The translations under genes were made by a program, and so were the position numbers. From positions 1-64,000 of the forward strand of contig CAMZCT010000001.1 in assembly GCA_947305065.1 (NCBI GenBank): a stretch of DNA of 64,000 nt, written 5' to 3'. Below, piece by piece: positions 1 to 64,000 of the stretch. The notes under the pieces were generated by a model that did not search any database, had not been told where the DNA came from, and was given only the letters and a program-made list of their open reading frames with translations. Within the stretch, counting starts at the first letter, position 1, and every line of letters starts with the position of its first letter. The stretch is from an uncultured Mycoplasmatota bacterium (GTDB lineage Bacteria; Bacillota_I; Bacilli_A; RF39; UBA660).

Positions 1-105
1 TAAGAATATAATTTCAATAGTTTTCTTATTAACAGGAATAAAAACATTGTATCTTGTTTCTATACTAGGTACTATTAAATCTACACAGACCTTATTATTG
101 TTCAT
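1..105 (-). CDS. YukD/EsaB-like ubiquitin-fold protein, N-terminal part only
   Basis: The reading frame is open from an ATG at 105 down to the window edge, so only about 35 residues are seen (begins MNNNKVCVDLIVPS). A good SD (AAAAGGAG) lies 6 bases before the ATG. The pattern (hydrophobic strand, short turn, second strand, then a helix start) looks like the start of YukD/EsaB, the small ubiquitin-like component of Firmicute type VII secretion. The nearby EssC gene supports this. The assignment rests on a very short fragment and on context. Confidence 0.45.
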   Translation of the reverse strand, partial: MNNNKVCVDLIVPSIETRYNVFIPVNKKTIEIIFL

Positions 106-231
106 AATAACACTCCTTTTTGTAGATTTAAGAATATATTGATTAGTACACCAAATTGTATTCCCCCGATTTTAACTATTCACTACACTCTTATACCATA
201 ATTTTACTCTAATGAACTTTTAAAGTCAATG

Positions 232-267
232 AAAAAGAGGAAATTCCTTTACTCTATCCTCTTTTTT
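232..267 (-). terminator. Rho-independent terminator of the TPR glycosyltransferase gene
   Basis: A 10-bp stem (232-241 with 258-267) is followed on the minus strand by a T-rich stretch. The stop codon at 254-256 lies in the loop, a compact arrangement that recurs across this window. Confidence 0.7.
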
Positions 268-1351
268 CTCTTATTTTTTTTTCATATATATTTCTGTTTT
301 CTAATAATCTTTCGTCTCCAGGGTGTGATTCTATTATTTTATCTAGCATTTCAAGGGCTTTTTCATAGTCTTCTAAGTAATAGTAGGCTAAAGACATATA
401 GTCATAGATTGTTCCATCAAAACTGGATGCATCATTTATTATTCCAGGATTCTTAACAGTTATACTCAAAGCTTTTTCACCCATTTCGATAGCTTTTTCA
501 TACTTCCCTGTCTTGTAATAAATAATCATCAATTCAACATATACGTCCCTGTTTTTAGGTAATTCATCAGCAGATAGATTAGCCCATATACGAGCTTTAT
601 CATATTCGCCAATCATTCTGTGGCTCTTAGCCATATAGTACAATATTTTAGCTCTTTCGGGACGATAACTTAAATTCTTAATGTTTAAATATTGACGACA
701 AATTCTAATAGCATCTTCGTAGCGACCTCTATTAACATATTCTCTAGCTAAGAGATTGGTGTTTCTTGTATCATCAGGATGCCCTTTTACTCTTTCTTCT
801 AGTAAGTCTAAATAGAATTCTCTTGATTTATCATGATCCGGTTTATGAATAATTTTTAATTCATCATTTTTAATATAGTGATAGTTATCGCCAGTATATT
901 TTAATACTTCATGAATTGGATATTTCCATTTAAAGTTATGACGTGAATGAATGTGGTCATTATAAAAGGCAATAATTGGATTATTTTTTTCGTCAACTGA
1001 ATATAAATATTCATAACGCATTTGACACGTATCTTTTTGCCAATTATCTTTTATTATTTTAACAAAACCAGGTTGAATTAAATCGTCTAAATCCAAGCAG
1101 ATACAAACGTCCATGTCTTCTGGTACAAATTTTAAAGAATCATTACGAGCTTTATCAAAATGAAATTTTTTGTATGTTCTTTTGTGAACTATAGCTCCTC
1201 TTTTTTTAAATAATTCAATAGTATTATCCGTTGAGCCCGTGTCAAGTATGTAAACTTTATCTATTTCATTTTCTAAAGTATCCATAAATCTATCTACAAA
1301 TTTTGATTCGTTTTTACATATTGCATAAACACATATCTTTAAGTCTTCCAT
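254..1351 (-). CDS. Family 2 glycosyltransferase with C-terminal TPR repeats
   Basis: This 365-residue cytosolic protein starts with a GT-A glycosyltransferase fold. It shows the family-2 opening (ICVYAICKNE), the nucleotide-binding DTGSTDNT at about residues 37-44 and a metal-binding DLDD at about 87-90. The C-terminal half (about 190-365) is helical, with repeated A/G-L-Y spacing typical of TPRs (e.g. YMAKSHRMIGEYDKA, YYLEDYEKALEML). Enzymes of this plan transfer sugars from nucleotide-sugars to glycans or peptides; the acceptor is unknown. It lies between essC and the YukD-like start, so it may modify a secreted or surface product; that is inference. Confidence 0.8.
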   Translation of the reverse strand: MEDLKICVYAICKNESKFVDRFMDTLENEIDKVYILDTGSTDNTIELFKKRGAIVHKRTYKKFHFDKARNDSLKFVPEDMDVCICLDLDDLIQPGFVKIIKDNWQKDTCQMRYEYLYSVDEKNNPIIAFYNDHIHSRHNFKWKYPIHEVLKYTGDNYHYIKNDELKIIHKPDHDKSREFYLDLLEERVKGHPDDTRNTNLLAREYVNRGRYEDAIRICRQYLNIKNLSYRPERAKILYYMAKSHRMIGEYDKARIWANLSADELPKNRDVYVELMIIYYKTGKYEKAIEMGEKALSITVKNPGIINDASSFDGTIYDYMSLAYYYLEDYEKALEMLDKIIESHPGDERLLENRNIYEKKIREKRG

Positions 1352-1397
1352 TCTTATGCACCTTATTTCTTGGTAGTTTTATTATATAATAATTTTT

Positions 1398-1432
1398 TTA
1401 AAACTAAAAGATTGTAACGTTGTTACAATCTT
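1398..1432 (-). terminator. Terminator after essC
   Basis: A perfect 11-bp stem (1408-1418 with 1422-1432) and 3-base loop are followed on the minus strand by a T-rich tract. The essC stop codon (1431-1433) overlaps the base of the stem. Confidence 0.8.
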
Positions 1433-4400
1433 ATAATGTTTCATATTCTTCTTCACCAGGTTCTGTAATAAGTTTAACTAGTACAGTGGTTGTACCATCT
1501 ACGTAGTAACCAAAGTCATCAGGTATTTTAGCTGCTAGTACTCTAGTACTTAGAGTAGACTTAAGAGTAAATTGTGTTCCTAAGCCATTTCCAATCCAAA
1601 TACCTCTAGTTCCATTAAACAATCCTTTATACCAAGCTTCGAATTCTTGTTTTTTGATGTTATCAACACCATCTATAAAGACGAAATATACTTTTGGCAT
1701 TGCTTTAATTTTGTTTATAACATCAGCAAATAAAGCATTAAATTCAGAACCTAATAGAGCTTTGAATTTATCTATACCAACAATAACACATACATATTGT
1801 CCATAAGTTGATATAGCGTTTTCATCAAATCCTCCTTGTTCAAAATCAGAATACATCTTACTTATTAGTTCAGAGAAGGTCTTGAAATTAACCGGAAGAT
1901 TAGAATCATAATACGATACTTGAGAAGCATACATATTTAATTCTTTTTCAGCATCAAATACATATACATTTTTATTCAAGGTATCAGCTAGTTGTTTAAT
2001 CATCATGTTAGAGAATGTTTTTAATATTGGTAACTCTAAACCAGTGATTATATGACCCATATTCTTAGTAATATCAATAGTTCTAACTTCAAGTGATTCT
2101 TTTTCGATACCAATAGGGAATGATGTTAAACCATTTGATGAACCAGAACATTCGGTAATTGATACTACTTCTGGTAATACTGGTATCTTTGGAGCATTAA
2201 CTTTATATTTAGTAGCAAGGTCTTTAATCTTTTCAGTTACAAAAGCATTAAGACTTTCTTTTTCAGTTGGTACAGCACTTTGGAATTCGTATATATCGTC
2301 TAGACGACATAATCCACGACCAGAAATGTTAGCAGGAACTAGCTTAGTTCTAGCAAGTAATGCAGAATAGTCATATTTATCAGCCATTTGTAATGTTAAA
2401 TGGTTAGGTAAGTATTGTGCTAGTTTACTTCTGATTCCGTTAGATGATGAACAACTGAAGATGAAGTATACTCCATATTTTTGACAGTCACGAGTTATAG
2501 TAACTAAAACATCAAATAATGCATCACCAAAGTTTTCATTAAATAATTCAAATCCATTTATGACTACTACTATATTAGGTAGTATTTTTCCACTACTTTT
2601 ACAATAAGATATAAAATCTCCACCAAAATCAGCGAATAATTTCTTTCTTGCTTCAACAGTAGTAGAAATTAACTTGAATAAGTTCATAATCTTATCAGTA
2701 TCGTTTTGAAGTACAACATCACCTACTTGTGGTGCTTTACGATACATTCTTAAGGTCTCTGAACCAAAATCTAGTAAGTACATATTTAACTCTTCAGGTC
2801 GATATGTTGTAATACAAGAATAAACAATACTATTAATTAATTCATCTTTACCACTATCGGCAACACCATATATAATCCAGTTACCATTTTTAGTTATTGG
2901 TAAAGTTAATAAACCTTGTAATTGTTTTTCTGGTGCATCATATTCACCTATTACAGGGTTAATATCACAATCAACCTTTTTAAATTCATATTTTTCTTTT
3001 AAACCATCAATATATATAACTGCTGGTAAGGCATTAAGCCATAATTGTTTAACATGAATATTTTCTTTCTTAGCTATTTCAACTAAGTATTTCATTATGT
3101 TTGGTAATTCTTCACCCTTTAGAACTCCGACAGCATTGTTTTTGCCGTCATCAACGGTTTTAAATGGTGTACCTATGTAATTAACAAAAGCGATTGAATT
3201 ATCTACTTTCTTTTTACGAACATCTGATTCGTAATATGGTGCTCCAGTCCAAGCAGATTGTCCTAAAGCAAAGTATTCATCATAACCTACTTGTAAGAAG
3301 AAACGACCAGTTTCTTTAATTGAAGCAGCATCAGGTCTTTTAATCATTTCCTGACTATCTGTTCTATCTTGAACTTTTAAACATATTTTAAACTTAGAGT
3401 TTGACCATATTTGATCATTAACAACACCACTAGGTTTCTGAGTTGCAAGAATCAAGTGAACACCAAGTGAACGACCGATACGGGCAGTTGAGATAAGTTC
3501 ATCCATAAAATCTGGTTGTTGAGCTTTCAACTCAGCAAACTCATCGGAAATGATAAACAAGTGTGAAATTGGTTTTTGAACTTGACCATTACGATAATAT
3601 CTTTGATATTTATAAATATCGATTGTTGATTCTCCAACGGCATCACGAGCTTTATTAAATTCCGCTTGACGACGTTTCAACTCACTCTGTAAAGATGCAA
3701 GTGAACGATTTATTTCATTAACATCCAAGTTGGTAATTGTACCAGCTAGATGTGGTAGTTTTAATCCTGTTTCTCTGTTTTCAAAAGCACCAGCTAAACC
3801 TCCACCTTTGTAGTCGATTAATACAAATTGTACCTCATCTGGATGGTAGTTAATTGCCATACTTAAAATAAAGGTGATGATAAATTCTGATTTACCTGAA
3901 CCAGTCATACCAGCAATCAAACCATGTGGTCCGTGATACTTTTCATGTAGGTCTAATTTAAATAAATCTCCATACTCATTAACTCCTATTGGAGCAGCTA
4001 AAGAGTTGATAGGATTATTATCTTTCCATCTATTTAAGGCATTTAATTGATTTACGTTAGAAACATTATACATTTCCAAGAAAGTATATGTTACTGGTAA
4101 AACATATTTACCACCATTTAAAGGTATTGGAATATTAGATACAACAAATGAATATTTATCTAAAGATCCAAACATAAAGTCAGGTATAAAGTTTATTTTC
4201 TTTTCATCAATTAATACTTTTTCGAATACTCCACCACTCTTTTCATCAACAGAGATAAAGTGTTCTACTTCGTTTGGTAAAGAGTTCAAACGATCAGTAC
4301 AGATTATCAAACTAATACCTAGATATCCTTCTGATTCGATAATATTTCTTATAATACTAACATTACGAACGGCATCTATGTCATCAGTTATTATTACATA

Positions 4401-6086
4401 ACGACAAGGTAATTTAGGTACTTCTTTATTGCCACCAATGGTACTTTTATTACTCTCAGCTTCATCTTTTAACATAGCTAGTAATTCTTCAAAGTAAGAA
4501 CTAATTTGAGAAATATCATCGCTATTAGTACCAAAGAATCTGATTGTTTTTTGATCATCCCAAAAATATGGAGAATCAATAATATCTTTCCAATATTTAG
4601 TATTTCTATCATTTGTAAAAACTGCTATTTTTAGAGTATCGTAGCCATGGAAAGCCATCATTTGTAATAATAAGCCTTTTAAGAATGGGTTTAATACATT
4701 TTTAGCACCAATTAAACCTGTAACATACTTTTCTTGAAATGAATATGTTACGGGAACATTGTCCAACATTTTTGTTTCTTTTTCTAAATCTCTTAAATAA
4801 CCCATTAGGTTATCTTCATCTTCCATAGAAAAGTGTTCAGCAGGATATGTAACTTTAAAGAACGGTGGTATTGAACCAATGCCTAATCTTAATGATAAGA
4901 AATCATAATCATCAAGATTCTTTTCCCATAAGTTACGTTTTTTATAAAGAATTATGTCTGCAACTTCTTTTAAAGGAATATATTTTTCGATAAGAATTTG
5001 TTGTTCTCTTTTTATTTCCGTTAAGAATTCTTCTCTTTTTCGATCGATATAAGCACTATATGTTGCTTGTCTTTTTCTTTCATAAACTTTCTTTTGATGT
5101 TTAGTATAGACTTTGGTTGCTAACGGAAGGAATAACATTGTTAATAACATAACTCCAGCAGTTATCAATGATGGTAAAGCTTGAGCTAATGTCATATCGG
5201 GATTGTTAAATAAAGTAATTAAAGTTGTAACACCAGTAGTAACAGATGTCATACCTGTCATTAACATAGTACCCATTTGTAACATAGCTGGCATTTCTTC
5301 TTTGTTTTGAGCACTAGGTGGTGGATCTATTACTAATGTTTTTTCTTCTATTCTTTCATCAAAACGAGGTGGTTTTAAGAAGTAATCTTCTTTACTATAC
5401 ATATCGATTTGAGGATCAGGTTCTTTTGATATTTGTGAATAATCTAAACTAGATACTATTCTGGTAGTAAAGAATTTTGCATCATATTTAACTAGTTTAT
5501 TAGGATTATTCATATAAAAAATATCTCTTATTAAAGATAATTTGAATCCTAAAATAAAGATAGTATCCCCATATTCTAATTCTTCTGCTTCTGTTAATAC
5601 TCCATTAACATACATAGGAATTTGGGGATTTAAGTTAAAAATGGTGTATACTCCTTCGTTATAATTAAGTTTTAATTGGTTACGAGCAAAACCATTTTGT
5701 TCATAAGAAATAATATTATTGAAAGCAGCAGTATAGTCTTTCGCTATGTTATTACCAATGTACCAACTGCTATTATTTTCTAAAGTTATATTTAATTGTA
5801 TAGAGTTTTCATCATAAATTGGGCAGACATAAATAACATAAGAATCTCCTGTTGTAGTATTCTTAATGGTATAAAACTTTTCTTCTTCGATATGAACATC
5901 TGTTAACGGATTACCATTTCTAAAGATTTTCATATCACTATTACTTTTTAAAACCCAAGCCCCATCAACGGCTTCGATGTTAACTAGATTTTCTTTTTCT
6001 GAATTAACTACCCAGTAATTACCATATACTTCACTTGGCAAAATAAGTTCTACCAGTTTAGTTTCATCCATAAGTACTACTTTCAT
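1431..6086 (-). CDS. essC: Type VII secretion ATPase EssC
   Basis: This 1551-residue FtsK/SpoIIIE-type ATPase is the motor of the Firmicute type VII (ESS/Yuk) export system. Residues 1-190 look like the two FHA-like N-terminal domains of EssC. A hydrophobic pair follows at about 268-322. The first ATPase domain has Walker A GMTGSGKSE (about 725-733) and Walker B FIISDEF (about 844-850). The second has a weaker P-loop GVADSGKDE (about 1075-1083) and the third (about 1345) has lost the lysine-serine signature, as usual for EssC. The length is typical. The start is ATG 6086 with its own promoter, and a terminator separates it from the upstream WXG-like gene. The enzyme should sit in the membrane and drive export of WXG100/LXG proteins such as that neighbour. 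Confidence 0.95.
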   Translation of the reverse strand: MKVVLMDETKLVELILPSEVYGNYWVVNSEKENLVNIEAVDGAWVLKSNSDMKIFRNGNPLTDVHIEEEKFYTIKNTTTGDSYVIYVCPIYDENSIQLNITLENNSSWYIGNNIAKDYTAAFNNIISYEQNGFARNQLKLNYNEGVYTIFNLNPQIPMYVNGVLTEAEELEYGDTIFILGFKLSLIRDIFYMNNPNKLVKYDAKFFTTRIVSSLDYSQISKEPDPQIDMYSKEDYFLKPPRFDERIEEKTLVIDPPPSAQNKEEMPAMLQMGTMLMTGMTSVTTGVTTLITLFNNPDMTLAQALPSLITAGVMLLTMLFLPLATKVYTKHQKKVYERKRQATYSAYIDRKREEFLTEIKREQQILIEKYIPLKEVADIILYKKRNLWEKNLDDYDFLSLRLGIGSIPPFFKVTYPAEHFSMEDEDNLMGYLRDLEKETKMLDNVPVTYSFQEKYVTGLIGAKNVLNPFLKGLLLQMMAFHGYDTLKIAVFTNDRNTKYWKDIIDSPYFWDDQKTIRFFGTNSDDISQISSYFEELLAMLKDEAESNKSTIGGNKEVPKLPCRYVIITDDIDAVRNVSIIRNIIESEGYLGISLIICTDRLNSLPNEVEHFISVDEKSGGVFEKVLIDEKKINFIPDFMFGSLDKYSFVVSNIPIPLNGGKYVLPVTYTFLEMYNVSNVNQLNALNRWKDNNPINSLAAPIGVNEYGDLFKLDLHEKYHGPHGLIAGMTGSGKSEFIITFILSMAINYHPDEVQFVLIDYKGGGLAGAFENRETGLKLPHLAGTITNLDVNEINRSLASLQSELKRRQAEFNKARDAVGESTIDIYKYQRYYRNGQVQKPISHLFIISDEFAELKAQQPDFMDELISTARIGRSLGVHLILATQKPSGVVNDQIWSNSKFKICLKVQDRTDSQEMIKRPDAASIKETGRFFLQVGYDEYFALGQSAWTGAPYYESDVRKKKVDNSIAFVNYIGTPFKTVDDGKNNAVGVLKGEELPNIMKYLVEIAKKENIHVKQLWLNALPAVIYIDGLKEKYEFKKVDCDINPVIGEYDAPEKQLQGLLTLPITKNGNWIIYGVADSGKDELINSIVYSCITTYRPEELNMYLLDFGSETLRMYRKAPQVGDVVLQNDTDKIMNLFKLISTTVEARKKLFADFGGDFISYCKSSGKILPNIVVVINGFELFNENFGDALFDVLVTITRDCQKYGVYFIFSCSSSNGIRSKLAQYLPNHLTLQMADKYDYSALLARTKLVPANISGRGLCRLDDIYEFQSAVPTEKESLNAFVTEKIKDLATKYKVNAPKIPVLPEVVSITECSGSSNGLTSFPIGIEKESLEVRTIDITKNMGHIITGLELPILKTFSNMMIKQLADTLNKNVYVFDAEKELNMYASQVSYYDSNLPVNFKTFSELISKMYSDFEQGGFDENAISTYGQYVCVIVGIDKFKALLGSEFNALFADVINKIKAMPKVYFVFIDGVDNIKKQEFEAWYKGLFNGTRGIWIGNGLGTQFTLKSTLSTRVLAAKIPDDFGYYVDGTTTVLVKLITEPGEEEYETL

Positions 6087-6114
6087 CTAGCCCACTTCCC
6101 TTATTATATATAAA

Positions 6115-6143
6115 ATTATAACTTAAATGTCTTTTATTTACAA
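6115..6143 (-). promoter_or_regulatory. Promoter of essC
   Basis: TTGTAA (6138-6143), a 17-base spacer and TATAAT (6115-6120) read on the minus strand toward essC. It lies just past the terminator of the preceding gene, so essC can be expressed independently of it. Confidence 0.65.
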
Positions 6144-6148
6144 TAGAA

Positions 6149-6170
6149 AAGATAGATAAAAATCTATCTT
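6149..6170 (-). terminator. Terminator after the WXG-like/phosphodiester glycosidase gene
   Basis: The 9-bp stem AAGATAGAT/ATCTATCTT (6149-6157 with 6162-6170) has a 4-base loop. It abuts the stop codon and precedes the essC promoter. Confidence 0.65.
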
Positions 6171-7653
6171 ATGCCTTAACTCCGATACCATCTATTACAG
6201 GTCTTTCACCACTGCTATCAGTAGGATTGTTGATAACTCGACCGTTAGCATATAAGGTAACACTACCACCCATATCCATACTCTTAGCCCAAACACATCC
6301 TTTGCTTCTTAAGTATTCGGCAGCTGATTTGGTTGTTGTATAACCTGTTAATACATATATTTCTCCACTTGCCGTTTGACCAATAATAGTTCGGTTATAC
6401 GACTTATTCATTTCGCTTACTTCAGCTGAATTTGCTGCTCGAGTAACTTGACCGTTTTCTAATATTGGCATTTGTAAAGATGAATATGTTTCTATAACAC
6501 CCATATTTAATAAGTCTTGAGCCGATGCTCCTTTAGGGGCCGTAAACCATTTTCCATCCCGAGTATAGCATATTTCCATTCCAAGTGAACGTCCAGCGTT
6601 GTGAACAACTTGCCCATTAACAATCGCTATATGATTGTTATTGTAATCTTGTGTACTACCGTTATGTAAATCATAGTGGCTTCCGTTAACGGCCCAAACA
6701 ACACCAGCTTTTTGAGCCATTGAAGAAACTGTTTCTCGGCCATTATTATACCCACCATTAGCTATTATTTTTTCTAATTGACTTGGGTCATTCATTACTA
6801 AGTGGCTTATATAAACAGTATTACCATCGACTTTTTCTTCTGTAACTGTCATAAATAAGTTTTCTGATACATTGCTTTCTATCGCTCTTTTTACTTCATC
6901 TGAATACTTGGCAGTAGCTTCTCCTACTACTGTACTTAACCTTGCTTTAGCTTCTTCTTTAGCTTTCTTTATCTCTTCTTTTTTCTGAGCAACAGTTTTA
7001 GCCGTCTGTTCCAAAGATTCTTTAGCTCTTCTTACTTCAGGACTTTCATAAGAATAATTTTTATCAGATTCTTCATTCTTCTTATTATAAAATTTGGTTC
7101 CAGCACTAGATGTTACTTTCTTTCCTATGTACGCTCCACTTAGTGAATATACTTCTTTTATTGTATTACCATTTTGGTCTGTATAAGTTTTAGTTAAACC
7201 ATTTTCTAAAGATTTATTAATAGTATATTCGGTTCCATCTTCTCCGGTCATAGTGTAAGAGCCACCAATATAGGTTTTTTTAGCCGCATCAGTTTTGAAC
7301 CAACTACTTCTATATTGTTCAGCTACTTTGGCTATATTTTCAATATCTAAATCTTTTACCAAAGCTGTTTCTGTTTCTAAATTACCAAATTTATTTACAG
7401 TACCAGTTACTAGAGCGCTCCAGTTTTCAAAAGTATTCATAAAATCATCTAAGAGTGGCGCGTTAGAATCCCAAGCCGATAATAATTTATCAGCACCGCT
7501 TCCCCACATTGCTTGATTAGGTGAACTTAAAGCTGTAGTAATATCAACACTAGTATCATTATATGTTTTTGCTATGTTTGAAAAAATATCGCCCATTTTG
7601 TTCATAGCAGCTATAACACCGTCTTTGTTAAATAACTCTGTATCATTAGCCAT
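6169..7653 (-). CDS. WXG100-like N-terminus fused to a NAGPA-type phosphodiester glycosidase domain; probable type VII substrate
   Basis: Residues 1-90 form a helix-turn-helix segment with a W-G-S-G turn (about 50-53), like WXG100 export modules; no signal peptide is present. A linker and coiled coil (about 205-250) follow. The C-terminal 210 residues match the phosphodiester glycosidase family (NAGPA, PF09992), with VWAVNGSHYD near 315 and the MDMGGSVTLYANG then GERPVIDGIGV pair near 455-490. NAGPA-type enzymes remove N-acetylglucosamine from phosphodiesters. Position directly upstream of essC suggests the protein is exported by that system and acts on cell-wall or teichoic-type glycan phosphodiesters; target and toxicity are unknown. 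I chose ATG 7653 (SD AGAAGG, 8 bases); an in-frame GTG at 7662 overlaps the SD. Confidence 0.8.
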   Translation of the reverse strand: MANDTELFNKDGVIAAMNKMGDIFSNIAKTYNDTSVDITTALSSPNQAMWGSGADKLLSAWDSNAPLLDDFMNTFENWSALVTGTVNKFGNLETETALVKDLDIENIAKVAEQYRSSWFKTDAAKKTYIGGSYTMTGEDGTEYTINKSLENGLTKTYTDQNGNTIKEVYSLSGAYIGKKVTSSAGTKFYNKKNEESDKNYSYESPEVRRAKESLEQTAKTVAQKKEEIKKAKEEAKARLSTVVGEATAKYSDEVKRAIESNVSENLFMTVTEEKVDGNTVYISHLVMNDPSQLEKIIANGGYNNGRETVSSMAQKAGVVWAVNGSHYDLHNGSTQDYNNNHIAIVNGQVVHNAGRSLGMEICYTRDGKWFTAPKGASAQDLLNMGVIETYSSLQMPILENGQVTRAANSAEVSEMNKSYNRTIIGQTASGEIYVLTGYTTTKSAAEYLRSKGCVWAKSMDMGGSVTLYANGRVINNPTDSSGERPVIDGIGVKA

Positions 7654-7696
7654 AAGCATCACCTTCTTTCTTTTTTATATGATTATTTTAAGGTAT

Positions 7697-8341
7697 TTAC
7701 CTTTTTATTTTTCTAGATATTTTTTTGGCAGCACGTGGTTTTTCTTTTAATCTTTCAAAGCCATAATAGATTATTAATAAACCTATTAGTATATTTAATA
7801 TATTGGATAATATTACTGGGATAAATCGTCCTACTAAAGTCCCTAATCCAGCTACAAAAAATTGAAAAATTATAGTTGCTGATACTAAGCCAAAACAAAA
7901 TACTATTAAATCTTTTTTTCTCATTTTATCTTCTATAATCTTGGTTGTTAAGACACTACCCCAAAACATGATAGTTATAGGGTTTGATAAGGCAAGTAAT
8001 AATCCTTTAATTATTATGTTCTTAGTAGTAGGATTTATATTAATTCCAGGTATTATGTTTATATTAAAGACATTTAGTATAGTGTTTAAACCAAATAGCA
8101 TTAATACAAGTGCTCCAAATAGTTTGAAAATCTTTTTGAATTTTTTATTATTTATTATTTTACTAACACCAACGCATGCTAAAGTTATATATAGGGCATC
8201 AACGAAAGCGATAGTAAATATTAAAGGGATAGTAAATAAGAAGCCATTATTCTTAGAAGTATGAAAAACTAGTAGACACATAGGGCCAATAATTAGTTGT
8301 AAGATCATACCAAATTTTATACCCTCTATGTATTTTCTCAT
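7697..8341 (-). CDS. LysE/RhtB family amino-acid exporter
   Basis: This 214-residue inner-membrane protein has about six transmembrane segments. The family signature appears near the N-terminus (QLIIGPMCLLVF) and again in the middle (LLALSNPITIMFW). LysE-type carriers export amino acids or related small molecules by proton antiport; the substrate cannot be told from sequence. The tail is rich in Lys/Arg. It has its own promoter and ends only about 45 bases before the WXG-like gene with no clear terminator, so read-through into the type VII genes is possible. Confidence 0.85.
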   Translation of the reverse strand: MRKYIEGIKFGMILQLIIGPMCLLVFHTSKNNGFLFTIPLIFTIAFVDALYITLACVGVSKIINNKKFKKIFKLFGALVLMLFGLNTILNVFNINIIPGININPTTKNIIIKGLLLALSNPITIMFWGSVLTTKIIEDKMRKKDLIVFCFGLVSATIIFQFFVAGLGTLVGRFIPVILSNILNILIGLLIIYYGFERLKEKPRAAKKISRKIKR

Positions 8342-8365
8342 TTAATCAGTTCCCCTACTATATAT

Positions 8366-8394
8366 ATTATACTATGATATGTAATTGTCGTAAA
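8366..8394 (-). promoter_or_regulatory. Promoter of the LysE-type exporter
   Basis: TTTACG (8389-8394), a 17-base spacer and TATAAT (8366-8371) stand on the minus strand, followed by an SD (AGGGGA) and the ATG at 8341. Confidence 0.55.
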
Positions 8395-8481
8395 GTGATG
8401 ATTTGAATTATAATATTGGCGATTTGGTTATAATTGATTTAGATTATATGTTTTGGGATTATGAAGAAGAAAAAATTAACA

Positions 8482-8512
8482 AAAAAGATGTAAGAATAAC
8501 TCACATCTTTTT
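8482..8512 (-). terminator. Terminator at the end of the NAD operon
   Basis: A 10-bp stem (8482-8491 with 8503-8512) is followed on the minus strand by T-rich sequence. The nrtR stop codon TGA (8501-8503) sits at the stem base, which confirms TGA as a stop codon here. Confidence 0.75.
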
Positions 8513-9325
8513 ATTATACTTGAATAAGACTGAAGGACGATGTCCTCCACCAGTTTTCATTTTATTAGTTTTTACTACTCGACTAGCAATAATTCTTCTA
8601 AATGCTGGGTCTAATAGTTTTTTACCAAGTATTACTTCATATACTTGTTGTAGTTCACCTAGAGTAAAGTATTCTGGCATCATATTAAAGACTATATCTG
8701 TATATTCTATTTTATTTCTTAGTCTTTCTAATCCGGTTACTATTACTAAAGGATGATCAAATGCTAAGGAATTATTATCTTTTATAACATATTCATATTT
8801 ATTAGTAGTAGATTCTTTTAAGACTTTTGACAATGTAAATAATATTACTTCTTGACCATTATCTAATTCTACTAATATATCTTTATCTCTTTCTTGATAT
8901 TTAGTAACATCAAACCATGAAGCGTTATTATTTAATTTATCATTTAAGCGATTTTTATCTACTAAAGCTATATAAGATGTAGATACTACTCGACAGCGAG
9001 GATCTCTTTTTAAAGAATCAAAAGTGTATAATTGTTCTAAATAAATATTTTCTAAATTGGTTTCTGTTTTGAGAATTCGCTTAGAACAATCTTCTAAAGT
9101 TTCTGTTAAAGGATTTAAGAATCCTCCTGGTAAACACCATTTATCTTTATATGGATAATCAGTTCTTTTAACTAATAATATTGACATCTTTTTAGAAGCA
9201 TTCTTACGATAATTATCTGTGTCTTCTTCTGATACACTTATTAAAAGAATATCTGTTGTCATCGATAATTGTTCAAAGTTTTTAACATTATAAGCTTTTA
9301 AGAATTCTTCTTCACTTTTATGCAT
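8501..9325 (-). CDS. nrtR: NrtR-type transcriptional regulator (degenerate Nudix domain plus winged helix)
   Basis: This 274-residue protein has an N-terminal Nudix fold (about 22-165) and a C-terminal winged helix (about 200-274, with FTLGELQQVYEVILGKKL and a following FRR), the architecture of NrtR, the repressor of NAD metabolism genes that senses ADP-ribose. The Nudix box near residues 67-92 is damaged: GGFLNPL is followed by KRILKTETNL instead of REUxEExGU, so two catalytic glutamates are gone. It probably binds ligand without hydrolysing it. It is the last gene of a NAD salvage operon (nadD, nadE, pncB, nicotinamidase upstream), which strongly supports the assignment and suggests autoregulation. 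Confidence 0.85.
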   Translation of the reverse strand: MHKSEEEFLKAYNVKNFEQLSMTTDILLISVSEEDTDNYRKNASKKMSILLVKRTDYPYKDKWCLPGGFLNPLTETLEDCSKRILKTETNLENIYLEQLYTFDSLKRDPRCRVVSTSYIALVDKNRLNDKLNNNASWFDVTKYQERDKDILVELDNGQEVILFTLSKVLKESTTNKYEYVIKDNNSLAFDHPLVIVTGLERLRNKIEYTDIVFNMMPEYFTLGELQQVYEVILGKKLLDPAFRRIIASRVVKTNKMKTGGGHRPSVLFKYNKKM

Positions 9326-9337
9326 ATCATCACCCTC

Positions 9338-9898
9338 TTATTTATATAACTTGTGAATAATAATATAATCTATTATTCCCCTATCTACATATTCAGAAAT
9401 ATCTCTTCCATATTTTATTTCTGTTCTTAATTTAGTAGAACTTATATCTATTGATTTAAAGCCTTCTACTATTTTTATTTTATTATCAGGATAATCCTTA
9501 ATATAAGAATTAATATCTATGTTATTTCTATTAATTACTAATATATTATAGGTTAATAACTCTTTAAAATTATCCCATTTAGTAAAATTAATTATATTAT
9601 CAGCACCTAATATTAAATATAAGTCTTCTTTATTATATGGTTTACTTAACTCTCTTAGTATTTGATAAGTATACTCATAATCATTATAAGTAGTATCTAT
9701 TTGAATCTTATCATTTTCATAATACTTTAACATATTAATTCGATCTTTTATACTTAATAAATTTTGTTTATGCCAATAGTTTCCAGTAGGAATAACTATT
9801 ATTCTATCAACTTTTTTTTTACTTAATAGAGAATCTATTATTTTTTTATGTCCTTTATGAGGCGGATTGAAACTACCTATATATACTCCTATTTTCAT
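9338..9898 (-). CDS. nadD: Nicotinate-nucleotide adenylyltransferase
   Basis: This 186-residue enzyme transfers AMP from ATP to nicotinate mononucleotide, giving deamido-NAD. The nucleotidyltransferase signature GSFNPPHKGH is at residues 8-17 and the second motif ISSTKLR at about 152-158; length is normal for bacterial NadD. It sits between a small zinc-ribbon gene (15 bases upstream) and nrtR (12 bases downstream), so it belongs to one transcript with nadE and pncB. A related adenylyltransferase such as NMNAT is possible, but the salvage context favours NadD. Confidence 0.88.
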   Translation of the reverse strand: MKIGVYIGSFNPPHKGHKKIIDSLLSKKKVDRIIVIPTGNYWHKQNLLSIKDRINMLKYYENDKIQIDTTYNDYEYTYQILRELSKPYNKEDLYLILGADNIINFTKWDNFKELLTYNILVINRNNIDINSYIKDYPDNKIKIVEGFKSIDISSTKLRTEIKYGRDISEYVDRGIIDYIIIHKLYK

Positions 9899-9913
9899 TC
9901 TATCACCCTTTTT

Positions 9914-10348
9914 CTATCTGTGTCTCGTCATCCAAGTATTGTAGGTGAAGCTTATAGCTTCTGTATGATTGTCTATCAATTCCTCTTCCTGATCATTACT
10001 AATAATTATTGGATATGGATCATCATCCATTATTACCATAGGAATCCCTTTCACTTCTGTTATTCGATAAGATCTATCGAATTCACTTTCATATTCTACA
10101 TATAATTTTATGTCATCATTTGCAGCAGTTATAAAAGGATAATATCTAATTAATCGTGCCATCCCATAATCTACAGTATATCCTTTTTTACAATTATTAC
10201 AATAACAATTATAATCTCTTTTAATAGTTACTATTGTACGATGTTCATTTTCATCCTTTTCAATTTTATCTTCTGCTTTATGAGTTACATTGTTACCATG
10301 TTCTCCATTACAATATGGACAACATAATGGTGTGTAGATTTTTTCCAT
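9914..10348 (-). CDS. Small zinc-ribbon protein of unknown function
   Basis: I do not recognise this 144-residue protein. Two CxxC knuckles, CCPYCNG (about 9-15) and CYCNNC (about 48-53), should bind one zinc ion in a ribbon; the rest is acidic with beta-strand character and no membrane segment. It lies between nadE (11 bases upstream) and nadD (15 bases downstream) in the NAD operon, so it is co-expressed with salvage enzymes, but a functional link is only inferred from position. Confidence 0.6.
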   Translation of the reverse strand: MEKIYTPLCCPYCNGEHGNNVTHKAEDKIEKDENEHRTIVTIKRDYNCYCNNCKKGYTVDYGMARLIRYYPFITAANDDIKLYVEYESEFDRSYRITEVKGIPMVIMDDDPYPIIISNDQEEELIDNHTEAISFTYNTWMTRHR

Positions 10349-10359
10349 ATTATCACCCC

Positions 10360-11097
10360 CTATTTTTTGTATGTTGGTATATTAAATTTATGTTGATTAT
10401 TAGTATGAAGTTTTAATATTTTGTTTTTTATTTCTTCCTCTACTTCTTCACCATTTATTACCTTGGCTATGTCTTTATAAGTTACGCCTAATTTATCTTC
10501 ATCAGATTTACCAGATAAACCATCATCTGGTGTTTTAAATATTACTTCTTTAGGTAAACCCATATATTCTCCAAGATTTATAACTTCATCAACTGTTAAG
10601 TCTGCAAGTACTTGGATATCAGAGACGTTATCTCCACCTTTGGTAAAGTAACCAACATATAATTCGCATTTATTAGATGTTCCTGGTACTAAATATACTC
10701 CATTATTTAATTTAGAATACATGGCAGCATGATAGTACAAAGTAGACATTCTAAGTCTTGGTTTAATATTGATATTGGCATCAACTAAGAACTTGTTATC
10801 AACTTGAATGTTATCAACAAATTCATCATATATGTTAGTCAAATCATATTCTATTAAGTCTATTCCTAGAAAGTCACTTAGTAATTTAGCATCATAATAG
10901 TCTTCCTCTTTAGAATGACATGGTAGCCACATACCTATAACATTTTCTTTACCTAAAGCTTCAGTGAATAAACCTGCTACGACAGCAGAATCTTTTCCTC
11001 CACTTATACCTAAGATAGCTCCTTTAAGATTATTATTATGATAATAATCTTGAATAAATTTTATTATTTCATCATGAATTGTTTCAATTTTTTTCAT
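10360..11097 (-). CDS. nadE: NH3-dependent NAD synthetase
   Basis: This 245-residue enzyme amidates deamido-NAD to NAD using ATP and ammonia. It lacks the glutaminase domain, so it is the short ammonia-using form. The PP-loop SGGKDS is at residues 32-37 and the conserved LVPGTSNKCEL followed by GGDNVSDI segment is near 135-160. Its start overlaps the end of the upstream Nudix gene by 14 bases, indicating translational coupling. Confidence 0.93.
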   Translation of the reverse strand: MKKIETIHDEIIKFIQDYYHNNNLKGAILGISGGKDSAVVAGLFTEALGKENVIGMWLPCHSKEEDYYDAKLLSDFLGIDLIEYDLTNIYDEFVDNIQVDNKFLVDANINIKPRLRMSTLYYHAAMYSKLNNGVYLVPGTSNKCELYVGYFTKGGDNVSDIQVLADLTVDEVINLGEYMGLPKEVIFKTPDDGLSGKSDEDKLGVTYKDIAKVINGEEVEEEIKNKILKLHTNNQHKFNIPTYKK

Positions 11098-11680
11098 TAT
11101 TAATCCTTTCTAGATATGGTCGACATTTTTCAATTATATAAGCAGAGTTTATACTTTTCATATAGCCATTATCTAATAAGTAGAATAATTCTTCTATAGT
11201 TACTTCTAATTGTTTGACAAATTCATCTTCATCTAATTTTTGTTCACTAACTTTATAACAATTTAAAGCAAGATAGTAGTGATTACAAGCAGAACTAATA
11301 CCATGATCTTGGTAAAATCTTCCTAAATGTTTTAACTCTCCACATGTATAGCCAGTTTCTTCTAATAATTCTCTTTTGGCAGCATCTTCGGCAGTTTCAT
11401 CTTTTTCAATATAACCAGCAGGTAAATCGACAGACACAGTGGTATCTGTGAATACTCGTGGTTCAATGCAAACAACTACTTTATTGTCAACAGTTAAGGG
11501 AAGAATTACGGAAGCACTTCCATCACACTCTCCTTTTATTAATCTTTCTCTAAGAATTTCTTGACCATTATTTAGATAACATTTATAACTTTCGGTATCA
11601 AAGAAATGAAAATCTGTTATCTTTTCTTTTTTTACGGTTTTTAACTCTTCTATTATTTTATCTATTTTGTCTTTAATCAT
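11084..11680 (-). CDS. Nudix hydrolase, ADP-ribose pyrophosphatase-like
   Basis: This 198-residue protein has an intact Nudix box (GYIEKDETAEDAAKRELLEETGY minus its last residues, about 89-111) with all catalytic glutamates, in contrast to the NrtR paralogue nearby. A preceding VDLPAGY matches ADP-ribose pyrophosphatases, which convert ADP-ribose to AMP and ribose-5-phosphate. ADP-ribose is the usual NrtR ligand, so this enzyme could reset the regulator's signal; that is inference. The gene starts 4 bases after dinD and overlaps nadE. Confidence 0.82.
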   Translation of the reverse strand: MIKDKIDKIIEELKTVKKEKITDFHFFDTESYKCYLNNGQEILRERLIKGECDGSASVILPLTVDNKVVVCIEPRVFTDTTVSVDLPAGYIEKDETAEDAAKRELLEETGYTCGELKHLGRFYQDHGISSACNHYYLALNCYKVSEQKLDEDEFVKQLEVTIEELFYLLDNGYMKSINSAYIIEKCRPYLERINNEKN

Positions 11681-11684
11681 CTAA

Positions 11685-12527
11685 TCAACTTCTTCTATTG
11701 TTTAATTTCTTTAATTCTTCTTTTTCTATTTCTTTAATGGACTTTTCAGGCGTAGGTAAATCTTCAGGCATTGTACCACCTAATTCTTCAATTGTTTTTC
11801 TTACTTTTTTACCTACATTATAGTGAGTTTCACAAGCAGCTTTTTCTTTGTTAATTTTATCTCTTTTTAACTTAGCATCCGTTTGAGTAATTCTAAATAA
11901 ATTGGCACCTAACTCTTCACTACCCATATAATCGAGAATATCTTCTTTTTCAGCATCTATACCTTTTCTTTTAGCAATCTTTTTGGCAGTCTCACCATTA
12001 TACAATCCTTTGTAACCATAATCATTAAACTTTCCATAGTCTTTAACACCAGCTTTCTGGGCTGTGTCAAATAAGTATTTATTTTTATTTTTAACACTTA
12101 TTCTCGTATAAAGTCTTTTTTCATCTTCGGACAATTTGGAAAATTCCAACTCTGTTAATTCTTGTTTTCTAGTTTGAACAGCAAAGTAAGTTTGTCCTAA
12201 AGCCACTGCTTTTTTGCTTGGATTAGCATTTTGAACTATTAAATAGCAAGCGTATCTTGATAAATTATAATCAATAATACTTCTTTTCGCTCCTTTAGCT
12301 AGTATTATCATTTTCCTGACTTCAGGAAAATGATCAGAAGCTTTATAATTACTAGTTTCACATGCAATCATCGCTTGCTTAATAACCCTATGAAAATTCT
12401 CCCATTTGTTATATTCAAGTAGTGGCATCAATTCCCTAGCTTCCCAGTATTCCTCTCCATATTCATTAATATGTTTTATTTCTTCAAACATTTTTTCATT
12501 ATAACTATCTGTTGTCATATATAACAA
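11685..12527 (-). CDS. dinD: DNA-damage-inducible protein D
   Basis: This 280-residue protein matches DinD along its length. The opening FEEIKHINEYGEEYWEARELMPLLEYNKW minus a few residues is the KilA-N/BRO-like N-terminal domain, followed by SDHFPEV, DYNLSRYACYLIVQNANP and QTYFAVQTRKQEL. DinD from E. coli is SOS-induced and inhibits RecA filament activity in vitro. Here its promoter is overlapped by a LexA-type box (12550-12563). Unusually it lies inside the NAD operon: 60 bases after pncB, and only 4 bases before the Nudix-nadE-nadD-nrtR genes. Confidence 0.9.
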   Translation of the reverse strand: MLYMTTDSYNEKMFEEIKHINEYGEEYWEARELMPLLEYNKWENFHRVIKQAMIACETSNYKASDHFPEVRKMIILAKGAKRSIIDYNLSRYACYLIVQNANPSKKAVALGQTYFAVQTRKQELTELEFSKLSEDEKRLYTRISVKNKNKYLFDTAQKAGVKDYGKFNDYGYKGLYNGETAKKIAKRKGIDAEKEDILDYMGSEELGANLFRITQTDAKLKRDKINKEKAACETHYNVGKKVRKTIEELGGTMPEDLPTPEKSIKEIEKEELKKLNNRRS

Positions 12528-12542
12528 ACCTCCTTGCTATAT

Positions 12543-12571
12543 ATAATAGCAAACATTTGTTCTTGTTACAA
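12543..12571 (-). promoter_or_regulatory. Internal promoter in front of dinD
   Basis: TTGTAA (12566-12571), a 17-base spacer and TATTAT (12543-12548) on the minus strand are followed by an AAGGAGG SD for dinD. No terminator hairpin is visible between pncB and this site or between dinD and the next gene, so the promoter can drive dinD and all the NAD genes downstream. Confidence 0.7.
12550..12563 (-). promoter_or_regulatory. LexA (SOS) box overlapping the dinD promoter
   Basis: The minus strand reads AGAACAAATGTTTG, matching the Gram-positive LexA consensus CGAACRNRYGTTYG at 13 of 14 positions. It lies in the spacer between the -35 and -10 elements, a classical repressor position, in front of a known SOS gene. 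Confidence 0.8.
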
Positions 12572-12587
12572 TCCTTTTTTAATTTTT

Positions 12588-14060
12588 TTAATCACCGTTA
12601 TCTAACCTTTTTGTATGTATAATTAAATCATTTTTAAAATTAACATATTCTTCGGTACCATCTACATAATAGATATGAGGCATTTTAAGTCTTTTTATTT
12701 CTGGATATAATTTAGCCATCTCTTTATTACAATGTTTTCTCTTTTCATCTAAAGTTGGTTCTTCATAAACTAATTTACCATCTTTAAAGATAGTCTTTTG
12801 TAATTCGACTAACTCAAAGTCATTAATAACTGTTTGTTTGAAGCTATCAACAGGTGATTTAATCTTCAAATCTTTCATGCTTACTTTTTCATCTCTTCTA
12901 GTCATGATATCGGCAATAGCATAACCAGTCTTTTTATCATAAGCACGATATAATTTTTTAAAATCAGGATTAGTAGTTTTAATACTATCATTGCTTATTT
13001 TTATTTTAGGTATCTTTACACCATTAATGATCATAGCTACTTCTTTAAAAACACATCCCATTCTACCTTCTGGTTTAGAAATATTATCTCCAACACCTAA
13101 GGCGTCAAATTTAGCACCTTGTTGAACTAGTGATTCAATTGTTTCTGCAGTTAAACCGTTACTTAGTACTATCTTAGCTTCAGGGAATCCTGCTTCATCC
13201 AACATACGTCTTGCTTCTTTAGATAGATAAGCTAAATCGCCTGAATCTATTCTTATACCCAAATTCTTATATGGTAATTTATTTTCTTTTAAATATTTAA
13301 ATACTCTAATTGCATTTGGTACACCACTGTTTAAGGTGTCGATTGTATCGACTAGCAATGTAACGTTTTCTAAATGAGTTAAAGCATAATTAAGGAAGGC
13401 TTCGTATTCACTGTCATATGATTGGACGTAACTATGAGCATGAGTACCTAAAGCTTTAGTTCCTAACATATCAGCTGCTAAAACATTACTAGTACCAATA
13501 CAACCAGCCATCATACCATAGATAGACGCATCAATAGCTGCTTCTAAACCATCAGCACGACGTGAACCGAATTCCATAACGTCTACGCCTTTAGGAGTTG
13601 CTTCAATAATACGTCTAGCTCCTGTAGCATGTTCCATAGCACCATTAATTATTGAAAGTATAGCTGTTTCTATTATTTGAGCTTCAATAATTGGAGCTTT
13701 AACTGTTAATATTGGTTCGTTTGGAAATACTGGGGTTCCATCAGGAATAGCATAGATATCACCAGTAAATTTAAAGTTTTTTAAGTAATTAATAAAGTCT
13801 TTAGAATAGTTATTTCTTTTAAAGTATTCTATTTCTTTATTAGTAAATTTTATGTTTTCTATAAAAGGGATTACTTTATCTAATCCAGCCATAATAGCAT
13901 AGCCACCATTATTAGGTACTTTCCTAAAGAATACATCAAATACTGCAATTTCTTTTTCTTTATTATTATCTAAATAACTAGAAGCCATTGTATATTCATA
14001 TTCATCAGTTAATAATGTATAATTTCTTGATAATCGATCATATCCGTTATACTTCATCAT
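12588..14060 (-). CDS. pncB: Nicotinate phosphoribosyltransferase
   Basis: This 490-residue enzyme makes nicotinate mononucleotide from nicotinate and PRPP, the entry step of the Preiss-Handler pathway. Recognisable segments are the N-terminal YTLLTDEYEYTMA, EFGSRRADGLEAA (about 165-177), the GTHAHSYVQSY block (about 205-215) and RIDSGDLAYLSKEARRMLD (about 270). It overlaps the nicotinamidase gene by 4 bases (ATGA), which supports coupled translation. Confidence 0.95.
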   Translation of the reverse strand: MMKYNGYDRLSRNYTLLTDEYEYTMASSYLDNNKEKEIAVFDVFFRKVPNNGGYAIMAGLDKVIPFIENIKFTNKEIEYFKRNNYSKDFINYLKNFKFTGDIYAIPDGTPVFPNEPILTVKAPIIEAQIIETAILSIINGAMEHATGARRIIEATPKGVDVMEFGSRRADGLEAAIDASIYGMMAGCIGTSNVLAADMLGTKALGTHAHSYVQSYDSEYEAFLNYALTHLENVTLLVDTIDTLNSGVPNAIRVFKYLKENKLPYKNLGIRIDSGDLAYLSKEARRMLDEAGFPEAKIVLSNGLTAETIESLVQQGAKFDALGVGDNISKPEGRMGCVFKEVAMIINGVKIPKIKISNDSIKTTNPDFKKLYRAYDKKTGYAIADIMTRRDEKVSMKDLKIKSPVDSFKQTVINDFELVELQKTIFKDGKLVYEEPTLDEKRKHCNKEMAKLYPEIKRLKMPHIYYVDGTEEYVNFKNDLIIHTKRLDNGD

Positions 14061-14683
14061 TTTAATACTAACCTTCTTTCTTGTTCTTCTAATTCTTTAA
14101 CATCTTCTACTATTATAACACCCGCTTGTTCTAAAACTCTATAGGCAATGTTAGTCCATTCATCTCTATTATGGTTTGGAGCATCAAATGTATCGCAAGC
14201 TTTTTTTACTAAGAACACTTTTGTCTCCCTATTAAGTTGATGTAGATAACCACATAATGTTATTAAAAAATTTAATACACAAATGTCTAAGCACACACCT
14301 ATTACAACAATCATTATTACGCCATTTTCTTTTCTTATATCAATTTGTATTTTTTCATTCATCATACCATTAGTACAATTTTTGAAATAAGTTTTAGTAT
14401 TTGGTTTATCTTGTTCAGCAATAAACTCTGGTATTAATTCTGCTTCAGGTGTTCCTTTTATACAATGTGGAGGATATAAATTAAATTCTGTGGCATTTGG
14501 ATCATGTCCTTCTAATACAAAATTTACTAATTCATCTTCTCTTCTAAATTTATCAACTATTTTCCTTTGCTCTGGTACTAATTTATTATATTCGGGATTA
14601 GCCATAGCCCCAAAATTAACAAATCCATTATTCATATCAATCATATATAAAGCTTTTTTATAATCTCCTAATCTTTTTTCCAT
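14057..14683 (-). CDS. pncA: Nicotinamidase, isochorismatase family
   Basis: This 208-residue enzyme deamidates nicotinamide to nicotinate. The catalytic triad can be placed: Asp in the N-terminal YMIDMNNGF (D16), Lys in the TKTYFKNC region, and the nucleophilic Cys in IGVCLDICVLNF. The substrate assignment rests on the next gene (pncB), which uses the product; the family also includes other amidohydrolases. It is the first intact catabolic gene after the small protein at 14699-15097. Confidence 0.87.
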   Translation of the reverse strand: MEKRLGDYKKALYMIDMNNGFVNFGAMANPEYNKLVPEQRKIVDKFRREDELVNFVLEGHDPNATEFNLYPPHCIKGTPEAELIPEFIAEQDKPNTKTYFKNCTNGMMNEKIQIDIRKENGVIMIVVIGVCLDICVLNFLITLCGYLHQLNRETKVFLVKKACDTFDAPNHNRDEWTNIAYRVLEQAGVIIVEDVKELEEQERRLVLK

Positions 14684-14698
14684 TTTAATTCCTTCTTT

Positions 14699-15097
14699 CT
14701 ATTTATATGAAAATGTTTTTTGTTTTTCTGTAATTTGTAATTCAATACCATCAAAGTATACTTCCTCGTAAGAATAAGCAAAGTACTCGGCTTGTCTAAT
14801 TCCAGATTTATATGTAATACTATTAACGGTAAATCCTTTTTCATTTAAATCTTCATTAATTATTGCTTTAATATCTTCTGGTGATATGTCTACTGTTTCA
14901 GTTGCTGTATGACCAAGTATTTCAATTGGTTGTTCATAATAGATTTTAACTTGAGCCACCTTCTCTTCATAGATACCACTATAACCAGTATTATGTGTTT
15001 CTTTTACTATTATATTGGTATTTTTTAGTTTGCTATAATAATCACTTAAAGCTTTTAATAATTCTTTTTTGTTTATTTCTATTTTATATGTTTTCAT
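14699..15097 (-). CDS. Hypothetical protein in the NAD operon
   Basis: I do not recognise this soluble protein of 132 residues. The translated frame opens at a TTG (15109), but ATG 15097 is the likelier start (GGGGA 6 bases upstream). Its C-terminus (YFDGIELQITEK) resembles the end of the protein at 49409-50065 (YYDGIKLIVKEK), and both carry a short helix-rich segment before it, so they may share a fold. It lies 15 bases before the nicotinamidase gene. Confidence 0.6.
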   Translation of the reverse strand: MKTYKIEINKKELLKALSDYYSKLKNTNIIVKETHNTGYSGIYEEKVAQVKIYYEQPIEILGHTATETVDISPEDIKAIINEDLNEKGFTVNSITYKSGIRQAEYFAYSYEEVYFDGIELQITEKQKTFSYK

Positions 15098-15114
15098 AAC
15101 TATCCCCAACTTTC

Positions 15115-15371
15115 TTATTCATTATTTTTATTTCTTTCTTTATTAAGTTTTGTCCAATTAATAATACCTATGATTGCCATTATTAAATAAATGCTCTTCT
15201 TAGTAAGATATACTAAATCAAAATGAACTATATACATTGCTACTGCTATGACATCTGTAATTATCCACCAGATATACTGTTCCTTTTCTATCTTTTTCAT
15301 TTGTAATATCTTTAAATTTATTTTTTATATTATCCATAATTTTCTCTCACTCTCTCACTCTCTTCTTTCAT
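15115..15371 (-). pseudogene. pnuC: Decayed pnuC (nicotinamide riboside transporter)
   Basis: Codons 15300-15115 encode 61 residues (EQYIWWIITDVIAVAMYIV then IYLIMAIIGIINW) matching only the last two membrane helices of PnuC, normally about 200-230 residues with seven helices. Upstream, a strong SD (AGAAAGGAG) is followed by an ATG at 15371 with a 13-codon frame, a GA-rich stretch (15344-15362), and an ATG at 15337 with a PnuC-like start (MDNIKNKF) in another frame. The pieces are in different frames and the middle of the gene is absent, so a deletion removed it. The promoter upstream is intact and now serves the salvage genes. Confidence 0.6.
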
Positions 15372-15389
15372 ATTACTCCTTTCTAATTC

Positions 15390-15404
15390 TGTTATTATCA
15401 TTTT
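15390..15404 (-). promoter_or_regulatory. Possible NrtR operator, distal copy
   Basis: The plus strand reads TGTTATTATCATTTT, a one-mismatch copy of the site at 15448-15462 that overlaps the -10 box. Two such copies in the leader of an operon encoding NrtR make it a candidate operator; the actual NrtR motif of this lineage is not known to me. Confidence 0.35.
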
Positions 15405-15447
15405 GTTAATATCAGAATCTAAAATAAAAGCCCGGCTGTTTGCTTTT

Positions 15448-15462
15448 TGTTATTAACATTTT
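15448..15462 (-). promoter_or_regulatory. Possible NrtR operator overlapping the -10 box
   Basis: TGTTATTAACATTTT on the plus strand overlaps the -10 element (15458-15463) of the NAD operon promoter and is repeated 58 bases downstream in the leader. Position fits a repressor site; identity is inferred. Confidence 0.38.
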
Positions 15463-15486
15463 ATTAAAAACAAAACGGTTTGTCAA
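15458..15486 (-). promoter_or_regulatory. Promoter of the NAD salvage operon
   Basis: TTGACA (15481-15486), a 17-base spacer and TAAAAT (15458-15463) on the minus strand. The transcript leader of about 80 bases contains a small GC-rich hairpin (AAAAGC/GCTTTT around 15425-15448) before the pnuC SD. Confidence 0.72.
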
Positions 15487-15504
15487 TACTTTTTTTATTT
15501 TATT

Positions 15505-15537
15505 AAAAAAAACAAGTCAAATACGACTTGTTTTTAA
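15505..15537 (-). terminator. Terminator of the aldo/keto reductase gene
   Basis: A 10-bp stem (15509-15518 with 15525-15534) and T-run on the minus strand overlap the stop codon, separating this gene from the NAD operon promoter immediately downstream. Confidence 0.8.
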
Positions 15538-16712
15538 TACTTCATAAACAATTTAATAACTCTTTTCCCTATTTTATATATAGGATTTTCTAGTTTTTTA
15601 CGAGCGTTTTTAAGTTCTTTTCTTATTTCTATTTTCTGAGGACAATGTTGCTCACATCTACCACACTCTATGCAGTTAGATGCCTCTGTTGAATCTTTTC
15701 TTAAAGCTGTACACATTATATATTCCTTCATAGCTACAAATTTACTGTCTGTATAGTATTTGTTATATGCTGAGAAGGTTCCTGGTATGTCTACTTTTCT
15801 TGGACATGGCATACAATAACGACATCCCGTACAAGGTACTTTCATTTTACTATTAATTTCTTTTACAACTTCACTTAGTAATTCTTGATCTTCTTTAGTT
15901 AGAGAATCTACTTCCGCTCTATCGGCAAAGTCAGTATTTTCTTTAACCATTTCTAATGAGTTCATACCTGATAAAACACATAATATTTCTTTTTGATTCC
16001 AAAGCCATCTAAATGACCACTCTGCTGGTGACATCTTTTTCTCATAGTTGGTGAATAACTTTTTAGCTTTAGCTGGTAGTTGATTAACTAATCTTCCCCC
16101 ACGAAGAGGTTCCATTATATTAACTGGTATTCCTTTAGAAGCAGCGTAATGAAGTCCATCTTTACCGGCTTGAGATGTTTCATCTAAATAATTGTATTGT
16201 ATTAAACAGATGTCCCAGTCATAAGCATCAATCAATTGACAAAACATATCAGAATTACCATGATAAGAAAAACCAACTTGTCTTATTTGCTTTTTTTCTT
16301 TCTTTTCTTTAAGCCATTCTTCAATACCTAAATCTTTTAATCTTTCCCAGGTCTTAACATCTGTTAACATATGCATAAGATAGTAATCAACATGATCAGT
16401 TCTAAGTCGATTTAGTTCTTCGTTGAAGTATTTATCTAAATCATCTCTTGATTTAATCATATAATGAGGAAGCTTAGTAGCAATATTTACTTTATCACGA
16501 ATCTGATTCTTTTCTAATACTTTACCCAATAGTTCTTCACTACCTGGATATAGGTAAGCTGTATCAAAATAGTTTACTCCCGCTTTATAAGCAGCCATTA
16601 GTTCTTTTTCGGCTTTAGCAAAATCTAATTTTATTCCCTTTCCAGTAAAGCGCATGCAACCAAAACCTAAAACAGATATTTTGTTACCATACTTATCAGT
16701 ACGATACTTCAT
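15534..16712 (-). CDS. Aldo/keto reductase with C-terminal 4Fe-4S domain
   Basis: This 392-residue oxidoreductase combines an AKR barrel (about 1-285; MKYRTDKYGNKISVLGFG start, FDTAYLYPGSE with the catalytic Tyr, YYLMHML, and DWDICLIQYNY) with a ferredoxin-like tail. The tail has CTGCRYCMPCP and CIECGRCEQHCP cysteine clusters. This plan is common in anaerobic Firmicutes. The substrate is unknown; electrons may pass between NAD(P)H and a low-potential carrier. Preceded by about 90 bases, so it is probably monocistronic. Confidence 0.9.
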   Translation of the reverse strand: MKYRTDKYGNKISVLGFGCMRFTGKGIKLDFAKAEKELMAAYKAGVNYFDTAYLYPGSEELLGKVLEKNQIRDKVNIATKLPHYMIKSRDDLDKYFNEELNRLRTDHVDYYLMHMLTDVKTWERLKDLGIEEWLKEKKEKKQIRQVGFSYHGNSDMFCQLIDAYDWDICLIQYNYLDETSQAGKDGLHYAASKGIPVNIMEPLRGGRLVNQLPAKAKKLFTNYEKKMSPAEWSFRWLWNQKEILCVLSGMNSLEMVKENTDFADRAEVDSLTKEDQELLSEVVKEINSKMKVPCTGCRYCMPCPRKVDIPGTFSAYNKYYTDSKFVAMKEYIMCTALRKDSTEASNCIECGRCEQHCPQKIEIRKELKNARKKLENPIYKIGKRVIKLFMKY

Positions 16713-16785
16713 ATTATCCCTACTTTCTTCTTAATTATAGCATGGTAAATACTGTAATAGATATAGTAAAAGTGTTTACAAATAT

Positions 16786-16819
16786 AACAAAAAAAGAATT
16801 CTTATTTTTCAGAATTCTT
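16786..16819 (-). terminator. Terminator of the 510-residue membrane protein gene
   Basis: A 9-bp stem (16794-16802 with 16811-16819) followed by T7 on the minus strand, with the stop codon inside the stem. Confidence 0.75.
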
Positions 16820-18334
16820 AGTTTGTTTGTATAAAATTGATACATCGTTTCTAACAAAGAGTTTTATATAGGGTTTTTCATCATCAGAATATTCATATAT
16901 TTCATCTTCTACAGTATAATTTGGATTATTCTCTAAATAGTAATATAATCCAAAAGTCTTAGGTACTAAAAGATGAGTAAACTGATATTCATCCAAGAAA
17001 GCTTTAAAGTCAGTATTATTAACATAAGCTTGCATATCAAATAATTCGATAAAAATATCCTTTTTTCCATTAGCTTTTTTAAAGAATAATTCTGCTCTTG
17101 GATCAATATAACTTTTAAATCCTTTGTATTCTGTATAACCACCATTATCGTAATCGGTAAATAATATCACTTCTTTTTTGTTATAGTTTTGCTCTAGATA
17201 TTTAACAGTACTGTCTAAAACAAAGTTTTTAAAAATAAAAGAGCTATACATAATATATATAATTACTATGAAAGTGACGGATAGTATTACAGTTGTTTCA
17301 ACTTTTAGTTCTTCTAAAAACTTAATTATGTGATCATTTTTAATTTTTATCTTAATCTTAGTATCTTTTACTAAGTATGAAAAAATATAACTATACCAGA
17401 AAAGAAAATAAATACAAGTTTTAGAGTGAAGAGCACTTAGTAAGAATAAACCAAATAGAAAACAGAAGAATCTAATATCTAACGTACTCTTTTTATTAAT
17501 AATTAAAATGAAAATAGTTAGAAATAATAATAAGATATCAATTGCCCAAACATAATTGGTATAAATAGTTGGACTTTTCATTTCGCCAACCACTTCATTG
17601 ATTCTCGTTGTCCCATAAGATTTAAATATAAATGTTATTGCTTCATGACCATATGGATTTATAAAGCCCGCTAAAAACATTATTAAAGCAATTAATAGTA
17701 ATGGTTTTATTTTTACTCTTTTGATAGTAATATTCTTTATATTAATAGCGTTAGCTAAGAAAGGTAACAAGAAGATAAATTGTAAATACCACATTGTACA
17801 GTGTAAATTAATTAATAATAAAGATAAAAAAGGTAGAGGTATAAGGTATTTATAGTTATCTTTCGTAGCATATAATTCTAACAAATAAGTTTCTAATAAA
17901 AGAATTATATATGTATAAGATTGTGGTCTTAAAACAATATATGGAACTGCTAAAAATAGAACAAATGCATTTATTAGAACTGTTAAATTTCTATTCTTAG
18001 TTATTAAATAAGATATTTTATATAGAAGATAAGCGATTACTATAAAAAATATAATATTTAGAGTTAATAAACCATATTTACCAAAGAATTTATACACTGA
18101 ATAAAAACTTAAAGAACTCAACCATTGTTGCATAACATAGTGCAATCCTTTATGAATAGTAAAAGGGTCTGTATGAGGAATTCCGTGATTAAATACATAT
18201 TTTCCGTTATTTAATAAAAACCATAAATCATTATCTACAGTAGAATTTCTAGTACAGAAACTCATGAAAGGAATAGTGTATAACACCCATATCCATTTTT
18301 CTTTTATAGCATTTATTATTCTATTTTTTTTCAT
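16802..18334 (-). CDS. Polytopic membrane protein, possible GT-C type glycosyltransferase
   Basis: This 510-residue protein has about 10-12 membrane helices. The first extracytoplasmic loop has NSTVDNDLWFLLNNGKYV and HGIPHTDPFTI, a pattern seen in membrane proteins with a GT-C-like fold, where an acidic residue in the first loop is catalytic. The C-terminal 120 residues are soluble (YTEYKGFKSYIDPRAELFF). Function and substrate are unproven; a lipid-linked sugar donor would be expected if it is a GT-C enzyme. No close operon partner. Confidence 0.55.
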   Translation of the reverse strand: MKKNRIINAIKEKWIWVLYTIPFMSFCTRNSTVDNDLWFLLNNGKYVFNHGIPHTDPFTIHKGLHYVMQQWLSSLSFYSVYKFFGKYGLLTLNIIFFIVIAYLLYKISYLITKNRNLTVLINAFVLFLAVPYIVLRPQSYTYIILLLETYLLELYATKDNYKYLIPLPFLSLLLINLHCTMWYLQFIFLLPFLANAINIKNITIKRVKIKPLLLIALIMFLAGFINPYGHEAITFIFKSYGTTRINEVVGEMKSPTIYTNYVWAIDILLLFLTIFILIINKKSTLDIRFFCFLFGLFLLSALHSKTCIYFLFWYSYIFSYLVKDTKIKIKIKNDHIIKFLEELKVETTVILSVTFIVIIYIMYSSFIFKNFVLDSTVKYLEQNYNKKEVILFTDYDNGGYTEYKGFKSYIDPRAELFFKKANGKKDIFIELFDMQAYVNNTDFKAFLDEYQFTHLLVPKTFGLYYYLENNPNYTVEDEIYEYSDDEKPYIKLFVRNDVSILYKQTKNSEK

Positions 18335-18370
18335 AAGTTGTCACCACCAATATTTTAACAAATTAATGCA

Positions 18371-18392
18371 AGAAAAAAAAGGCAAAAGCCTT
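18371..18392 (-). terminator. Terminator upstream of the membrane protein gene
   Basis: On the minus strand a compact stem AAGGC-TTTT-GCCTT is followed by eight T residues. It lies between the hpt remnant and the start of the 510-residue protein gene, so it may end transcripts from the right. Confidence 0.6.
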
Positions 18393-18429
18393 CTACTTTC
18401 TCATACCATTATGTTTTTTGTTTAAATAC

Positions 18430-18615
18430 TGAGTTGAATTAGGTAAGATGATAATTGATGATTACCAGGGAGAAAAGTTAACTTTAATATTTATCTTAAA
18501 AGGTTCTTTATATTTCTTTTCTGATTTATCTAGGGAAATAAATAATGATTTAGAATTAGAGTTTATTAGAGTATCTAGTTATGCTGGATATACAAGTTCT
18601 GGAAAAATAGACTGA
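18430..18615 (+). pseudogene. hpt: Fragment of hypoxanthine phosphoribosyltransferase gene
   Basis: On the plus strand an open stretch of about 60 codons (ATG 18448, stop TGA 18613) encodes VELGKMIIDDYQGE, then LIFILKGSLYFFSDLSREI, LELEFIRVSSYAGY and TSSGKID. This matches the N-terminal third of Hpt/HPRT, including the VLKGSxxFxADL segment and the SSY-TxSSG loop. The remaining ~110 residues, with the PRPP-binding motif, are missing; the frame stops directly at a terminator stem. An in-frame TGA stands at 18430. It cannot encode an active enzyme, so it is a gene relic. Confidence 0.7.
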
Positions 18616-18630
18616 TATTCAGTCTTTTTT
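18609..18630. terminator. Bidirectional terminator
   Basis: The perfect 7-bp stem AGACTGA/TCAGTCT (18609-18615 with 18619-18625) is followed by T6 on the plus strand and has an A-rich flank for the minus strand. It ends the 220-residue membrane protein transcript and the hpt relic. Confidence 0.7.
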
Positions 18631-18632
18631 AT

Positions 18633-19295
18633 TTAATCAGAAAATATTAAGTATGGGAATATTCTAGGTGCTAATCCAACTAGTAATATACCAATAAAGA
18701 ATATGAATAAGATAATTATCATATGCTTTTTATCTTCTTTTAGTCTCGGACTAAGATTATGGAGAATTGTATATATAATAGCAACAATAAATACGCATCC
18801 AGTAGCTATTAAGTATTGTTTTAAATCAGCAGGTATACCTCCATCAGAAAAAGCCGGATTCTTAGTAATCTGAAATAAGTTTTCTATGTTGCTCGATACT
18901 AAAGACGAAATCATAATAAACAGACCTGTACCACCATGAGTAGCTAAGAATATTAAACCAAATAATGGAAATGTTAAACTGACAAATACGCCAGCAAAGA
19001 AAAATACTAAACCAAAAATATACATTAGTATTAAGGTTGCATCTTGTACTAAACAACCACATAAAGCTATTAAAATACATACAAAAATCAAACAAGCTTG
19101 TTTAGTGTCAATTCCAAGAAAAGTTTTACTACTACCTGTGCTAGAATACGACTTTGTATCACTTTTATATTCCAATTCTTCCAAGCCTCGTTTAGCTATT
19201 CTTTCGGCTCTTTTTTTATCTTCGGCATTAATCTTATATAGTTCTTCTATGTATGTATCAAAACTAGGTTTATTTATATTATTATTCATATCCAT
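18633..19295 (-). CDS. Hypothetical membrane protein
   Basis: Unrecognised 220-residue protein. Residues 1-70 are hydrophilic (lysine-rich, Ser-rich linker) and the rest holds about five membrane helices (about 65-85, 90-115, 120-135, 160-182, 192-215). It starts at ATG 19295 within 25 bases of AATTAATATGG with a weak SD. It stands alone between DUF362 and the terminator; function unknown. Confidence 0.6.
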   Translation of the reverse strand: MDMNNNINKPSFDTYIEELYKINAEDKKRAERIAKRGLEELEYKSDTKSYSSTGSSKTFLGIDTKQACLIFVCILIALCGCLVQDATLILMYIFGLVFFFAGVFVSLTFPLFGLIFLATHGGTGLFIMISSLVSSNIENLFQITKNPAFSDGGIPADLKQYLIATGCVFIVAIIYTILHNLSPRLKEDKKHMIIILFIFFIGILLVGLAPRIFPYLIFSD

Positions 19296-19334
19296 ATTAA
19301 TTCTTCCTTATTATTAATAATATATCATAGAAAT

Positions 19335-19357
19335 AAAAAAAGAGAAATGCTTCTCTT
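19335..19357 (-). terminator. Terminator of the DUF362 gene
   Basis: A 7-bp stem (19340-19346 with 19351-19357) and T7 on the minus strand, with the stop codon overlapping the stem. Confidence 0.7.
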
Positions 19358-20249
19358 AATCTATATTAATTAATTCATATTCTGTAGATCCTAATCCTAG
19401 TGATTCAGCATATTCTGTAATATGTCTACCGTGTCTAGTATCTATTCTCTCTTTTATATCTTCTGTTCCAGCTTCATTAGTTGCCCAAATAGCATCTAAA
19501 AAAGCTTGATCATTAGCAACAGGATCTAGAGAACCAAAAATACCAATATCATTTATAACAGGATCTCCTTGACGACAATCACAATCACAATCTAAAGAAA
19601 TGGCATTTGCTACTGTAATATATAAAATTGGTTTATTGTTCTCTTTTAAAAAATTTGACACAGCAGTTGCTGCTTCAGCCATTGATTCAATAAAATCAAC
19701 TTGTTCAAATTTAACGTTCCAACATTCAACAGGATCTTCTGTTTGACCACAACTATGGATGTAAGCTTTACCACGACGAGATGCAATACCGATTGCTTGA
19801 TTCTTTAAGTTTGCACCAAATCCACCGGCAAAGTGTCCTTTACCATGAGCTAAATTTAAAATGCTATCATAGTTTTTAAAGTTTTCACCTATTAAATCAT
19901 ATTTTAAATGTTTAGATTTTTCAGGAACCGGTATTTTAAATTCACCGTCTTTATCCATAATATCTACTTCAGCAAAATCAGTAAAACCATGTTCCTTAGC
20001 TACTTTCATATGCTCTTCATAGCTATCTCTAACTGTCTCTGGATAGGTAGTATTACATTCAATAATAGTTCCATTTAGTTTATCTACTAAAGGTTTAATT
20101 AAGTCTGCTTTTAAATATCCTTTAGACCCTCTTTCACCTGTTGATACTTTAATACCGACATTACCAGTTAAGTTAACTCCTAACTTCTCATATATTTTAA
20201 TTAAACTCTCTGGTGTAATTTCTTTTGTAAAGTATACTTTAGATTTCAT
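19356..20249 (-). CDS. DUF362 domain protein
   Basis: This 297-residue protein belongs to the DUF362 family. GIKVSTGERGSKGYLKADLI (34-53), the central DSILNLAHGKGHFAGGFGANLKN, and the cysteine-rich SLDCDCDCRQGDP followed by DIGIFGSLDPVANDQA are typical. The family is thought to be redox- or iron-sulfur-related, but no reaction is firmly known to me. The CDCDC cluster is a probable metal site. The start overlaps the upstream gene's stop (ATGA), so the two are translationally coupled. Confidence 0.85.
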   Translation of the reverse strand: MKSKVYFTKEITPESLIKIYEKLGVNLTGNVGIKVSTGERGSKGYLKADLIKPLVDKLNGTIIECNTTYPETVRDSYEEHMKVAKEHGFTDFAEVDIMDKDGEFKIPVPEKSKHLKYDLIGENFKNYDSILNLAHGKGHFAGGFGANLKNQAIGIASRRGKAYIHSCGQTEDPVECWNVKFEQVDFIESMAEAATAVSNFLKENNKPILYITVANAISLDCDCDCRQGDPVINDIGIFGSLDPVANDQAFLDAIWATNEAGTEDIKERIDTRHGRHITEYAESLGLGSTEYELINID

Positions 20250-22285
20250 ATTGTTTTCTTCTTTCTTTTATTATTAATTGTTATACTAGCTATTAACAAT
20301 AATGCTAATAGAATTATGCTAATAATTATAATGATTTTTTTTCTTTTATTTGGTTTTGTTTCTTCAACCTCTAAAGGTTCAGGCTGCGAATCTATGGTAT
20401 TTACTTCTTCATAAACAACTTCACTTTTGTCTTCAATATCCGTTTCTTCTTCGGTATCATTTTCTTCTTCCGTTTTTTCTTCTTCAGCTTTTTCTTGTTC
20501 CTCTTCTTTTTCTTCTGAAGTTTCTTCTTCGTTTTCTTTTTCAATTTTTGTATTATTGTCGATTGGGGAAAACTGTTTTTCATCCTTCTTGTTTACAGGT
20601 ACTTTTATGGAAACATTCGTAGTATTTCCAGCCATATCTTTTATTACTACTTTTTTATCATTATTGTTATAGTATTTATATATTGATTTCCTATCCTCAG
20701 AACTGTTCCATCCTTCTACTATTTGCAATTCTTCATCTGATTTAATAGTTACTAGTATTTTATCATCGATTTTCGAATAAAAAATTTCGTATTTTGGGCC
20801 ATCTTTATCGATATTATTTATCTCTATATTTTTCATAAACTTATTATTATATATAGAATAAAAAGTAACATTTTCAATTATATTAGTATTATATACTTTG
20901 CTAAGGCTTTTTTTATCTTCAGATAAATTCCAACCTGATTGTTCTTTTAACTGTATTGGTGAGTGTGCAGTTACTAACACAGCACCATTAGTTAACTCTT
21001 TTGTATTATAGTTGATTGTTATATCATCTATTTGATATGTATTAGTTATTGTTTTGTTAATTGTTAAAATATCATTATCACTATATGTTGATGAAATAAA
21101 CTTATAATTCTCTATATTCTTTATATAATTAATCTTATTTAAGTGATATGGTGATCTATCGTTAAACAAATATTCTGCTGAATCAGTTAATACTCTATCG
21201 TTTTCTCTATCTATGTTTTTTATTGTAAGTGTATTATAATTTCGGGTTATATCTGTACTTATTATTCCATTTGGAGATATGTTATATAAAATATTACCAT
21301 TATATAATGTACTTAACACATTTGTTCTGCTTGTTAATGAATCAACTAATCCTCTGTATTTACCATTTTCTCTATCTCCATACCATAGAATAACGTTATT
21401 ACCAGCCGTATAGTTATTAGGAAAATAGGCATATATTGGAGATACTTTATCTACAAATTGTATTGAATTACTACCTACAGCTCCATGATGAGAAAATTTA
21501 AAAATATCTGCCTTTACATCTATATTTTGTCGTATTATATCTTTTTCTGCTTCTTCTTCAATATCTCCTGCATTCAAATATTTAATTCCTTTGTACGTTA
21601 TAATAGAAACGACAGAAGTGTCATTAATAAATCTATTTTTAAACAATTTTGGATCAGCGTTATACATGCTATCAGCATCTAAAGAAGAATTTTTCATATC
21701 CCATATTACTCTTAGTGAAGCATCTCCTATTTTTATCGACGAACCTTTTTCTATAATAACTACATTAGCACCTAAATTTGTTAAATCATTTATATATTTA
21801 TTTCCCCATGTTACATATGCAGATATAGTATCGTTCCATTCTTTAGAAGCATCTAATTTAGAAGCAATAATATCAGGATTAGGAATATATACTTTATCTA
21901 CACTAAAGTAGTTATCTTTTAATATATCTTTTATTTTGCCATAATGATCGTTATGATAATGGGATAAGTAAATACTAAATCTATTTATTCCTTGTGTTTT
22001 TAGATAATTAATTAATATGTTATTATTGTCATCGGTTCCTGTATCCATTAATAAGTAATTGCCGTTTTGTTCTATTATTGCGGCATCTCCATAGGCACTG
22101 TTACTTCTATCTACATTAACAGGGCCACCTAAATCTATAGCTATTATGTTTAATCCATTTTTTAATGTAATTTTACTATATTCTTTTAAATTTTCTGGTA
22201 AACCATTGGTTTTATTAATATTAATTATTAATAAAAGACAAATTATTATAATTATTGACAATATATAAATTTTTTTCTTTTTCAT
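20246..22285 (-). CDS. Extracytoplasmic metallo-beta-lactamase-fold protein anchored at both ends
   Basis: Residues 7-25 form an N-terminal membrane helix. The MBL fold (about 45-330) has the metal motif SHYHNDHYG (about 108-116), preceded by LLMDTGTDD, and a later SHHGAVGSN; this resembles the ComEC/Rec2-type nuclease domain. About 200 residues of beta-rich repeats follow (WNLSEDKKS and WNSSEDRKS recur), then an E/K-rich acidic spacer (about 560-640) and a C-terminal helix with a KKK tail. It should be outside the membrane with both ends anchored. Nuclease or phosphodiesterase activity is plausible but unproven. Coupled by ATGA overlap to DUF362. Confidence 0.78.
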   Translation of the reverse strand: MKKKKIYILSIIIIICLLLIININKTNGLPENLKEYSKITLKNGLNIIAIDLGGPVNVDRSNSAYGDAAIIEQNGNYLLMDTGTDDNNNILINYLKTQGINRFSIYLSHYHNDHYGKIKDILKDNYFSVDKVYIPNPDIIASKLDASKEWNDTISAYVTWGNKYINDLTNLGANVVIIEKGSSIKIGDASLRVIWDMKNSSLDADSMYNADPKLFKNRFINDTSVVSIITYKGIKYLNAGDIEEEAEKDIIRQNIDVKADIFKFSHHGAVGSNSIQFVDKVSPIYAYFPNNYTAGNNVILWYGDRENGKYRGLVDSLTSRTNVLSTLYNGNILYNISPNGIISTDITRNYNTLTIKNIDRENDRVLTDSAEYLFNDRSPYHLNKINYIKNIENYKFISSTYSDNDILTINKTITNTYQIDDITINYNTKELTNGAVLVTAHSPIQLKEQSGWNLSEDKKSLSKVYNTNIIENVTFYSIYNNKFMKNIEINNIDKDGPKYEIFYSKIDDKILVTIKSDEELQIVEGWNSSEDRKSIYKYYNNNDKKVVIKDMAGNTTNVSIKVPVNKKDEKQFSPIDNNTKIEKENEEETSEEKEEEQEKAEEEKTEEENDTEEETDIEDKSEVVYEEVNTIDSQPEPLEVEETKPNKRKKIIIIISIILLALLLIASITINNKRKKKTI

Positions 22286-22291
22286 TGTTTA

Positions 22292-22453
22292 TCATCTCAC
22301 TATTTTCTTACTATTTTCTTCTTTAGTAACAGCTATGTATCTTATTTTTCCTATCAAGAACAATTCGTCTTGTTTGAAAACGCTTTCTATAAACTTTTCT
22401 TTTGGTTTACTACTTTCTTTTTTGCTAAACTTATATGAGAAGAATTTTGAGGA
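22292..22453 (-). pseudogene. Possible gene relic of unknown family
   Basis: This 273-base gap between genes (22286-22558) holds a minus-strand frame of 53 codons without any start codon, ending at TGA 22292. Its content (KESSKPKEKFIESVF then ELFLIGKIRYIAV) has a protein-like mix but no SD or start, so it looks like the C-terminal end of a lost gene. I cannot name the family. Confidence 0.3.
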
Positions 22454-22520
22454 TTATCTTTTTTTCTTCTGAATTAACAAATAGACATCAAACCTAATAT
22501 CGCTTAATATTATTATACAT

Positions 22521-22554
22521 AAAAAGAATATATTATTCTACAAATATATTCTTT
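22521..22554 (-). terminator. Terminator of the 340-residue hypothetical gene
   Basis: An 11-bp stem (22524-22534 with 22543-22553) and a T-tract on the minus strand. Confidence 0.7.
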
Positions 22555-22558
22555 AATA

Positions 22559-23581
22559 CTACATACTTGCCATCTTAGCATTATTCTCTGCTATTTCTTC
22601 TTGTATATCTTCTCGCTCTTGATCGATTTCCTTAAGTCTGGCAATTAATCTTCTGTTTCTATCTAATAGTCTTAGTTGCTTTGCGTGTTGTTTAGCTAAA
22701 GCCATTACACTAACAATTCTTTCTTGTATTTGGCTACCATTACTAACTGTTTTTTCTGCTTCTTTTATTTCGCCACTATTAGTTTTTAATTCTTCATCCT
22801 GTCTTTTTTTAAGGCACTTTCTCATCATTGTAGAAATATATTCTGCTAATTCTTTAATACTTTTTTGATTTAATTTAGAAGAATCAATATATCTTGTATC
22901 TTTTTTATCTTCAACATAATTACTATCAGAGAATAAAATACCTTCAATTTTATTAGTTATAGTATTAATAAAATTAGTTAAATAATTACTTTTAGGATAA
23001 AAGCCAAAGTTTAACAGAACATTTCTAACGAATAGATCAACTTCAAAACTATAGATATCATTATCTTCTTTAGAAACAGTTAACAATTTAACTAAATATA
23101 GTTCTATTTCTTCTTCGTAACTATGTTTTTTTATATCCTGTAAACTACCCATATTTCTATTATACATATCATCAAATTCATCTGTTATTAAATCCAAACG
23201 TAAACGACTCTTCTTTAATATTGATGTAAAAACACATTCCTTCATTCTTAATACGGATTGCTTAATGACATAGTTATTTTGATCAAACCCATAAATGTTT
23301 TGCCTTACATCAACACCATTTTTTTCATAACTATATTCAGCATTACTTACTACGTTATTTTTAATAACAGCTTTTTTATGATAGTTATTCTTCTGTTCAG
23401 AAGTTATTATTTTCCTTATTTCGATTAACTCTTCATCAGTATATTTACTAAGAAGTCCGATTTTTTCAATAAAATCATAGACTTTTCTCCATAATTTTTC
23501 TGGTTCTAGATTACGATAATCATAATCTGTAGTTGGTGGGAACAATCTGTTTAAACGATCTGATATTTCCATAAATGTCAT
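22559..23581 (-). CDS. Hypothetical helical protein
   Basis: Unrecognised 340-residue soluble protein. The N-terminal 60 residues are helical (LPPTTDYDY, RKVYDFIEKIG), the middle is mixed, and the last ~70 residues (NGSQIQERIVSVMALAKQHA onward) form a charged coiled coil ending in EENNAKM-type sequence. It follows the anchored protein at 23598 after 16 bases in the same direction, so the two are one operon; that protein is membrane-bound, so this one may bind it on the cytosolic side. Confidence 0.6.
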   Translation of the reverse strand: MTFMEISDRLNRLFPPTTDYDYRNLEPEKLWRKVYDFIEKIGLLSKYTDEELIEIRKIITSEQKNNYHKKAVIKNNVVSNAEYSYEKNGVDVRQNIYGFDQNNYVIKQSVLRMKECVFTSILKKSRLRLDLITDEFDDMYNRNMGSLQDIKKHSYEEEIELYLVKLLTVSKEDNDIYSFEVDLFVRNVLLNFGFYPKSNYLTNFINTITNKIEGILFSDSNYVEDKKDTRYIDSSKLNQKSIKELAEYISTMMRKCLKKRQDEELKTNSGEIKEAEKTVSNGSQIQERIVSVMALAKQHAKQLRLLDRNRRLIARLKEIDQEREDIQEEIAENNAKMASM

Positions 23582-23597
23582 TTTATAACCCTCTCTC

Positions 23598-24971
23598 CTA
23601 TATTCCTACTTTAGATATAATATAAATGGCAAAGCCGATGATTACAATTGTAATAACTAGAACTAAACCTAATGCTCCGACCAGAACAACACTACCTTTA
23701 TTCTCTATTGTTTCATCAAAAGCATCAAAATCATAATTATCTATATAAGGAGCAATACGGAATAAGTATTTATTATTATTTTCATCTCTTACTTCTTCTG
23801 TTATTGCTTCTAAATTAGATGTCCTAAATGTTCTTTCAAACTTATCATAGTTATACTTCAAGATTTCTTTATAATTCTTGTATTCATCAAATTCTAAGTG
23901 TTCTTTAGTAACTTTATCAATGATTTTGTACATTGAAACATTATTATCAACAATCATATTTGTTAGTTCTTTAATATATTTATAGTAGTTCTTAAATAGG
24001 ATGTTTATAATATCTTCTTTATCAACAATAAAGAAATTACAAATTGTTTCATCTTTACTTAACATTTCATTTTTAGTTACACACTTATTAAAAGTAGGTG
24101 CAAATTCATATGTATATTTCTTTTCTTTTTTATTAATTATTATTCCATAGTTCTCTAAATTATTATTTAAACTATTGGTTAATACTTCAAATACTTTTAC
24201 TTTTAAATAAGAACCTTTTAATTCTTCTAAATTTTCTGGAGTAATATCCGGTAAACAAGCAAATAAATCTAAAACATAATCAATACTATCTTTAACGATA
24301 CTTGTTTCAAATACTTGAGTAATACCATGTTTAATATTACGATCATGATAGTAGACTAATTTACTTTTTAACATGAATTTATTAGATTCTTCTTTAATAA
24401 AACTAAAGGTATCTTCTAAATCTAAGAACTTTTCATTTTTGTCTTCCATAGAGCCATATAATATACCAGTAGGTTCCATCTTTTCGTTAAACATACGATA
24501 TGTTTTAGCATAAGGAATGTTCATTAGATAAGCAATATCACTCATGATTAACTCATAGTCGTTTTCCTTGCTATTATCTTTACGATATCCATAGCCATCA
24601 TTAATGCTAACATAATCCGATTTAGCATCTTTCTTGATACTAGTTACTTTAGCTTGCTCTAGGACTTTAGTTCCTTCGTTATATGATAGTAAGTAACAAT
24701 TATTACTCTTTTTTAGTTTGTCAATATTAGCTAGGTAGTATTCTTTTAAAGAAGCTAAGTAGTTATTATGACTTATCTTACGTGCTTGATAAGAAAACTT
24801 ATTGTCGATAAGAGCGTAAACTTCCTCTAATGGTTTATTTAGAGCTACTAGGTTATCAGCTAGTTTATTTATCTTGTCTTCTGAGTACTTTTTACCTAGT
24901 TCTTCTAGTTTAGATAGTCTATCATTAATGTATTTAATTATGAGAACTCTCTTATCGTACACGCTACTCAC
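23598..24971 (-). CDS. C-terminally membrane-anchored protein, possibly a degenerate HipA-like domain
   Basis: This 457-residue protein starts at a GTG (24971, or 24962 with SD AGGTG 7 bases before). The segment ELIMSDIAYLMNIPYAKTY around residue 145 resembles the HipA/CtkA-like helix that reads SDIARLLGIPxA, and VLTNSLNNNLENYGIII near 280 resembles the HipA catalytic segment GNTDRHxxNYGxL but lacks the D-R-H residues. A hydrophobic helix (about 433-452) near the end anchors it, with the bulk cytosolic. This is a weak fold-level match only; kinase activity would not be expected. Confidence 0.5.
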   Translation of the reverse strand: MSSVYDKRVLIIKYINDRLSKLEELGKKYSEDKINKLADNLVALNKPLEEVYALIDNKFSYQARKISHNNYLASLKEYYLANIDKLKKSNNCYLLSYNEGTKVLEQAKVTSIKKDAKSDYVSINDGYGYRKDNSKENDYELIMSDIAYLMNIPYAKTYRMFNEKMEPTGILYGSMEDKNEKFLDLEDTFSFIKEESNKFMLKSKLVYYHDRNIKHGITQVFETSIVKDSIDYVLDLFACLPDITPENLEELKGSYLKVKVFEVLTNSLNNNLENYGIIINKKEKKYTYEFAPTFNKCVTKNEMLSKDETICNFFIVDKEDIINILFKNYYKYIKELTNMIVDNNVSMYKIIDKVTKEHLEFDEYKNYKEILKYNYDKFERTFRTSNLEAITEEVRDENNNKYLFRIAPYIDNYDFDAFDETIENKGSVVLVGALGLVLVITIVIIGFAIYIISKVGI

Positions 24972-25002
24972 CTACTATTTTATTAATTATAACATTAATA
25001 AC

Positions 25003-25035
25003 AAAATAATAAAAGACTTAGATTTCTAAGTCTTT
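25003..25035 (-). terminator. Terminator ending the suf operon
   Basis: A 10-bp stem (25012-25021 with 25026-25035) with a 4-base loop and T-rich tail on the minus strand. It lies 50 bases after sufU, so no further suf gene is in the transcript. Confidence 0.75.
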
Positions 25036-25085
25036 ATGTATTTTTACTCTTATTTAAGTATTATTCAGATATTTTACAAAGTTTA

Positions 25086-25517
25086 CTAGTTATCTGATTT
25101 TTCATATTCAATTATTGCTTTTTCTAATCCTAGCCAAGGAATAGTTGCACAAGCTTTTCTATTTTGTTGTTTATAGATATCTGAATAAGCTAGTGCTTCT
25201 TCTAATTCATCGTATTCTTTTCCTGTATCTATCATGTCTTTATATTCACTAATTAGTTCTTTTACTTCTTTAATAGTTTTATTTTTTAGTAATCTAGTCA
25301 TAATAGAAGCAGCAGAAGTTGATATAGCACAAGCTTCACCATAAAAATGTATATCTTCAATTTTATCATTTTTAAATAAGACATAGATATCTAGATTATC
25401 TATACATGTCTCACTACTAGAATTAACTTTTATATAATTTGGATCATCAATAATATCTCTATTTAAGGGATTAGAATAATGTTCCATAATAATTGCTTTT
25501 TTAGTTTCACTATCCAT
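25086..25517 (-). CDS. sufU: SufU iron-sulfur assembly protein
   Basis: SufU is the zinc-containing acceptor that takes sulfur from SufS. The three metal/sulfur cysteines are seen at C44 (SETCID), C69 (GEACAIS) and C129 (RKACATIPW) counted from the longer start, with the aspartate after C44 conserved. ATG 25517 begins the typical MDSETKKAIIMEHYSNP; a GTG 25535 upstream in frame has no better SD. It follows sufS directly, the standard order. Length is normal. Confidence 0.9.
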   Translation of the reverse strand: MDSETKKAIIMEHYSNPLNRDIIDDPNYIKVNSSSETCIDNLDIYVLFKNDKIEDIHFYGEACAISTSAASIMTRLLKNKTIKEVKELISEYKDMIDTGKEYDELEEALAYSDIYKQQNRKACATIPWLGLEKAIIEYEKSDN

Positions 25518-25521
25518 ACTA

Positions 25522-26715
25522 TCACAACATTTCACTTAAAATCTTATTTTTGTCTTTTAATAAAGCGATTAATTTATCTATTTCTTCTTTAGTATTATAT
25601 AAGTATAAACTTACACGAACGGTGTTTTTAACTCCTACTTCATCTTTTAATATTTTGGCACAATGGTTACCGGCTCTTACACAGATACCATATTTATTTA
25701 AATAAACCGCTACATCTTGAGAGAATATTCCATCAACATTAAAGGCGATAGTACTAGTTGGTTTTTTATTAACAACAGTTATATGTCTTATTTTACTTAG
25801 TTCTTCAAATAAATATTTACCTAATTCCATTTCGTGTTTTCTAATATTGGAAATACCAATATTATTTAGATACTCTATTGCAGCTCCTAAACCAATTACA
25901 CCGGCTATATTAGGTGTTCCTGCTTCTAATCTAGTTGGTAATGGTTTTAAATAAACCTCATTTAAATTATCAAATGATTCGTTCATTCCACCACCTAGAT
26001 TAATAGGTTCTAATTTCTCTAATAATTCTTCTTTAGCATATAAGACACCTACTCCAGTAGGTCCACACATTTTATGACCAGAGAAAGCTAGAAAATCTAT
26101 ATCTAAATTACGAACATCAATCTTCATATGAGGAACACATTGGGCTCCATCTACTACTATTAAGATATTATTCTCATGAGCAAGACTAATTATATCTTTT
26201 AATGGTCTTACATCACCTAAAACATTAGTTATTCCTGCTAGAGATATAACTCTAGTATTGGGAGTTATAATCTTTTTTAGATTGTTAATACTCACTTCAT
26301 AGTTTTCATCTAACTCAATATACTTAATTTTTAAATTATTATCTTTAGCTATTTTAAACCACGGCAAAATATTAGAAGCATGTTCACTTTTAGTAATTAT
26401 TATTTCTTCATTTGCTTCTAAGTAGTGTTTAAAGAACCCGAAAGCAATCATGTTTAAACTTTCTGTAGTTCCACTAGTAAATACTATTTCTTTACGTGAT
26501 GCTGCATTAATAAATCTCTTTACTAATTCACGAGTATTCTCATATTCGTTATCAACACGCAAAGATATGTCATAATCACCTCGATGAGCATTTGCTGAAT
26601 AAGATGAATAATAATCTGTTATTTTATCTATGACTACTTTAGGTTTTAAAGTTGTAGCACCATTATCTAGATAGATAAGATCATGATTTAACATTGGAAA
26701 ATCTTCTCTATTCAT
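25522..26715 (-). CDS. sufS: Cysteine desulfurase SufS
   Basis: This 397-residue PLP enzyme (class V aminotransferase fold) converts cysteine to alanine and passes the sulfur to SufU. Seen are YLDNGATTLKP at the start, the PLP Asp in VVDGAQ, the Schiff-base Lys in FLAFSGHKMCGPTGVG, and the catalytic Cys in CVRAGNHCAK (the usual His before His-Cys is Asn here). It overlaps the end of sufD by 8 bases. Confidence 0.95.
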   Translation of the reverse strand: MNREDFPMLNHDLIYLDNGATTLKPKVVIDKITDYYSSYSANAHRGDYDISLRVDNEYENTRELVKRFINAASRKEIVFTSGTTESLNMIAFGFFKHYLEANEEIIITKSEHASNILPWFKIAKDNNLKIKYIELDENYEVSINNLKKIITPNTRVISLAGITNVLGDVRPLKDIISLAHENNILIVVDGAQCVPHMKIDVRNLDIDFLAFSGHKMCGPTGVGVLYAKEELLEKLEPINLGGGMNESFDNLNEVYLKPLPTRLEAGTPNIAGVIGLGAAIEYLNNIGISNIRKHEMELGKYLFEELSKIRHITVVNKKPTSTIAFNVDGIFSQDVAVYLNKYGICVRAGNHCAKILKDEVGVKNTVRVSLYLYNTKEEIDKLIALLKDKNKILSEML

Positions 26716-27397
26716 TTATAATCCCTTCTAACTCTTTTTGTTCTTTGTTACTTATATTCAAATTATTAAGTATAAATCCTTCACTTATTAATTTCTTAGC
26801 AGACTCAGTATTTATGCCTTTACTATTTAAGTAGAATATTTCATCTTCTTTAATTCCACTTATTGTAGCAGCATGATTAACTTCCACCTCATTGGAAGCA
26901 ACTAATAAATCGGGTATTATTATACTTTCTTCATCATTTAACATCAATATTTTTAAACTTTCTAACAATTCGTTATTATTAGTTTTATCTTTATTATCGG
27001 TAGTACATTGTAATACTAAGGCTCCGGCATCTTTAGTAATTGCTTTTACTTTAATATTAGTTTTGTTATTATCTCCTAATACGTTGGATGTCATAGTTAA
27101 TTTACCTTTATCATGAGCAATCATTGAATAATTAAACTCGATACTACTATTACTATCTTGATTAATACTTATTTTAGTGTCCATAGTATTTATATTATGA
27201 CATCTATTGTATAGTAATTCACTATTTTTAGCTAGATTGATAGTAATATCAGTAATATCATCGCTCTTTTTTTTAAATTCATTAATTAGAACTTTACCAC
27301 TAATATTTAAGGTTACATGAGAACAATTTATTTCTAAATAAACAGCATTATTTTTTAATTCTAATGTGTCATCTTTATCTACTATCACTTTGTTCAT
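26708..27397 (-). CDS. sufD: Short SufB/SufD-family scaffold protein
   Basis: Only 229 residues, about half the usual SufD or SufB. It keeps the C-terminal core: NHAATISGIKEDEIFYLNSKG (about 180-200) combines the SufD-like FYLxSKG with the ATxSxIxED pattern typical of SufB. The N-terminal domain and much of the beta-helix are shortened. SufB and SufD form the SufBC2D cluster-assembly scaffold. No other sufB/D gene is in this window, so the short protein might serve alone with SufC, or a sufB lies elsewhere. Confidence 0.75.
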   Translation of the reverse strand: MNKVIVDKDDTLELKNNAVYLEINCSHVTLNISGKVLINEFKKKSDDITDITINLAKNSELLYNRCHNINTMDTKISINQDSNSSIEFNYSMIAHDKGKLTMTSNVLGDNNKTNIKVKAITKDAGALVLQCTTDNKDKTNNNELLESLKILMLNDEESIIIPDLLVASNEVEVNHAATISGIKEDEIFYLNSKGINTESAKKLISEGFILNNLNISNKEQKELEGIINE

Positions 27398-27406
27398 ATT
27401 ATCACC

Positions 27407-28135
27407 TTAAGAATAGTTCTTAAATCCTTCATTTTCTATTTCTGAAATTAATTCATATCCACCTGATTTAATTATTTTTTTATTCTTAAGAATGTGAATT
27501 TTATCAGGTTTAAGAGTATTTAATAGTTTAGGATTATGAGTAATAATTAACATTGAACAATTAGTAAGTTTTTGATATTCTTTTAAGGAATTAGAAACTT
27601 CCTTTAAAGCATCAACATCCAATCCAGAATCTATTTCATCTAGTATTAAGAAACTTGGTTTTAACATCCAAACATGAATAAGTTCATTCTTTTTTCTTTC
27701 TCCACCACTCATACCATCATTAATACTGCGATGTAGGAAACTTTCTGGTACGTTTAATTTAGAACAAATACTTTTTAATTCTTTTTGGAAATCAAAAATA
27801 TTAATATGTTCCCCCGATTTTTCTGATAAGGCGATTCTAAGCATTTCGGCATTAGTTACACCTTCTATAGCTATTGGACTTTGGGTAATCATCATGATAC
27901 CTAAACGAGCTATATCAGTAGTAGATTTATCTTTTAAAGATGTATCGTTATAAATTATTTCACCTTTAGAAATTTTATAGTTTGGATCTTTTAGGATACT
28001 ACGACAGATAGTACTTTTACCAACCCCATTTGGTCCCATTAAGGCATGTATTTCTCCATCTGGTATATCTAAATTGAAATCTTTTAAGATTTCTTTGTTA
28101 TCTACTGTTACAGTTATATCCTTTATTTTAAGCAT
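27407..28135 (-). CDS. sufC: SufC ATPase of the iron-sulfur assembly complex
   Basis: This 242-residue ABC-type ATPase powers the SufB/D scaffold. Walker A is GPNGVGKSTICRS (about 34-46), the signature MSGGERKKNELIHVW (about 142-156), Walker B FLILDEIDSGLD (about 160-171) and the H-loop ITHNPKLL. It is the first gene of the suf operon and is followed after 9 bases by sufD. Confidence 0.95.
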   Translation of the reverse strand: MLKIKDITVTVDNKEILKDFNLDIPDGEIHALMGPNGVGKSTICRSILKDPNYKISKGEIIYNDTSLKDKSTTDIARLGIMMITQSPIAIEGVTNAEMLRIALSEKSGEHINIFDFQKELKSICSKLNVPESFLHRSINDGMSGGERKKNELIHVWMLKPSFLILDEIDSGLDVDALKEVSNSLKEYQKLTNCSMLIITHNPKLLNTLKPDKIHILKNKKIIKSGGYELISEIENEGFKNYS

Positions 28136-28189
28136 AGTATCACCTACCGAACATATTCTATCATTTTTAGGAGTGATAGTCTACAAACA

Positions 28190-28217
28190 ATTAAAAATAC
28201 CTATTGCTAGGTATTTT
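28190..28217 (-). terminator. Terminator of the 720-residue surface protein gene
   Basis: A 9-bp stem (28194-28202 with 28209-28217) and T5 on the minus strand, overlapping the stop codon. Confidence 0.75.
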
Positions 28218-30378
28218 ATTTTATTATCCATGGATCTGTTTCGGAACCAGTTCCTGAAAATATCTTTGAATTTTGTTTTAGAGAGATTACTGGGCGAATC
28301 CCATTAGTATCATTAACGTTACCATAAATTAACATTCCATTTGTATTGACTACTCTATTTGAAGAATTCAAATCTGTGAAATAAGCAGGAGACATTGTAT
28401 ACCAAGTATTGCTTGATTTCAACAATGACGTGTCATTTATATTATTTATCTCTTCAGCCTCTGCTAAAGCGACTGGATATGTCAATTTTGCCTTATTATT
28501 TGATACTGCAAATTGATCAGTTATACTTTCACAAGTTAAATCATCTATGGCATCATAATTTGGGAATTTTAAGAATCTATCTGTATCCTTTATACTTCCT
28601 CCATTTGGATTAAAACCTCCTAGATTCGAAATGGTTCTATTATTACAATAAACTGTATCTTCTATTTGTTTGGTATATTTAGCTAAATTTTGACTATACC
28701 AACTATCTATTATACTTTTTACTGAAGTATTATTTTTGTTTTTATCATTATTCAATAGCATTTCTGTCAAAAGATTGCTTTCACTTTTCCCCTCTGACAT
28801 GTCAATATAATATATACTATAATTAAAAAAGCTATGTACGTATGATATTGTACTGCAGATTCCTGTTGTATTCCAACAAGTATAATGAGCTGTGTTAATA
28901 TTTTCATAATTACTATACCAGTTATTTATAATAGGAGTTGTTCCCGATAGAGTATACGTATTGGTATTAGTATCATAGACAAAAGAACTTCCAAACATAA
29001 CGCTTGGCACTTCCCCCAAAAGAGCACTTTTTGATTTAGCTTTATAAGTATTGTTATACATATATCCTACTGAAGCAGGAGAAACACTATAATTTTTATT
29101 ATAACCCGCCATACCAATTAGACTATATCCGGTATTTAATACATAGTAGTCCAATGTTTTTGCTTCAGTATTAGAAATATACTCAGATATTTGATATAAC
29201 TTGCTGCAAGTATCAGATGTTGTTTTACAAGTGAATTTTCCTAATAAATTCTCATATGTTGTATCATTCCAAATAGCATTTTCAGGGTCAACCAAAGTAT
29301 AACTATCATTTATTGTATTATAAGTAAATGACGAGCTATATAAATATTCTGCACTTAAATCTTCTGTTGAAAAATTTCCACTTTTGATGCCTTTATGGGT
29401 TCCTCTTGTTGATTCACATTTACCATTTTCTGGTTCGCCATTATAAATAATTTTTGTTCCACCAGTTTCGGTTGTTCTTATTACTTGCCAACATAGGCCT
29501 CCAAATATTACATTTCTTTTATCCATGCATTTATCAAAATAAACATTTGTAGCAATAACAGTTTTTCCGACCTCATCAGTCACTTCTCCTTCATACTTTG
29601 TAATGCATGAGTTTTCTTCTTCTGATAAACCAATAATTGTCTTATTTAAGGTCGGTTTTTTTTCTATTTCGATATTAGATTTCACTTCTATATCTGCCTT
29701 ACATATGGCATAAACAGTAGAAACTAATGAGAAAGATATTACTAATAAAAAATATTTACCATATCTATTTTTATTTCTAATATTAAGATATATTATTATG
29801 AGAGTTGTTAATATAGCAAAACTTAATAACAGTATACTAGAAGCACTAGTTAATGGATTACTTACCTTTACTGGATCTACACTATTTTTAATATTTTCAG
29901 TCGTTATTACATCCATTTTCTCTTCTTTATCTTTAGTATTCATTGATAGTGTCAAATTATTAGATGCGTCAAACTTATTATTAGTTAATACACTATCATC
30001 TACTTCTTTTTTATATTCAACTGTTAAAACTAAATCTTTAGTACTCTTAGCTTTTACTACATTACTATTGTCATTTGTTAATAAAGAATATTCTATATAT
30101 TCAGAATCAGTTTTAAAGGTATCTTCATCTATCATATAATCTTCTTCTGAATCATTTTTAATTGTCATATCATAGGTGATTGAATCTCCTACTTCATACA
30201 TTTTAAGATTTAGTTTTATATTTCTATTTTTAAATTCTAAATCATCTGTTACTTCAGTATTACCTGTTATCCCTTTTTGTACTAGAGATGTAATAGTTAT
30301 TTTAGATATATCACATTCTTCAGCTAGTACTAGGAATGGTATAAATAAAAGTGTTAGAAATAGTTTTAAGTATTTCAT
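28216..30378 (-). CDS. Secreted, membrane-anchored surface protein
   Basis: This 720-residue protein starts with a signal peptide (MKYLKLFLTLLFIPFLVLA). A beta-rich ectodomain follows, then a membrane helix pair at about 180-230 (ILLLSFAILTTLIIIYLNI and a YFLLVISFSLV segment). The C-terminal two-thirds is tyrosine/serine-rich, with FGGLCWQVIRTTETGGTKIIYNGE near 300 and a closing GIRPVISLKQNSKIFSGTG. These closing motifs recur in surface proteins of uncultured gut Firmicutes. Even cysteine numbers suggest disulfides. Function is unknown. It has a close relative in the broken gene at 31550-32155. Confidence 0.65.
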   Translation of the reverse strand: MKYLKLFLTLLFIPFLVLAEECDISKITITSLVQKGITGNTEVTDDLEFKNRNIKLNLKMYEVGDSITYDMTIKNDSEEDYMIDEDTFKTDSEYIEYSLLTNDNSNVVKAKSTKDLVLTVEYKKEVDDSVLTNNKFDASNNLTLSMNTKDKEEKMDVITTENIKNSVDPVKVSNPLTSASSILLLSFAILTTLIIIYLNIRNKNRYGKYFLLVISFSLVSTVYAICKADIEVKSNIEIEKKPTLNKTIIGLSEEENSCITKYEGEVTDEVGKTVIATNVYFDKCMDKRNVIFGGLCWQVIRTTETGGTKIIYNGEPENGKCESTRGTHKGIKSGNFSTEDLSAEYLYSSSFTYNTINDSYTLVDPENAIWNDTTYENLLGKFTCKTTSDTCSKLYQISEYISNTEAKTLDYYVLNTGYSLIGMAGYNKNYSVSPASVGYMYNNTYKAKSKSALLGEVPSVMFGSSFVYDTNTNTYTLSGTTPIINNWYSNYENINTAHYTCWNTTGICSTISYVHSFFNYSIYYIDMSEGKSESNLLTEMLLNNDKNKNNTSVKSIIDSWYSQNLAKYTKQIEDTVYCNNRTISNLGGFNPNGGSIKDTDRFLKFPNYDAIDDLTCESITDQFAVSNNKAKLTYPVALAEAEEINNINDTSLLKSSNTWYTMSPAYFTDLNSSNRVVNTNGMLIYGNVNDTNGIRPVISLKQNSKIFSGTGSETDPWIIK

Positions 30379-30396
30379 ATTATCACCTACTATATT

Positions 30397-30424
30397 TTTA
30401 TAATATCATTTATGATATTATAAA
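30397..30424. promoter_or_regulatory. Perfect palindrome before the surface protein gene
   Basis: Two 13-base arms (30397-30409 and 30412-30424) form a perfect inverted repeat with a 2-base spacer, just upstream of the surface protein start. A second near-palindrome (30428-30449) is adjacent. Such tandem symmetrical sites suggest a repressor operator or recombination site. Confidence 0.4.
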
Positions 30425-30501
30425 ACAATTACGAATGTAACATTGTAATAAAGAAAAATTTATTTTTTTTCATTTAATAAGTATGTTTTAAGATAAAATG
30501 A

Positions 30502-30529
30502 TTGTTTTATTAAATGTTTATGCTACAAT
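30502..30529 (+). promoter_or_regulatory. Promoter of the 30554 gene
   Basis: TTGTTT (30502-30507), a 16-base spacer and TACAAT (30524-30529) precede the SD TAAGGAG at 30541-30547 and the ATG at 30554. Confidence 0.5.
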
Positions 30530-30553
30530 AAATAATTAATTAAGGAGAATACT

Positions 30554-31432
30554 ATGAAAAAGAGATATGAAGAAGTAACAAATATTTGGCCAATACCTTA
30601 TGATTTTATAGATACATGGTTTGAGAATCATCAATATAGTTATATTATAGATGTAATTAAAGGATGTAAAAGAAAGAGCGATTATCCTTTACTAGATTAT
30701 ATTTCTCATTTGGCTCAACAATACTTAGAAAGCCCAAATGCAAGTAATTTTAACAGAGAAACATTAATAGAAAAAAGTAAGTATTTAAGTTTTGTAGGAG
30801 AGCCTTATCTAAAGCAATCAACTGATGAGCGTGTAATTATCTATGTTAACGCTCAAATACAGGAATGGTGTGAAGTTTTGTTATGTTATGTTGCTGATAC
30901 TTGCAAGAAAAATTACAGTTATTATCAACCAATTGCTGAAAAAATAATAGCTTTAGAAAATGAAGAAGTTCATAGTTATTGTGCTGGAGTTTTTGATTAT
31001 CATAGATTCTTAAATGATAAAAATCCTAGAGCGGCAAAAATAGCTAGAATTAGACATAGATTTGAAACTTATTGGAATAGATTAAGTGACGATGATATTG
31101 AAAAGAAAAGAATATTGTTTATTTACGAAGCTTTAAAGAAAAGGAAAATTATATGTTGGGACACTAATATTATTGAAGATATAGAAGATAAAAGATTATC
31201 TTTTCTTACAAGTACTTATTTTCAAAAAAGAAATCAACCAGGGGTAGGATATTTATGGGAAGCATGCGATGTAGATATTAGAGATAGACTAGACAAAAGA
31301 ATATTAGCGAATTTAATAAGTATTAAATTTAAAAGATTGGATGTTAAACTAATTGGAGAAAATATACCTGATTATATGAAGGATAATAAAGGAAGACAAT
31401 TAACTTTGAAAAGACAAGAAAAAAGTGACTAA
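30554..31432 (+). CDS. Hypothetical soluble protein
   Basis: Unrecognised 292-residue, highly charged, mostly helical cytosolic protein on the plus strand. No signal peptide, membrane segment or known motif stands out; residues 95-140 are richer in Cys (CEVLLCYVADTCKK). It has its own promoter and a strong SD, and no operon partner. Confidence 0.55.
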   Translation: MKKRYEEVTNIWPIPYDFIDTWFENHQYSYIIDVIKGCKRKSDYPLLDYISHLAQQYLESPNASNFNRETLIEKSKYLSFVGEPYLKQSTDERVIIYVNAQIQEWCEVLLCYVADTCKKNYSYYQPIAEKIIALENEEVHSYCAGVFDYHRFLNDKNPRAAKIARIRHRFETYWNRLSDDDIEKKRILFIYEALKKRKIICWDTNIIEDIEDKRLSFLTSTYFQKRNQPGVGYLWEACDVDIRDRLDKRILANLISIKFKRLDVKLIGENIPDYMKDNKGRQLTLKRQEKSD

Positions 31433-31443
31433 GTCACTTTTTC
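31418..31443 (+). terminator. Terminator of the 30554 gene
   Basis: The symmetric stem AAAAAGTGAC/GTCACTTTTT has a 3-base loop, with T-run downstream on the plus strand. The stop codon TAA/TAG at 31430-31432 is in the loop. Confidence 0.75.
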
Positions 31444-31523
31444 TTGTTTATGTTTCATAATATTGCTTCTTTAATATAATTATACTTACAGTATAGATAA
31501 TCTATATATTAAATTTTTACATA

Positions 31524-31549
31524 ATAAAAGTGACTATCGTCACTTTTAT
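31524..31549 (-). terminator. Terminator of the broken surface protein gene
   Basis: The stem AAAAGTGAC/GTCACTTTT is the same core sequence as the terminator at 31418-31443, in the 116-base gap between convergent genes. T-rich flank on both sides. Confidence 0.65.
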
Positions 31550-32155
31550 TTATTCAACGTCTGTACAACTTCCTGTTTGATAATATCCTTCTGAACTTGG
31601 TAGAACTTTATTACCATTTTCATCAGAAATACTATCATCATCTGTATCATCGGTCGGATCATTTATGGCACCTCTATATATCGCTTCATTAAAACTTGTT
31701 TCATTTGGGAAAAAGGAAAAACTAATATATCCGAGTTCAATAATATTTTTTAATTCTGAATCTAATTTTTCAAAATAGCTGCTATTAATAAAATCTTCCC
31801 AAGTCATTCCCACTTCATACTCGATAAGTTTACTTTGTTCACCATTACAATCAGAGATATTTAATTTAAAAGTATTTACTTTTTTTATTTCTACATCTAT
31901 CTATATTCTTTCTAAAGCATAAATAGTTATTGGTATTGTTAATAAGAGTGCTATTATAAACATTTTAGATCTTTTATTTCTAATAAATAGTATTAGTAAT
32001 AAAGAAATTATAATAGATGAAATTATTAATGTTATAGAACCTACACTTATTTCGGGGTTAGTTGCCATCTTTATTATTGGATTATCTATTACTTCATTAC
32101 TATCGTTTACTAATTCTAATGATATTATAACATAAATAATAAAAAAGAATACCAT
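31550..32155 (-). pseudogene. Surface protein gene interrupted by an in-frame TAG
   Basis: Two reading frames lie in the same frame on either side of a single TAG at 31901-31903. The first part (from ATG 32155) has two membrane helices and the RNKRSKMFIIALLL segment; the second continues through IDVEIKKVNTFKLNISDCNGEQ to EYEVGMTWEDFINSSYF. The first part aligns with the 720-residue surface protein (RNKNRYGKYFLL... then KADIEVKSN), so the joined frame is one gene. It also lacks the signal peptide and N-terminal half. TAG ends other genes here, so recoding is unlikely. The second piece has no independent SD. Confidence 0.65.
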
Positions 32156-32156
32156 T

Positions 32157-33047
32157 CTAGATATTCTGTTTTAATAGGTTTATAAACTCTTTGGTAGAAG
32201 TAATGATTGATTCTTCATCATATATCAATCTAATTTCTTCATTTGGCAGTTCCTCTTCTAGTTCTAAAATTGTTAAATCATCATTTTGAAGAGCAACTGA
32301 TTTAAGAATATAACCGATACCTAATCCCTCTTTAATATAATTGATCATCATCTGATTACTCTCTAATTCAAGAATAGGATTTAGTGTTATTTTTAGTTCA
32401 TTTAATTTATCATCTAGTTTTCTTCTTTCGATTGTTTCTTTAGATGGAAGTATTAAGTTATAATTATTTAAATCTTTAATACTTTTTAATTCTTCGATTG
32501 CGAGTTTTTCTTTGTTATAAACAAAGACATAACTATCAGACATTAATAAATCATTTTTATAGTTGGTGTCTATATTATTATCGCCATATATAATTATTAA
32601 ATCCAAAGATTTTTGATCTAAAGAGTTAATAAGTTCTTCATTCTTAGAATTTTGCATCTTGATAGCAACTTTTGGATAGTTAGTCATAAATTTTAGTAAG
32701 TATTTATTTAAATAGTATTTGGATAAAATACTTGGTATACCTATAGATATTTTGGTTTGGCTTAGTTCTTTGCATTCTTGTAATTGCTGTTCACCTAATT
32801 TAATAATGTTATAAGCTTTTTCTACATAGTTAAGCAATATCTTAGCTTCTGGAGTTGGTTCTATTCCTCTATTGGTTCGATAAAATAGAATCGTATCTAA
32901 TTCATATTCAAGGTTTTGAATGTGTTTAGATATTGCTGGTTGGGATATATGTAGGTACTTGGAAGACTCAGAAAAACTCTTTGTCATCGCAACAACATAA
33001 AAGACACGATAAAGGTTTAAGTTTATGTTATTTGAAGGCAATACCAT
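32157..33047 (-). CDS. LysR-family transcriptional regulator
   Basis: This regulator of about 296 residues has the typical N-terminal winged helix (LYRVFYVVAMTKSFSESSKYLHISQPAISKHIQNLEYEL) minus a few residues and a C-terminal periplasmic-binding-like effector domain. Start: ATG 33047 with SD GGAGGG 7 bases upstream; ATG 33071 in frame lacks a good SD. A consensus promoter with a large inverted repeat precedes it. Its target is not adjacent: the only close neighbour is the interrupted surface gene 2 bases downstream, in the same transcript. The effector is unknown. Confidence 0.88.
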   Translation of the reverse strand: MVLPSNNINLNLYRVFYVVAMTKSFSESSKYLHISQPAISKHIQNLEYELDTILFYRTNRGIEPTPEAKILLNYVEKAYNIIKLGEQQLQECKELSQTKISIGIPSILSKYYLNKYLLKFMTNYPKVAIKMQNSKNEELINSLDQKSLDLIIIYGDNNIDTNYKNDLLMSDSYVFVYNKEKLAIEELKSIKDLNNYNLILPSKETIERRKLDDKLNELKITLNPILELESNQMMINYIKEGLGIGYILKSVALQNDDLTILELEEELPNEEIRLIYDEESIITSTKEFINLLKQNI

Positions 33048-33060
33048 AACATATCCCTCC

Positions 33061-33105
33061 TTTGTTGACATCTATTATAACCGATACGCTATTTTTGTCA
33101 ACAAA
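33061..33105. promoter_or_regulatory. LysR promoter with flanking inverted repeat
   Basis: On the minus strand TTGACA (33095-33100), a 16-base spacer and TATAAT lead to the LysR gene. The two 10-base arms TTTGTTGACA (33061-33070) and TGTCAACAAA (33096-33105) bracket the promoter in opposite orientation. The right arm covers the -35 box, so a dimeric regulator, perhaps LysR itself, could bind and loop or block. Confidence 0.5.
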
Positions 33106-33112
33106 AATTATA

Positions 33113-33149
33113 GAAAAAAGAGCATCTATAATTTTTAGTTATAGATGCT
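33113..33149 (-). terminator. Terminator of the HD hydrolase gene
   Basis: An 11-bp stem (33121-33131 with 33139-33149) and T6 on the minus strand; the stop codon lies at the stem edge. Confidence 0.75.
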
Positions 33150-34074
33150 TAGAAGTACCTTTTTTTAATCTTTGATTGTTTACTAGAGGATTAAGTTCTC
33201 TAGCTTTTATATTAGAAATCTGAAGCTCTGGTATATCCCTTTTTTTTATGTTTTTAAATATGTGAAGACACATTTTAATGGCAATGTTACTTACTTGAGA
33301 AAAATAACTAAATAATTCTTCTTCATTTTCATGGTATAAATCTTCATATTTTAAATAACTAAAATCAATAGCCATTTTTGTCATCCTTGCAAGTAGTTGC
33401 ATCATATAGTTGTCTTCTTTGGAATGACAATAAATATCTATTTTTTCGCTGGCTTCTACTACTTTAGTAGCTACTTCAAGGGAAGTAAAACTTATTTCTT
33501 CTTCATCGTCTTCATTAATTTCAATAGTTATATTGTTTAATATATTTGTTATATCTTCTTTTGTTATATCTTTAGTCCAACCAATACCCGTCAGAATAAC
33601 TCCGTCTAGACGATCTGCACATAGTTTTGGACGTTCATTATCAACAATAGAATATTGTTTAAATTTCACTATATTTACGACAGATATGTTGTCTTCTTCT
33701 AAACATTTAAGAAGATATTTATCACTTGTTATTATACTTTCTGTAAATGCTTCGGTGCTTTCTTGTTTTTCATAATCACCATTCATATAATCAATAACAT
33801 GAGAAAAACAAGGGGTTCCAATATCGTGGAATAAGGCGGCAAGAGTGGCTGTTTTATTCTTAGTTAGTTTATATGTTAAAAGAGCTGTAGATAAGGAATG
33901 ATCATATCTACTTATATACTCACTAAAATCATAAATATCTTTAGAGGCGTAATCCATTCCACAAAAACAACCTACTTTTTTTAATCTAAGTAAAGATGGT
34001 GCATTTAGATATTTATCTAAGAATTCCGGTTTATTATCGATGTCTAGTTCTTTAAAATAATGCTCTAGTAACAT
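33139..34074 (-). CDS. HD-domain phosphohydrolase
   Basis: This protein of about 311 residues has the HD metal motif ALFHDIGTPCFSHVID (about 85) preceded by an SEYISRYDHSLSTA histidine region, and a later CADRLDGV aspartate, the pattern of HD phosphohydrolases and dNTPase-like enzymes. Substrate unknown. The start is ATG 34074 (SD GGGTG); a GTG at 34083 is upstream in frame. Promoter TTTACA-N16-TATAAT (34099-34126) overlaps the previous terminator stem. Confidence 0.83.
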   Translation of the reverse strand: MLLEHYFKELDIDNKPEFLDKYLNAPSLLRLKKVGCFCGMDYASKDIYDFSEYISRYDHSLSTALLTYKLTKNKTATLAALFHDIGTPCFSHVIDYMNGDYEKQESTEAFTESIITSDKYLLKCLEEDNISVVNIVKFKQYSIVDNERPKLCADRLDGVILTGIGWTKDITKEDITNILNNITIEINEDDEEEISFTSLEVATKVVEASEKIDIYCHSKEDNYMMQLLARMTKMAIDFSYLKYEDLYHENEEELFSYFSQVSNIAIKMCLHIFKNIKKRDIPELQISNIKARELNPLVNNQRLKKGTSKHL

Positions 34075-34098
34075 TATAATCACCCTTTATATCTTGTT

Positions 34099-34126
34099 AT
34101 TATACAGTAAAAAAGACCTTTGTAAA
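34099..34126 (-). promoter_or_regulatory. Promoter of the HD hydrolase gene
   Basis: TTTACA (34121-34126), a 16-base spacer and TATAAT (34099-34104) on the minus strand; the -35 lies in the loop/stem of the terminator at 34106-34131. Confidence 0.5.
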
Positions 34127-34131
34127 GGTCT
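34106..34131 (-). terminator. Terminator downstream of hisS
   Basis: The stem AGACCTTT/AAAGGTCT (34114-34121 with 34124-34131) is followed by six T residues on the minus strand. It probably ends the hisS transcript, or a short transcript starting at 34250. Confidence 0.7.
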
Positions 34132-34170
34132 AATATTTTTTAGTACTTTAATATGATTAATAATAACATA

Positions 34171-34209
34171 ATCATTATCTTTTAACAAATTCTTTATATT
34201 GTTTTTTCT
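34171..34209 (-). CDS. Possible 12-residue ORF after hisS
   Basis: An ATG at 34209 has a good SD (TAGGTGAT) and begins MKKKQYKEFVKR then stop. A TATAAT at 34251-34256 lies 40 bases upstream, without a clear -35. This 34132-34262 gap may encode a tiny protein or be the spacer of a small RNA ending at the 34106-34131 terminator. Too short for any functional call. Confidence 0.25.
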
Positions 34210-34262
34210 TCATATTATCACCTAATAAAAAATTCTCTTAAATCAGTCGTATTATAACAAAA

Positions 34263-35561
34263 TTATTTATATTTTAATATTTCTTTAACTTTAGCAATAT
34301 TTTTAAACGTTATCTCATATTCTTTACTACTAAACATATTCTTTATTTTAAAAGATTTATTATTAACTTCATCTTCACCTAAAACTATAACATAAGGGAT
34401 TTGTTCTTTATTAGCATAATCCATACTCTTTTTTAATTTCTTCTTATTCATTTCTAATTCAACATTATATCCTAGACTTCTTAATTTGTTAGCCAGTTTT
34501 AAACTATCTATTTCAGTATTCAAAGGAATTATAAAAATATCTATATTAGTTTCCTTATTTAAATCTTCACGATCTTTTAGTAAAGCGAAGATAGAAGTTA
34601 AGCCGAAGGAAATACCAATAGCGGGATAGAAATTACCATCATTTATAAATTCTGTAATCATTTTATCGTAACGGCCACCTCCCCCAATCGCCCCTGTTAA
34701 TTTACCATTTTTTTCATATACTTCAAAAACATTACCAGTATAATAGTATTGGCCACGAGCTAGAGAAGGTGTAAAAGTTGTATATTTAAGAAGATTTAAT
34801 TTTTTTAAATATTTAGTTAAATTATTTAATTCTGCTATTCCTTCTTTTAATAAAAGATTATCGGTCTTTTTAAATCTTTTGCTCATTTCGTTTAAATCTA
34901 ATTTAAAATATTCTAATAATTTTTCTATTTGTTTTTCATCTAGGCCAATTGAAGTAAATTCTTCAAACAAACCAGCTTCCGATAATTTATTTAATTTATC
35001 GATAATTGTTATAGTCGGAGAAATTAAACTTTCCTCAACACCGGCTTCAATAATTATTCCTGACATTAACTTACGAGAATTATATTTGATATCAATTGGT
35101 ATTTTCAACTTATTAAAAGCTGAAACATATAATGATATTAATTCAGCATCTATTAGTTCCCCGCTAATGCCCACAACATCTACATCACATTGGGTAAATT
35201 CTCTATCTCTTCCAACTTTGACGGGCCCATCTCTAAATACTTTATTTATTTCATATCTTTTAAATGGTAGTCTAATTTCATTTTTATTTAAGGCAATAAA
35301 TTTGGCAAAAGGGACTGTTAAATCATAACGTAGTCCCAATTGTCTATTACCTTGGTCTCTTAATTGATATATTTCTTTCAAGATATCATTTGCTTCATCA
35401 TACTTGCCAGCTAACATATCGAAATAACAAAGTATTGGTGTTTCAATAGGTTGATAACCATATTCTTCAAATGTTTCTTTTAATATATTATTTATATAAT
35501 TTCTTATTCTCTGTTCTTTAGGCAGGAAGTCATATCCTCCTTTAACATTTTGAATTAGCAT
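34263..35561 (-). CDS. hisS: Histidyl-tRNA synthetase
   Basis: This 432-residue class II enzyme charges tRNA-His. Features are the start IQNVKGGYDFLP, motif 2 RYEINKVFRDGPVKVGRDREFTQCDVD minus a few residues, the HisA segments SLARGQYYYTGNVFE and GAIGGGGRYDKMI, and the C-terminal anticodon-binding domain. It is the third gene of an operon that starts with a leader containing a His-rich ORF (37101-37169), so its regulation by charged tRNA-His is directly suggested. It overlaps the end of the preceding gene by 20 bases. Confidence 0.95.
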   Translation of the reverse strand: MLIQNVKGGYDFLPKEQRIRNYINNILKETFEEYGYQPIETPILCYFDMLAGKYDEANDILKEIYQLRDQGNRQLGLRYDLTVPFAKFIALNKNEIRLPFKRYEINKVFRDGPVKVGRDREFTQCDVDVVGISGELIDAELISLYVSAFNKLKIPIDIKYNSRKLMSGIIIEAGVEESLISPTITIIDKLNKLSEAGLFEEFTSIGLDEKQIEKLLEYFKLDLNEMSKRFKKTDNLLLKEGIAELNNLTKYLKKLNLLKYTTFTPSLARGQYYYTGNVFEVYEKNGKLTGAIGGGGRYDKMITEFINDGNFYPAIGISFGLTSIFALLKDREDLNKETNIDIFIIPLNTEIDSLKLANKLRSLGYNVELEMNKKKLKKSMDYANKEQIPYVIVLGEDEVNNKSFKIKNMFSSKEYEITFKNIAKVKEILKYK

Positions 35562-36090
35562 ATTTCTTCATCCCTTCTTTAACAGCTTTTTTCAAAGCTT
35601 CTTCTTCATCTTTAGCTTTAAGGCATTTTAATCTTTTACGATCATCAAAATATTTATTAGATAAGTTTTTCGCCCAACCACCAAATTTATCTATGACAAT
35701 AATTGGTATAGCTGCTTGATAAGCAATAGCCATCTCTGTTAAAGTTCCTGACCCTCCTGAAATAGCTATAATTACATCACAAGATAGTACAAGATTGAAT
35801 TCTCTTCCCCCACCAATTTCTAGTCCCGAATTTATTAAAACTGTTGGTCGATATTCGCCAAAAACATTTTTATCTTTACCGCCAGCAACTCCAACAGTAA
35901 AACCACCGTAATTAGTAGCGGCTTTAGCAGCTTCTGTTGATAAAGAAGTATAATCTTTTTCTGCGCCATAAACCAAAATATTATTTGATTTAGCAATTAA
36001 TTCACCTCATTTTTTAGCACAATTTAGTGCTTCTTCACTATATTTTAAATCGGTTGCTGATCCCATTATTCCTATTTGTAATTTTTTCAT
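35542..36090 (-). pseudogene. TIGR00725/LOG-like Rossmann protein gene with an in-frame TGA
   Basis: From ATG 36090 (overlapping the previous stop as ATGA) the frame reads MKKLQIGIMGSATDLKYSEE and so on to codon 27, then TGA at 36007-36009, then continues in frame with GELIAKSNNILVYGAE and the LSTEAAKAATNYGG, SCDVIIAISGGSGTLTE motifs of the TIGR00725/lysine-decarboxylase-like (LOG) family, to 35542. The whole is 183 codons, a normal family length. One mutation (for example TGG to TGA, a tryptophan codon) would explain it. A TTG-initiated fragment from 35976 is possible but lacks the Rossmann start. No TGA recoding is seen elsewhere. Confidence 0.7.
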
Positions 36091-36975
36091 ATCTTGCCCA
36101 GCTCCTTTTTTAAAGTTTTAACTACTTCTTCATTTTCATCCGTCTTAATTATTCTTTCTGGTAATTCATTCATTAAGGTTTTACCCTTTCTTAACTTATC
36201 TATTTCTTCCCATAGGAATATACTTCTACTTAGACAACCTTTAGAAAATGACTTTTCATATTCCTTAGGAATAGAAGCCCTTTCATACGGATCTCCATAA
36301 GGTTTAAAATAAGGAGCTTTTAAATAGCCTTTAGTAGTTTCTGTCATAATACCTGAACCAGCAATACCAAAGTAAAAATCCCTTTCACATATTTGATCTA
36401 TAACATCAGAATTCATTAAGTAATTAGTTTTAATTCCATATTTTATATTATTATTAAAATAATCATAGGACTTTTCGGTACAAATAGATGCTATTATCCC
36501 AATTACAGTAATTCCTAAATTTCTAAACTTTCTTATTATTTCAGCTAAAACAGTCCCCGAAAAGACCACATCATCAGCTAGGATAATTTGTTTACCTTTA
36601 ATACTATTAGCTATTCTAATAATTTGTTCATCTAATAATTCTTTACTTCTCGATATTATTTTATTTGTTCCTTCTACTCTAGTACAATCTAAAAAGTAAA
36701 TATTTGTTTCGTCCGGTACAATATATATTTTATCTAAAGTAACAATGGGGATATTCACCACCAATAAATTTATTTACTTCTAACATTTCTTCTTCGGAAA
36801 TTATTGTTACTTTATTATTAAAGATGCTATTAACATCTTTTTTAAAATAATTTCTAAGTGTATCTATAACACTCTTTCTAGGTATAAAAGCATATTGATA
36901 ATCATAAGCATTTATTCCATTTAATATTCTATTAATATCGTCACTAAAGACGATTCCTTCTTTAATCTCTTTCAT
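36087..36975 (-). pseudogene. Phosphoribosyltransferase-like gene with a frameshift
   Basis: Two frames overlap: 36730-36975 (MKEIKEGIVFSDD to FIGGEYPHCY) and 36087-36764 (from ...IPIVTLDKIYIV to the end). Removing one C from a run of four C (minus strand, 36747-36750) joins them into one frame reading GGEYPIVTLDKIY of about 295 residues. The second half has the PRPP-loop-like motif IILADDVVFSGTVLAEII typical of PRTases, and C-terminal acidic segments. First gene of the hisS operon, followed by ATGA overlap with the next gene. Homopolymer slip or sequencing error is likely; the substrate is unknown. Confidence 0.7.
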
Positions 36976-37005
36976 AATTTTCTCCTCAATTCTATTTTTT
37001 TATAA

Positions 37006-37040
37006 TAAAAAATGCTATACAAGTAGTACTTGTATAGCAT
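37006..37040 (-). terminator. Attenuator terminator of the hisS operon leader
   Basis: A perfect 12-bp stem (37012-37023 with 37029-37040), 5-base loop and T6 on the minus strand, 30 bases before the first operon gene's SD (TTGAGGAG). Confidence 0.85.
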
Positions 37041-37100
37041 AATAGGTCTATTTATAGCTAGATACAAGCACTACAAATAGCACTTGTTCCTACAACATTT

Positions 37101-37169
37101 TTAATGTCGTATTAACAAGTGCAGACTATTATGATGATGATTAAATTGTCTAATTAGTTTTTTAAACAT
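37101..37169 (-). CDS. His-rich leader peptide of the hisS operon
   Basis: ATG 37169 has a good SD (AAAGGGAG, 6 bases). The 22-residue peptide begins MFKKLIRQFNHHH; His is at codons 11, 12, 13, 17 and 22 (the last before TAA). Codons CAT-CAT-CAT, CAC and CAT lie just before and inside the P2 hairpin. His frequency (5 of 22) far exceeds chance, matching leader peptides such as HisL of E. coli. It is a regulatory peptide for operon attenuation, not a functional product in itself. Confidence 0.8.
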   Translation of the reverse strand: MFKKLIRQFNHHHNSLHLLIRH

Positions 37170-37194
37170 AATAATCTCCCTTTCAATTGCCAAA

Positions 37195-37223
37195 ATTATA
37201 ACACACGTTTTTTTATTTAGCAA
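37195..37223 (-). promoter_or_regulatory. Promoter of the hisS operon
   Basis: TTGCTA (37218-37223), 17-base spacer, TATAAT (37195-37200) on the minus strand. A short inverted repeat TAGCAAA/TTTGCTA (37218-37236) overlaps the -35 and could be an operator. Confidence 0.65.
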
Positions 37224-37248
37224 ATTTTTTTTGCTATTTCTTTTCTAA

Positions 37249-37359
37249 CTATTTCCTATTAGCAACAATTTCGAAGTCTCCATCGACTTCATCGCCTACT
37301 ATTGGCACATCAAACAGAACACCAGTTTGTGACAAACCACTTCCTAATCTTCCTTTAGC
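37249..37359 (-). pseudogene. Unidentified gene relic
   Basis: The 220 bases from 37201 to 37420 hold, besides the promoter, a minus-strand frame of 36 codons ending at TAG 37249 (contains LGSGLSQTGVLFDVPIVGDE and DGDFEIVANRK) with no start codon. It reads like the tail of a lost gene. I do not recognise the family. Confidence 0.3.
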
Positions 37360-37387
37360 TTAAACTAACTATTAATATTTAAACAAA

Positions 37388-37415
37388 AGAAAAATCCTTA
37401 TAAAAAGGATTTTTT
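37388..37415. terminator. Terminator next to tRNA-Ala
   Basis: The stem AAAATCCTT/AAGGATTTT has a 4-base loop and T7, in the 60 bases between the relic and the tRNA gene; it can terminate the minus-strand tRNA transcript. Confidence 0.7.
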
Positions 37416-37421
37416 TAACAT

Positions 37422-37498
37422 CTGGTGGAGGATGTGGGATTCGAACCCGCGACCCCCTGCGTGCAGGGCAGGTGCTCTAGCCAGCTGAGCTAATCCCC
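37422..37498 (-). tRNA. tRNA-Ala (anticodon TGC)
   Basis: The minus strand folds into a cloverleaf: acceptor GGGGGAT/ATCCTCC with a G3:U70 wobble (the alanine identity element), D-stem, anticodon stem CCTGC/GCAGG with loop CCTGCAC giving anticodon TGC, T-arm GCGGGTTCGAATCCC, discriminator A and encoded CCA. 77 bases long. Confidence 0.95.
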
Positions 37499-37630
37499 CA
37501 GGAACGAATTAATCATACCATATTATTGTGCCTGATGCAAGTTTTTTTGTCTGTTTTTTAGGAAATTATTATTCTTTTTGTTCATAGATGATTATTTATT
37601 TGTTATAATAATTTTTTAGGAAGGTTTGAT

Positions 37631-38092
37631 ATGAAAGAAGAATGTACAATTAACGATGTAATTAGCTACATTAGATTTATGAAAGAATCTACTCCGGAAG
37701 AATTAAGAATGATTTATTTTGATGTGTGTAAGATATTTCTAATGTCTCTTTATAAATTTGGATTTCAAAGTTTTGTTACGAAAGATTGTATAAATATTGC
37801 TAAAGAATTTACTCAAATATGTAGAAGAGAAAGATATATTTTTAATTATATAGTTCGCAATATAGATAATATGGATATAGATAGAACATATGAGTATCTA
37901 GAGATGTTAGATAAGTTAAATGAAAGAACTTATTTATATTATGATACAGTTATTTATAATATTGAATATGCTTTATACACAAATGAACCTAGAAGAGCTA
38001 ATAGGATTGAGAAAAAATTCGAGATGCTAACAGATACGGATAGATATATGGAAGATTTGGAAAATTTAGCATTAAAAAAATCGATACAATAG
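37631..38092 (+). CDS. Hypothetical small helical protein
   Basis: Unrecognised 153-residue protein, highly charged and helical, with a cluster of Tyr and Arg (YIRFMK, CRRERYIFNYIVRN, ERTYLYYDTVIYNIEYALY). SD AGGAAGG 8 bases before ATG. Transcribed convergently with rpoC and sharing its terminator. Function unknown. Confidence 0.6.
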   Translation: MKEECTINDVISYIRFMKESTPEELRMIYFDVCKIFLMSLYKFGFQSFVTKDCINIAKEFTQICRRERYIFNYIVRNIDNMDIDRTYEYLEMLDKLNERTYLYYDTVIYNIEYALYTNEPRRANRIEKKFEMLTDTDRYMEDLENLALKKSIQ

Positions 38093-38106
38093 TATCGATT
38101 TTTTTA
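38074..38106. terminator. Bidirectional terminator between the small gene and rpoC
   Basis: Stem AAAATCGATAC/GTATCGATTTT (38077-38087 with 38092-38102), 4-base loop, T7 on the plus strand and A-run/T-run on the other; serves both convergent genes. Confidence 0.85.
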
Positions 38107-41100
38107 GTTTATTTCTTCTGTTAAGCTGAAGTTTGGAGTTACAGGCATTGTATCTGCTTCCTCTTTTACTTCATCATCATCAATTAGTTGTTCTTCTAGT
38201 AATTCACTTGGTTCATCATCCATGAATTCTTTTTCAAGTACCATTTCAATATTACGATATTGAGGAGCACCTGTACCAGCAGGAATTAGTTTTCCTATTA
38301 CAACATTCTCTTTTAACCCACGAAGTTCATCAACTTTACCTTTAATAGAAGCATCAGTTAATACTCTTGTAGTTTCTTGGAATGATGCAGCTGATAACCA
38401 TGAATCTGTTTCTAGTGAAGATTTAGTAATACCTAACATAACTGGACGACCTGTAGCAGGTTTTCCACCAGCTAGGATGATTGGTTTATTAGCTTCATTG
38501 AAGTCATGCATTGATACAGATAGACCTTCAACTAAGCCAGTGTCTCCACCATCAACAATTTTCATCTTAGAAATCATACGACGAACGATTACTTCGATAT
38601 GTTTATCTGAGATATCAACACCTTGAGATTTATATACCTTTTGAATTTCTTTAAGGATATAACTTTCTGCAGTTATTGGGTCAGTTACAGCAAGTAATTC
38701 TTTTGGACTTACTGATCCTTCAGTAAGTTGTTCACCAGCTACAACATCTTGACCAACTTCTACTCTAACTTTAGAGTTATAAAGTGTTGTATGTTCTCTT
38801 TCTTCAACGTCGTTTTTAACAACAATTTTATGTTTTTCATTAACAGCTTCAATGCTTACTACTTTACCTGTTATTTCAGATATTGTAGCTTTAGCTTTTG
38901 GAGTACGTGCTTCGAATAACTCTTCAACACGTGGAAGACCTTGAGTGATATCGGCATCTCCACCATGGGCAACACCACCTGAGTGGAAAGTACGCATTGT
39001 TAACTGTGTACCTGGCTCACCTATTGATTGAGCAGCCATAACACCAACAGCTTCTCCTGTTTCAGCTAAGTTACCAGTTGCTAAGTTGCGTCCATAACAT
39101 TTTTGGCATAAACCATATTGGCTCTTACATGTTAAAGCACTACGTATTTCAACTTTCTTAATACCAGCTTTAACAATCTTCTTAGCAAGTGATTCATTTA
39201 TCATTTCGTCTTTATCAACGATAGTTTCTTTTGTTTCTGGATTAATTACTTTAGTAGCTGTATATCTACCAATGATACGATCTTCTAAAGATTCGATTAC
39301 TGTTCCAACTTTTTCATCGATGAAGTCACTAACTTCAATACCAGAAATAGCTCCACAATCTTCTTCTTTAATAATTATATCTTGAGCAACATCTACTAAA
39401 CGACGAGTCATATATCCTGAATCGGCAGTACGAAGAGCTGTATCGGCAGATCCTTTACGAGCACCGTGTGTACTTAAGAAGAATTCAGAAACGTTTAATC
39501 CAGTAATAAAGTTAGATTTGATAGGAATTTCAACTGGTTGACCATTTGGTTTTGCCATACAACCACGCATACCAGCAAGTTGGGTGAAGTTTCCAGCATT
39601 ACCACGAGCTCCAGAGTTCATCATCATGAAGATTGGGTTTTTGTGGTCGCCATCAGAAATTTGTTTCAACTCTGCTTCAACTTCATCTTTAGTATTATTC
39701 CAAATTTGAATAACATTTTGATATCTTTCTTCCTCAGTTATCAAACCTCTTTGGAATTGTTTATTAATCTTATCAACTTTTTCTTGTCCAGCTTCAATCT
39801 TTTGATCTTTATCTTTAGCTTCAACGATATCGAATGCTGAAACTGTAATACCAGCAATGGTTGAATATTTAAATCCTAAATCTTTCATGGCGTCTAGAAC
39901 AATTGAAGTTTCAGTTGTTTTATAACGTTTGAAGATTTGAGCAATAATTTGAGATAAATTTTTCTTAACAAATGGGTCTACTGGAGGCATTTTAGCTATT
40001 TCTTCTTTGATGTTAACTCCCATTGGTAAGAAGAACTTACTTGGAGTTAAACTTTCAATATTTTCTTTACTTGCTTCATTAATATATTGGAATGAATCAG
40101 GTAAGATTTCATTGAATATTAACTTACCAGCAGTAGTTACAAGATATTTATCTTTTTGTTCATCAGTAAATATTTTATATTTGAATGATTTTACTGGAAC
40201 TACGATTCTAGTGTGAAGTGTAATTTCATGTCTTTCATAAGCCATGATTGCTTCATTAGAATTCTTATATGCTTTACCTTCGTTTTCTTCTCCTGGTTCT
40301 TCAATAGATAGATAATAGTTACCTAATACCATATCCTGTGATGGAGTAACGATAGGTTTACCACTCTTAGGATCAAGAATGTTTTGAGCACCTAACATTA
40401 GTAAACGAGCTTCAGCTTTAGCTTCTTCTGACAATGGTACGTGAACAGCCATCTGGTCACCATCGAAGTCGGCATTGAATCCTGTACATACTAATGGGTG
40501 TAATCTAATAGCTTTCCCACCAACTAGTTTTGGTTCGAAAGCTTGAATACCAAGTCTATGAAGAGTTGGAGCACGGTTAAGCATTACTGGATGTTCAGTA
40601 ATAGCATCCTCTACTACGTCCCAAACACATTCATCTCTTTGTTCTATTAATTTTTTAGCTCCTTTAATATTGTGAGCTAAGCCACGTTCTACTAAACCAT
40701 GAATAACATGTGGTTTAAATAACTCTAAGGCCATTTCTTTTGGAATACCACATTGATACATCTTTAAGTTTGGTCCTACACAGATAACTGAACGACCAGA
40801 GTAGTCAACACGTTTTCCAAGTAAGTTTTGACGGAAACGTCCTTGTTTACCTTTTAACATTGAAGATAAACTCTTTAATGGACGATTTCCAGCAGCAGTA
40901 ATGCTACGACCACGACGACCATTATCAAATAATGAATCTACTGCTTCTTGAAGCATACGTTTTTCATTTTGAACAATGATTGTTGGAGCACCTAATTCTA
41001 ATAATTTCTTAAGACGATTATTACGGTTAATAATTCTTCTATATAAATCATTTAAATCAGATGTAGCAAAACGACCACCATCTAATTGAATCATAGGTCT

Positions 41101-41814
41101 TAAATCTGGTGGAATAACTGGAAGAGCTTCTAGTATCATCCATTCAGGTTTATTACCTGATTCATCAAATGCTACCAAACAGTCTAAACGTTTTACTAAA
41201 CGAATACGTTTTTGACCTGTAGTATTTTCTAATTCTTTTCTTAGATTTTCTACTTCTTTATGAACATCTACTTCTTGAAGTAGTTCTCTAATTGCTTCAG
41301 CACCCATTCCAACCTTGAAATTATTACCATACTTTTCATAGTAAGCACGATATTCACGATCAGATAGAGTTTGTTTTTTCTCTAAAGGAGCTTTTCCTGG
41401 ATCGATAACAACGTAACTAACAAAGTATAATACTTCTTCTAGTTCACGTGGTGACATATCTAGTACTAGTCCCATCTTAGATGGTACACCTTTAAAGTAC
41501 CAAATATGTGAACATGGAGAAGCTAGTTCAATGTGCCCCATACGTTCACGTCTAACTTTTGAACTAGTTACTTCTACTCCACATCTATCACAAACAACAT
41601 TTTTATATCTTAATCTTTTGTACTTTCCACAAGAACATTCATAGTCTTTACTTGGTCCAAAAATCTTTTCGCAGAATAAACCATCACGTTCAGGTTTTAA
41701 AGTACGATAGTTGATAGTCTCAGGTTTTTTTATTTCACCATAAGACCAACTTCTTATTTTTTCAGGAGAGGCAATACCAATCTTGATACCTTTGAAACTA
41801 CTAGCATCTATCAT
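38104..41814 (-). CDS. rpoC: RNA polymerase beta' subunit
   Basis: This 1236-residue core subunit of RNA polymerase shows the first zinc finger ([23 protein letters not shown] minus a few residues, about 60-82), the bridge/active-site [15 protein letters not shown] (about 460), the second zinc site [15 protein letters not shown] and a [18 protein letters not shown] trigger-loop region (about 925). Its start overlaps the rpoB stop by 4 bases, the standard rpoBC arrangement. Confidence 0.98.
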
Positions 41815-44800
41815 AGTAAATCACCATCCTCTTCTAATTCTTCCCCTGGATATTCTAGATCATCGAGAGAATCTCCTTCAAATTCATCTTCATCCTCTAT
41901 ATCTTCGTAATCCTCTGGATCCTCTGGTTCAGGAGGAAATCCTTCTTCTGTTTCTTCTTTTATAACATTTCCTGATGCGTCTAGACGATCAACTGTTATT
42001 GGCTCGTCTTCATCGTCATCACGTTCTAAGTCTTGAATATCAACAAATTCATCATCTTGATTCTGAATTTGAATATCAAGTCCTAGAGCTTGGAATTCTT
42101 TTAATAATACTCTGAAGCTTTCTGGTATACCAGCTTGGTTAATAACTTTACCTTTAACTAAAGCTTCAAATACTTTAACACGTCCTACAACGTCATCTGA
42201 TTTAACAGTTAAGATTTCTTGAAGTACATGAGCAGCACCATAAGCATATAATGCCCAAACTTCCATTTCTCCAAATCTCTGTCCACCAAATTGAGCTTTA
42301 CCACCTAGAGGTTGTTGAGTTACTAGTGAGTAAGGTCCGGTAGAACGAGCATGTAATTTATCATCTACCATGTGGTGTAATTTAATCATGTACATAACAC
42401 CAACTGATACTCTATTTTCGAATGGTTCACCAGTACGTCCGTTATAAAGAATGGTCTTACCATCTTCAGCCATACCAGCTTCTTTCATTTCAGCTTTTAA
42501 GTCTTCCATTGTAGCACCATCAAATACTGGTGTAGCATAATGAACGCCTAATTTCTTACCAGCCATACCTAAGTGTAATTCTAGAATCTGACCGATGTTC
42601 ATACGAGATGGAACACCTTGTGGATTAAGAACGATATCAACTGGACGACCATCTGGTAGATAAGGCATATCTTCTTCTGGTAAGATAAGGGAAATAACAC
42701 CTTTGTTACCATGACGGCCTGACATCTTATCACCAACTTGGATTTTACGTTTTTGAATTATATATACACGAATTACTTTTGATACACCAGCAGGTAATTC
42801 ATCAGAATTCTCTTTAGTATAAATCTTAACATCATGAATTATTCCACCTGCTCCATGATCAACACGTAAAGATGTATCTCTTACTTCACGAGTCTTTTCA
42901 CCGAATATTGCGTGTAATAATTTTTCTTCAGAAGTTAATTCTTGAACTCCTTTTGGAGTAACTTTACCAACTAGGATATCTCCGTCTTTAACTTCTGTAC
43001 CAATACGAATAATACCATTAGCATCAAGATTCTTACGAGCATCTTCACCAACATTTGGTATATCTCTTGTAATTTCTTCTGGTCCTAATTTAGTATCACG
43101 ACAATCGATATCATAATGTTCTATATGTAGTGATGTATAAACATCTTCTTTTACTAATCTTTCATTTAATACAACAGCATCCTCATAGTTATAACCATTA
43201 CAAGTCATAAAGGCGATAACCATGTTTTTACCTAAAGCAAGTTCTCCTAAGTTTGTTGATGGTCCATCAGCAATGATTTCACCAACATGAACTTTATCTC
43301 CGGCTTTAACAATTGGATGATGGTTGATATTTGAAGCATCATTACTTCTTTCGAAGTTAGCTAAATGATAAGTATCTTTACCTTTAGTATTTTTTACTAC
43401 TATTTTTAAACTGTCGGCATATTCAACAACACCATCAGCTTTACAAACTACAGTTGATCCTGAATCACGAGCAGCAATATATTCCATACCTGTACCAACA
43501 ATTGGAGCTTCTGTTGTAAGTAGTGGAACTGCTTGACGTTGCATGTTGGCACCCATCAAAGCACGTGTTGCATCATCGTGTTCCAAGAATGGTATACAAC
43601 TTGTAGTAATTGATACTATTTGGTTAGGAGCTACGTCTACAAAATTAACTTGATCTTTAGAAACCATAACAGTTTCACCATTTAGACGAGCGATAACTTT
43701 ATCTTCTTTAATTGTATTATCTTCATTTAATTCTAAAGTAGCTTGAGAAATATAATAGTCAGCTTCTTCATCAGCAGTTAAATATTCTATTTCATCTGTT
43801 AATTTAGCGTTTACTACTTTACGATATGGAGTCATTATGAATCCATATTCATTTATCTTAGCGTATGAAGCTAATGATGTAATAAGTCCAATGTTTTGTC
43901 CTTCTGGTGATTCTATTGGACAGATACGACCATAGTGGCTTGGATTAACGTCACGAACTTCCATACCAGCTCTTTCACGTGATAATCCACCTGGTCCTAA
44001 ACAAGATAAACGTCTCTTATCTGTAAGCTCAGCAATTGGGTTAATTTGATCCATGAACTTAGATAATTGCGAACTACCAAAGAATTCTTTTAAGCAAGCT
44101 GTAACAGGACGAATGTTAATTAAAGTTTTAGGAGTGACATTTTCTAATTCTTGAGTAGTCATTCTCTCTCTTATAACTCTTTCCATACGAGCCATACCAA
44201 CACGGAATTGAGTTTGGATTAATTCTCCAACTTGTCTTACACGACGATTACCTAAATGGTCGATTTCATCATCATTACCTATGCCATATTGTAAATTAAT
44301 ATAATATGATATAGAAGCATATATATCAGATATAGTTAAACGACGAGAATCAATAGTTTGATCATTACCAATTATTTTATGTTTAATTGTTTCATCGTTC
44401 TTATCATATACTAATACTTCTTGAATTTTATTATATTCATCTAATTCTTCATTAATAGTTACTTCTTTTACTCCGTAACCGTTTTTAAATAAAGGACGAA
44501 TACTTTCTAGGATATCTTTAGTAATAACTGTACCATCAGCTACAACCACTTCACCCTTTTCATTTTTAATATCTTGAGCTATTTTTTGTCCTAATAAACG
44601 ATCTAGAACATTTAATTTTTTATTAAATTTATAACGACCTACTTTTTGTAAATCATATCTAAATTTATCGAAGAATCTAGTTATCAATTGGTTCTTAGCA
44701 GAATCCAATGTAGCTGGTTCTCCTGGTCTTAATTTTTCATAAATTTCTATTAAGGCTTCATCGGTATTTTTAGTAGAATCTTTTTCTAAAGTATTTATTA

Positions 44801-45449
44801 AATATTGGTCATCACCAAATACACTTAATATCTCTTCATTAGAAGATAGACCTAAAGCTCTTAAGAAAGCTGTAATAACAACTTTACGAGTTCTATCTAT
44901 ACGAACATAGAAGATGTCACGAGCATCTAATTCATACTCTAACCAAGTACCTTTATTAGGAATCATTTCTCCAGAAATGATTTTACGTCCATTTTTATCT
45001 ATTTCTTTCTTGAAATAAACAGATGGACTACGAACTAATTGGGAAACAATAACACGTTCTGCTCCGTTAATAATGAATGTTCCAGCTTCGGTCATCATTG
45101 GGAAGTCTCCTAAGAATATTTCTTGTTCTTTAACTTCACCTGTTTCATGAATGAAAACACGCGCTTGAACTTTTAATGGTGCAGCATAGTTTACCATACG
45201 TTCTTTGGCTTCTTTTACTGTATATCTTGGTTCTTCAAAATAATAATCTCCTAGCTCTAAAGAGATGTTTCCAGTAAAACTTTCAATTGGAAATAAATCT
45301 TCAAAAGTTTCTTTAATTCCAACTTCTAGAAATCTTTGATAAGATTTCTTTTGAATTTCTAACAAGTCTGTCAATGCGAAGGTGTTCTTAATTTTTGAGA
45401 AGCTTCTTCTTTCTCTGTGGTCACCAAATTTCTCTACTTTGTATGCCAT
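41811..45449 (-). CDS. rpoB: RNA polymerase beta subunit
   Basis: This 1212-residue subunit has the usual lobes: [20 protein letters not shown] and [23 protein letters not shown] with the rifampicin-region residues, and [35 protein letters not shown] at the C-terminus (each quoted in part). A 90-residue acidic tail (EDEPITVD onward) follows the family end. It has an upstream consensus promoter, with a leader of about 70 bases. Confidence 0.98.
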
Positions 45450-45520
45450 ATCAGTCTTTCACCCCTATACCTATTTTTGCGCGTTATTTGGAAGAAAAAA
45501 CAACACGCCACCAATTTATA

Positions 45521-45549
45521 ATTTTATATTAAGTAAACCCTAATGTCAA
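45521..45549 (-). promoter_or_regulatory. Promoter of rpoBC
   Basis: TTGACA (45544-45549), 17-base spacer, TAAAAT (45521-45526) on the minus strand, 80 bases before the rpoB ATG, with a GC-richer leader segment (GGCGTGTTG) in between. Confidence 0.7.
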
Positions 45550-45556
45550 CGGTTTT

Positions 45557-46150
45557 TTAGGCGTTTTTTGCCATAATAATATAAAAACCTTTGCTCTTTT
45601 CCATTATGTTTACTTGATATCGTTCTTTTAAGTGCTCAATTGTACTCTTAGCACCTTGTTCTTTGCGAATTACTAACCATAATTCTCCATCTTTTTTTAA
45701 ATGTTTTGAAGCATCGTCCAATATCTTATAAACTTGCTTCTTACCCGCTCGAATTGGGGGATTAGTAACAATTAAATCAAAGGTACCAGTGATGTTATCG
45801 TAAGTATCACTTTCCACTACTTGACCTTTTACTTTATTTTTGGTTATGTTACTTTCTGCTAAATGCAGTGCTCTCTTATTTATATCTGACATCAATACGT
45901 GACTATCGAATATTTTGGCTAAACTAATACCAATCAGTCCGTACCCACAACCGACGTCTAAAATGTCTAAGTTTGTTTTATTTATATTTTTGATTAAGGT
46001 GTGTATTAAAAGATTACTACCGAAGTCGACTCTTTTTTTAGAGAAAACTCCGTTATCACTAAAAAAAGTAAACTCATTATCATCACACTTGTAGACAATT
46101 GTTATAAGTTCACTTTTTAAATTTTCGTTATTAGTAAAATAATGCTCCAA
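45557..46150 (-). CDS. RsmC-like 16S rRNA methyltransferase
   Basis: This 197-residue class I SAM methyltransferase has the SAM-binding LDVGCGYGLIGISLA (about 62-76) and the NPPY-like VTNPPIRAG, the RsmC/YbxB family pattern (guanine N2 methylation of 16S rRNA). It stands directly upstream of rpoB, a position conserved in many Firmicutes. Start: TTG 46150 with SD GGTGA; the sequence MEHYFTNNENLKSEL is the family start. Its own promoter lies at 46192-46220. Confidence 0.85.
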   Translation of the reverse strand: MEHYFTNNENLKSELITIVYKCDDNEFTFFSDNGVFSKKRVDFGSNLLIHTLIKNINKTNLDILDVGCGYGLIGISLAKIFDSHVLMSDINKRALHLAESNITKNKVKGQVVESDTYDNITGTFDLIVTNPPIRAGKKQVYKILDDASKHLKKDGELWLVIRKEQGAKSTIEHLKERYQVNIMEKSKGFYIIMAKNA

Positions 46151-46191
46151 AAAATCACCATTTTCTCTTCAATCGACAAATATATGAATAT

Positions 46192-46220
46192 ATTATATTT
46201 ACTTTTATTGGTAAAGTCAA
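46192..46220 (-). promoter_or_regulatory. Promoter of the RsmC-like gene
   Basis: TTGACT (46215-46220), 17-base spacer, TATAAT (46192-46197) on the minus strand. The 200-base gap 46151-46352 otherwise holds a short hairpin (46280-46297) without T-run. Confidence 0.7.
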
Positions 46221-46352
46221 TAAAATTACTTGGTATTTTATCTCATTTCTGATTAAATTACAATATTTTTATGCTAATTGTGTAAATTTTTTTACACTTT
46301 ATATCCCGCACTTCATTTTTGCAATATTTTAATAGTAGTATACAAGAACTCT

Positions 46353-46895
46353 TTATTTCAATACCAGATGCTTAATCTTCGGATCATCCGGATTAAAGAA
46401 ATCCTTGTTTAAGCTAAATGTATGATTTCTACCATCAGAGAAGGTCGGAAATTCTTTGTTCTTACTTGTTGCTCCTCCCTCAATAATGACACCTTTTTTC
46501 AATAGTGGGGTTAGCATTATATCGAATATATCGCTCATACTTCTTCTTTCGTTGTACCTATTATAATAGTTACAAAAATCTATATAAGTTTTTTGACCTT
46601 TCATAGACAAGATATAGTGTAAGTTCTGAAAATCCAAACTTGTTAAGTCGCCGTTACAGTGATAACTAATTAATTCCATTAAGTGTTCTTTTTCTAATTC
46701 AATTAATGTGTTGTCCATCATATAAACCAGAAATGCCGTCATATTATGATATACTCTTACGTCGGTCACATCTGCCCCAACAAATACATGTTTATACCTG
46801 TCTTCACACTGAGTTTCATAATCGCTGATTCCTTTTCTCAGAGCATCAACAACGTCTTGAAGATCAGTTTTTGATAGTGTGAGTTTTCCCTTCAA
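46353..46895 (-). CDS. Hypothetical protein
   Basis: Unrecognised 180-residue soluble protein, helical in the first two-thirds, with a Tyr/Asn-rich NYYNRYNERRS segment and a closing KNKEFPTFSDGRNHTFSL. It follows the 66-residue gene after 8 bases in the same direction, so the two form an operon; no function can be assigned. Confidence 0.55.
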   Translation of the reverse strand: MKGKLTLSKTDLQDVVDALRKGISDYETQCEDRYKHVFVGADVTDVRVYHNMTAFLVYMMDNTLIELEKEHLMELISYHCNGDLTSLDFQNLHYILSMKGQKTYIDFCNYYNRYNERRSMSDIFDIMLTPLLKKGVIIEGGATSKNKEFPTFSDGRNHTFSLNKDFFNPDDPKIKHLVLK

Positions 46896-46903
46896 GTCTA
46901 TTA

Positions 46904-47104
46904 CTACTTCGTCGTTTCTATAGTATTATTAGCTTGAAGTTCATGTGTAAATAATATCTTTTGAGCAAATTTTGGACTATTCATGTAATACATGCTCTCA
47001 AGAAACTCTTCTAGCATTTCTTTTCTACGAGCAATTTCGTCAGGTTTAAGATAAAATTTTTGATTATTAATGGATAGTGGCAGTTCAAAACGATCATTAC
47101 TCAT
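46904..47104 (-). CDS. Hypothetical small protein
   Basis: Unrecognised 66-residue protein (starts MSNDRFELPLSINNQKFYL; acidic-basic mix, helical in the middle). Its ATG overlaps the stop of a 20-codon frame at 47097-47159. Co-transcribed with the 180-residue gene downstream. Confidence 0.5.
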   Translation of the reverse strand: MSNDRFELPLSINNQKFYLKPDEIARRKEMLEEFLESMYYMNSPKFAQKILFTHELQANNTIETTK

Positions 47105-47159
47105 AATGATTACCGCCTAATTCTCTAGCTATTAACTTTTCTTCTCTTATTATTTTCAC
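47097..47159 (-). CDS. Possible 20-residue upstream ORF
   Basis: GTG 47159 has a strong G-rich SD (GGGGGTAAAG) and encodes 20 residues ending NHYE, with the stop overlapping the ATG of the next gene (ATGAGTAATG). It follows the promoter at 47183-47212, so it is the first translated frame and may be a small protein or a coupling leader. Confidence 0.3.
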   Translation of the reverse strand: MKIIREEKLIARELGGNHYE

Positions 47160-47182
47160 CTTTACCCCCATTAATTGTGATG

Positions 47183-47212
47183 ATTGTACCGTATATATAC
47201 CAAAACCGTCAA
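47183..47212 (-). promoter_or_regulatory. Promoter of the small-protein operon
   Basis: TTGACG (47207-47212), 18-base spacer, TACAAT (47183-47188) on the minus strand, followed by the small ORF and the two hypothetical genes. Confidence 0.5.
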
Positions 47213-47233
47213 AATCTGCTCATTATATGTCAT

Positions 47234-47923
47234 TTATACTTCTTTTGCCATTATAAGAAGATATTTATTCTTATATTTAGAATATCTTTTATCATATGAA
47301 CAGGTTTGAAGGATTAATATTCGATCATTTTCTGTTACTTCTACTCCTGTATCGTATATAGACTTCTTTTTATACTTTGCTAATTCGTTTTTATAGACTT
47401 CTACATCATTAAAATTAGCATTATAGTAAGACCAGTCTTTAGCTTCTATATAGGATGCAAAAATTTGAAATTTCATTGTCTTTTTATTTGTTTCAAAATA
47501 GATATAAGGATGTTGCTTATAGAATTTTTCTTTGTAATATCCTTCTAAAATATGAAACTCTGTATGAATTGTTCTAGAGTTATGACCATATATTCTCAAT
47601 GTTTTTGTTTTGGTAACAGAGTCTCTGAAGTCTAGGAAGGGATTTCCTTTAGCTAGAGATTTTCCGTCAATACCATGATTTAAATAATATACATTATCTG
47701 TTGTTTGAGTGATGGTTGCTTTAAACTCTGTATCAGGTATATAAATGGTTCCGACGATATCACTATCTGATTCTTCTTCAGGTTCTTCTACGACTTCTTC
47801 CTTCTTAATAACTTCTTTAACCGGTTCCTTTTTTTCAATTATAGGTTCTGCGGATTTAGAGATGCCAAAGCTAAAAAGAACAATTATAACAATTGTTAAT
47901 AGTTTTAGAAACTTTTTCACCAA
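47234..47923 (-). CDS. srtB: Class B sortase
   Basis: This 229-residue transpeptidase (signal anchor at about 6-22) links cell-wall proteins by a sorting signal. Catalytic residues seen: His in YGHNSRT (about 114), Cys in LQTCSYDKR (about 208) with Arg 2-3 residues later in KRYSKYKN. Length and DNVYYLNHGIDGK start match class B. N-terminal acidic linker (EEPEEESDSD). Which proteins it anchors is not clear; none with a sorting motif was seen in this window. Confidence 0.85.
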   Translation of the reverse strand: MVKKFLKLLTIVIIVLFSFGISKSAEPIIEKKEPVKEVIKKEEVVEEPEEESDSDIVGTIYIPDTEFKATITQTTDNVYYLNHGIDGKSLAKGNPFLDFRDSVTKTKTLRIYGHNSRTIHTEFHILEGYYKEKFYKQHPYIYFETNKKTMKFQIFASYIEAKDWSYYNANFNDVEVYKNELAKYKKKSIYDTGVEVTENDRILILQTCSYDKRYSKYKNKYLLIMAKEV

Positions 47924-47946
47924 ACCATCTCCTTTAATAAGCTGTT

Positions 47947-47997
47947 ATTCTAATGGATATATTTTGTTTTGTCAATTATAGGGATATTTGTTATAAT
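47947..47997. promoter_or_regulatory. Divergent promoters of sortase and phosphohexomutase
   Basis: Minus strand TTGACA (47970-47975), 17-base spacer, TAGAAT (47947-47952) serve the sortase. Plus strand TTGTCA (47969-47974), 17-base spacer, TATAAT (47992-47997) serve the mutase. The two -35 boxes overlap, so the genes may compete for or share regulation. Confidence 0.65.
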
Positions 47998-48022
47998 TGT
48001 TTTATAATAAGGGAGTGATAAT

Positions 48023-49399
48023 ATGGATGAGAGTATATTTAGAGAGTATGATATACGAGGTGTTTACCCCTCTTCAATAAATGAAAGAGTTGCTTATACA
48101 ATAGGTAGAAGTTATGGTTCATATATACAAGAGAAATTAAAAAGAAAAATATGTGGAGTTGGGAGAGATAATAGATTATCTTCACCAAGTTTAGCAAAAG
48201 AATTAATAAGAGGTATCACAGAATCCGGCTGTGATGTTGTTGACTTTGGTTTAGTTACGACTCCTATGTATTTTTTTGGTTGTTTAAAAGCTAATGTTAT
48301 TATAGGAGTAATGGTTACAGCTTCACACAATCCTAAAGATGATAACGGATTTAAATTTAGTGTTGACCATTTAGGTAATGCTCGTGGTGAACAAGTTTAT
48401 GATTTTAAGGATTATACATTAGCAGGTCGTTTCTTAACTGGTAATGGAAAAGTAACAGAATTCGATCCAAGGGATTATTATAAAAGTTTTATTAAAGATA
48501 ATGTAGATATGGGAAATAAAAGAGTAAAAGTGGTAGTAGATTGTGGTAATGGTGCTACTTCTCTATTTGCTAAAGATATTTATTCACAATTTCCTAATTT
48601 AGATATTACAATGATTTGTGATAAAGATGATGCTACATATCCAAATCATCATCCAGATCCAGCAGTTGTCGAAAATAATAAGATGTTACAAGAAAAAGTG
48701 TTGGAAATTGGAGCCGATATAGGTATTGGTTTTGATGGTGATGGCGATAGAGTTGGTTTTGTTGATGAAAAAGGTAAAATTGTTCCAATTGATAAAGCGA
48801 TGATTATATATATAAGAAATATTTTTAATGATGTAAATCCAAAGAAATTCTTATATGATGTTAAATGTTCTAAAGCTTTAGAAGACGAAATAATAAAATT
48901 AGGTGGTGAACCTGTTTGTTATCGTACTGGAGCATCTTGGACAAGATATGCTACTAACAAAATGGAATTAGCTTTTGGTGGTGAGTTCTCTGGGCATATG
49001 TTCTTTAGAGATAGATGGCCAGGATTTGATTCAGGAATATATAATGGTCTTAGAATGATAGAAATATTATCTAAAAGTGATAAACCAATGTCTAGTTTAT
49101 TAGACGGTATAAACAATTATTATTCAACACCAGAAATTAAAGTGCCTGTATCTGATGAAACTAAGTTCGATATTGTAAAAGGTGTTTTAGAATATGCTAA
49201 AGGACAAAATTATAAATTATTAGATATCGATGGAGTTAGAGTTACTTTTGATGATGGATGGGCATTAGTTAGAGCTAGTAATACTGGCCCTAATTTAACT
49301 ATTAGATTTGAAGCTACGACAGAAGAAAGATTAAAAGAAATTCAAGATGAGTTCAATAAAGTAATTGATAAGGAAAAAGAAAAAGCTGGATTAAAATAA
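48023..49399 (+). CDS. Phosphomannomutase/phosphoglucomutase
   Basis: This 458-residue alpha-D-phosphohexomutase interconverts hexose-1- and -6-phosphates for wall polysaccharide and sugar-nucleotide supply. The active-site serine loop VTASHNPKDDNGFKF (about 98-112), metal loop FDGDGDRVGFVD (about 238-249) and sugar-binding GEFSGHMFF (about 323) are all present; length is standard. Start ATG 48023 with SD AAGGGAG. Own promoter; ends at a hairpin shared with the convergent gene. Confidence 0.93.
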   Translation: MDESIFREYDIRGVYPSSINERVAYTIGRSYGSYIQEKLKRKICGVGRDNRLSSPSLAKELIRGITESGCDVVDFGLVTTPMYFFGCLKANVIIGVMVTASHNPKDDNGFKFSVDHLGNARGEQVYDFKDYTLAGRFLTGNGKVTEFDPRDYYKSFIKDNVDMGNKRVKVVVDCGNGATSLFAKDIYSQFPNLDITMICDKDDATYPNHHPDPAVVENNKMLQEKVLEIGADIGIGFDGDGDRVGFVDEKGKIVPIDKAMIIYIRNIFNDVNPKKFLYDVKCSKALEDEIIKLGGEPVCYRTGASWTRYATNKMELAFGGEFSGHMFFRDRWPGFDSGIYNGLRMIEILSKSDKPMSSLLDGINNYYSTPEIKVPVSDETKFDIVKGVLEYAKGQNYKLLDIDGVRVTFDDGWALVRASNTGPNLTIRFEATTEERLKEIQDEFNKVIDKEKEKAGLK

Positions 49400-49431
49400 A
49401 GAGAAAAACTATTCGTTTTCCTCTTTTTTTC
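49399..49431. terminator. Bidirectional terminator
   Basis: An imperfect stem (AGAGAAAAAC with GTTTTCCTCT) and T7 downstream of the mutase overlap the 3' end of the 49409 gene. Confidence 0.6.
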
Positions 49432-50065
49432 TTAGTGTTAAGCTATTGTCTTTTTCCTTTTCTTTTACTATTAGTTTAATACCATCATAGTAAGGTGTGT
49501 TTTCATCAAAATGATATCCAACATGATTAATTCCTCCCATGTATTCAAAATCTATTAATTCGTAATTATAAATGCTTATGGACTCTTCCAAAGCATTATT
49601 TAAATCTCCTTTGGTTAAACGAGTCATCTTACCATCAGGTTCAATTATATAAAAAGCTATACTTGGTTCACCGTTATCAATAGTTAGTTTTTCTTTAACA
49701 GATATTCGATAGTTTTTTCTTGAACTAAAGTATTCGATTATAGCTTGATCTACTTCATCTAGAGTTAAATAGATAGAACTATTATTGTCTTCTTGCATAA
49801 GTCTATTATCTAAAAACTTTTTTTTATATTGATCTATTATTTCTTCTTTATTATTACTTTTTTTAATTACATTTTGAATAAAGGCAAATGTCTCTTCTAA
49901 ACTGTTTAAAGTTAAAGTAAAAGTTTCATCTTCACTATTTTTAATTTTTAAGAGAAATTTTAATTTGTTATTAATGATAAACATATTAATACTGACACGA
50001 AACCTCATTAAAGGAATAGATATTTCATTCCCATTTATATAACTACCTACTTCAATTTTTTCCAT
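49409..50065 (-). CDS. Hypothetical protein
   Basis: Unrecognised 218-residue soluble protein. It ends YYDGIKLIVKEKEK, like the end of the 14699-15097 protein (YFDGIELQITEKQK), and has a preceding DLNNALEESI segment; the shared tail and spacing suggest a common domain of unknown function. Single gene, convergent with the mutase. Confidence 0.55.
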   Translation of the reverse strand: MEKIEVGSYINGNEISIPLMRFRVSINMFIINNKLKFLLKIKNSEDETFTLTLNSLEETFAFIQNVIKKSNNKEEIIDQYKKKFLDNRLMQEDNNSSIYLTLDEVDQAIIEYFSSRKNYRISVKEKLTIDNGEPSIAFYIIEPDGKMTRLTKGDLNNALEESISIYNYELIDFEYMGGINHVGYHFDENTPYYDGIKLIVKEKEKDNSLTLRKKEENE

Positions 50066-50090
50066 AGAATCATCTCCTAATAATATTATA

Positions 50091-50121
50091 ACAAAAAAAG
50101 TAATCTTTTAAAAGCGATTAC
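50091..50121 (-). terminator. Terminator of the GH25 gene
   Basis: Stem GTAATC/GATTAC (50100-50105 with 50116-50121) followed by T7 on the minus strand. Confidence 0.65.
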
Positions 50122-51097
50122 CATAGTTTGATTTATCTTCATCAGGAGGTGATTCTAGTTCTTCAAAGTTTTCTTCAACTGGTTGTTCTTCTACAGGATG
50201 ATTAATTTCTGGACCAGGTTCTATTTCTGGAGTTTTTTCTTCAATAGTTTTATTAACTTCTTGATATGCAAAGTTAGCAACGTTTAAATCCAAATAACCA
50301 TATATACCATTTATTTCTCCAGCATCAGTATATTGCCACATATCGTAACGACTAGAATAATCTGTTTCATCAGCATAATGGGCTAACCAAATCTTATGAT
50401 TCTCAAAACGATTTAAATCCCAGTGCTTAGTTAAAGCAGTTTTATTGCCATATAACATTCCGTAATAACCATGAGATTTAAAGTAATTTAGGAATATTAA
50501 AGCATTATAGTTTATTCTTTCGTCACTTACTTTTTCTAAACGATGTTCTCCAAATGCTTCTAAATCATAAGCAACAGGATAAGTAATTTTATAATCTTTT
50601 ATTTTGTTTAAAACAAATGTTGCCTCTTCTAATACTTCTAGTTCGTTTCTAGCTGTAGAATAAAAATATACTCCCACTGGTACATCAGCGGCATTTGCTC
50701 CTTTAATATTTTGTTCAAAGTAAGAATCTTCTACTATTTCTCCACTAATGAGTTTTCTAGTACCTACTCTAATCATTGCAAATTCTACACCAGATTCTTT
50801 TACTTTTTCCCAGTTAATAACACCTTGCCAGCCAGATACATCTATTCCTCGTGTCGTTCTACTTACTTCTTCTACTTCTAATGTATTAATTATGTTAGCA
50901 TCATGTTTTTCTATTTTATTTATTAATAATTGTATTTCATCAAATTCGTTGCCAATAGGTTTATGTTTAAAAAAACTATAAGATATACCTATACCTAAAG
51001 CAATTAAAATTAAGGCAGTAAATATTAGAACAACTATGGTACGATGTCTTAAGGAAAAGGCTTTAAATTTATCTAATAATGTATACTGCTCGTCCAT
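50108..51097 (-). CDS. Membrane-anchored GH25 lysozyme-like hydrolase
   Basis: This 329-residue protein has an N-terminal membrane helix (about 22-46) and an extracytoplasmic GH25 domain from TRGIDVSGWQGVINW (about 88) to about 280. The catalytic DxE is in AYDLEAFGEHR, and the IWLAHYAD and MWQYTDAGEI segments are conserved. GH25 enzymes cleave beta-1,4 bonds of peptidoglycan. A Pro/Glu-rich tail (EIEPGPEINHP onward) follows. Probable role in wall remodelling; also seen as a prophage endolysin, but nothing phage-like is nearby. Confidence 0.87.
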   Translation of the reverse strand: MDEQYTLLDKFKAFSLRHRTIVVLIFTALILIALGIGISYSFFKHKPIGNEFDEIQLLINKIEKHDANIINTLEVEEVSRTTRGIDVSGWQGVINWEKVKESGVEFAMIRVGTRKLISGEIVEDSYFEQNIKGANAADVPVGVYFYSTARNELEVLEEATFVLNKIKDYKITYPVAYDLEAFGEHRLEKVSDERINYNALIFLNYFKSHGYYGMLYGNKTALTKHWDLNRFENHKIWLAHYADETDYSSRYDMWQYTDAGEINGIYGYLDLNVANFAYQEVNKTIEEKTPEIEPGPEINHPVEEQPVEENFEELESPPDEDKSNYGNRF

Positions 51098-51129
51098 AGT
51101 TACTCTCCTTTACTATTCATATTATATCA

Positions 51130-51154
51130 TAATAAAAAGCTCTTTCGAGCTTTT
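51130..51154 (-). terminator. Terminator of the thioredoxin-like gene
   Basis: Stem AAAAGCTC/GAGCTTTT with TTTC loop (51135-51142 with 51147-51154) and T5 on the minus strand. Confidence 0.75.
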
Positions 51155-51161
51155 ATATTAA

Positions 51162-52043
51162 TTAATTGACATTAGCGTCATACCAATTCTCTAGTGCAGC
51201 TTTATCCATAGCACCTTCATAATCTGTAATTACTTCACCTTTTTTAATATTTAGTAAAGTTGGTGCTGCTTTGAACGCATAATAGTTACGTAATCTCTTT
51301 GTTTCTTCATTATTCATTCTAGAAATATTTAGTCTGATAGCTTTAGTATTATTAGCAACTAATACTTCATTTAATATTGGTTCAAAAGTTACACAATAGA
51401 AACAAGTATCACTAGATATTAAAACTAACATATTTTTTCCTTCTGCTACTTTTACTTCAAAATCATCGATGTTAGTATTAATAAGATTAGAGTAATCAGC
51501 ATCTTTAAATGATTTAGATGAAGAATCTTTTTCTTCTTTATCAACATTATATTCAATATTTTTATACTTAGAATCATCTATGTAGTTTTCTTCTAGAGTA
51601 TTTTGTTTGTTTATATTAACAACTACGTAAATTAAGCAGCCAATAACAATTAGAGCTATGGCAACTGTTAATCCTAGGATGATACTTTTATTTTCTTTAT
51701 CTAGTTTACCAATGTTTTCATATGAAGGTTCTTGAGTTTGATTTAGTTTTTTAACGGCTTCACTAAGATCAATTTTTTCTTCTTTGTTGAAAACATATGT
51801 TTTTTCTAATACTTCTTCTTTAGGTGTTACTTTAGTTTCAACTTTTTCTTCTACTACTTTTTTAGTATCTATCTTTTTAGCAGGAGCTTTTTTAGCAACA
51901 GTTTTTTTAGCTGGTGTCTTTTTTGGGACTGCTTTTTTAGTTGTAGTAGTTTTTTTAGCAGATACTTTTTTCGTTGTTGTTTTTTTAGTTGCTGCTACAC
52001 TCTTTTTCTTTGTATTTGATTTTTTCTTTTCCATAAATATCAC
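51162..52043 (-). CDS. Membrane-anchored thioredoxin with a lysine/alanine-rich tail
   Basis: Residues 5-70 are made of Lys/Ala/Thr/Pro repeats (VPKKTPAKKTVAKKAPAKK, then KKIDTKK), like eukaryotic histone H1 tails and some bacterial nucleoid proteins. A membrane helix lies at about 125-147. The thioredoxin fold follows (about 190-293) with redox motif SSDTCFYCVTF (CxxC = CFYC) and a conserved YYAFKAAPTLLN cis-proline. Topology implies a cytosolic basic tail and an extracytoplasmic disulfide or reductase domain. The tail may bind nucleic acid or acidic lipid; that is inference. Start ATG about 6 bases after a GGTGAT. Confidence 0.75.
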   Translation of the reverse strand: MIFMEKKKSNTKKKSVAATKKTTTKKVSAKKTTTTKKAVPKKTPAKKTVAKKAPAKKIDTKKVVEEKVETKVTPKEEVLEKTYVFNKEEKIDLSEAVKKLNQTQEPSYENIGKLDKENKSIILGLTVAIALIVIGCLIYVVVNINKQNTLEENYIDDSKYKNIEYNVDKEEKDSSSKSFKDADYSNLINTNIDDFEVKVAEGKNMLVLISSDTCFYCVTFEPILNEVLVANNTKAIRLNISRMNNEETKRLRNYYAFKAAPTLLNIKKGEVITDYEGAMDKAALENWYDANVN

Positions 52044-52098
52044 CTTTTTTATACTTAAGTATATTTTAGCATTTTTATCATAAGAAAAAAAGAGTTTT

Positions 52099-52785
52099 TT
52101 AATCCTCTATTATTTCTATAAAACGAATTGATTTGATTTTTTGATCTTTAATAGGTTTATCGTTCTCATCTGTTTTTGTTTCTGCAATTTTATCAACTAC
52201 ATCCATGCCAGCAAATACTTTACCAAAAGCAGCATAATTACCATCTAGATATGTTGATTCTTTTTGAACTATAAAGAATTGACTAGAGGCAGAATTCAAT
52301 GTAGCAGAAGTTTCAGGATTTCCACCACGTCTAGCCATAGAAACTACTCCTCTAGTATGAGACATATTATTTACTACACCATTAAGTTGGAATTCACCCT
52401 TTATATTTTCTTCACTTCCACCAGAACCAGTTCCAGTTGGATCACCAGTTTGAATCATAAAATCTTTTATTACGCGATGAAATATTAAACCATCATAATA
52501 TTTTTCACTTACTAATTTTTTAAAGTTCTTAATAGTTATAGGTGTTTTACTATTTGATAAAACGATAAGTATTATATCCCCATTTTCCATTTGAATTTTA
52601 ACACGATCAGTTTCTTTATCTACTACTTTAAACTTGTAACCTTCTATTTCACCTTCATTTATTTCTTCTTTCACTACTTTTTCAACTTCTTCCTTTTTTT
52701 CTTTTTCCTTCTCTTTTTTATTATCACAACCTACTAAGCTAAGTGTTAATAACATAACAATTATTAACAATATTGTCTTTTTCAT
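52099..52785 (-). CDS. Cyclophilin-type peptidyl-prolyl isomerase lipoprotein
   Basis: This 228-residue protein has a lipoprotein signal with lipobox LVGC (Cys at about 20), an acidic/Lys-rich linker, then a cyclophilin domain with FHRVIKDFMIQTGDPTGTG (about 115-133) and SQFFIVQKEST. It should catalyse proline isomerisation of proteins outside the membrane, anchored as a lipoprotein. Last of the run on this strand before the hypothetical at 52840; no clear terminator. Confidence 0.9.
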   Translation of the reverse strand: MKKTILLIIVMLLTLSLVGCDNKKEKEKEKKEEVEKVVKEEINEGEIEGYKFKVVDKETDRVKIQMENGDIILIVLSNSKTPITIKNFKKLVSEKYYDGLIFHRVIKDFMIQTGDPTGTGSGGSEENIKGEFQLNGVVNNMSHTRGVVSMARRGGNPETSATLNSASSQFFIVQKESTYLDGNYAAFGKVFAGMDVVDKIAETKTDENDKPIKDQKIKSIRFIEIIED

Positions 52786-52839
52786 TTTTTTACCTCCGTT
52801 GTTTATTTTAACACTATGTTATATAAGATATAAAGTATT

Positions 52840-53859
52840 TTAGTCACTTTTTAACACATAAGATGTTCCATTACTTATTTGTTTTAAATGGATTTGTTTA
52901 ATCTCTTCTATATCTTCTTCAGTTGTACTATCATATATTTCGCTAAATTCAGAATATTCTTCTACTTCTATCCAATAAGTACGGATGTACATAGTTAAAG
53001 GATGTTTGGGAACTCTATTTTCGCTTATTCCGGCTTCTTCTAAAGAATCATATAATATAATCATCGGAGAATCATAAACACCTATTTTTACAACATCTCC
53101 ATTATTTTCTTCCATTTCCAACATAATTTTTTTAGCAAGTACTTCTTTAAATTTAGCTAGTTGTTCAGCAGTTATTGGTTCAAGGGGCTCTTCATTTTCA
53201 GAGCTTATTCTAATAAAAATATCTTGTTCGTCTGTAATAACAATTTTATTGGCCCACCATTCAACAGCTATTTTTACAGCTGGATAAATTGTTTCAGGTG
53301 AGTTAGCTAATTCTCTTTCTTCTTTATCATACATATATGACTGATATATATCATAAACATCGGAGTTAAAATTATCAGTATTATGAATTCTTTCTTTCTC
53401 ATATGTTAAATTACATAAAGCACTATTTAATTGATTGTATTCATGTTTTATTTTGATTTTTAATTCATTTTTCATTTTTCTTTGTTTTAATAATTGTCTT
53501 TTGTAAGAAAGTTTTATATTATCTTTTTGACAATTTTCAATCTTTTCGTTTAAACCTGTATCATAACTAACATATTTTTTTCTAGGTATTGATTCATTAT
53601 CTAGTTCTAGAGTAATCTTCGTATTATCTTCTGATATTTCTATTTTAGTCCCCATGATCCGATTATAACTACATTCTTTAGAATAAGGGACACTAATAGT
53701 CTTTTCATCAAAATCATAACGTATTTCTTGGCCATTATTAAGTCTTATAAAGGCATAATTATAATATATATCATCGTCTTCTTTGTTTTCATTTACGAAA
53801 CTTAATACTTTTTCATATATATCTTTAGCTACTCTTCTTATTTGTTCTTCAAATTCCAT
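52840..53859 (-). CDS. Hypothetical protein with central coiled coil
   Basis: Unrecognised 339-residue protein. N-terminal part beta-rich (YAFIRLNNGQEIRYDFDE), a charged coiled coil at about 135-175 (KRQLLKQRKMKNELKIK), an acidic C-terminal half. No membrane segment. Divergent from the damage-response cassette, with which it shares the 126-base gap. Confidence 0.5.
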   Translation of the reverse strand: MEFEEQIRRVAKDIYEKVLSFVNENKEDDDIYYNYAFIRLNNGQEIRYDFDEKTISVPYSKECSYNRIMGTKIEISEDNTKITLELDNESIPRKKYVSYDTGLNEKIENCQKDNIKLSYKRQLLKQRKMKNELKIKIKHEYNQLNSALCNLTYEKERIHNTDNFNSDVYDIYQSYMYDKEERELANSPETIYPAVKIAVEWWANKIVITDEQDIFIRISSENEEPLEPITAEQLAKFKEVLAKKIMLEMEENNGDVVKIGVYDSPMIILYDSLEEAGISENRVPKHPLTMYIRTYWIEVEEYSEFSEIYDSTTEEDIEEIKQIHLKQISNGTSYVLKSD

Positions 53860-53956
53860 GTAAAATCACACTTTCTGATAAACGGTTTTATTATAATACA
53901 CAAACGTATAATAGTATATTTATTTTAACAATTTTTATCTTTTACGAAAAAACGTA

Positions 53957-53985
53957 TTGACGAACAAATGTGTTAGTTTTATAAT
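53957..53985 (+). promoter_or_regulatory. Promoter of the AAA/Y-polymerase/YolD cassette
   Basis: TTGACG (53957-53962), 17-base spacer, TATAAT (53980-53985), then SD GGGAG and ATG 54010. Confidence 0.7.
53961..53974 (+). promoter_or_regulatory. LexA-like box in the cassette promoter
   Basis: CGAACAAATGTGTT matches the Gram-positive LexA consensus CGAACRNRYGTTYG at 12 of 14 positions and lies in the -35/-10 spacer, as for dinD. A Y-family polymerase downstream makes SOS control likely. Confidence 0.6.
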
Positions 53986-54009
53986 TTGAGTAGATGGGAG
54001 ATGAAGGTA

Positions 54010-54753
54010 ATGAATAATAACTTGATGATAAGTAAAATTGAATTAAATAGAGACGAAATAAAAGATTTTAAGAAGTACCCTTTTAATATAGAAATTATTA
54101 AAAATTTTAAAAAATTGGAATTTAAAAAGAATGTTACTTTCTTAATTGGAGAGAATGGTATTGGTAAATCAACTTTTATTGAAGCTATTGCTATTTATTT
54201 AGGTCTCCCTTCAGAAGGTGGAACTCAAAACTTTATGTTTAGTACTAATAATACTAGTTCTGATTTATATAAATATTTAAAAATAAGACAGGATAATAAA
54301 CCTAAAACGAAGTTCTTTTTAAGAGCTGAAAGTTTTTATAATTTTTCTACTGAAGTGCAAAGATTAGCAGAAAAAGATGGATATCCTGAACTATATAATT
54401 CTTATGGAGGTAACTTGCATGAATTTTCGCATGGTGAATCATTTTTAAAATTAGTTAAAAACAGGTTTTCAGCAAATGGTTTATATATTTTAGATGAACC
54501 GGAAGCGGCTTTATCTCCTACTAGACAAATGTCATTATTATGTCTTATCGATGAATTAGCTAAAAATGGTAGTCAGTTTATTATTTCCACTCATTCCCCT
54601 ATTTTAATTAGTTATAGAGATGGAGAAATATTAGATTTAAACGATGGTTTTAAAAAAATAAAATATGAAGATACTGATATTTATAGAGTCTATAAAAGCT
54701 ATTTAGATAATCCTTATCAAATGCAGAAAAGGTTATTCGATGAATATTCTTAG
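54010..54753 (+). CDS. AAA-type P-loop ATPase (SMC/RecF-like fold)
   Basis: This protein of about 247 residues has Walker A GENGIGKSTFIE (about 45-56), a signature segment FSHGESFLKLV, Walker B LYILDEPEAALSP and a switch-type HSPILI. It is a single-domain ABC ATPase like those of DNA repair and nucleic acid transport. Start: ATG 54010 (SD GGGAG, 9 bases); TTG 53986 and ATG 54001 are in frame upstream. Overlaps the next gene by 14 bases; the trio suggests a joint role in damage tolerance. Confidence 0.75.
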   Translation: MNNNLMISKIELNRDEIKDFKKYPFNIEIIKNFKKLEFKKNVTFLIGENGIGKSTFIEAIAIYLGLPSEGGTQNFMFSTNNTSSDLYKYLKIRQDNKPKTKFFLRAESFYNFSTEVQRLAEKDGYPELYNSYGGNLHEFSHGESFLKLVKNRFSANGLYILDEPEAALSPTRQMSLLCLIDELAKNGSQFIISTHSPILISYRDGEILDLNDGFKKIKYEDTDIYRVYKSYLDNPYQMQKRLFDEYS

Positions 54754-55981
54754 TATTGATTTAAAAAGTTTTTTTGCTTCCTGTGAATGCATAGCAAGAG
54801 GATTAGATCCCTTTTCTACTCCTTTAGTAGTTGCTAATCCTAATCAAGGTGGTGGAGCCATTACTCTTGCTGTTACTCCTTATTTAAAGAAACAAGGGGT
54901 TCCATCACGAGGAAGAATATTTGAAATACCTAAAAATATTAAGTATCAAATAGTTGCTCCAAGAATGAATTATTATGTGGCGATGAGTAAAAAAGTTATT
55001 AGTATCTATTTACAATATGTAGCTAAAGAAGATTTACACGTATATTCTATTGATGAATGCTTTTTAGATGTTACTCATTATTTGAAATTGTATAAAAAGA
55101 CAGATTATGAATTGGCTGAAGAAATACTAAAAGAAATAACTAAACAAACTGGTTTAACTGCTACTTGTGGTATTGGCCCTAATATATTACTAGCTAAAAT
55201 AGCTATGGATATAGAAGCTAAAAAAGAAAAGAATGGAATAGCAAAATGGACAGAAGAAGACATTGAAAAAAAGTTATGGAAAATTACTCCCCTATCTAAG
55301 ATGTGGAGTATTGGTCCAAGAATGGAAAAGAGATTGAATGCTTTAGGTATATATTCTGTTGGGGATTTAGCTTTAACTAATAGAAATTTTTTGAAAGATA
55401 AATTTGGTGTTATGGGAGATGAATTGTGGTTACATGCTAATGGGATTGATAACTCTGTTATCGCCAAATTAGATAAACATCCTAAGGAGAAATCTTTTTC
55501 TAATAGTCAGGTTTTATTCAAAGATTATGATGGTAATAATGTCAAAATAATAATAGAAGAAATGGTAGATATTGTTACAAAAAGAATACGACTTGCTAAT
55601 AAACAAACACAGATAGTAGGTTTATCTATAGGTTATTCTAGAACTTATGGTGGCGGATTTTATAGAATTTTAAAACTAGATAATCCTACCCAAGATACTA
55701 AATTAATTTTAGATACCTGTTATTTGTTATTTGATAGGTATTATAGTAATAAACCAATTAGAATGGTGGGCGTTAGTTTAGGGGGATTAAGGGATAAAAC
55801 AGATAGACAATTAAATTTATTTACAGATTATGAAGAGGAAGATAAAGAGGAAAAGAAAGAAAAAGTAATAGATGAAATTACACATAAATATGGTAAAAAT
55901 AGCATACTTAGGGCTTCTTCATTACTTAGTGATTCAACTATAAAAGATAGAAATAAAAAAAGAGGTGGTCATAGTGAATAG
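54740..55981 (+). CDS. Y-family translesion DNA polymerase (UvrX/UmuC-type)
   Basis: This 413-residue polymerase has the family opening ILSIDLKSFFASCE (metal-binding Asp), PSRGRIFEIP, the palm motif YSIDECFLDVT, and the HhH segment IGPRMEKRLNALGIYSVGDLA near 190. It copies past damaged bases. Arrangement with YolD is as in Bacillus uvrX/yqjW regions. A C-terminal YxxLF-like QLNLF (clamp-binding motif) occurs near 355. LexA-like site upstream. Confidence 0.9.
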   Translation: MNILSIDLKSFFASCECIARGLDPFSTPLVVANPNQGGGAITLAVTPYLKKQGVPSRGRIFEIPKNIKYQIVAPRMNYYVAMSKKVISIYLQYVAKEDLHVYSIDECFLDVTHYLKLYKKTDYELAEEILKEITKQTGLTATCGIGPNILLAKIAMDIEAKKEKNGIAKWTEEDIEKKLWKITPLSKMWSIGPRMEKRLNALGIYSVGDLALTNRNFLKDKFGVMGDELWLHANGIDNSVIAKLDKHPKEKSFSNSQVLFKDYDGNNVKIIIEEMVDIVTKRIRLANKQTQIVGLSIGYSRTYGGGFYRILKLDNPTQDTKLILDTCYLLFDRYYSNKPIRMVGVSLGGLRDKTDRQLNLFTDYEEEDKEEKKEKVIDEITHKYGKNSILRASSLLSDSTIKDRNKKRGGHSE

Positions 55982-56273
55982 TTGGTTACCATTTAATGCT
56001 GTTTGTGATGGAAACAGTTTAATAAAACAAATAGAAAAAGAAAAAAGTAGATTTTACAAACCTACTTTATCAGAAGAGCAGTTATCAGATATTCAAGAAA
56101 AAATATATAGTGCTTTTCGTAATAAAAGCACTATTAATATTAAATACTATCAATCTGGTTATTGCTATAAAATAACTAATACCATAAAAAAGATAGATAG
56201 TATAAACAGAAAAATAATATTTACTAATGGAAAAACTATTTTCTTCTCTCAGATCCTAAATGCTGATGAGTAA
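55974..56273 (+). CDS. YolD-like protein
   Basis: This protein of about 99 residues starts at GTG 55974 (SD AGAGGTGG, 5 bases) as MNSWLPFNAVCDG, and has the YolD-family EEQLSDIQEKIYSAF and NIKYYQSGYCYKI then KKIDSINRKIIF blocks. YolD proteins accompany Y-family polymerases in Firmicutes and are thought to modulate them. It overlaps the polymerase gene and, at its 3' end, the convergent metalloprotein gene by 38 bases. Confidence 0.8.
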   Translation: MNSWLPFNAVCDGNSLIKQIEKEKSRFYKPTLSEEQLSDIQEKIYSAFRNKSTINIKYYQSGYCYKITNTIKKIDSINRKIIFTNGKTIFFSQILNADE

Positions 56274-56940
56274 AATCATATAAGCCATTATATTCATCTT
56301 TACTAATTGGTAATCCTAAAGATAAACGTTTATCAAGAGGCATTCTTTTAATACTACTTTTAAAATCAGATAGATATAATTTATCTAAAGTGACTATAGC
56401 ATTTCTTTTTATAAAATAAGTTTCAGCTGGGCATTTTATTTGCCCATTTTTTATTTTATATATTCGTTTTAAATGAGCAAACAACATATCTGCCCAAAAC
56501 TCAGATAATTCTCTATAATACTTTTTATTAAAGGTAATCATTCCCTTATATGTTAAATAATCAGCATTAATCTCCGCTGGATCAATAAGCGAGTAATCAT
56601 TATTACAAAATTTCCCGATTTTTATCAAATGGTCTCCAACTTGCCTTACAAGTTCACCATATTTACTACCAAAACGAGTTTGTACAGATCTACCATAATA
56701 TCTATCTAAAATAGCCGCGTAATTACGACTTTCAATCATAGAATCCATATAAGAAGTTCTAAACAATTCATATTCTATACCACGGGAACAATTTTCAAAT
56801 AAATACTTAACTTGTTGAGCATGATGACACTCATGATCTAAAACACTAATATCTGTTTCACCTAGAAGAATTGGTGTAAGCATCCTAGCAAAAGAATACT
56901 TTTTACTATCTTTTACGTACTTATCTTTTAAACGTTTCAT
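56236..56940 (-). CDS. Putative zinc metallopeptidase (HExxH)
   Basis: I do not recognise the family, but this 234-residue soluble protein has a zinc-peptidase motif HECHHAQQ (about 37-44), with a downstream acidic segment DPAEINADYLTYK (about 122) that can supply the third metal ligand. The paired 84-residue protein upstream overlaps it by 4 bases (ATGA). Such small HExxH proteins with a short partner occur in regulatory protease systems (ImmA/IrrE-like), but sequence similarity is not clear. Convergent with yolD. Confidence 0.55.
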   Translation of the reverse strand: MKRLKDKYVKDSKKYSFARMLTPILLGETDISVLDHECHHAQQVKYLFENCSRGIEYELFRTSYMDSMIESRNYAAILDRYYGRSVQTRFGSKYGELVRQVGDHLIKIGKFCNNDYSLIDPAEINADYLTYKGMITFNKKYYRELSEFWADMLFAHLKRIYKIKNGQIKCPAETYFIKRNAIVTLDKLYLSDFKSSIKRMPLDKRLSLGLPISKDEYNGLYDFTHQHLGSERRK

Positions 56941-57191
56941 TCCATTTTTATAAATAATGATAGTTTTTTATCTATTTTAAACTCTGATTCTTCCCCATAT
57001 TCCGCAGAAGACTTTATTTGTAGTAAAGAAGGTACAGCGTATTTCTCTATATCATATTCCTTAGCTAAAAAAGCCAATAATCTTCTTAATTGACCCTCAT
57101 CAAGAATTCTTTTTGAATTCTTAGGAGTATGTAATAATTCCCAAAAAAATTCTTCTTTTTTAGTAACTCTGTTAGTATTATTTCTACTCAT
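56937..57191 (-). CDS. Small partner protein of the HExxH gene
   Basis: Unrecognised 84-residue protein from ATG 57191 (SD GGAGGGGG); the longer frame from 57224 is less likely. Helical start (KKEEFFWELLHTPKN) and a beta-like end (YGEESEFKIDKKLSLFI). Coupled to the HExxH gene by ATGA overlap. May be a regulator, an inhibitor or a missing N-terminal part of the protease. Confidence 0.5.
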   Translation of the reverse strand: MSRNNTNRVTKKEEFFWELLHTPKNSKRILDEGQLRRLLAFLAKEYDIEKYAVPSLLQIKSSAEYGEESEFKIDKKLSLFIKME

Positions 57192-57223
57192 AGTCCCCCT
57201 CCTCATGCTCAAATAAAATACCA

Positions 57224-57251
57224 CAAAAAAAAGGAATTAGCAAAAATTCCT
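57224..57251 (-). terminator. Terminator of the TPM gene
   Basis: Stem AGGAATT/AATTCCT (57232-57238 with 57245-57251) and T8 on the minus strand. Confidence 0.75.
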
Positions 57252-58194
57252 ATCCATGGCGGCCTCCACCACTTGAATGGCCTCCACCGGAGTGTCCCAT
57301 ACTAGAACTGTGGCCTCCACCTCCTGATCCAGAATCAGATGGCGGAATATAAGTTCTATTAGTAACGCTGTTAACAAGTTCATCTTTATTAACAGTTAGA
57401 TTAATACTTTCATGATCTGTATAAACAGCAGCATCAGTAGCAAGACGAATCATTTTATTCTTCTTAACCATGCCTGAAACTACAAGCGCCGAAATAATAA
57501 GTGATATTATAGCGGCTGGTATAGCTGCTCCTGCATAATTATATACTCTCTTTAAATGACCATCTTTATCAAGATAGTATTTACTTTTATCTCTTAACAT
57601 TCCATCAGGATCGACAAAATAATTATCTAATTTACCACTATCATAATATGATGATAATTCTTGAATTAGTTCGTGGATACCTTCATAGTAGTGTCCTTCA
57701 TGAATATAGTCATAGATGTCATCTAAGATATTACTTAAACGTGTATCATAGAAATATAATTGTGCTTCACCAAAGGAATAGAGATCAAAATAAGGATCAG
57801 ATGAATTAGTATTCCTAAAGAATAGTACTCCATTTTTACCAAAGTCATTGAAATCATAAAAATCAGTTGCATACTCTTCATTTTGGGAATCTCTTGTATA
57901 TTCATATTCCTTAGTAAGAATTACCAAATCAAAATCTGTTTTTTCAGAAAATTCTTTTATTTCTTCTAATATTTGTTGTTCCTCTTCTTCGTTTAGTATT
58001 TCTGAGAAATCATATATTTTTTCACTTGCTTCAACATAAGGTGTGTTAAGAACATATGATTTATTACTATCTGTTACTTCATATTTAGTTACACCATAAT
58101 TAGCAAGTCCATCTCTAGATTTAGTATTAGTACTAGCTAGTACTAATGTAGGAAATAAAACTAATAATATAGTTAATAATATTCTCTTCTTCAT
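57250..58194 (-). CDS. TPM-domain membrane protein with Gly/Ser/His tail
   Basis: This 314-residue protein has a signal peptide (about 1-20), a TPM (PF04536) domain (about 58-190; IYDFSEILNEEEEQQILEEI start and DFDLVILTKEYEY), a membrane helix at about 225-243, and a Gly/Ser/His-rich tail (SSSMGHSGGGHSS). TPM domains sit outside the membrane; function is uncertain. It is co-transcribed with the zinc-ribbon protein upstream (3-base gap), a pairing common in gut Firmicutes. Confidence 0.85.
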   Translation of the reverse strand: MKKRILLTILLVLFPTLVLASTNTKSRDGLANYGVTKYEVTDSNKSYVLNTPYVEASEKIYDFSEILNEEEEQQILEEIKEFSEKTDFDLVILTKEYEYTRDSQNEEYATDFYDFNDFGKNGVLFFRNTNSSDPYFDLYSFGEAQLYFYDTRLSNILDDIYDYIHEGHYYEGIHELIQELSSYYDSGKLDNYFVDPDGMLRDKSKYYLDKDGHLKRVYNYAGAAIPAAIISLIISALVVSGMVKKNKMIRLATDAAVYTDHESINLTVNKDELVNSVTNRTYIPPSDSGSGGGGHSSSMGHSGGGHSSGGGRHG

Positions 58195-58197
58195 ATT

Positions 58198-59421
58198 CTA
58201 CCCCACCAACCATATAAATATTAAAAATAATATAACAAAACTAATAGCAAAGATTAGAACGGAATATAAGAATTTTTTCTTTTTATCTAATGGTATATCA
58301 CCAATGAATTTTCCAGATTCACCATTCATAGCGAATATATAAGTTTTATCTCCATATTTAACATTAACCATCCAAACCGGTAATAACGCATATTCTACTT
58401 TAGATTCTGTAGCTGATAAAGTATCTTCTGTAATAGTTTTAGTAGTATAACTTGAATCCTTATACATTAAACTTCTAGTAGAATTTAAGGCTCTTTCATC
58501 TGCTATCTTAATGGTGTCATCACTAGGTACATCATATTTCTCAGCGAAGAAACCAGATAAATAAGCATGGTTGTATTTTACCATTTCATTATAATCAAAT
58601 GGTTCAATAGAATTCATTATATCATCATCAAAGTTTTTAGAGCCATCAGTAGGTATTCTAACGAATTTAATAGTACCACTACGATACAACTTGAAGTAAT
58701 CTGTTTGAGTATACTGATAGTCTCCAGTACGCCAAGATTTAACTCTTGTTGCTTTACCATTTAAATCTCCAGTAATGGAAGTTGAATGAAGCCAGAAAGG
58801 AATATAAACTCCTTTAATTTTTTCGATGTTCTTTTTATTATTAAAGTCCTTAGGACATAATGGTCTTCCTTTAGATATATTAACAAAAGCTTCAATTGCT
58901 TCTTCTTTTGTCTTCTTAAAGGGAATTATATAATTAGGAGCAAATTTACCGCTTAGTTTGCTTTTTAAAATAGCTATACTACCGCAATAAACACAGAAGG
59001 TAGCTGCAGTATTTTCATCAGCAACTATTTCTGCACCACAGTTTTGACATTTGTATGATAATAAGTCTAATTCTTCTTCATTAGCATTTTCAGCAATGTC
59101 ATTAGCTTCAGCACTACTAGCATTATTATACTTTTGCATCTCTTCTAAAGTGAATTCACTAGAACAATATTCACATTTCCATTTATTAATTAATGGATTA
59201 AATGATATTGGTGCGCCACATGAAGGACATTTATTATTAATAGCTTTCTCTTTTTCTTTAGTAAGCTTTATTATTTCTTTTTCTTCTTTTGTCAATTCTT
59301 TTTTAGTTTTTTCTTTTGGAGCGTTGTTGCTCTCTTCTGTTTCAGTTGCTTTTTCTGTTGTCTCTTCTACTTTTGTTTCTTCATCTTTTGATGTTTTTTT
59401 CTTTGTTTTTTTCTTTGCCAT
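58198..59421 (-). CDS. Zinc-ribbon protein with C-terminal membrane anchor
   Basis: This 407-residue protein starts with a Lys/Glu/Thr-rich stretch, then two zinc ribbons (KCPSCGAPISF with CEYCSSEF; YKCQNCGAEIV with FCVYCGS), a large beta-rich domain (about 165-370) and a C-terminal membrane helix (about 385-405). It pairs with the TPM gene. Function unknown; possible cytosolic partner of the TPM protein. Confidence 0.7.
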   Translation of the reverse strand: MAKKKTKKKTSKDEETKVEETTEKATETEESNNAPKEKTKKELTKEEKEIIKLTKEKEKAINNKCPSCGAPISFNPLINKWKCEYCSSEFTLEEMQKYNNASSAEANDIAENANEEELDLLSYKCQNCGAEIVADENTAATFCVYCGSIAILKSKLSGKFAPNYIIPFKKTKEEAIEAFVNISKGRPLCPKDFNNKKNIEKIKGVYIPFWLHSTSITGDLNGKATRVKSWRTGDYQYTQTDYFKLYRSGTIKFVRIPTDGSKNFDDDIMNSIEPFDYNEMVKYNHAYLSGFFAEKYDVPSDDTIKIADERALNSTRSLMYKDSSYTTKTITEDTLSATESKVEYALLPVWMVNVKYGDKTYIFAMNGESGKFIGDIPLDKKKKFLYSVLIFAISFVILFLIFIWLVG

Positions 59422-59483
59422 TCAATCACCTACTTTATATAAAATTATAACATAAGAGTTTTTAATAAAACAGAAGCTGCAGG

Positions 59484-60383
59484 TTATTTTGCTAATTTCT
59501 TTTTAAAGTTTCCGTAAACTGCTACTCCATCGTCTTTAACAATAAAGGCATCTTTATCTAGATAAGGAATGTGGCTTTCTAAAATAGTTAATTCATATTT
59601 AGATAATACTACGTAACTAATATATGTTTTAGAGTGTGTACCAGTACCTTCTGCTTCCCACGTAGTAACATCACGGTCTATTTCCTTCATAACAAAGTCG
59701 ATTATCTCTTTTGGTTCTCTCTTAGTAAATATCATAACAGTTGAACTGATATTTTGAAGATGAAAACGATCAACCATAATAGATGCAAAGACCGTATATA
59801 GTATTGAATAAATCATTATCTTAACACCAAATATCAGACCACAGATTATAAAGATACAAGTATTAATTATTGTACCAACCATTCCAACAGTTATTTTTCT
59901 ATTACGGGTACTAATAGCAATGCCAATGATATCTGTTCCTCCCATAGAAGAACTTGATGATAGTACTAATCCTGAACCAATACCAGCAAGGACGCCGCCA
60001 ATTAGAACACTAGTTATTAATTCATCAACAAGCATTTTACTAGATATAGGAATAAATGTTAAAAAGATTGTTTGGAATATTACACATATAATAGTACGAC
60101 GAAAGAAAGTCTTACTAATAAATCTATATGCCATTATAAATAAAGGAATATTAATAGCTAAGTTGATTAAACCAACAGTATTCATTTTGGCATTAAATAA
60201 ATGTTCTATTAATGATGATAATAGCTGTGAAATACCTAGTATTCCTCCATTAAATAAGTGATTAGATACTATAAATATATTAATGGAAAAGGAAAAGATT
60301 AGGGTTCCTAAAATAGCCGTTAATAGTTCCGTCTTAGTCCATTTAAAGTGCTTAAATAAAAAGTTATCTATTGCTTTTATCAT
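59484..60383 (-). CDS. YitT-family membrane protein
   Basis: This 299-residue protein has the YitT plan: about five N-terminal membrane helices (GILGISQLL, SSMGGTDIIG segments) and a C-terminal soluble DUF2179 domain (VTTWEAEGTGTHSKTYISYVV minus a few residues). Transport function is suspected, substrate unknown. Confidence 0.88.
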   Translation of the reverse strand: MIKAIDNFLFKHFKWTKTELLTAILGTLIFSFSINIFIVSNHLFNGGILGISQLLSSLIEHLFNAKMNTVGLINLAINIPLFIMAYRFISKTFFRRTIICVIFQTIFLTFIPISSKMLVDELITSVLIGGVLAGIGSGLVLSSSSSMGGTDIIGIAISTRNRKITVGMVGTIINTCIFIICGLIFGVKIMIYSILYTVFASIMVDRFHLQNISSTVMIFTKREPKEIIDFVMKEIDRDVTTWEAEGTGTHSKTYISYVVLSKYELTILESHIPYLDKDAFIVKDDGVAVYGNFKKKLAK

Positions 60384-60396
60384 ATATTATACCTTC

Positions 60397-61491
60397 TTAA
60401 AATTCATCGTCTTCTTGGGGAGCAGTTAGTGATTCTACATCTACTCCATTGATGGAATCAAATCTTTTTGTAATCTTTTCTGTAGTTATATTAATATCTT
60501 TAATATCTTTAGTAACTGTATCCATTGTTCTACTTAATTTATCCCATCTTTCACGATATTTCATAAATTCTTTGCTTAGTTTGTTTAATTCTGTATGAAT
60601 TACTTGAGCGTATTTATCACGTTCAACGTTCTTAATAATCATCTGGATTATAGTTAATGTGCTCATTAAAGTTGTTGGTCCAGTAATCCAAACTCTTCTT
60701 TCATAAGAGTATTTTAATAAGTCGCTATGATAGGCATTTATTTCAGCAAATATTGCTTCAGCTGGTAAAAACATAATAGCTTGATCAGCAGTTTCTCCAG
60801 GTATTATGTATTTTTCAGAAATGGCATCAATATGTTTTTTGACGTCTGTTTTAAATAGTCTTTCAGCTACATTTCTTTCACTTGTTGATAGATTTTTATC
60901 AGTCATTTTTTGATAATTCTCTAATGGGAATTTACTATCAATACAAATGGTTCCCAATGGTTCTGGAGCAAAGATGATGGAATCAGCAATTGAACCATTG
61001 CTCATAGTATGCTGTAAGTCATATACTTTACCTTTATTTTCGCCGAAGATACTTGTAAGAATGTAATTAAGGTTTACTTCTCCAAAAATACCACGAGTTT
61101 TCTTATCAGTTAATACGCTTTGTAAATTAACAATTTCTGTAGATAAACTATCTATTTTCTTTTGAGCTTCGTCTATTTTAGTTAGTCTTTCTAAAACGTT
61201 ATTAAAGGTCTTATTAGTTTTTTCAAAGTTCTGATCAATTCTTTCGTTTAGCTGATTATTAATAACAAGTAGTTTTTTCTCTATTTTTTCATTAAGTTTA
61301 TCAATATCTTCAGTCATATTTTTGGAGATATCAAACTTGAAATCATTCATATCATTATTAACGTTTTTTTCTAGTTTTCCTAGTCTTTCAATTAAGTCAT
61401 TATCATCGAATTTTCTAAAGAAACTTATTATTTGAAGAATAATAATTATTACTAATAATCCGATTAAAATATAGTTAATCATTATCATCAC
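60397..61491 (-). CDS. rmuC: DNA recombination protein RmuC
   Basis: This 364-residue protein has an N-terminal membrane helix (about 3-22), a coiled coil (about 30-130) and the RmuC nuclease-fold domain (GIFGEVNLNYILTSIF, ADSIIFAPEPLGTICIDSKFPLENYQKM minus a few residues, AIMFLPAEAIFAEI). RmuC limits recombination at inverted repeats in E. coli. Separate from neighbours by about 14 bases, so possibly an operon with yitT. Confidence 0.92.
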   Translation of the reverse strand: MMIMINYILIGLLVIIIILQIISFFRKFDDNDLIERLGKLEKNVNNDMNDFKFDISKNMTEDIDKLNEKIEKKLLVINNQLNERIDQNFEKTNKTFNNVLERLTKIDEAQKKIDSLSTEIVNLQSVLTDKKTRGIFGEVNLNYILTSIFGENKGKVYDLQHTMSNGSIADSIIFAPEPLGTICIDSKFPLENYQKMTDKNLSTSERNVAERLFKTDVKKHIDAISEKYIIPGETADQAIMFLPAEAIFAEINAYHSDLLKYSYERRVWITGPTTLMSTLTIIQMIIKNVERDKYAQVIHTELNKLSKEFMKYRERWDKLSRTMDTVTKDIKDINITTEKITKRFDSINGVDVESLTAPQEDDEF

Positions 61492-61564
61492 TCTTTCCTA
61501 TATAATTATAACAAACATGGAAATGTATTTAAATCATATTATGCTATTTTTAGTAATTTATTTC

Positions 61565-61588
61565 ATAAAAAAAGCACTATAAGTGCTT
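61565..61588 (-). terminator. Terminator of the DUF1846 gene
   Basis: Stem AAGCACT/AGTGCTT (61572-61578 with 61582-61588), 3-base loop, T-run on the minus strand. Confidence 0.75.
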
Positions 61589-63050
61589 ACATTTTATCTT
61601 CTAAAAATTCGTTTTCACAAGTAAGATTTATTTTTAATTCTTTTAAACTTCTCTTATCACTACCAGTTACTATATATGTAGCATGAGCTTCAGTATTTTT
61701 TAGTTTTGTTAGACACGCTATTGCTTCCGCAGCAAGAGGATTAGTTACAGAACTAATACTTAACGCTGTCAATACTTCTGATAAGGTTAGACGATTCCCA
61801 GAACCCATTTCTCGCTTTAGTTTTAACATAGGTTCTAAGATTGTTGGAGATAACAAATAAATATCATCTGGTATCTTACTTAGATATTTAATAGCATTTA
61901 GAACTACTGTCCCAGCTGGTGTAAGAAGATCAGTTTGTTTTCCAGTTATAATCTTACGATTTACCTTCATAGCTATTACTGGTAAACCATTTTCTTTCTT
62001 TTTCTTTTCTAAAGCAGGTTTTATAACATCAAGATATGTTTCATCAATACCTAGTTCATTCATTAATAGTTTGACTTTCTTATAAGTATCTTCATCACAT
62101 AAACCCATTTTATAGTTATTTAGTTCGTTATAATATCTTCTAACTATTTCCTTTTTTGATGCATCTTCTACTACTTCGTTATCAGTAATACAGAAACCAA
62201 CCATATTTACTCCCATATCAGTTGGAGAATAATAAATATCTTTCTTACTTACTTTACTAAGTATAGCTTTTAAAATAGGAAATGTTTCAATATCACGATT
62301 GTAATTAACAGCTGTTTCTCCGTATTTTTCAAGATGAAATGGATCAATCATATTTACATCTTTTAAATCAGCAGTAGCTGCTTCATATGCAAGATTTACA
62401 GGGTGTTTAAGTGGTAAATTCCAAACAGGGAATGTCTCGAACTTAGCATAGCCAGCATTAACTCCTCTTTTATTTTCATGATATATTTGCGATAAGCAAG
62501 TTGCTAGTTTTCCTGAACCAGGACCAGGGGCATTTACTAGTATTAGTTTTTTTGTTGTTTCAACATATGGATTAGCTCCATACCCTTCTTCGCTTACAAT
62601 GGTATCTACATCCGTTGGATATCCCTTGGTAAAGGTGTGAATATAAGTCTTTATACCATTTCTATTTAGTTTCTTTATAAACTTATCCACACTTAATTGG
62701 TTCTTATAAAGAGTTATAACAACACTGTTAACACTAAATCCCATTTTTTTAGAATTATTTATTAATTTAATTATTTCTTGATCGTAAGTGATTCCGTATT
62801 CACCTCTAGTTTTATTCTTTTCTATATCCCCAGCATTTATACAAAAGATTATTTCTAAGTCATCTTTTAATTCTTTAAACATACTAATTTTTACATCGTT
62901 TTTAAAACCAGGTAATATTCTAGCGGCATGAGAGTCGTCGAATAATTTACCTCCTACTTCAAGATATAACTTATCAAATAGTTTAAATCTTTCTTTTATC
63001 TTTTTACTTTGAATTTTTACATACTTCTTGTTATCAAATCCTACTTTCAT
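61587..63050 (-). CDS. DUF1846 family protein
   Basis: This protein of about 487 residues matches DUF1846 along its length: MKVGFDNKKYVKIQSKKI start, GGKLFDDSHAARILPGF, GITYDQEI, and NAPGPGSGKLATCLSQIYHE, a P-loop-like segment. The family is of uncertain role. Start: ATG 63050 with SD GGAAGGGTAGAG; the upstream extension from 63116 lacks an SD. Confidence 0.9.
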   Translation of the reverse strand: MKVGFDNKKYVKIQSKKIKERFKLFDKLYLEVGGKLFDDSHAARILPGFKNDVKISMFKELKDDLEIIFCINAGDIEKNKTRGEYGITYDQEIIKLINNSKKMGFSVNSVVITLYKNQLSVDKFIKKLNRNGIKTYIHTFTKGYPTDVDTIVSEEGYGANPYVETTKKLILVNAPGPGSGKLATCLSQIYHENKRGVNAGYAKFETFPVWNLPLKHPVNLAYEAATADLKDVNMIDPFHLEKYGETAVNYNRDIETFPILKAILSKVSKKDIYYSPTDMGVNMVGFCITDNEVVEDASKKEIVRRYYNELNNYKMGLCDEDTYKKVKLLMNELGIDETYLDVIKPALEKKKKENGLPVIAMKVNRKIITGKQTDLLTPAGTVVLNAIKYLSKIPDDIYLLSPTILEPMLKLKREMGSGNRLTLSEVLTALSISSVTNPLAAEAIACLTKLKNTEAHATYIVTGSDKRSLKELKINLTCENEFLEDKM

Positions 63051-63136
63051 TATTTCTCTACCCTTCCATATTTTAATTATATATTTTTTATATAAATATG
63101 AAAATAGAATTGGCATTTTTTTACATAAAAAAATAC

Positions 63137-63162
63137 AAAAAAAAATCCTAAAAAGGATTTTT
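63137..63162 (-). terminator. Terminator of the acidic repeat protein gene
   Basis: Stem AAATCCT/AGGATTT (63143-63149 with 63154-63160), T-run on the minus strand, abutting the stop codon. Confidence 0.65.
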
Positions 63163-64000
63163 AATCTTCACCAAAGAAATCGTCAAAGAACTCATCGTCA
63201 GTGATGTTATTATTGTTAACTACTACACTATCTGCGTCAATATTTACATTTGCTTTGTTTTCAGGTTGTAAAGTAGTATTATTATCGACAGGTTTTTCAG
63301 TAGTTGATGCTTCGCTTTCCAAGCGAGCAAGATTGTTTTGAATTCTTTGTTTTAAATCTAGAACTTCTTGATTAGTATTGTTTACAGTATTACTAACATC
63401 ATTGGCAGTATCCTTTAATGTCTCTACTGTATCAACTACCTTCTCCGTAACATCTCCTAGAGCTTCGATGCTATCATCCAAACTATTATCTACTTTAATA
63501 TTTGTGTCTAAGTAGATAGGATTAATTAAGTCAGCGTTTTGAGCTTTAGGTATTGTATCCTCAATGAAATCTTCTTCCTCAATAGGACTTTTAGTTGCTA
63601 CAGCAATATTTGGTGTTGAAGTATCAACATCTATTTTTGGCATTTCACTTGGTTCTAGTACTTCAACATCTAATGGTTTAACTTCGGAATTAGTAATATT
63701 GATATTAATATTTGGTGTTGTTGTTTCAACTTTAGGAATACTAATATTAACATTTGGTGTTGTTGTTTCAACTTTAGGAATACTAATATTAACATTTGGT
63801 GTTGTTGTTTCAACTTTAGGAATACTAATATTTTTTTCTATTTCTATATTAGGTTCTTTAGTTTCCTTTACACTATTTTCTATTTCTATATTAGCTTCTT
63901 TAGTTTCCTTTACACTATTTTCTATTTCTCTTTGAAGTTCTAAGTCTAGTTCTTTTTTAATAGGATCTTTAACTTCTTCTTTATTTGGTTTATCTAAGGT
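63161..64000 (-). CDS. Acidic repeat-containing protein, C-terminal part
   Basis: The frame is open for 279 residues from the right window edge to the stop, so the start is outside. It contains two sets of 14-residue repeats: SVKETKEAN then IEIE (two copies) and PKVETTTPNVNISI (three copies, then a weaker PKIDVDTSTPNIAV), then a coiled-coil-like helix (about 185-245; SNTVNNTNQEVLDLKQ) and an acidic end (FFDDFFGED). Hydrophilic, with no membrane segment in view. No family recognised; a secreted or structural role is conceivable. Confidence 0.6.
   Translation of the reverse strand, partial: TLDKPNKEEVKDPIKKELDLELQREIENSVKETKEANIEIENSVKETKEPNIEIEKNISIPKVETTTPNVNISIPKVETTTPNVNISIPKVETTTPNININITNSEVKPLDVEVLEPSEMPKIDVDTSTPNIAVATKSPIEEEDFIEDTIPKAQNADLINPIYLDTNIKVDNSLDDSIEALGDVTEKVVDTVETLKDTANDVSNTVNNTNQEVLDLKQRIQNNLARLESEASTTEKPVDNNTTLQPENKANVNIDADSVVVNNNNITDDEFFDDFFGED
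63710..63835. repeat. 42-bp tandem repeat, three copies
   Basis: Copies begin at 63710, 63752 and 63794, nearly identical, each coding for PKVETTTPNVNISI-type residues in the minus-strand gene. Probable site of copy-number change. Confidence 0.85.
63837..63920. repeat. 42-bp tandem repeat, two copies
   Basis: Copies at 63837 and 63879 code for 14 residues each (ENSVKETKE with IEI) and differ by the A/P codon; a third partial copy begins at 63921. Confidence 0.8.

What the first reader, a model, noticed from the sequence alone, without database searches (positions are those of the whole stretch)
36976..37200. Histidine-coding leader ORF with competing hairpins before the hisS operon: candidate ribosome-mediated attenuator
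A 22-codon ORF (37101-37169) with a good SD carries five His codons (11, 12, 13, 17, 22). It is followed by P2, P3, a long-range stem, a 13-base antiterminator pairing and a strong terminator, several of them mutually exclusive, ahead of an operon ending in hisS. In Firmicutes his/aminoacyl-tRNA synthetase genes are usually controlled by T-box RNAs; none is seen (no TGGNACC). A His leader-peptide attenuator of the Enterobacterial type in this lineage would be new to me. The exact polarity (which state stalls transcription) is not clear from the pairing alone.
Basis: partly seen in the sequence, partly recalled or inferred. Interest (0 to 1): 0.85.

Follow-up and report, generated by a model that had tools for sequence, protein, structure and literature searches.

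The report
Histidine-starvation leader switch before hisS operon
Ahead of a second histidyl-tRNA synthetase operon in an uncultured gut bacterium lies a conserved RNA switch that appears to sense histidine shortage through a stalled ribosome; relatives use the same RNA with arginine or cysteine codons, and the first gene of the operon seems to need a ribosomal frameshift at a histidine codon.

Summary
On the minus strand, 37101-37169 encodes MFKKLIRQFNHHHNSLHLLIRH, behind a promoter and an SD and before alternative hairpins and a terminator. About 85 homologous leaders were found, nearly all in the window's own family of gut Bacilli. They conserve five alternating segments (1:2 and 3:4, or 2:3 and 4:5) with covariation no shuffle reached. 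The sensor codons sit mostly 12-18 nt before segment 1. His leaders precede hisS2, hisG, His-racemase-like and other genes; Arg leaders precede M20 peptidases; one Cys leader precedes cysS. The first genes avoid the sensed residue: 22 of 24 hisS2 proteins contain no histidine.

Best reading: ribosome-mediated transcription attenuation. A ribosome stalled at HHH leaves segment 1 free, so 1:2 and then antiterminator 3:4 form; a ribosome at the stop codon covers segment 1, so 2:3 and terminator 4:5 form. His-leader attenuators in Firmicutes were already predicted (Naville 2010, Ashniev 2022): a new variant, not a new kind.

Unexpected: the operon's first gene, a phosphoribosyltransferase, is split at a conserved +1 shift site, CCC_CAU, in 20 of 22 homologues: a candidate frameshift at a "hungry" His codon, for which a 2016 review knew no example. 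Untested.

The parts
37195..37223 (-). promoter-like sequence of the leader transcript (TTGCTA, 17 nt, TATAAT, extended TG)
   Evidence: consensus scan; TTGACA/TATAAT-like sequences at the same place in relatives, by eye
37176..37183 (-). Shine-Dalgarno of the leader ORF (AAAGGGAG)
   Evidence: conserved in alignment
37101..37169 (-). leader peptide ORF MFKKLIRQFNHHHNSLHLLIRH*
37131..37139 (-). sensor codons CAT CAT CAT (His 11-13), 18, 15 and 12 nt before CACTTGT of segment 1
   Evidence: the spacing is conserved across His leaders
37115..37122 (-). segment 1, GCACUUGU, inside the leader ORF; pairs with segment 2
37080..37087 (-). segment 2, ACAAGUGC; pairs with segment 1 or segment 3
   Evidence: triple change 1/2/3 in G003 and G006
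37057..37071 (-). segment 3, GUGCUUGUAUCUAGC; pairs with segment 2 or, as antiterminator, with segment 4
37026..37038 (-). segment 4, GCUAUACAAGUAC; pairs with segment 3 (antiterminator) or segment 5 (terminator)
37006..37040 (-). intrinsic terminator hairpin (segments 4 and 5) and U tract
   Evidence: 8 of 9 counted pairs show changes on both sides
36730..36975 (-). first gene, ORF1 (81 aa): N-terminal part of a phosphoribosyltransferase-like protein, 0 frame
36745..36753 (-). candidate +1 frameshift site TAT CCC CAT (slippery CCC_C at 36750-36747, His codon CAT in the A site at 36747-36745)
   Evidence: CCC CAT in 20 of 22 homologous genes; substitutions peak at codon position 3 in frame 0 before it and in frame +1 after it
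36087..36746 (-). first gene, continuation in the +1 frame: PRPP-binding type I phosphoribosyltransferase core
   Evidence: PF00156; AlphaFold model and Foldseek
35542..36090 (-). second gene, SLOG/LDcluster4 family; private in-frame TGA in this genome
34263..35561 (-). hisS2, paralogous histidyl-tRNA synthetase, 432 aa, no histidine residue

Best explanation
It is a ribosome-mediated transcription attenuator that turns on the PRTase-SLOG-hisS2 operon when charged tRNA-His is scarce. The leader RNA holds five segments that pair with their neighbours in turn. When a ribosome waits at His 11-13, its front edge ends just before segment 1. Segment 1 then pairs with segment 2, segment 3 is left free and pairs with segment 4, the terminator cannot form, and RNA polymerase reads through. 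When histidine is plentiful the ribosome reaches the stop codon and covers segment 1 but not segment 2. Segment 2 then captures segment 3, and segments 4 and 5 form the terminator. Shown here: the ORF, codons, spacing, pairings, covariation, targets and avoidance of the sensed residue. Inferred: actual stalling, cotranscriptional folding order, termination and its direction.
For: Homologous leaders in 48 of 386 genomes and 34 of 150 genera of the family, and 95 stretches in the species genomes, mostly gut Bacilli MAGs. Covariation: 1:2+4:5 has 13 of 17 pairs and 2:3+4:5 has 10 of 17 pairs with changes on both sides; 0 of 500 shuffles reach either. Linked changes in three segments support both alternatives (1/2/3 in G003 and G006, 3/4/5 in G039). 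Ruler: sensor codons 18/15/12 nt before segment 1 in most His leaders, 18/15 in the Cys leader, 19/16/13 in Arg leaders. Masked folding of the window leader before segment 4 emerges: stall at His 1, 2 or 3 gives P(1:2) 0.99, 1.00, 0.68; ribosome at stop gives P(2:3) 1.00; over 85 leaders, 78 form 2:3 with the ribosome at the stop. Targets match sensors: His with hisS2, hisG and His-racemase-like genes; Cys with cysS; Arg with M20 peptidases. First genes avoid the sensed residue: His 10-fold depleted behind His leaders, Arg 4-fold behind Arg leaders with normal His. The window operon has 871 aa and no His, 13 expected.
Against: No expression data. In the thermodynamic model only 31 (stall at first His) and 34 (second His) of 85 leaders keep 1:2 once segment 3 is out, so the stalled state must rest on folding order in many of them. 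Without any ribosome the window leader would form 1:2 and so the antiterminator, unlike trp. At full length the window's 4:5 hairpin outcompetes 3:4 at equilibrium, so the decision must be kinetic. In G038, G003 and G006 the 3:4 pairing uses bases just 3' of those used in 2:3, so exclusion is weaker there. The shuffles do not correct for relatedness.
Confidence: 0.86

Rival explanations
1. Attenuator of the opposite polarity: a ribosome stalled at the His codons masks segment 1, 2:3 forms, and starvation causes termination.
For: The 2:3 hairpin is stable and conserved, and in the purely thermodynamic model many leaders prefer 2:3 even with the ribosome at the first His codon (54 of 85). His 17 lies inside segment 1.
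Against: The sensor run ends 12 nt before segment 1 in most leaders, which leaves segment 1 uncovered for an A-site codon there; masking is complete only at the stop codon. The targets (a HisRS, hisG, cysS) make sense as induced, not repressed, by starvation. Segment 2 is made before segment 3.
Confidence: 0.07
2. The leader ORF is read, but control is by an arrest peptide or a small molecule acting on the nascent chain rather than by His codon decoding.
For: The C-terminal residues LHLLIRH are nearly constant in His leaders; the WRH(I/M)GNTYT leaders look like a conserved peptide.
Against: Codons before HHH vary freely; the C-terminus changes frame (HHHNNRTC) while the RNA of segment 1 stays; sensor identity matches target gene and residue avoidance for three amino acids.
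Confidence: 0.05
3. A passive intrinsic terminator after the upstream rpoC/tRNA-Ala region plus a chance ORF; no regulation.
For: A strong terminator is present and could end upstream transcription.
Against: Conserved promoter, SD, ORF, codon run, ruler and alternative pairings in about 85 leaders before different genes in different contexts.
Confidence: 0.01
4. A T-box or other tRNA- or metabolite-binding leader that happens to contain an ORF.
For: T-boxes are the usual control of Firmicutes hisS; this genome has 17 T-box matches, one upstream of the canonical hisS operon.
Against: No T-box or His_leader match in the leader at any useful threshold; no TGGNACC.
Confidence: 0.01

Closest known systems
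Predicted His-leader attenuators of Firmicutes: hisS*/hisZ in bacilli (Naville and Gautheret 2010, PMC2965389); his operons in the B. cereus group, Peptostreptococcaceae and Erysipelotrichales (Ashniev et al. 2022, PMC9413887)
   Same: Short His-rich leader ORF, terminator/antiterminator hairpins, His genes behind it, canonical hisS under a T-box while the paralogue has a leader peptide. Model R2 also finds HHH leaders before hisZ-like genes in another Bacilli family, f12.
   Different: Another lineage with other targets (PRTase, GNAT, M20, S51/S66, His-racemase-like, hisG); one RNA scaffold also used with Arg, Cys and Trp/Arg/His codons. Their published alignments could not be opened here, so base-level homology to the named species is untested.
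Enterobacterial his operon attenuator (Rfam RF00514 His_leader)
   Same: Same logic: in the textbook model stalled and terminated ribosomes choose between B:C+D:E and C:D+E:F pairings, which map onto 1:2+3:4 and 2:3+4:5 here (textbook model from memory).
   Different: No match to RF00514; no segment A, so an untranslated leader should not terminate strongly; different sequence and peptide.
T-box riboswitch (RF00230)
   Same: Senses tRNA charging and controls aminoacyl-tRNA synthetase genes in Firmicutes; present elsewhere in this genome.
   Different: No T-box motif or covariance-model match here; sensing is by translation of codons, not direct tRNA binding.
RF2 (prfB) programmed +1 frameshift, and Listeria phage +1 shifts at CCC_UGA
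   Same: Slow A-site codon plus slippery P-site codon; AGGAGG-UAU-CCC-CAU in several homologues has the same layout as AGGGGG-UAU-CUU-UGA of prfB (prfB sequence from memory). CCC_UGA shifts are described in PMC5009743.
   Different: Here the A-site codon is a sense codon, His CAU; the SD-like element is missing in some homologues.

Membership tests
Ribosome-mediated transcription attenuator (leader-peptide type) | Translatable leader ORF with a run of codons for the regulated amino acid | tested here: met
Ribosome-mediated transcription attenuator (leader-peptide type) | Mutually exclusive antiterminator and terminator pairings | tested here: met
   exclusion weaker in G003, G006 and G038
Ribosome-mediated transcription attenuator (leader-peptide type) | Ribosome position decides which structure forms | tested here: inconclusive
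   Masked folding is clear for the window leader and for the stop-codon state in 78 of 85 leaders; the stalled state is mixed at equilibrium
Ribosome-mediated transcription attenuator (leader-peptide type) | Starvation-dependent read-through in vivo | not testable with these tools
   needs reporter or in vitro transcription
Firmicutes His-leader attenuators (Naville 2010; Ashniev 2022) | His codon run in a leader before hisS/hisZ/his genes of a Firmicute | tested here: met
   descriptions
Firmicutes His-leader attenuators (Naville 2010; Ashniev 2022) | Sequence homology to the published leaders | not tested
   published alignments are in supplements that could not be read; R2 finds hisZ leaders in family f12 (E 3.1e-5 to 0.005), whose name is not given
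Rfam His_leader RF00514 | Covariance-model match | tested here: not met
   no match
T-box RF00230 | Covariance-model match and TGGNACC motif | tested here: not met
Programmed +1 ribosomal frameshift (for the PRTase gene) | Conserved slippery site where two overlapping frames encode one protein | tested here: met
   20 of 22 genes with NNY CCC CAT, collinear with two unsplit homologues
Programmed +1 ribosomal frameshift (for the PRTase gene) | Trans-frame product made in cells, rising on starvation for the A-site amino acid | not testable with these tools
   needs mass spectrometry or dual-luciferase assay

The most novel reading that the evidence does not exclude
The operon senses histidine twice: by the attenuator, and by a programmed +1 frameshift in its first gene in which a hungry His codon (CCC_CAU) lets the ribosome slip into the frame of the full-length phosphoribosyltransferase. 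With His-free products, this would be a starvation-only operon and the first natural gene known whose functional trans-frame product is switched on by hungry-codon frameshifting.
Probability: 0.5. Interest if true: 0.92.

Novelty: new variant of a known kind. Interest (0 to 1): 0.76.

Why it matters
It extends amino-acid leader attenuation in Firmicutes from a few his operons to a mobile, modular device: one RNA scaffold with a fixed codon-to-hairpin ruler, fitted with His, Arg, Cys or mixed codons and placed before different genes. It shows very strong avoidance of the sensed residue in the controlled proteins, up to histidine-free histidyl-tRNA synthetases. If the neighbouring CCC_CAU site shifts on histidine starvation, it answers an open question put in PMC5009743: whether hungry-codon frameshifting is ever used to make a functional protein.

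Tried and rejected
T-box or Rfam His_leader in the leader: none. hisS as the canonical HisRS: rejected, it is a paralogue. P3 and the long-range stem as conserved parts: rejected, variable region. Plain equilibrium folding of the full leader as a test of polarity: uninformative, because the terminator wins in most states; replaced by truncated transcripts with ribosome masks, which is clear for the stop state and mixed for the stalled state. Reading the split first gene as a pseudogene or assembly error: rejected, the same split occurs in 20 genomes at the same codon with frame-appropriate substitutions. Independent start of the second frame: unlikely, no ATG/GTG/TTG is available between the last stop and the site in L088. 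Wide spread of the scaffold: not found; in the class sample only one genome outside the family matched. Chance hits of the DNA pattern in Bacteroidetes, an archaeon and Chloroflexaceae had no convincing leader. Structure of the full frameshifted protein: a first model of an unsplit homologue was poor (pLDDT 53), the tool does not accept this four-letter codon, so only the +1-frame part was modelled (pLDDT 85); it shows a PRTase core but no specific enzyme.

Full report
1. The observation. On the minus strand a promoter-like TTGCTA-17-TATAAT (37223-37195) is followed by SD AAAGGGAG (37183-37176), the ORF MFKKLIRQFNHHHNSLHLLIRH* (37169-37101), hairpins, a 13-bp terminator with a U tract (37040-37006) and the first gene at 36975. 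The leader folds far better than its shuffles (z -6.6). Rfam finds nothing here except the upstream tRNA, and TGGNACC is absent.

2. The gene context. The operon is PRTase-like, SLOG/LDcluster4, hisS2. hisS2 is a second HisRS, nearest to PRK12420. The canonical hisS of the same genome (G000:C7) follows an acetyltransferase-like gene behind a T-box. No histidinol dehydrogenase was found in the genome (96.5% complete), so the organism probably cannot make histidine. Named relatives are uncultured gut Bacilli MAGs, variously labelled Bacilli, Erysipelotrichaceae or Tenericutes; the exact taxon of the window is not known.

3. Homologues. blastn found 11 strong leaders, the window's own included, among near relatives. 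A covariance model from them (R1) found matches in 48 of 386 family genomes and 34 genera. An exact DNA pattern found 95 stretches in the species genomes, about 88 of them convincing leaders. A second model (R2) found 38 of 385 genomes in the order sample, all in the window's family, and one genome outside it in the class sample.

4. Structure. Segments 1 GCACUUGU, 2 ACAAGUGC, 3 GUGCUUGUAUCUAGC, 4 GCUAUACAAGUAC and 5 (terminator 3' half) can each pair with their neighbour. On 58 leaders 95% of cells are paired in both registers; 13 of 17 (1:2+4:5) and 10 of 17 (2:3+4:5) pairs show changes on both sides, and no shuffle of 500 reaches the observed values. Slid registers drop to 14-53% paired. 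These controls do not fully correct for relatedness. Some changes run through three segments at once: G, C, G in segments 1, 2, 3 becomes A, U, A in G003 and G006, and segments 3, 4, 5 change together in G039. L126, with CTTAT/ATAAG/CTTAT in segments 1 to 3, shows the same on the core.

5. The ruler. The sensor codons stand 18, 15 and 12 nt before CACTTGT of segment 1 in most His leaders, 17/14/11 in a subtype whose downstream frame has changed, 18/15 in the Cys leader and 19/16/13 in Arg leaders. Mixed Trp/Arg/His leaders count as 17/14/11 by hand. An A-site codon there leaves segment 1 uncovered, assuming the usual 12-13 nt from the A site to the front edge (from memory). A ribosome at the stop codon of the window leader covers segment 1 and ends just before segment 2. 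Masked folding of the window leader up to 12 nt past segment 3 gives P(1:2) = 0.99, 1.00, 0.68 for the three His codons and P(2:3) = 1.00 at the stop; 78 of 85 leaders form 2:3 at the stop, but only 31-34 of 85 keep 1:2 at equilibrium when stalled at the first or second sensor codon. Since segment 2 is made before segment 3, folding order would favour 1:2; this was not simulated.

6. One scaffold, several sensors. His leaders precede hisS2, PRTase, M20 type A, an S51-like gene (my reading, no Pfam hit) with an S66 gene behind it, a GNAT-like gene (my reading, no Pfam hit), hisG and His-racemase-like genes. Arg leaders (NNRRR..) precede M20 type B. One Cys leader (MLLYRNTCCMKS..) precedes cysS. 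WRH(I/M)GNTYT leaders precede M20 peptidases. The Cys case is a single locus.

7. Avoidance of the sensed residue. Background proteins from the same loci have 1.55% His, 3.2% Arg, 1.2% Cys. Behind His leaders His is the most depleted residue (log2 -3.4): hisS2 0.03% (22 of 24 proteins with none), hisG 0, His-racemase-like 0, PRTase 0.06%, GNAT 0.06%. M20 type A (0.85%) is less depleted, as expected if catalytic His residues are kept. Behind Arg leaders Arg is 0.76% and His normal at 1.7%. The Cys-leader cysS has 0.41% Cys. The window operon has no His in 871 aa, 13 expected. Canonical HisRS proteins hold 2-5 His each. Trp is also low in the His and Arg sets; I have no explanation. The proteins are related, so counts are not independent.

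8. The first gene is split. ORF1 (36975-36730) and the +1-frame ORF (36746-36087) overlap. In 20 of 22 homologous genes the 0 frame reads NNY CCC CAT and stops a few codons later; the fused +1 reading gives 292-319 aa proteins collinear with two unsplit homologues, which have CCA ATT instead. Substitutions peak at codon position 3 in frame 0 before the site and in frame +1 after it. CCC is 10 of 156 Pro codons elsewhere in the same genes. Several homologues carry AGGAGG three bases before CCC. All ten clear homologues in the family sample lie behind a His leader. The frameshift is therefore well supported; that it depends on histidine is a hypothesis. CAU follows in part from CCC_C plus a conserved Ile codon in the +1 frame, so the His codon is not independent evidence. 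The review PMC5009743 says of starvation-specific trans-frame proteins made by hungry-codon frameshifting that no examples are known; a search for later papers in the held library found none, which covers open-access papers only.

9. Prior work. Naville and Gautheret 2010 and Ashniev et al. 2022 already predicted His-leader attenuators in Firmicutes, the first even before a hisS paralogue. R2 also finds HHH leaders before hisZ-like genes in family f12, which I take to be the kind Ashniev described; f12 is unnamed here. So the leader is a new variant of a known kind. New, to my knowledge, are the lineage, the exchange of sensor codons on one scaffold, several targets, the strength of residue avoidance, and the frameshift site.

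10. Limits. No expression data. The window's genome is a fragmented assembly with 5.6% estimated contamination. Its SLOG gene carries a stop codon that 16 homologues lack. The T-box specifier of the canonical hisS operon was not resolved. The PRTase substrate is unknown; models support only a type I PRTase core.

Noticed in passing
window 36753-36730 (minus), overlap of ORF1 36975-36730 and ORF2 36746-36087: Candidate programmed +1 frameshift at TAT CCC CAT in the PRTase gene, conserved in 20 of 22 homologues, with a His codon in the A site and in several homologues an AGGAGG three bases upstream.
   Followed up: yes
window 34263-36975 and first genes of about 80 loci (L077-L257): Products behind His leaders are almost free of histidine, those behind Arg leaders poor in arginine.
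   Followed up: yes
L121-L125, L128-L130, L133-L134, L158, L164, L169, L194, L245-L246, L249-L256: The same attenuator scaffold with Arg, Cys or Trp/Arg/His sensor codons, before M20 peptidases, cysS and other genes.
   Followed up: partly
window 35542-36090 (minus): The SLOG gene has an in-frame TGA (NCAKK*GEL) that 16 homologues lack: a private nonsense mutation or an assembly error.
   Followed up: partly
L069 (G000:C7:27500-32000): Canonical hisS overlaps a chloramphenicol-acetyltransferase-like gene behind a T-box; specifier not resolved.
   Followed up: no
L248, L278, L279, L280 (family f12): HHH or HH leaders before hisZ-like genes with a similar scaffold; the L248 HisZ has no His, L278 and L279 have 5 and 3.
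   Followed up: partly
window 51164-52043 (minus): A 293-aa ORF also without histidine but with no leader examined; 7 of 235 background proteins of 280 aa or more have none.
   Followed up: no
L257 (G463:C1): Weak model match with leader MYTNKTIMYTC before an ABC-F-like ATPase gene; may be another kind of attenuator.
   Followed up: no
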